A DNA stretch of 10,744 bases from assembly GCA_021405325.1 (NCBI GenBank), contig QWII01000176.1, positions 1 to 10,744 on the forward strand, written 5' to 3'. This DNA is from Caldilinea sp. CFX5. GTDB taxonomy: Bacteria; Chloroflexota; Anaerolineae; Caldilineales; Caldilineaceae. This document shows, piece by piece, positions 1 through 10,744 of the stretch (the stretch's first letter is position 1; every line of letters begins with the position of its first letter). The translations under genes were made by a program, and so were the position numbers. A model generated the notes under the pieces. It was given only the letters and a program-made list of their open reading frames with translations, made no database searches and had not been told where the DNA came from.

Positions 1-57
1 CCGGGAAGGGGGTAAGCGCTGTTCCGTAGGACAAGACGGCAGTTACCCCCTTCCCGG
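1..57. repeat. Perfect 15-bp inverted repeat at window edge
   Basis: Positions 1-15 (CCGGGAAGGGGGTAA) are the exact reverse complement of 43-57, with a 27-nt loop. The stem may continue beyond the left edge. There is no T-run on either visible side, so it is not a classic rho-independent terminator. It lies about 145 bp downstream of the minus-strand three-gene unit and could be an mRNA 3' structure, an operator or a dispersed repeat. The rest of 1-202 holds no supported gene. A weaker 7-bp inverted repeat (113-119 with 131-137) also lies there. Confidence 0.6.
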
Positions 58-202
58 CGGTCTGGCCGGCCCCGTGCGCAAGTTCTGTCCTCTATGTGTA
101 CTCATGTGCAGCACAGAGAGTAACCCCCTATCTCTGTAAAAAGTGTACCTTCCTGGCGCACGTTGGCATAGCTTATCAAGCCTATACGATCGGTCGACGC
201 GC

Positions 203-1018
203 TTATTCGCGCGGCGGCCCGGCTTTGATCCGTTCGATCTGCTCTTCGAGCGGGCCACGCGTCTCAAAAATGGCTTCAAACCACCAGGTCGCGCCGGCAG
301 CGGCATATTCACGCGCCAATGCGTTGTCGCCCGCTTTTGATGTGCCGTCAATGGCAACTTCAAAGGGTTCACTGCTGCTACGATATTGGCGGATCTGGGC
401 AACCTGGGCGGCAATCTGGGCCGGCGACTTAGTGACATTACACTGCTCGTCGATCACGCCCATGATCCAGCCATCCCAGCGGGCGGCGCGCCGCAAGGCC
501 GCCGGACTGTCGCCCCCAATCCAGACGGGAATGCGGGGGCGTTGCACCGGTGTCGGCAGAAAGCGCACTTGCTGCGCCTGGTAAAATTGCCCCTGGTGTG
601 TCACTTCTTCCCCAGACCAGAGTCGGGTGAGCAGGGTCAATCCTTCATCGGTCATGGCGGCGCGCGTCTTGGCGCTTCCCGGTTCACCAAAAGGCGTAAA
701 GTCGGAGGGAATGCCCAGCCCTGTGCCGAAGATCAAGCGCCCGCCACTCAGGAGATCGAGGCTGGTCATCTGGCGCGCCAGCAGATGGGGTCGATAGCGC
801 GGCAGCGGCGCCACGCCGGTGATCAGTTTCATCGACCGGGTCGCACTGGCGACGGCGGCCAGGGTAATCCACGGATCACCCACCGCCCAGGGGAAGACCA
901 GATGATCCCAAAGCCAGAGCCCCTGCCAGCCGGCAGCCTCGGCGATCTGCGCCACCTGCATTACTATACGGGGATCGCTGAAGCGACCAAAAGGAATTAT
1001 TTCAAGACCATAGCGCAT
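203..1018 (-). CDS. Luciferase-like (LLM class) flavin/F420-dependent oxidoreductase
   Basis: Predicted TIM-barrel oxidoreductase of the bacterial luciferase-like superfamily (PF00296), about 271 residues, likely cytosolic. These enzymes use reduced FMN or F420; the substrate cannot be told from sequence. Family signatures seen are an N-terminal MRYGLEI strand, AEAAGWQGLWLWDHL (about residues 27-41), the run from WITLAAVASATRSMKL to LARQMTSLDLLSGGRL (about 50-90) followed by GTGLG, and PVWIGG near the middle. The start is taken at the ATG at 1018 because GGGAG lies 8-9 nt upstream and the protein then begins with the usual first strand. A TTG 27 nt further upstream (1045) would run into the preceding gene. 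It is the last gene of a minus-strand unit, 20 bp after the methyltransferase-like gene. No C-terminal truncation is evident. Cofactor choice (FMN or F420) is undecided. Confidence 0.85.
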   Translation of the reverse strand: MRYGLEIIPFGRFSDPRIVMQVAQIAEAAGWQGLWLWDHLVFPWAVGDPWITLAAVASATRSMKLITGVAPLPRYRPHLLARQMTSLDLLSGGRLIFGTGLGIPSDFTPFGEPGSAKTRAAMTDEGLTLLTRLWSGEEVTHQGQFYQAQQVRFLPTPVQRPRIPVWIGGDSPAALRRAARWDGWIMGVIDEQCNVTKSPAQIAAQVAQIRQYRSSSEPFEVAIDGTSKAGDNALAREYAAAGATWWFEAIFETRGPLEEQIERIKAGPPRE

Positions 1019-1038
1019 CGTTTTCTCTCCCTTGCCAT

Positions 1039-1737
1039 TTACCAAACGCCGGGCAACAGCCGATAGCGAGTCTGCTGCATAAACTGCTCATAGCCCGGTA
1101 ATTCCGCTTGCAATGTGCGGTCTTCCCGCGCTGTGCGCCAGATTAGTAGCAAAGCGGCCAGCGCTTGTGGAATCAGCGCCCACACCGATCCCAAGATCAA
1201 CGGCGCGGCCAGACCAAAGAGAATGCCGCCGACATAGCCGGGATGGCGCACATAGCGATAGGGGCCGTCAGTACAAACCGTCTGCCCCCGGTCCAGTTGA
1301 ATGCGCACCACGCTGGAAAAGAAATGGTTCACATAGCGCGCCCAGAGGAAAATGCCCTGGCCGATCAGGTAGAGCAGAACGCCCAGCACATAACACCAGA
1401 CCGGCAAGGGGCCAGTCCAGCCAAAGCGCCCCACATCCAGTCCGGCCACCAACAAGGCAATCAGATACAAAGGCGTCGAGAGGGCGAAATAGAGGCCATC
1501 CCACCCTTTCATGCCGGCGCCGGGGCTTAACCGTTCCTCCACCAAGGTGGAATCTTGCGGCAAAATCAGCCACATCAACCCCATTGTGAGCAATACCAGC
1601 AGGAAGTAGAGCCAGCCTTGCCAATAATCCCACCGTCCGGCGCTGCCAAAGACGAGCAGCAGGACGGCAAGCATCCCTAAGACGGTGCGCATGATCACCC
1701 GCCATTGCAGGTTGTTCGTTTGTCGTGCAAGCACCAT
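1039..1737 (-). CDS. Isoprenylcysteine carboxyl methyltransferase-family membrane protein
   Basis: Integral membrane protein of about 232 residues related to the ICMT/PEMT superfamily (PF04140/PF04191), which uses SAM to methylate small or lipid-linked substrates in the membrane. About five hydrophobic segments are visible (roughly residues 16-33, 37-59, 81-103, 113-136 and 170-200). The family signature is present: YRYVRHPGYVGG at about 160-171, where RHPxY binds SAM. The acidic REDRTL segment (about 204-209) and the C-terminal YEQFMQQTRYRLLPG also fit. The start is the ATG at 1737, preceded by AGGAGG with a 5-nt spacer. A longer TTG-initiated reading (1830) would overlap the preceding gene and lacks support. 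It lies between a LiaF-like membrane protein (26-bp gap) and an oxidoreductase (20-bp gap), so the three are probably co-transcribed. The substrate is unknown; bacterial members are often annotated only as family proteins. Confidence 0.85.
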   Translation of the reverse strand: MVLARQTNNLQWRVIMRTVLGMLAVLLLVFGSAGRWDYWQGWLYFLLVLLTMGLMWLILPQDSTLVEERLSPGAGMKGWDGLYFALSTPLYLIALLVAGLDVGRFGWTGPLPVWCYVLGVLLYLIGQGIFLWARYVNHFFSSVVRIQLDRGQTVCTDGPYRYVRHPGYVGGILFGLAAPLILGSVWALIPQALAALLLIWRTAREDRTLQAELPGYEQFMQQTRYRLLPGVW

Positions 1738-1763
1738 AACGACCTCCTCTTCCCATTGACCAA

Positions 1764-2303
1764 TTAGCGCATGGCATTCCGCAGGAGCAGGAACAGGCCA
1801 AGCCCAATCAAGAGGGCCGGCCAGGCCCAACCGCCCAAGCCAAAACCGCTAATGCCAATCACCACTTCAAAGAAGATTGCGCCGACCGCGAAAATCACCA
1901 GGCCGATGGTCGCAAGCTGCTGGCCGGTGCGCTGCGCTGCCGGCTGCCCTTTGCGCGCGCCGTAGATCATCTCGCCGAGGCCGATGGCGGTAGGGGCCGC
2001 CAAGGCCCAAGCGTAGGCCCAGCTCGCCCAGTGGCCGGTCAAATTTTGATAGAAGAGCAATAGACCAACGGCGGTCACGACACTGCCCACAATGAGTAAC
2101 GGCTGATCGGCGGGGCTATCGCCGGCGAAACCCAACATAAAAAGGACGACACCCGGCACGATGATAAAAAAGGGCCATCCCCACACCCCAATATTGATCT
2201 GAAATAGTTGCCCGAACAGAAAAAGTAAGCCCAGGGCAATCATGAGAAAGCCCAAGAGTTTACCGGCATTCCCCTGAAATGATGGTTGAAGTTGTGGTGA
2301 CAT
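1764..2303 (-). CDS. Six-helix LiaF/DUF5668-like membrane protein
   Basis: Predicted membrane protein of 179 residues with about six hydrophobic helices (roughly 16-33, 37-59, 68-86, 92-115, 129-150 and 156-175). Segments such as IGVWGWPFFIIVPGVVLFMLG (in two pieces, about 38-58) and GGWAWPALLIGLGLFLLLR (about 157-175) match the WP-(L/F)-I-G-L pattern of LiaI/LiaF transmembrane regions and DUF5668-type proteins. The same pattern occurs once near each end, which suggests an internal duplication. The ATG at 2303 has GAGGAG about 9 nt upstream. It is the first gene of the minus-strand unit, ahead of the methyltransferase-like gene. Homologues in Firmicutes modulate cell-envelope stress responses, but this protein lacks the C-terminal cytoplasmic domain of LiaF, so a signalling role is not shown. 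Function unknown. Confidence 0.7.
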   Translation of the reverse strand: MSPQLQPSFQGNAGKLLGFLMIALGLLFLFGQLFQINIGVWGWPFFIIVPGVVLFMLGFAGDSPADQPLLIVGSVVTAVGLLLFYQNLTGHWASWAYAWALAAPTAIGLGEMIYGARKGQPAAQRTGQQLATIGLVIFAVGAIFFEVVIGISGFGLGGWAWPALLIGLGLFLLLRNAMR

Positions 2304-2506
2304 GGTTTATACTCCTCGTTCTTTACAAGTGCTGCGCGATCTGCGTTGTCGGGGGTGTGGGTCGCGCAAAAATGCTGTTGGCCTGCCGGGGTGATCAAAG
2401 CAAGCGGTCAACAGCATCATTTATCTACGTCCTCTGTAGTTGAGTATATGAGGGGAATGATCAATGGGGATCAGGCATCTGGCGAGGTTACAGCCTGGAC
2501 AAGCGG
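2304..2506. other. Intergenic region between two minus-strand units
   Basis: This 203-bp stretch has no supported gene. It should contain the promoter of the LiaF-like gene and the end of the ATPase/MetK-like transcript. I see no convincing -35/-10 pair close to 2303. A terminator-like stem (2367-2417) is listed separately. An imperfect palindrome, CTACGTCCTCTGTAG (2425-2439), lies beside it with no assigned role. Confidence 0.5.
2367..2417 (-). terminator. Putative rho-independent terminator of the ATPase/MetK-like unit
   Basis: On the minus strand, ATGCTGTTG (2417-2409) pairs perfectly with CAACAGCAT (2380-2372) and is followed directly by TTTT and G. The loop is long (28 nt), but CTTGC and GCAGG inside it can extend the stem. 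It sits about 90 bp after the stop codon of the MetK-like gene, the right place for the end of that transcript. The long loop and short T-run keep this uncertain. Confidence 0.5.
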
Positions 2507-3709
2507 TTAGGCGGCAGCGCGTAACAGTGCCGCGTCCGTCGTTCGCTCCCACGGTAGATCGAGATCGAGCCGCCCCATGTGTCCATAGGCAGCCAGGCGA
2601 CCAAAAAAGCGCCCGTGGTTGATTTGCACACAATGGCGCAGGTTGAAGCGCTGCATGATCCCGCTGGGCCGAAAATCAAAATGATTGGCGACCAGTTGGG
2701 TCAACGCATCGTCGCTCACCGTGCCGCTGTCAAAGGTTTCCACGCGAATCCCCACCGGCTGCACCAGCCCGATGGAGTAGCTCAGTTGCACTTCACACTG
2801 CTCGGCCAGCCCGGCGGCGACCACATTCTTGGCGGCGTGACGGGCGGCGTAGGCGCTGATGCGGTCGATGCGCGTCGGATCTTTGCCGCTGAGCGCGGCG
2901 CCGCTGTGGCGTGAGTAGCTGCCGTAGGTGTCATCGCTGTTCTTACGCCCGGTCAAGCCGGCATGGAGCGTCGGCCCGCCTTCTAGGATCGGGCCTTCCG
3001 GGTTGATGTGGATGCGCGTGGCGGCGTCCGGTTGGATCGTCTCCTCCGCAAAGACCGGCTGAATTACCTGTTCGACAATGTCGTTATAGAGCTGTGTTGC
3101 CAGCGGTTGGTGACTGCGTTGGCTCGTCACCAGGCTGATGCTCTCAATGCGATAGGGGGTGTGGTCATGAAAGGCGACGCCGACCTGACATTTGCCATCG
3201 GGGGCGAGATAGGGCAAGGTCGTTTTGCGCACCGTATCTAGTTGGCGCACCAGCCGATGCGCCAGCCAGATCGGTAGGGGAATCAGCGCCGGCGATTGGG
3301 TGCAGGCAAAGCCAAAGACGGTGACACTCTCCTGCGCGCCGATCTGATCAAGCGCCTCCGCATCATTTTGCACACCATCCAGGCGGGGCAGCGGCTTGGC
3401 GAGGTCGCTCAGGTTGGTCATGATCGTGCAATTTTTGCCGTTAAAACTGCCCCGGTTGTAGCCCACCGCCAGGATCACCTCGCGCGCCGTGTTGGCAATA
3501 TCGACCACCGCGTCCGAAGCCGCTTTGACCGAAACAAAGAGGATGCCGGTCGAGACGGCGCACTCGGCCACCACCTGGGCATAGGCATCCTGCATGAGAT
3601 AGCGGTCGATCAACGAGTCGCTGATTTGGTCACAGAGCTTATCGGGGTGGCCTTCCGTCACCGATTCTGCGGTGAAGACATAGTCGGTTTTGCTCACGGG
3701 TTTATTCAT
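2507..3709 (-). CDS. Divergent S-adenosylmethionine synthetase (MetK) homologue
   Basis: Full-length MetK-fold protein (400 residues; E. coli MetK is 384). It should bind ATP with Mg2+ and K+ and cleave triphosphate. Visible landmarks are FTAESVTEGHPDK (12-24), DGKCQV (171-176), GLTGRK (251-256), the phosphate loop SGKDP (274-278), and the C-terminal YGHMGR and PWERT segments. By gapless local comparison with E. coli MetK, the ATP and phosphate residues are kept (H21, D23, K24, E49, D171, K173, R255, K256, K276, D277). The residues annotated as methionine contacts are changed: Glu56 to Lys62, Asp239 to His249, Lys270 to Arg280, and probably Gln99 to Asp. The GAGDQG motif reads GAQESV (124-129). 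The ATG at 3709 overlaps the ATPase stop (ATGAATAA) and is preceded by AGAGGG about 8 nt upstream, so it is likely translationally coupled to the pump. It may make SAM poorly, use another substrate, or act as a regulator. I give no symbol because it is probably not the housekeeping enzyme. Confidence 0.85.
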   Translation of the reverse strand: MNKPVSKTDYVFTAESVTEGHPDKLCDQISDSLIDRYLMQDAYAQVVAECAVSTGILFVSVKAASDAVVDIANTAREVILAVGYNRGSFNGKNCTIMTNLSDLAKPLPRLDGVQNDAEALDQIGAQESVTVFGFACTQSPALIPLPIWLAHRLVRQLDTVRKTTLPYLAPDGKCQVGVAFHDHTPYRIESISLVTSQRSHQPLATQLYNDIVEQVIQPVFAEETIQPDAATRIHINPEGPILEGGPTLHAGLTGRKNSDDTYGSYSRHSGAALSGKDPTRIDRISAYAARHAAKNVVAAGLAEQCEVQLSYSIGLVQPVGIRVETFDSGTVSDDALTQLVANHFDFRPSGIMQRFNLRHCVQINHGRFFGRLAAYGHMGRLDLDLPWERTTDAALLRAAA

Positions 3710-6700
3710 AGGGATTGCCCTCTGTTCTAGATGGCCGCTCCACCAGCTTCACTAGCTCACCAACCAGGAAAGGGACGCTGGCCGCCGCGGTCGTCACCGC
3801 CAGATCCAGCGGCCCCAGGGGCGTCGCCCCCAATATGGTGCGCAAGCCGGGTAGATAGGTCGCCAGCATTTGCAAAGTCAGCCCGCCGCCTACGGCCAGC
3901 GGCATGTACGGGTTGGGGGGCAGACCCGGCTGATCCCAGATGCTATACTTGCCGGAGCGACAGTTGAGCGAATGTAACAATTGAGCCGTGGTCAATGAGG
4001 TAAAAGCCATCGTACCGGCAGTCGGCCCCAAGCCGTAGCGCAACAGCCCCCAGCTATAAGCGGCCATCGTACTGGCGGTGATCAGCGTCCCTTCCAACCC
4101 AATCTGTTTGAGATCGCGTTGGGAGAACATGGGCGCTTGCGCGGGGCGCGGCGGGCGATCCATTACATCGGCCTCCGGCGGGTCGATGCTCAACGCCAGT
4201 TCGGGGAAGATGTCGGTGACCAGATTGATCCAGAGCAACTGCACCGGACTGAGCGGTTCGCCCAACCCCAACGAAGTGGCAGTCAGCGTCACCATGATCT
4301 CGCTGATGTTGCTGGAAAGAATAAAGTGAACCGCTTTGCGAATATCGGCATAGATCGTCCGCCCCTGCTCAATGGCGCTGACGATGGTCGCCAGGTTGTC
4401 ATCGCGGATGATGATGTCGGCCACCTCCTGCGCCACCTCGCTGCCGTCCTGGCCCATAGCGATGCCGATGTCGGCGGCGCGCAGGGCGGGGCCATCGTTG
4501 ACGCCATCACCGGTCATCGCCACCACATAGCCGGCATGTTGCAACGCCTGGACAATCTTGAGCTTGTGCGCCGGGCTGACACGGGAAAAGACATCAACGC
4601 GCTGGGCCAGACTGCGCAACAAGTCAGGAGCCAACTCGTCCAGTCGGTTCGAGTCGAGAATCTCCAACTCGCCGTTGCGGCTCAAGCCGATCTCCCTGGC
4701 AATAGCGTAGGCGGTGGCGCTCTGGTCGCCGGTGATCATGGTGGTGTGAATGCCGGCATGGTGGAAGTGGCCCATCAGGTCGGTCATACCCTGGCGTGGC
4801 GGATCGGCAATCCCGGCCAGCCCCACCCAGATCAGGTTGTTCTGGCGCTCCGGTTCGCTGTCCGCCGGCAGGTAGGCGACGCCAATCACGCGCAACGCCC
4901 GCCCCGCCATGCGCTCATTCTCGGTGGTGATTGCCAGGTGATCTTCTTGGGTAAGCGGCTGCACAAGGCCGGCGCGCAACTGTCGGTCGCACATGGCCAG
5001 CACCTCCGCCGGCCGCCCTTTGACCGCCAGGAGTTGCTCACCATTGGCGTCGTTGTGGAGCGTATCCATAAAGCTGCGCTGTTCGCTGCGCAAACGGGTG
5101 CGCATGAGCGGATGTTCGTGGCGCAGCCCAACCGCATCAACGCCGAGATCCAGCGCTGCTTGAACCAGGGCGGTTTCAGTCGGCGTCCCCTTTAGTTGCG
5201 GTTGTACAGCGGTGGCGTCAATCTCAGCTTCGCTGCACAACGCGGTCAGTTGCAGAAGTTTGGCTAACGCGGGGGGCAGGGCGCCGGCAAGGCGTTCTGT
5301 CCCCGACCAAAGGGCGGCGCCGTCGAGCCGATACAAGGTCATCTCGACATGGATGGCGACCAACGTCATGCGATTGCGGGTGATGGTGCCGGTCTTGTCC
5401 AGACAGACCACTTGCAGCGCGCCCAGCGTTTCAACGGCGGCCAGTTTGCGCACCAGCACCTGTTGCTGTTCGAGCCGGCGTAACCCCAGGGCCAGCGTCG
5501 TGGTTGCCACCGTGGGCAAGCCTTCGGGCACGGCGGCTACCGCCAGCGAAACCGCGGTGCGCAACATGGGCAGGAAGCCATTGCCGCGCAACAGGCCAAT
5601 GGCAAAGACGCCGCTACAGATCGCCAGCGTCCCCAGCACCAGTTGACTGCTCAAAAGGCGCAGTTGGCGTTGCAACGGGGTCTCCGGCTGCACTGTTTCG
5701 GCCAAAAGGCGTTGAATCAATCCGATTTCCGTTGCCACACCGGTCGTCACCACGATGGCCCGCCCGCTGCCGCCGGTGACAACCGTGCCGCGATAGGCCA
5801 TGTTGACCCGACTCCCCAGCGGAATGTCGATCTCGGTCAAGGTGTGGGGAAGCTTTTGCACCGGCACACTTTCTCCGGTCAGGGCGGACTCGTCAATGGT
5901 CAGCCGGTCGGCTTCCAGGAGACGCACATCGGCCGGCACATACATGCCCCGCTTAAGCAGCAACAGATCGCCCGGCACCAGCTCCTCGCCCTGAATCTCA
6001 AACTCGACACCGTCGCGCAGCACCAACGCCGTGGGGCGCAAGCCGCGGGTCAAGGCGGAAATGGTCTTTTCCGCCTTGCTTTCAGTGTAATAGCCAATGC
6101 CGGCATTGATAAAAACCACGCCCAGAATGACCACGGCATCGGCAACCCCGCCGGTGAGGAGCGACAAGAGCGCCGAGCCGCCTAACATCAGCACCGGCAG
6201 GCTTTTGAATTGTTCCGCAAAGATGGCAAAGGCGGAACGGGTCTCAGCGGCGGGGAGCGCATTGAGGCCATAGCGCTGGCGGCGCACTTCAATCGCTTGG
6301 GCATCCAGCCCGTAAGCCAGATTGGCCGTCAACACTTGGCAGACCCGCTGCGGCTCCAGCAGATGCCATTGTTCCGCCGGCTGGGCCGTTTGCAGGGGCA
6401 AGCCTTGCCGAATCCGACCGATCTGCAGGGTGATCGCTTCGCTGGAAAGCGACAGGTCAAAGACCACCACTACCGTCCCGGTCAACACATTCGCCGCCAC
6501 CCGTTGAACGCCGGGCAGCAGACGCAACCCCTGTTCCAACCGCCCCTTCTGTTGTTCATTGCGATAGAGGCCGACAACTTGGAGGCGAAGACGGCCAGGG
6601 GTTTGGTGAACCAGGACGATCCCGGTGAGATCAACGGCAACCGCTTCAGCCATCACAGGCGCCGGCGGCAGCACTTCACCGGTGATCGGTGGCGCGACCG

Positions 6701-7289
6701 GCGTCGCGCGGACAAGCGGGTGTGCCGGGACTAGACTACCCAGCGGCGGCGCGATCAACGGCTCCAGCGGCAGGGTGCGAGTGATGATATTGGCGGCGGA
6801 GATTTGCACCACATCTTGCCGCGCACCATCTGCGCTTTGGGTTTGGCGCAGCCGCAGCAGCAAGTCTTCGCGCACGAGAAACCAGCGCACCTGAATGTCC
6901 CCGCGTCGCAGCGTCACATCGCCCCGCTCATCCACGGTGAAGAGCAGGGTGCGACCCAAAACCAATTTAATGGCGCCAACCGGCGTGCGCTGGGATAGGG
7001 TTTGGGGCTGGGCAAAATGGAAGGCCAGGGTGGGTTGACCGGCCTGCTGCCCGGTTGTCACACTGTCGAGTGTCTCGACCACTAGGGGTGTCTGAAAGAG
7101 ATCATCAAAAAGCCGGCGCAGGTTATGTTTGTCCAACGCGGCGCGCCAGGCGCTCCCTTGAATCACGCGATTGGGCGAGATGCAGAGCGCGATAAAGAGA
7201 TGGCGCAACGTCCCGTGGTCGGCAAAGACGCCGGCAAAGAGGTCGTCCAATGCCTGTGCATCAAGCGTCAGCGGTTTTGTTTCGTTCAT
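3702..7289 (-). CDS. P2-type cation-transporting P-type ATPase with HMA2-like N-terminal extension
   Basis: ATP-driven inner-membrane cation pump of 1195 residues, about 300 longer than a standard bacterial P2A pump. Residues 1-215 are an unrecognised soluble region. Residues 222-290 are an HMA2-like ferredoxin-fold domain (TPGRLRLQVVGLYRN, GVQRVAANVLTG) with no CxxC. Residues 308-346 match the cation-ATPase N-terminal domain. Pump motifs are TGES (471-474), PEGL (588-591), phosphorylation motif DKTGT (D631), KGRP (757-760), TGDQ (853-856) and TGDGVND (926-932). About ten transmembrane helices are visible. The SERCA site-II ligands are all present (E589, N994, E997, N1022, T1025, D1026), while the M8 position equivalent to SERCA E908 is Q1103, as in one-site pumps. 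This fits Ca2+ or Mn2+ transport; the ion and direction are inferred. The ATG at 7289 lacks a clear Shine-Dalgarno sequence. It lies 86 bp after the HMA2-like gene, and its last codons overlap the MetK-like start. Confidence 0.92.
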   Translation of the reverse strand: MNETKPLTLDAQALDDLFAGVFADHGTLRHLFIALCISPNRVIQGSAWRAALDKHNLRRLFDDLFQTPLVVETLDSVTTGQQAGQPTLAFHFAQPQTLSQRTPVGAIKLVLGRTLLFTVDERGDVTLRRGDIQVRWFLVREDLLLRLRQTQSADGARQDVVQISAANIITRTLPLEPLIAPPLGSLVPAHPLVRATPVAPPITGEVLPPAPVMAEAVAVDLTGIVLVHQTPGRLRLQVVGLYRNEQQKGRLEQGLRLLPGVQRVAANVLTGTVVVVFDLSLSSEAITLQIGRIRQGLPLQTAQPAEQWHLLEPQRVCQVLTANLAYGLDAQAIEVRRQRYGLNALPAAETRSAFAIFAEQFKSLPVLMLGGSALLSLLTGGVADAVVILGVVFINAGIGYYTESKAEKTISALTRGLRPTALVLRDGVEFEIQGEELVPGDLLLLKRGMYVPADVRLLEADRLTIDESALTGESVPVQKLPHTLTEIDIPLGSRVNMAYRGTVVTGGSGRAIVVTTGVATEIGLIQRLLAETVQPETPLQRQLRLLSSQLVLGTLAICSGVFAIGLLRGNGFLPMLRTAVSLAVAAVPEGLPTVATTTLALGLRRLEQQQVLVRKLAAVETLGALQVVCLDKTGTITRNRMTLVAIHVEMTLYRLDGAALWSGTERLAGALPPALAKLLQLTALCSEAEIDATAVQPQLKGTPTETALVQAALDLGVDAVGLRHEHPLMRTRLRSEQRSFMDTLHNDANGEQLLAVKGRPAEVLAMCDRQLRAGLVQPLTQEDHLAITTENERMAGRALRVIGVAYLPADSEPERQNNLIWVGLAGIADPPRQGMTDLMGHFHHAGIHTTMITGDQSATAYAIAREIGLSRNGELEILDSNRLDELAPDLLRSLAQRVDVFSRVSPAHKLKIVQALQHAGYVVAMTGDGVNDGPALRAADIGIAMGQDGSEVAQEVADIIIRDDNLATIVSAIEQGRTIYADIRKAVHFILSSNISEIMVTLTATSLGLGEPLSPVQLLWINLVTDIFPELALSIDPPEADVMDRPPRPAQAPMFSQRDLKQIGLEGTLITASTMAAYSWGLLRYGLGPTAGTMAFTSLTTAQLLHSLNCRSGKYSIWDQPGLPPNPYMPLAVGGGLTLQMLATYLPGLRTILGATPLGPLDLAVTTAAASVPFLVGELVKLVERPSRTEGNPYE

Positions 7290-7350
7290 GGTGTGATAGT
7301 TGCTGCCAATTTTGATGTTGCGGGGTTACAGGCGCCCACCGATCATTACA

Positions 7351-7379
7351 AAAATAAATCATAACCTGCATTCGTTCAA
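7351..7379 (-). promoter_or_regulatory. Possible internal promoter ahead of the ATPase gene
   Basis: On the minus strand, TTGAAC (7379-7374) and TATTTT (7356-7351) are separated by 17 bp in an AT-rich stretch. The box overlaps the stop codon of the HMA2-like gene and would give a leader of roughly 55 nt to the ATPase ATG. It matches sigma-70 consensus only moderately. Read-through from the upstream gene is the alternative. Confidence 0.3.
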
Positions 7380-7855
7380 GGTTTCCCTGGTCGTTGACTG
7401 CGCTGCAACATCAAAATGGTGGCAGCATACGAGAGCAGGGTGGCCGCCGGCGCCAGTACACGTCCACGGAAGAGCTGGATCACGGCGGCGCCCAGCAAGC
7501 CGACAAAGAGCAACGCTTGCAGATCAAAGGCGCCCTGGGTGAGACGGCGCACCATCTGATCCGCCCGGTCAAGTTGATCGCCCGCTGTGGTCAGCACCTG
7601 GGCTTGCGCCGGCGAGGCGGCGGCCAGTTGAAAGAGTTGTTGCTCCTCGGCAAAACGCAACAGATCCGCTTGCGCGCCGTTGTAATAGATCAGAAGACTG
7701 GCGGTGAGCGGATTGGTTTCCACCCGCGTCACCGACGCATGGGCGGCCAACGCCTTTTCCACCGCCGCAAAGTAAGCAGCATCGCCTTTGCGCTCGGCAA
7801 TATGCAGCCGGAGACGATCGGTCAGCGAATGCGAAAGATGAGCTACAGGTAACAT
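7376..7855 (-). CDS. Small HMA2-like protein with two C-terminal membrane helices
   Basis: Protein of 159 residues. The N-terminal part (about 5-75) has the beta-alpha-beta pattern of an HMA2-type heavy-metal-associated domain (LTDRLRLHIAERKG, VEKALAAHASVTRVETNPLTASLLIYYNG). It resembles the domain inside the neighbouring ATPase. The mature protein contains no cysteine, so classical CxxC metal binding is excluded. A helical linker (about 80-108) leads to two hydrophobic segments (about 112-131 and 133-150). The start is the ATG at 7855, with AGGA 7 nt upstream; an in-frame TTG at 7876 would add seven residues but its spacing to a purine-rich site is poor. It precedes the ATPase on the same strand by 86 bp. 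Similar proteins are commonly found beside ATPases of this type, so a partner or docking role for the pump is a reasonable inference but is not shown. Confidence 0.75.
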   Translation of the reverse strand: MLPVAHLSHSLTDRLRLHIAERKGDAAYFAAVEKALAAHASVTRVETNPLTASLLIYYNGAQADLLRFAEEQQLFQLAAASPAQAQVLTTAGDQLDRADQMVRRLTQGAFDLQALLFVGLLGAAVIQLFRGRVLAPAATLLSYAATILMLQRSQRPGKP

Positions 7856-7980
7856 GCATCGATCCTTGTTTTCCAATCAACCGCGGCCCCTTCCTGGAAG
7901 AGGCAACGACCGTCTACTCATACAAACCAGTTCCCGCCGCTTCCCGGAAGTAGCCATGCACCATTGTGCGCCATAGCCAA

Positions 7981-8237
7981 TGAAAACAACAGGGATGCCG
8001 CAGATTTCAAAGATTGGCTCATCTACGGAATGAGTGAGTTGCGTCAGCCAGAAACCGCGCCCAAAGAGCTCCCGTTGGCAAAACCCGGTTCGCTCATCTA
8101 CAGAAAGTGTGAGGTTTCGACCCGCCACACCTGTCAGGTTTCCAAAACCTGACAGGTGTTCACACTTTCCGTAGTTGAGCGCAAAGATTTATATTGCAAA
8201 TTAATCGGTATAATCTGCGAAATCCCTGTTGTTTTCA
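7981..8237. repeat. MITE-like nested inverted-repeat element
   Basis: The outer arms are 7981-8006 (begins TGAAAACAACAGGGAT, ends CGCAGATT) and 8212-8237 in reverse complement, matching at 24 of 26 positions. Inside are three copies of a 21-bp motif beginning GCTCA(T/A)CTAC: 8017-8037 and 8092-8112 on plus, and 8160-8180 on minus. Pairwise agreement is 18-19 of 21. The centre is a perfect 15-bp hairpin (8127-8159). No target-site duplication is evident at the edges and no transposase is present. It may be a non-autonomous element or a composite of degenerate dispersed repeats. Confidence 0.65.
8127..8159. repeat. Perfect 15-bp hairpin, CCTGACAGG core
   Basis: Positions 8127-8141 (ACACCTGTCAGGTTT) are the exact reverse complement of 8145-8159, with a 3-nt loop (CCA). 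There is no T-run on either side, so it is not a typical terminator. The palindromic core and its place at the centre of the nested element suggest a dispersed repeat unit or a protein binding site. Confidence 0.8.
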
Positions 8238-8276
8238 GGGCAGGGGCGCGACCGGTATCGTCACGCGCGTATTCGC

Positions 8277-8573
8277 TCAGGCGTCCGTCGGTTTCCGGGT
8301 AAGTGGAATCGTGCGCGCCTCGCTGGTCGCTGCGCCATTTGGCTCCCCTTGCAGTTCCGCTTGCACCTCGGCAAAGATGTCGCTCGCCGATTCGACTAGA
8401 TGAGCGGCGACTTCGCGACTCCGTTCATAACCGTGGATAGCCGCCTTCATGCCCTGTTTCGTTAAGGGGCGCAGCAACGGGATAAAGAACGGCAGCAAAG
8501 TCCGCGCCGCCATTGTGCCGAGAATGCCGAGCAGAACCCCAGTCGCCAGACCGCGACGCCTTTCCATTGCCAT
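8277..8573 (-). CDS. Small DUF5132-like one-helix membrane protein
   Basis: Protein of 98 residues starting MAMERRR. A hydrophobic, glycine-containing segment (about residues 9-31, GLATGVLLGILGTMAARTLLPFF in two pieces) is followed by PLLRPLTKQGMKAAIHGYERSREVAAHLVESASDIFAEVQAEL. That helical pattern resembles DUF5132 proteins: a membrane helix, a Lys/Gly helix, then an amphipathic helix ending AEAQAEL-like. The start is the ATG at 8573, preceded by AAGGAAG with a short spacer; an ATG two codons later is also possible. The much longer open frame upstream (to 8768) lacks support and would enter the divergent promoter region. DUF5132 and the mycobacterial PacL (DUF1490) proteins are small one-helix partners often encoded with P-type ATPases. 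Here no Asp/His-rich metal tail is seen, so a chaperone role is not supported. Confidence 0.7.
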   Translation of the reverse strand: MAMERRRGLATGVLLGILGTMAARTLLPFFIPLLRPLTKQGMKAAIHGYERSREVAAHLVESASDIFAEVQAELQGEPNGAATSEARTIPLTRKPTDA

Positions 8574-8909
8574 AGTTGCTTCCTTTGTTACAAAATGCAG
8601 CCGATCCGCCCTTGCCCATAGGTAGGGCTGCCGGCAGACGCCGGGAACGCCGGCAGGATAGCCGCTGATTGCGCTATGCTGCCTACTATAGCGGGGAACG
8701 GTGGGGCGCGTATCGGCTAGGCGGCGGGATGTTGGCCTAGCCAGGGGGATAGGTTGCGGCATGTACACGGCAAGCGCCGCGCGGCTGAACAGTGTGAAAG
8801 GTTTTTGTCATATCTAGGTTCTATAGCAGTAGAAAGCCTGCGCAGCTTTTTCTCTCGGCATTATCCCTTGTATGCCGAGAGCTTTTCTTTACCAGAGGAG
8901 ATTGGTTCC
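8574..8909. other. Divergent intergenic region between DUF5132-like and peroxidase genes
   Basis: This 336-bp region must carry promoters in both directions, but I see no strong -35/-10 pair. TTGTCA at 8805-8810 has no good -10 at the right distance. A 7-bp GC-rich inverted repeat (TGCCGGC, 8629-8635 with 8649-8655, 13-nt loop) lies just upstream of the DUF5132-like gene. A hairpin nearer the peroxidase gene is listed separately. The open frame that runs from a TTG at 8754 into the peroxidase is considered non-coding before 8910. Confidence 0.5.
8852..8890 (+). promoter_or_regulatory. Terminator-like hairpin in the peroxidase leader
   Basis: CTCTCGGCAT (8852-8861) pairs perfectly with ATGCCGAGAG (8872-8881) around a 10-nt loop and is followed by CTTTTCTTT. 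This has the form of a rho-independent terminator but sits 28 bp before the peroxidase ATG and 13 bp before its GAGGAG site. It could attenuate transcription, mask or present the ribosome binding site, or end a short leader transcript. No competing anti-terminator stem is obvious. Confidence 0.5.
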
Positions 8910-10532
8910 ATGCTGAAACAAGCCATTGGTCACGGCGGCCTCTTCCTGCGCAAAGCCAAACGCAAAACCCGCCCCCCGTCCTCAGTTCATCATACACATA
9001 ACGGCGCCGGTCATACCGACCCGGCCGGCCCGGTCAACCCGCCGGCGCCCCAGCCCCAGAGTGGGAGCTTTGCCTATCTCTTCCCGGAGCTGGTGGCCGA
9101 CCCGCGAAATACCTTGCCGGTCGGCGCCGTGACGATTGAAGCGTTGCGTGCATTGGGCGCCGCGATGGCGGAAGCGCAATCGAGCCTGCCGGCGACGGCC
9201 ATCCCCGCCGGCTACACCTACTTCGGGCAGTTTGTCGATCACGACATCACCAAGCAGAATGTCGCCCCGCAGGATCAACATCTCTTTGCCATTACCGATG
9301 ACGATTTTGCGCCCTTGACGGTGGAGCAGATCCGCACCCGGTTGATCAATGAGCGCACGGCCCCCTTTGATCTCGACAGTTTATATGGCAAGCCGGCGCG
9401 GCGCCGGGGCGCCAAGATGGTGCTGGGGCCAAATGAGCAAGCGTTGCCCAACGACGCGCCACACAATGCTTTGCCGCCGGGCAAAGATCCGGCCAACAAT
9501 GATGTACCACGAGCGCCCGTTGGTCATCGCCGCTTCAAGCCCGGTCAGGCGTTGATCGGCGACCCGCGCAATGATGAGAATCTGATCATCAGCCAGATGC
9601 AGGTGGCCTTTCTCAAGTTTCATAATCGCCTGGTAGAGACACAGGGCCTCACCTTCCAACAGGCGGCGCAAGCGGTGCGGCAGCACTATCAAGCCGTGGT
9701 GATCTTTGATTACCTGCGCCGTCTGCTGGAGCCGGCGGTGGTCGATCAGGTGCTGGCGAGCAATTACTTTTTCCGCCCGTTGCCGCCGACCGGCCTCTTT
9801 ATGCCGTTGGAATTTAGCGTGGCCGCCTTCCGGTTTGGCCATAGCATGGTGCGCCCGGCCTACCGCTACAATATGAACTTTGCTACGGCCCCTCTGGATG
9901 ATCTCTTCAAATTCACGGCCTTTAGCGGTCAGATCGGCCAACCGGCGGCCGATGGCAGCATCCCCTTGACCACCGTGCCGCGCAACTGGATCATCCAGTG
10001 GGAGAATTTTCTGCCGTTTCCTGATGCCAACGCACCGCAGCCGGCCATGCCGCTTGACACGGCGCTGGCGCTGCCGCTGGCCGAACTGCCGGGGCAAGAA
10101 AAGATCATGGCGCGGCTGGCGCAACGCAACCTGCTGCGCGGCTATCTGCTCAACCTGCCGACCGGCCAGAGCGTGGCCCGCACCATCGGCGGTGACGCCG
10201 CCGTGTTAAGCCGCGCCGCGATGTTGCGCGCCGCCAATCCCGCCGACTGGCAGGTTTTGCAAGCCTATCCCTTCCTGCTGGAACGCACGCCGCTCTGGTA
10301 TTACATCCTGCTGGAGGCCAAAGCGCATCACAACGGTCAACGGCTGGGGCTGGTGGGCAGCACGATTGTCGCCGAAACGATCATCGGTCTGATCCGCCAG
10401 AGCAAAAATTCGATCTTGCAAGATCCAACCTGGCAACCGACCCTGGGCGCCGGCTACCCCGTCAACCGCAAACAGCTTGAACTGCACCACCTGATCGAGT
10501 TTGCCGGGGTGGGGCCGGTGGTGGATGGATAG
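8910..10532 (+). CDS. Heme peroxidase of the animal-peroxidase superfamily
   Basis: Predicted heme enzyme of 540 residues that uses hydrogen peroxide to oxidise organic or halide substrates (animal haem peroxidase family, PF03098, bacterial branch). Visible landmarks are the distal site YFGQFVDHD (about 104-112; distal His 111, with the neighbouring Asp being the usual ester-link position), GDPRNDEN (about 217-224, catalytic Arg 220 and Glu 223), LKFHNRL (about 235-241), and proximal FRFGHSMVRPAYR (His 311). The C-terminal segments RNLLRGYLLNLPTGQSVA and WYYILLEA...LGLVGSTIVAE are typical of bacterial members. The start is the ATG at 8910 with GAGGAG 9 nt upstream; an upstream TTG at 8754 would cross the leader hairpin. 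No signal peptide is seen, so a cytosolic location is likeliest unless it is exported by a non-classical route. It is transcribed away from the ATPase cluster and ends just before a strong terminator. The substrate is unknown. Confidence 0.9.
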   Translation: MLKQAIGHGGLFLRKAKRKTRPPSSVHHTHNGAGHTDPAGPVNPPAPQPQSGSFAYLFPELVADPRNTLPVGAVTIEALRALGAAMAEAQSSLPATAIPAGYTYFGQFVDHDITKQNVAPQDQHLFAITDDDFAPLTVEQIRTRLINERTAPFDLDSLYGKPARRRGAKMVLGPNEQALPNDAPHNALPPGKDPANNDVPRAPVGHRRFKPGQALIGDPRNDENLIISQMQVAFLKFHNRLVETQGLTFQQAAQAVRQHYQAVVIFDYLRRLLEPAVVDQVLASNYFFRPLPPTGLFMPLEFSVAAFRFGHSMVRPAYRYNMNFATAPLDDLFKFTAFSGQIGQPAADGSIPLTTVPRNWIIQWENFLPFPDANAPQPAMPLDTALALPLAELPGQEKIMARLAQRNLLRGYLLNLPTGQSVARTIGGDAAVLSRAAMLRAANPADWQVLQAYPFLLERTPLWYYILLEAKAHHNGQRLGLVGSTIVAETIIGLIRQSKNSILQDPTWQPTLGAGYPVNRKQLELHHLIEFAGVGPVVDG

Positions 10533-10582
10533 GTGATTGGGTCATTACTAACCCAATCACCTAATCACCCAATGACCTCAAA
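10531..10582. repeat. Inverted repeat merging into 8-bp tandem repeat
   Basis: AGGTGATTGGGT (10531-10542) is the exact reverse complement of 10551-10562, with an 8-nt loop; its first bases overlap the peroxidase stop codon. The right arm continues as an 8-bp tandem repeat, ACCCAATC, ACCTAATC, ACCCAATG, ACCTCAAA (10551-10582), with the last unit degenerate. It resembles short tandemly repeated repetitive sequences known from cyanobacteria. There is no T-run, so the real terminator is the next stem. Confidence 0.7.
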
Positions 10583-10591
10583 AGATAACAA

Positions 10592-10637
10592 AACGCCAGT
10601 GGTGTTTTCCCTCTACACCACTGGCGTTCTTTTTTTT
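10592..10637 (+). terminator. Rho-independent terminator after the peroxidase gene
   Basis: AACGCCAGTGGTGT (10592-10605) pairs perfectly over 14 bp with ACACCACTGGCGTT (10615-10628) around a 9-nt loop. It is followed by C and eight T residues (10630-10637). It lies about 60 bp after the peroxidase stop. On the minus strand the stem is followed by TTTTGTTATCTTTT, so it could also stop transcription arriving from the right. Confidence 0.93.
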
Positions 10638-10744
10638 CAAAAATTGGGGCATTGCTGACCCGCGTGCGCGGCACTGACCAGTGAATTGGCGGGGCAACAA
10701 ACCGGTCTTGGTCCGTGCCACGCACGCTCGACCGCCGCTCCCGC

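Follow-up and report, generated by a model that had tools for sequence, protein, structure and literature searches.

A MetK-fold paralogue family with a rewritten methionine pocket, linked to a P2A-type cation ATPase

MetK2, as we call the protein described here, is a paralogue of S-adenosylmethionine (SAM) synthetase that keeps the fold and much of the catalytic centre of MetK, has a rewritten methionine pocket, and is encoded directly behind a P-type cation ATPase of one particular subfamily. We hold with moderate confidence that it stands for a distinct and unnamed paralogue family that does not make SAM and that works with this dedicated P2A pump. The gene lies in a 10,744-nucleotide stretch of Caldilinea sp. 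CFX5 DNA (the window), of which the following features are needed here.

2507 to 3709, minus strand: MetK-fold paralogue MetK2, 400 aa, ATG start
3702 to 3709, minus strand: 8 bases shared by the end of the ATPase gene and the start of MetK2
3702 to 7289, minus strand: P2A (PMR1/SPCA/LMCA1-like) cation ATPase, 1195 aa, assigned from Pfam, NCBIfam and motifs

Only the minus strand encodes MetK2; the plus strand in frame from 2507 is interrupted by stops and is not an ORF. Pfam finds the three MAT domains S-AdoMet_synt N, M and C (PF00438, PF02772 and PF02773) in order, and the protein scores 348.6 bits against TIGR01034, the NCBI metK equivalog, whose cut-off is 309.4, so that automatic annotation would name the gene metK. 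AlphaFold2 predicts a MAT fold, with a mean pLDDT of 88.5 from 78 sequences and of 83.5 from 29; certainty in the 78-sequence model is lowest at residues 251–254 and the first five. All 50 Foldseek matches listed for the MetK2 model are MAT entries (TMq 0.82–0.87). Scans of the window for tRNA and Rfam families gave no match above threshold, and thus no SAM riboswitch was detected in it.

The departures from canonical MetK lie where methionine is held. We compared MetK2 with E. coli MetK in UniProt-style numbering (Met = 1). A first-pass annotation of this DNA had read Glu56, Asp239 and Lys270 as Lys62, His249 and Arg280 and the GAGDQG loop as GAQESV, with GHPDK, DGK, GLTGRK and SGKDP retained, and our alignments agree on all of these points. 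They do not bear out its pairing of Gln99 with Asp, placing Leu103 there instead. The pocket positions Glu56, Gln99, Asp239 and Lys270 are then Lys, Leu, His and Arg, with basic residues standing where the acidic ones bound methionine, and the description of the methionine pocket as rewritten is upheld. In the numbering of the window protein, the residues concerned are as follows.

Changed, methionine pocket: Lys62, His249, Arg280, Leu273
Kept: His21, Asp23, Glu49, Asp171, Lys173, Arg255, Lys256, Lys276, Asp282

In E. coli numbering, the window protein keeps His15 (catalytic), Asp17 and Asp272 (Mg), Glu43 (K+) and Asp164, as well as the phosphate ligands Lys166, Arg245, Lys246 and Lys266; the Mg, K+ and triphosphate roles follow UniProt-style annotation. 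Altered are Asp239, Asp119, Arg230 and Phe231, the last being Ile. PMC3853416 and PMC1282579 name residues that bind the amino and carboxyl groups of methionine at the positions that the first-pass annotation had called methionine contacts. In mature numbering, which is one lower than ours, the former has the amino group bound by Asp238 and Glu55 and the carboxyl group by Gln98 and Lys269, and Gln98, Asp238 and Glu55 are methionine contacts also in the latter. PMC3853416 also makes His14 the presumed catalytic acid, stacks Phe230 on the adenine, has Asp163 and Asp238 hold the ribose hydroxyls, and describes the counterpart of Asp238 as retained in the archaeal structures compared, at only ~20% identity. 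Measured against a SAM synthetase, MetK2 has the catalytic, metal and triphosphate residues in place but lacks the methionine contacts and, with Asp164 retained, part of the adenosine contacts. With the methionine half rewritten, the triphosphate/metal half kept and the adenosine half mixed, the earlier description of the ATP site as intact was too strong: it is right for the phosphate and metal side and wrong for the ribose and adenine side, which is altered.

This pattern holds across the family. We counted residues in 178 paralogue rows (the query, 120 database proteins and 57 locus translations, in which the same gene can occur more than once with differing ends) and in canonical rows from which those of 360 aa or fewer had been dropped. 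Position 239 is His in 178/178 paralogue rows and Asp in 57/57 canonical ones; position 270 is Arg in 178/178 versus Lys in 56/56 (with one gap); and position 263 is Leu in 178/178 versus Phe in 55/56. The invariance at 239 and 270 exceeds chance by a wide margin. At position 56, Lys or Arg occurs in 176 of the 178 paralogue rows, versus Glu in 52/57 and Gln in 5/57 canonical rows, the latter five being archaeal-titled loci. Because of that Gln, Glu56 alone is not diagnostic. Gln99 is lost in most MetK2 rows. On the side that is kept, His15 and Asp17 are present in 176/176 paralogue rows (two rows are cut before them), Glu43, Arg245, Lys246 and Lys266 in 178/178, and Asp272 and Asp164 in 177/178 each. 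Phe231 is more labile, kept in 102/178 and replaced by V, I, L, M or Y in 72/178. Clustering the paralogue rows at 98, 90 and 75% identity, which leaves 156, 116 and 47 rows, does not change the residue pattern; at 75%, His239 and Arg270 are found in 47/47 paralogues, set against Asp and Lys in 26/26 canonical rows.

One triphosphate ligand does not follow the rule. The window protein has Lys166, but 25 of the 178 paralogue rows have another residue there, and all 16 Methylococcales-side rows checked have Thr. This argues against unchanged catalysis in those members, and triphosphate chemistry may be weakened or gone in part of the family. The Methylococcales copies (e.g. L009, L012 and L014) have this Thr, and several rows read SGKGP or SGKSP in place of SGKDP.

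A phylogeny of MetK proteins, which the first-pass annotation had proposed as a check, places the window protein inside a separate clade. Maximum-likelihood analysis of 72 rows separates 47 paralogues from 25 canonical MetKs across a single branch supported at 100/100. The best 120 homologues listed, from 93 to 56% identity, all carry His239 and Arg270, and identity between MetK2 and bacterial MetK is ~40%. With a profile of the paralogues, full-length MetK2 scored 533–701 bits in 14 genomes and canonical MetK 342–431 bits; score decided which rows were taken as paralogues, and the distribution searches applied a profile E-value limit of 1e-140 or 1e-130. MetK2 never stands in for canonical metK in the related genomes tested: it is the sole metK-type copy in none of 20, and canonical metK is found besides it in 20/20 with the metK model (the match in G020 covers part of the model), as well as in 12/12 genomes with full-length MetK2, eight of which are shared with the first set. 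The genome of locus L005 (G005) holds a third MetK, at L081 (C49:11139-12290), which falls on the canonical side on a very long branch.

The lineage is spread over several phyla and is sparse within them. With the centre genome of each search counted, MetK2 occurs in 10/400 genomes in the phylum of a Roseiflexus genome and 2/398 in the phylum of a Methylomonas genome (in both, scoring stopped at four candidates per genome, and the counts may be low), in 8/81 in the family of that Methylomonas genome, in 14/148 in the phylum of a Thermodesulfovibrionales genome, and in 10/148 in the phylum of a genome titled Deltaproteobacteria. Further named matches come from Nostoc, other cyanobacteria and a Trueperaceae bacterium. 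Among plasmid records (30 of 166 and 6 of 168 listed), matches do not exceed 51% identity and bear ordinary metK names or none; one plasmid record beyond the matches listed has a place of 60–80% identity. MetK2 is under strong purifying selection, as judged from sequence comparison: dN/dS is 0.02–0.09 in 10 pairs, values that are rough because dS exceeds 1 in five of them, and the pair of the window with L001 is saturated and yields no value.

By its motifs, the partner gene encodes a P2A calcium-type ATPase, and transport of Ca2+/Mn2+ is itself predicted. The window pump, whose closest solved relatives are SPCA1 and LMCA1, carries DKTGT, TGES, TGDGVND, PEGLP, SNISE in M5 and NLVTD in M6, and an HMA_2 domain lies in its N-terminal extension. 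Across 30 aligned pumps, DKTGT, TGES, TGDG(V/I)ND, PEGLP (M4) and N..(T/S)D (M6) are found in 30/30 and the M5 pattern N.SE in 29/30; the N-terminal part of all 30 also carries a basic GRxR motif. Pfam places HMA_2 in the N-terminal region of all three family pumps scanned (window, L055 and L009). The window pump scores 625.9 against the PMR1 equivalog, below its cut-off of 798.3.

The linkage of the two genes, which the first-pass annotation missed, is constant in every copy compared that has upstream sequence. The 8-base overlap in the window suggests translational coupling. In one set of 24 loci, 23 have the pump gene directly before MetK2 and in the same orientation, and the 24th begins at the MetK2 gene at a contig edge. 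Of 43 loci in a second set, 41 have it, and the other two begin inside MetK2, also at contig edges. The sets share 11 genes, which gives a pump upstream in 53 of 56 distinct copies outside the cyanobacteria; every such copy with upstream sequence (53/53) is preceded by the pump, with zero exceptions. In 33 of 37 locus rows MetK2 starts between −11 and +25 nt from the ATPase stop, so that the genes mostly overlap or abut. The remaining four comprise spacings of 72, 206 and 306 nt and one row without a start near the aligned beginning, and the pump and MetK2 tblastn matches in L122 and L123 lie ~600 nt apart. Among the pumps, that of L019 reads as two overlapping ORFs and that of L060 ends 206 nt early; L012 and L212 are one place, counted twice in the 37-row spacing, in the pump alignment and in the 33-locus clustering described below.

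Seen from the pump, the association is strong and not complete. Among 301 genomes of the Roseiflexus phylum, six encode a pump of 55–58% identity aligned from the N-terminal extension (with at most two candidates per genome scored, this count may be low), and all six have MetK2; the next pumps listed reach 44% identity at most, starting no earlier than residue 272. Among the 148 Nitrospirota-side genomes, a pump of the MetK2-linked type (at least 45% identity) is encoded in 16, of which 14 have MetK2 at the profile limit, the next pumps having at most 40% identity and beginning at residue 60 or later. In G851 the pump gene runs off the end of its contig, and another contig opens with a fragment of MetK2 that carries His239, Leu263 and Arg270. 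The exception among the 16 is G888, where the pump is present and MetK2 absent. Its pump (locus L211), at 45% identity to that of L055 and with HMA_2/DUF5132-type neighbours, offers a natural control for what MetK2 contributes. Further away, a distant pump (41.6%) on a Microvirga megaplasmid has no MetK2 beside it. By this genomic evidence, MetK2 accompanies the pump, but the wider pump family is not always dependent on MetK2. The correlation between MetK2 distances and pump distances is 0.96 (35 rows), a value that no permutation out of 2000 reached. In 16 genomes, however, MetK2 distances also correlate with those of canonical MetK (0.91, versus 0.98 with the pump), and in nine Methylococcales the values are 0.94 and 0.97. 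The correlation therefore mostly reflects shared descent and is weak as evidence of co-evolution.

The remaining genes around MetK2 are less constant.

7376 to 7876, minus strand: single-domain HMA_2 protein, 166 aa, PF19991, upstream of the pump
8277 to 8768, minus strand: DUF5132 protein, ORF of 163 aa with the true start probably further in, PF17195
1764 to 2303, minus strand: LiaF-TM protein, downstream of MetK2 (Pfam/NCBIfam)
1039 to 1830, minus strand: ICMT/PEMT-like membrane methyltransferase, downstream of MetK2 (Pfam/NCBIfam)
203 to 1045, minus strand: F420-type LLM oxidoreductase, downstream of MetK2 (Pfam/NCBIfam)

A third constant partner was sought over 33 loci by single-linkage BLAST clustering, and no cluster was found in all of them. 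The HMA_2-type cluster occurs in 25/33 (at any position in the locus) and the DUF5132 cluster in 14/33, with only some members of either verified by Pfam; CorA appears in three loci and a Na/Ca exchanger in four. The clustering missed MetK2 in L197, L198, L199 and L201, where tblastn was used as a re-check; L211 is truly without it. The recurrent neighbours point to divalent-cation handling, the particular ion not being fixed by them. None of the three downstream genes shared a cluster with a gene from another locus, and a link to the local SAM-dependent methyltransferase was set aside for that reason. On the strand opposite to the pump operon, an animal-haem-peroxidase-like protein is encoded at 8754-10532 (plus strand; PF03098, E 8.8e-14), with no NCBIfam match. 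The Microvirga locus (L215, Microvirga sp. VF16 megaplasmid) has HMA_2 proteins and, upstream of its MetK2-less pump, two CYTH genes at 2716-3456 and 3578-4327 on the plus strand. The CYTH domain is a triphosphate-tunnel fold. Across 63 family locus records, many of which overlap and some of which have short flanks, searches with two CYTH queries brought up no relative, and the lead toward a triphosphatase was dropped, as it came from this one locus.

Several readings other than a pump partner could be entertained. That the gene is an artefact, through pseudogene formation, misassembly or chance divergence, has a negligible chance of being right: a 93% identical protein (P0001) lies on other contigs, dN/dS is low in relatives (0.02–0.09), and the MetK2 rows of the distribution searches contain zero internal stops. 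These refute it, and no support for it was found. The first-pass suggestion that this is not an ordinary SAM synthetase stands as a prediction from sequence, since with the methionine pocket rewritten the ordinary activity is very unlikely. An isozyme that still makes SAM through an altered pocket chemistry could appeal to the TIGR01034 cut-off, which MetK2 passes, and to the intact fold and catalytic His. It is nevertheless extremely improbable, because both amino-group binders (Glu56 and Asp239) are replaced, as is Gln99 in most rows, because the archaeal MATs compared in PMC3853416 retain the Asp, and because no related MetK2 genome tested lacks a canonical metK. It is also highly unlikely that MetK2 is a dead paralogue that regulates canonical MetK through mixed dimers, the ATPase link being incidental. 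MAT active sites do lie at the dimer interface and take residues from both subunits, according to PMC1282579, but the rewritten pocket has key residues that do not vary, and linkage to one ATPase subfamily has no exception where it is visible.

Two enzymatic readings deserve more weight. MetK2 could be only a tripolyphosphatase/ATPase that kept the second half-reaction of MetK and lost the first, for example to clear tripolyphosphate near the pump. The retained Mg, K and most phosphate ligands would suit such an activity, as would the two CYTH-domain genes upstream of the ATPase in the Microvirga locus that has no MetK2. A plain triphosphatase would not need the invariant residues at 239 and 270 or the near-invariant one at 56, however, and Lys166 is lost in 25/178 rows; moreover, the CYTH case is a single one (Microvirga), with none in the 63 family locus records. 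We consider this reading decidedly improbable. A serious rival, if still an unlikely one, is an enzyme for which ATP serves as adenosyl donor to a different, anionic nucleophile, or one that supplies a product which the pump system exports or uses. His15, Mg and most triphosphate ligands are kept and the pocket is invariantly rewritten, as would be expected for a changed second substrate. Against it, the loss of Asp239 and the variability of Phe231 (72/178) argue against precise positioning of adenosine, and in its residues the linked pump matches a Ca-type ATPase rather than an organic-solute transporter.

We return to MetK2 as a pump partner. Invariant pocket residues, together with kept Mg, K and most triphosphate ligands, indicate that selection maintains a specific two-ligand site, and such a site with a fixed pump partner makes a partner that senses or processes a triphosphate and an anionic ligand the likeliest case, as we infer. 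MetK2 would still bind Mg-triphosphate, as ATP or tripolyphosphate, with K+, and the former methionine pocket (His249, Arg280 and Lys62) would hold a different, probably anionic, ligand. Acting as a co-translated cytosolic partner of the pump, the protein could use these two ligands to regulate Ca-type transport or to run a small reaction tied to the pump. Linkage alone cannot separate a regulator from an enzyme; on the sequence evidence as a whole, we prefer a ligand-gated pump partner first and an alternative adenosyl- or triphosphate-processing enzyme second. The fullest form of the proposal, in which the MAT fold has become a cytosolic subunit dedicated to a P-type ATPase, gating Ca-type transport by Mg-ATP or tripolyphosphate, K+ and a new anionic ligand, is put forward tentatively. 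Some observations count against the preferred reading: the NCBI equivalog model still names MetK2 metK, above its cut-off; Lys166 is lost in 25/178 rows; the pump occurs without MetK2 in G888 and, distantly, in Microvirga; and the genes are 72, 206 and 306 nt apart in three of 37 rows and ~600 nt apart in L122/L123.

SAM synthetase is usually regarded as a strongly conserved enzyme of single function, and the family model labels MetK2 genes metK. Given a pocket rewrite that is invariant throughout the clade and a fixed genomic partner, these genes are probably mis-annotated. If the preferred reading is right, P-type ATPases would have in MetK2 a partner of a new kind, and the family suggests that an old metabolic enzyme may have come to serve an ion pump, with a testable connection of divalent-cation pumping to nucleotide or phosphate status. 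To our knowledge, no ion-transport role has previously been described for the MAT fold. Among the matches listed from the open-access full-text literature, a body that leaves most subscription journals outside, no description of this MetK paralogue family or of its link to a P-type ATPase was found.

The comparison with known systems is thus one of shared parts in a different arrangement. With bacterial MetK/MAT (EC 2.5.1.6), MetK2 has in common the three-domain fold, the catalytic His, the Mg/K ligands and most of the triphosphate Arg and Lys residues. It differs in Asp239 to His, Lys270 to Arg, Glu56 to Lys or Arg and Phe263 to Leu, in the mostly missing Gln99 and the missing GAGDQG loop, and in being a separate clade, a second gene besides canonical metK, and linked to a P-type ATPase. 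The neighbouring pump shares the P-type core and Ca-site motifs of SPCA1/PMR1, Listeria LMCA1 and SERCA; unlike them, it has an HMA_2 N-terminal extension in the three members scanned and a PMR1 score below the cut-off, and its partner here is MetK2, which only G888 lacks among the close members. HMA_2 (PF19991) presumably resembles the CoBaHMA family, which was described together with calcyanin, a calcium-carbonate protein; the likeness is one of domain, and to this group the pumps are tied by the basic GRxR motif common to all 30 and by the HMA_2-type proteins encoded nearby.
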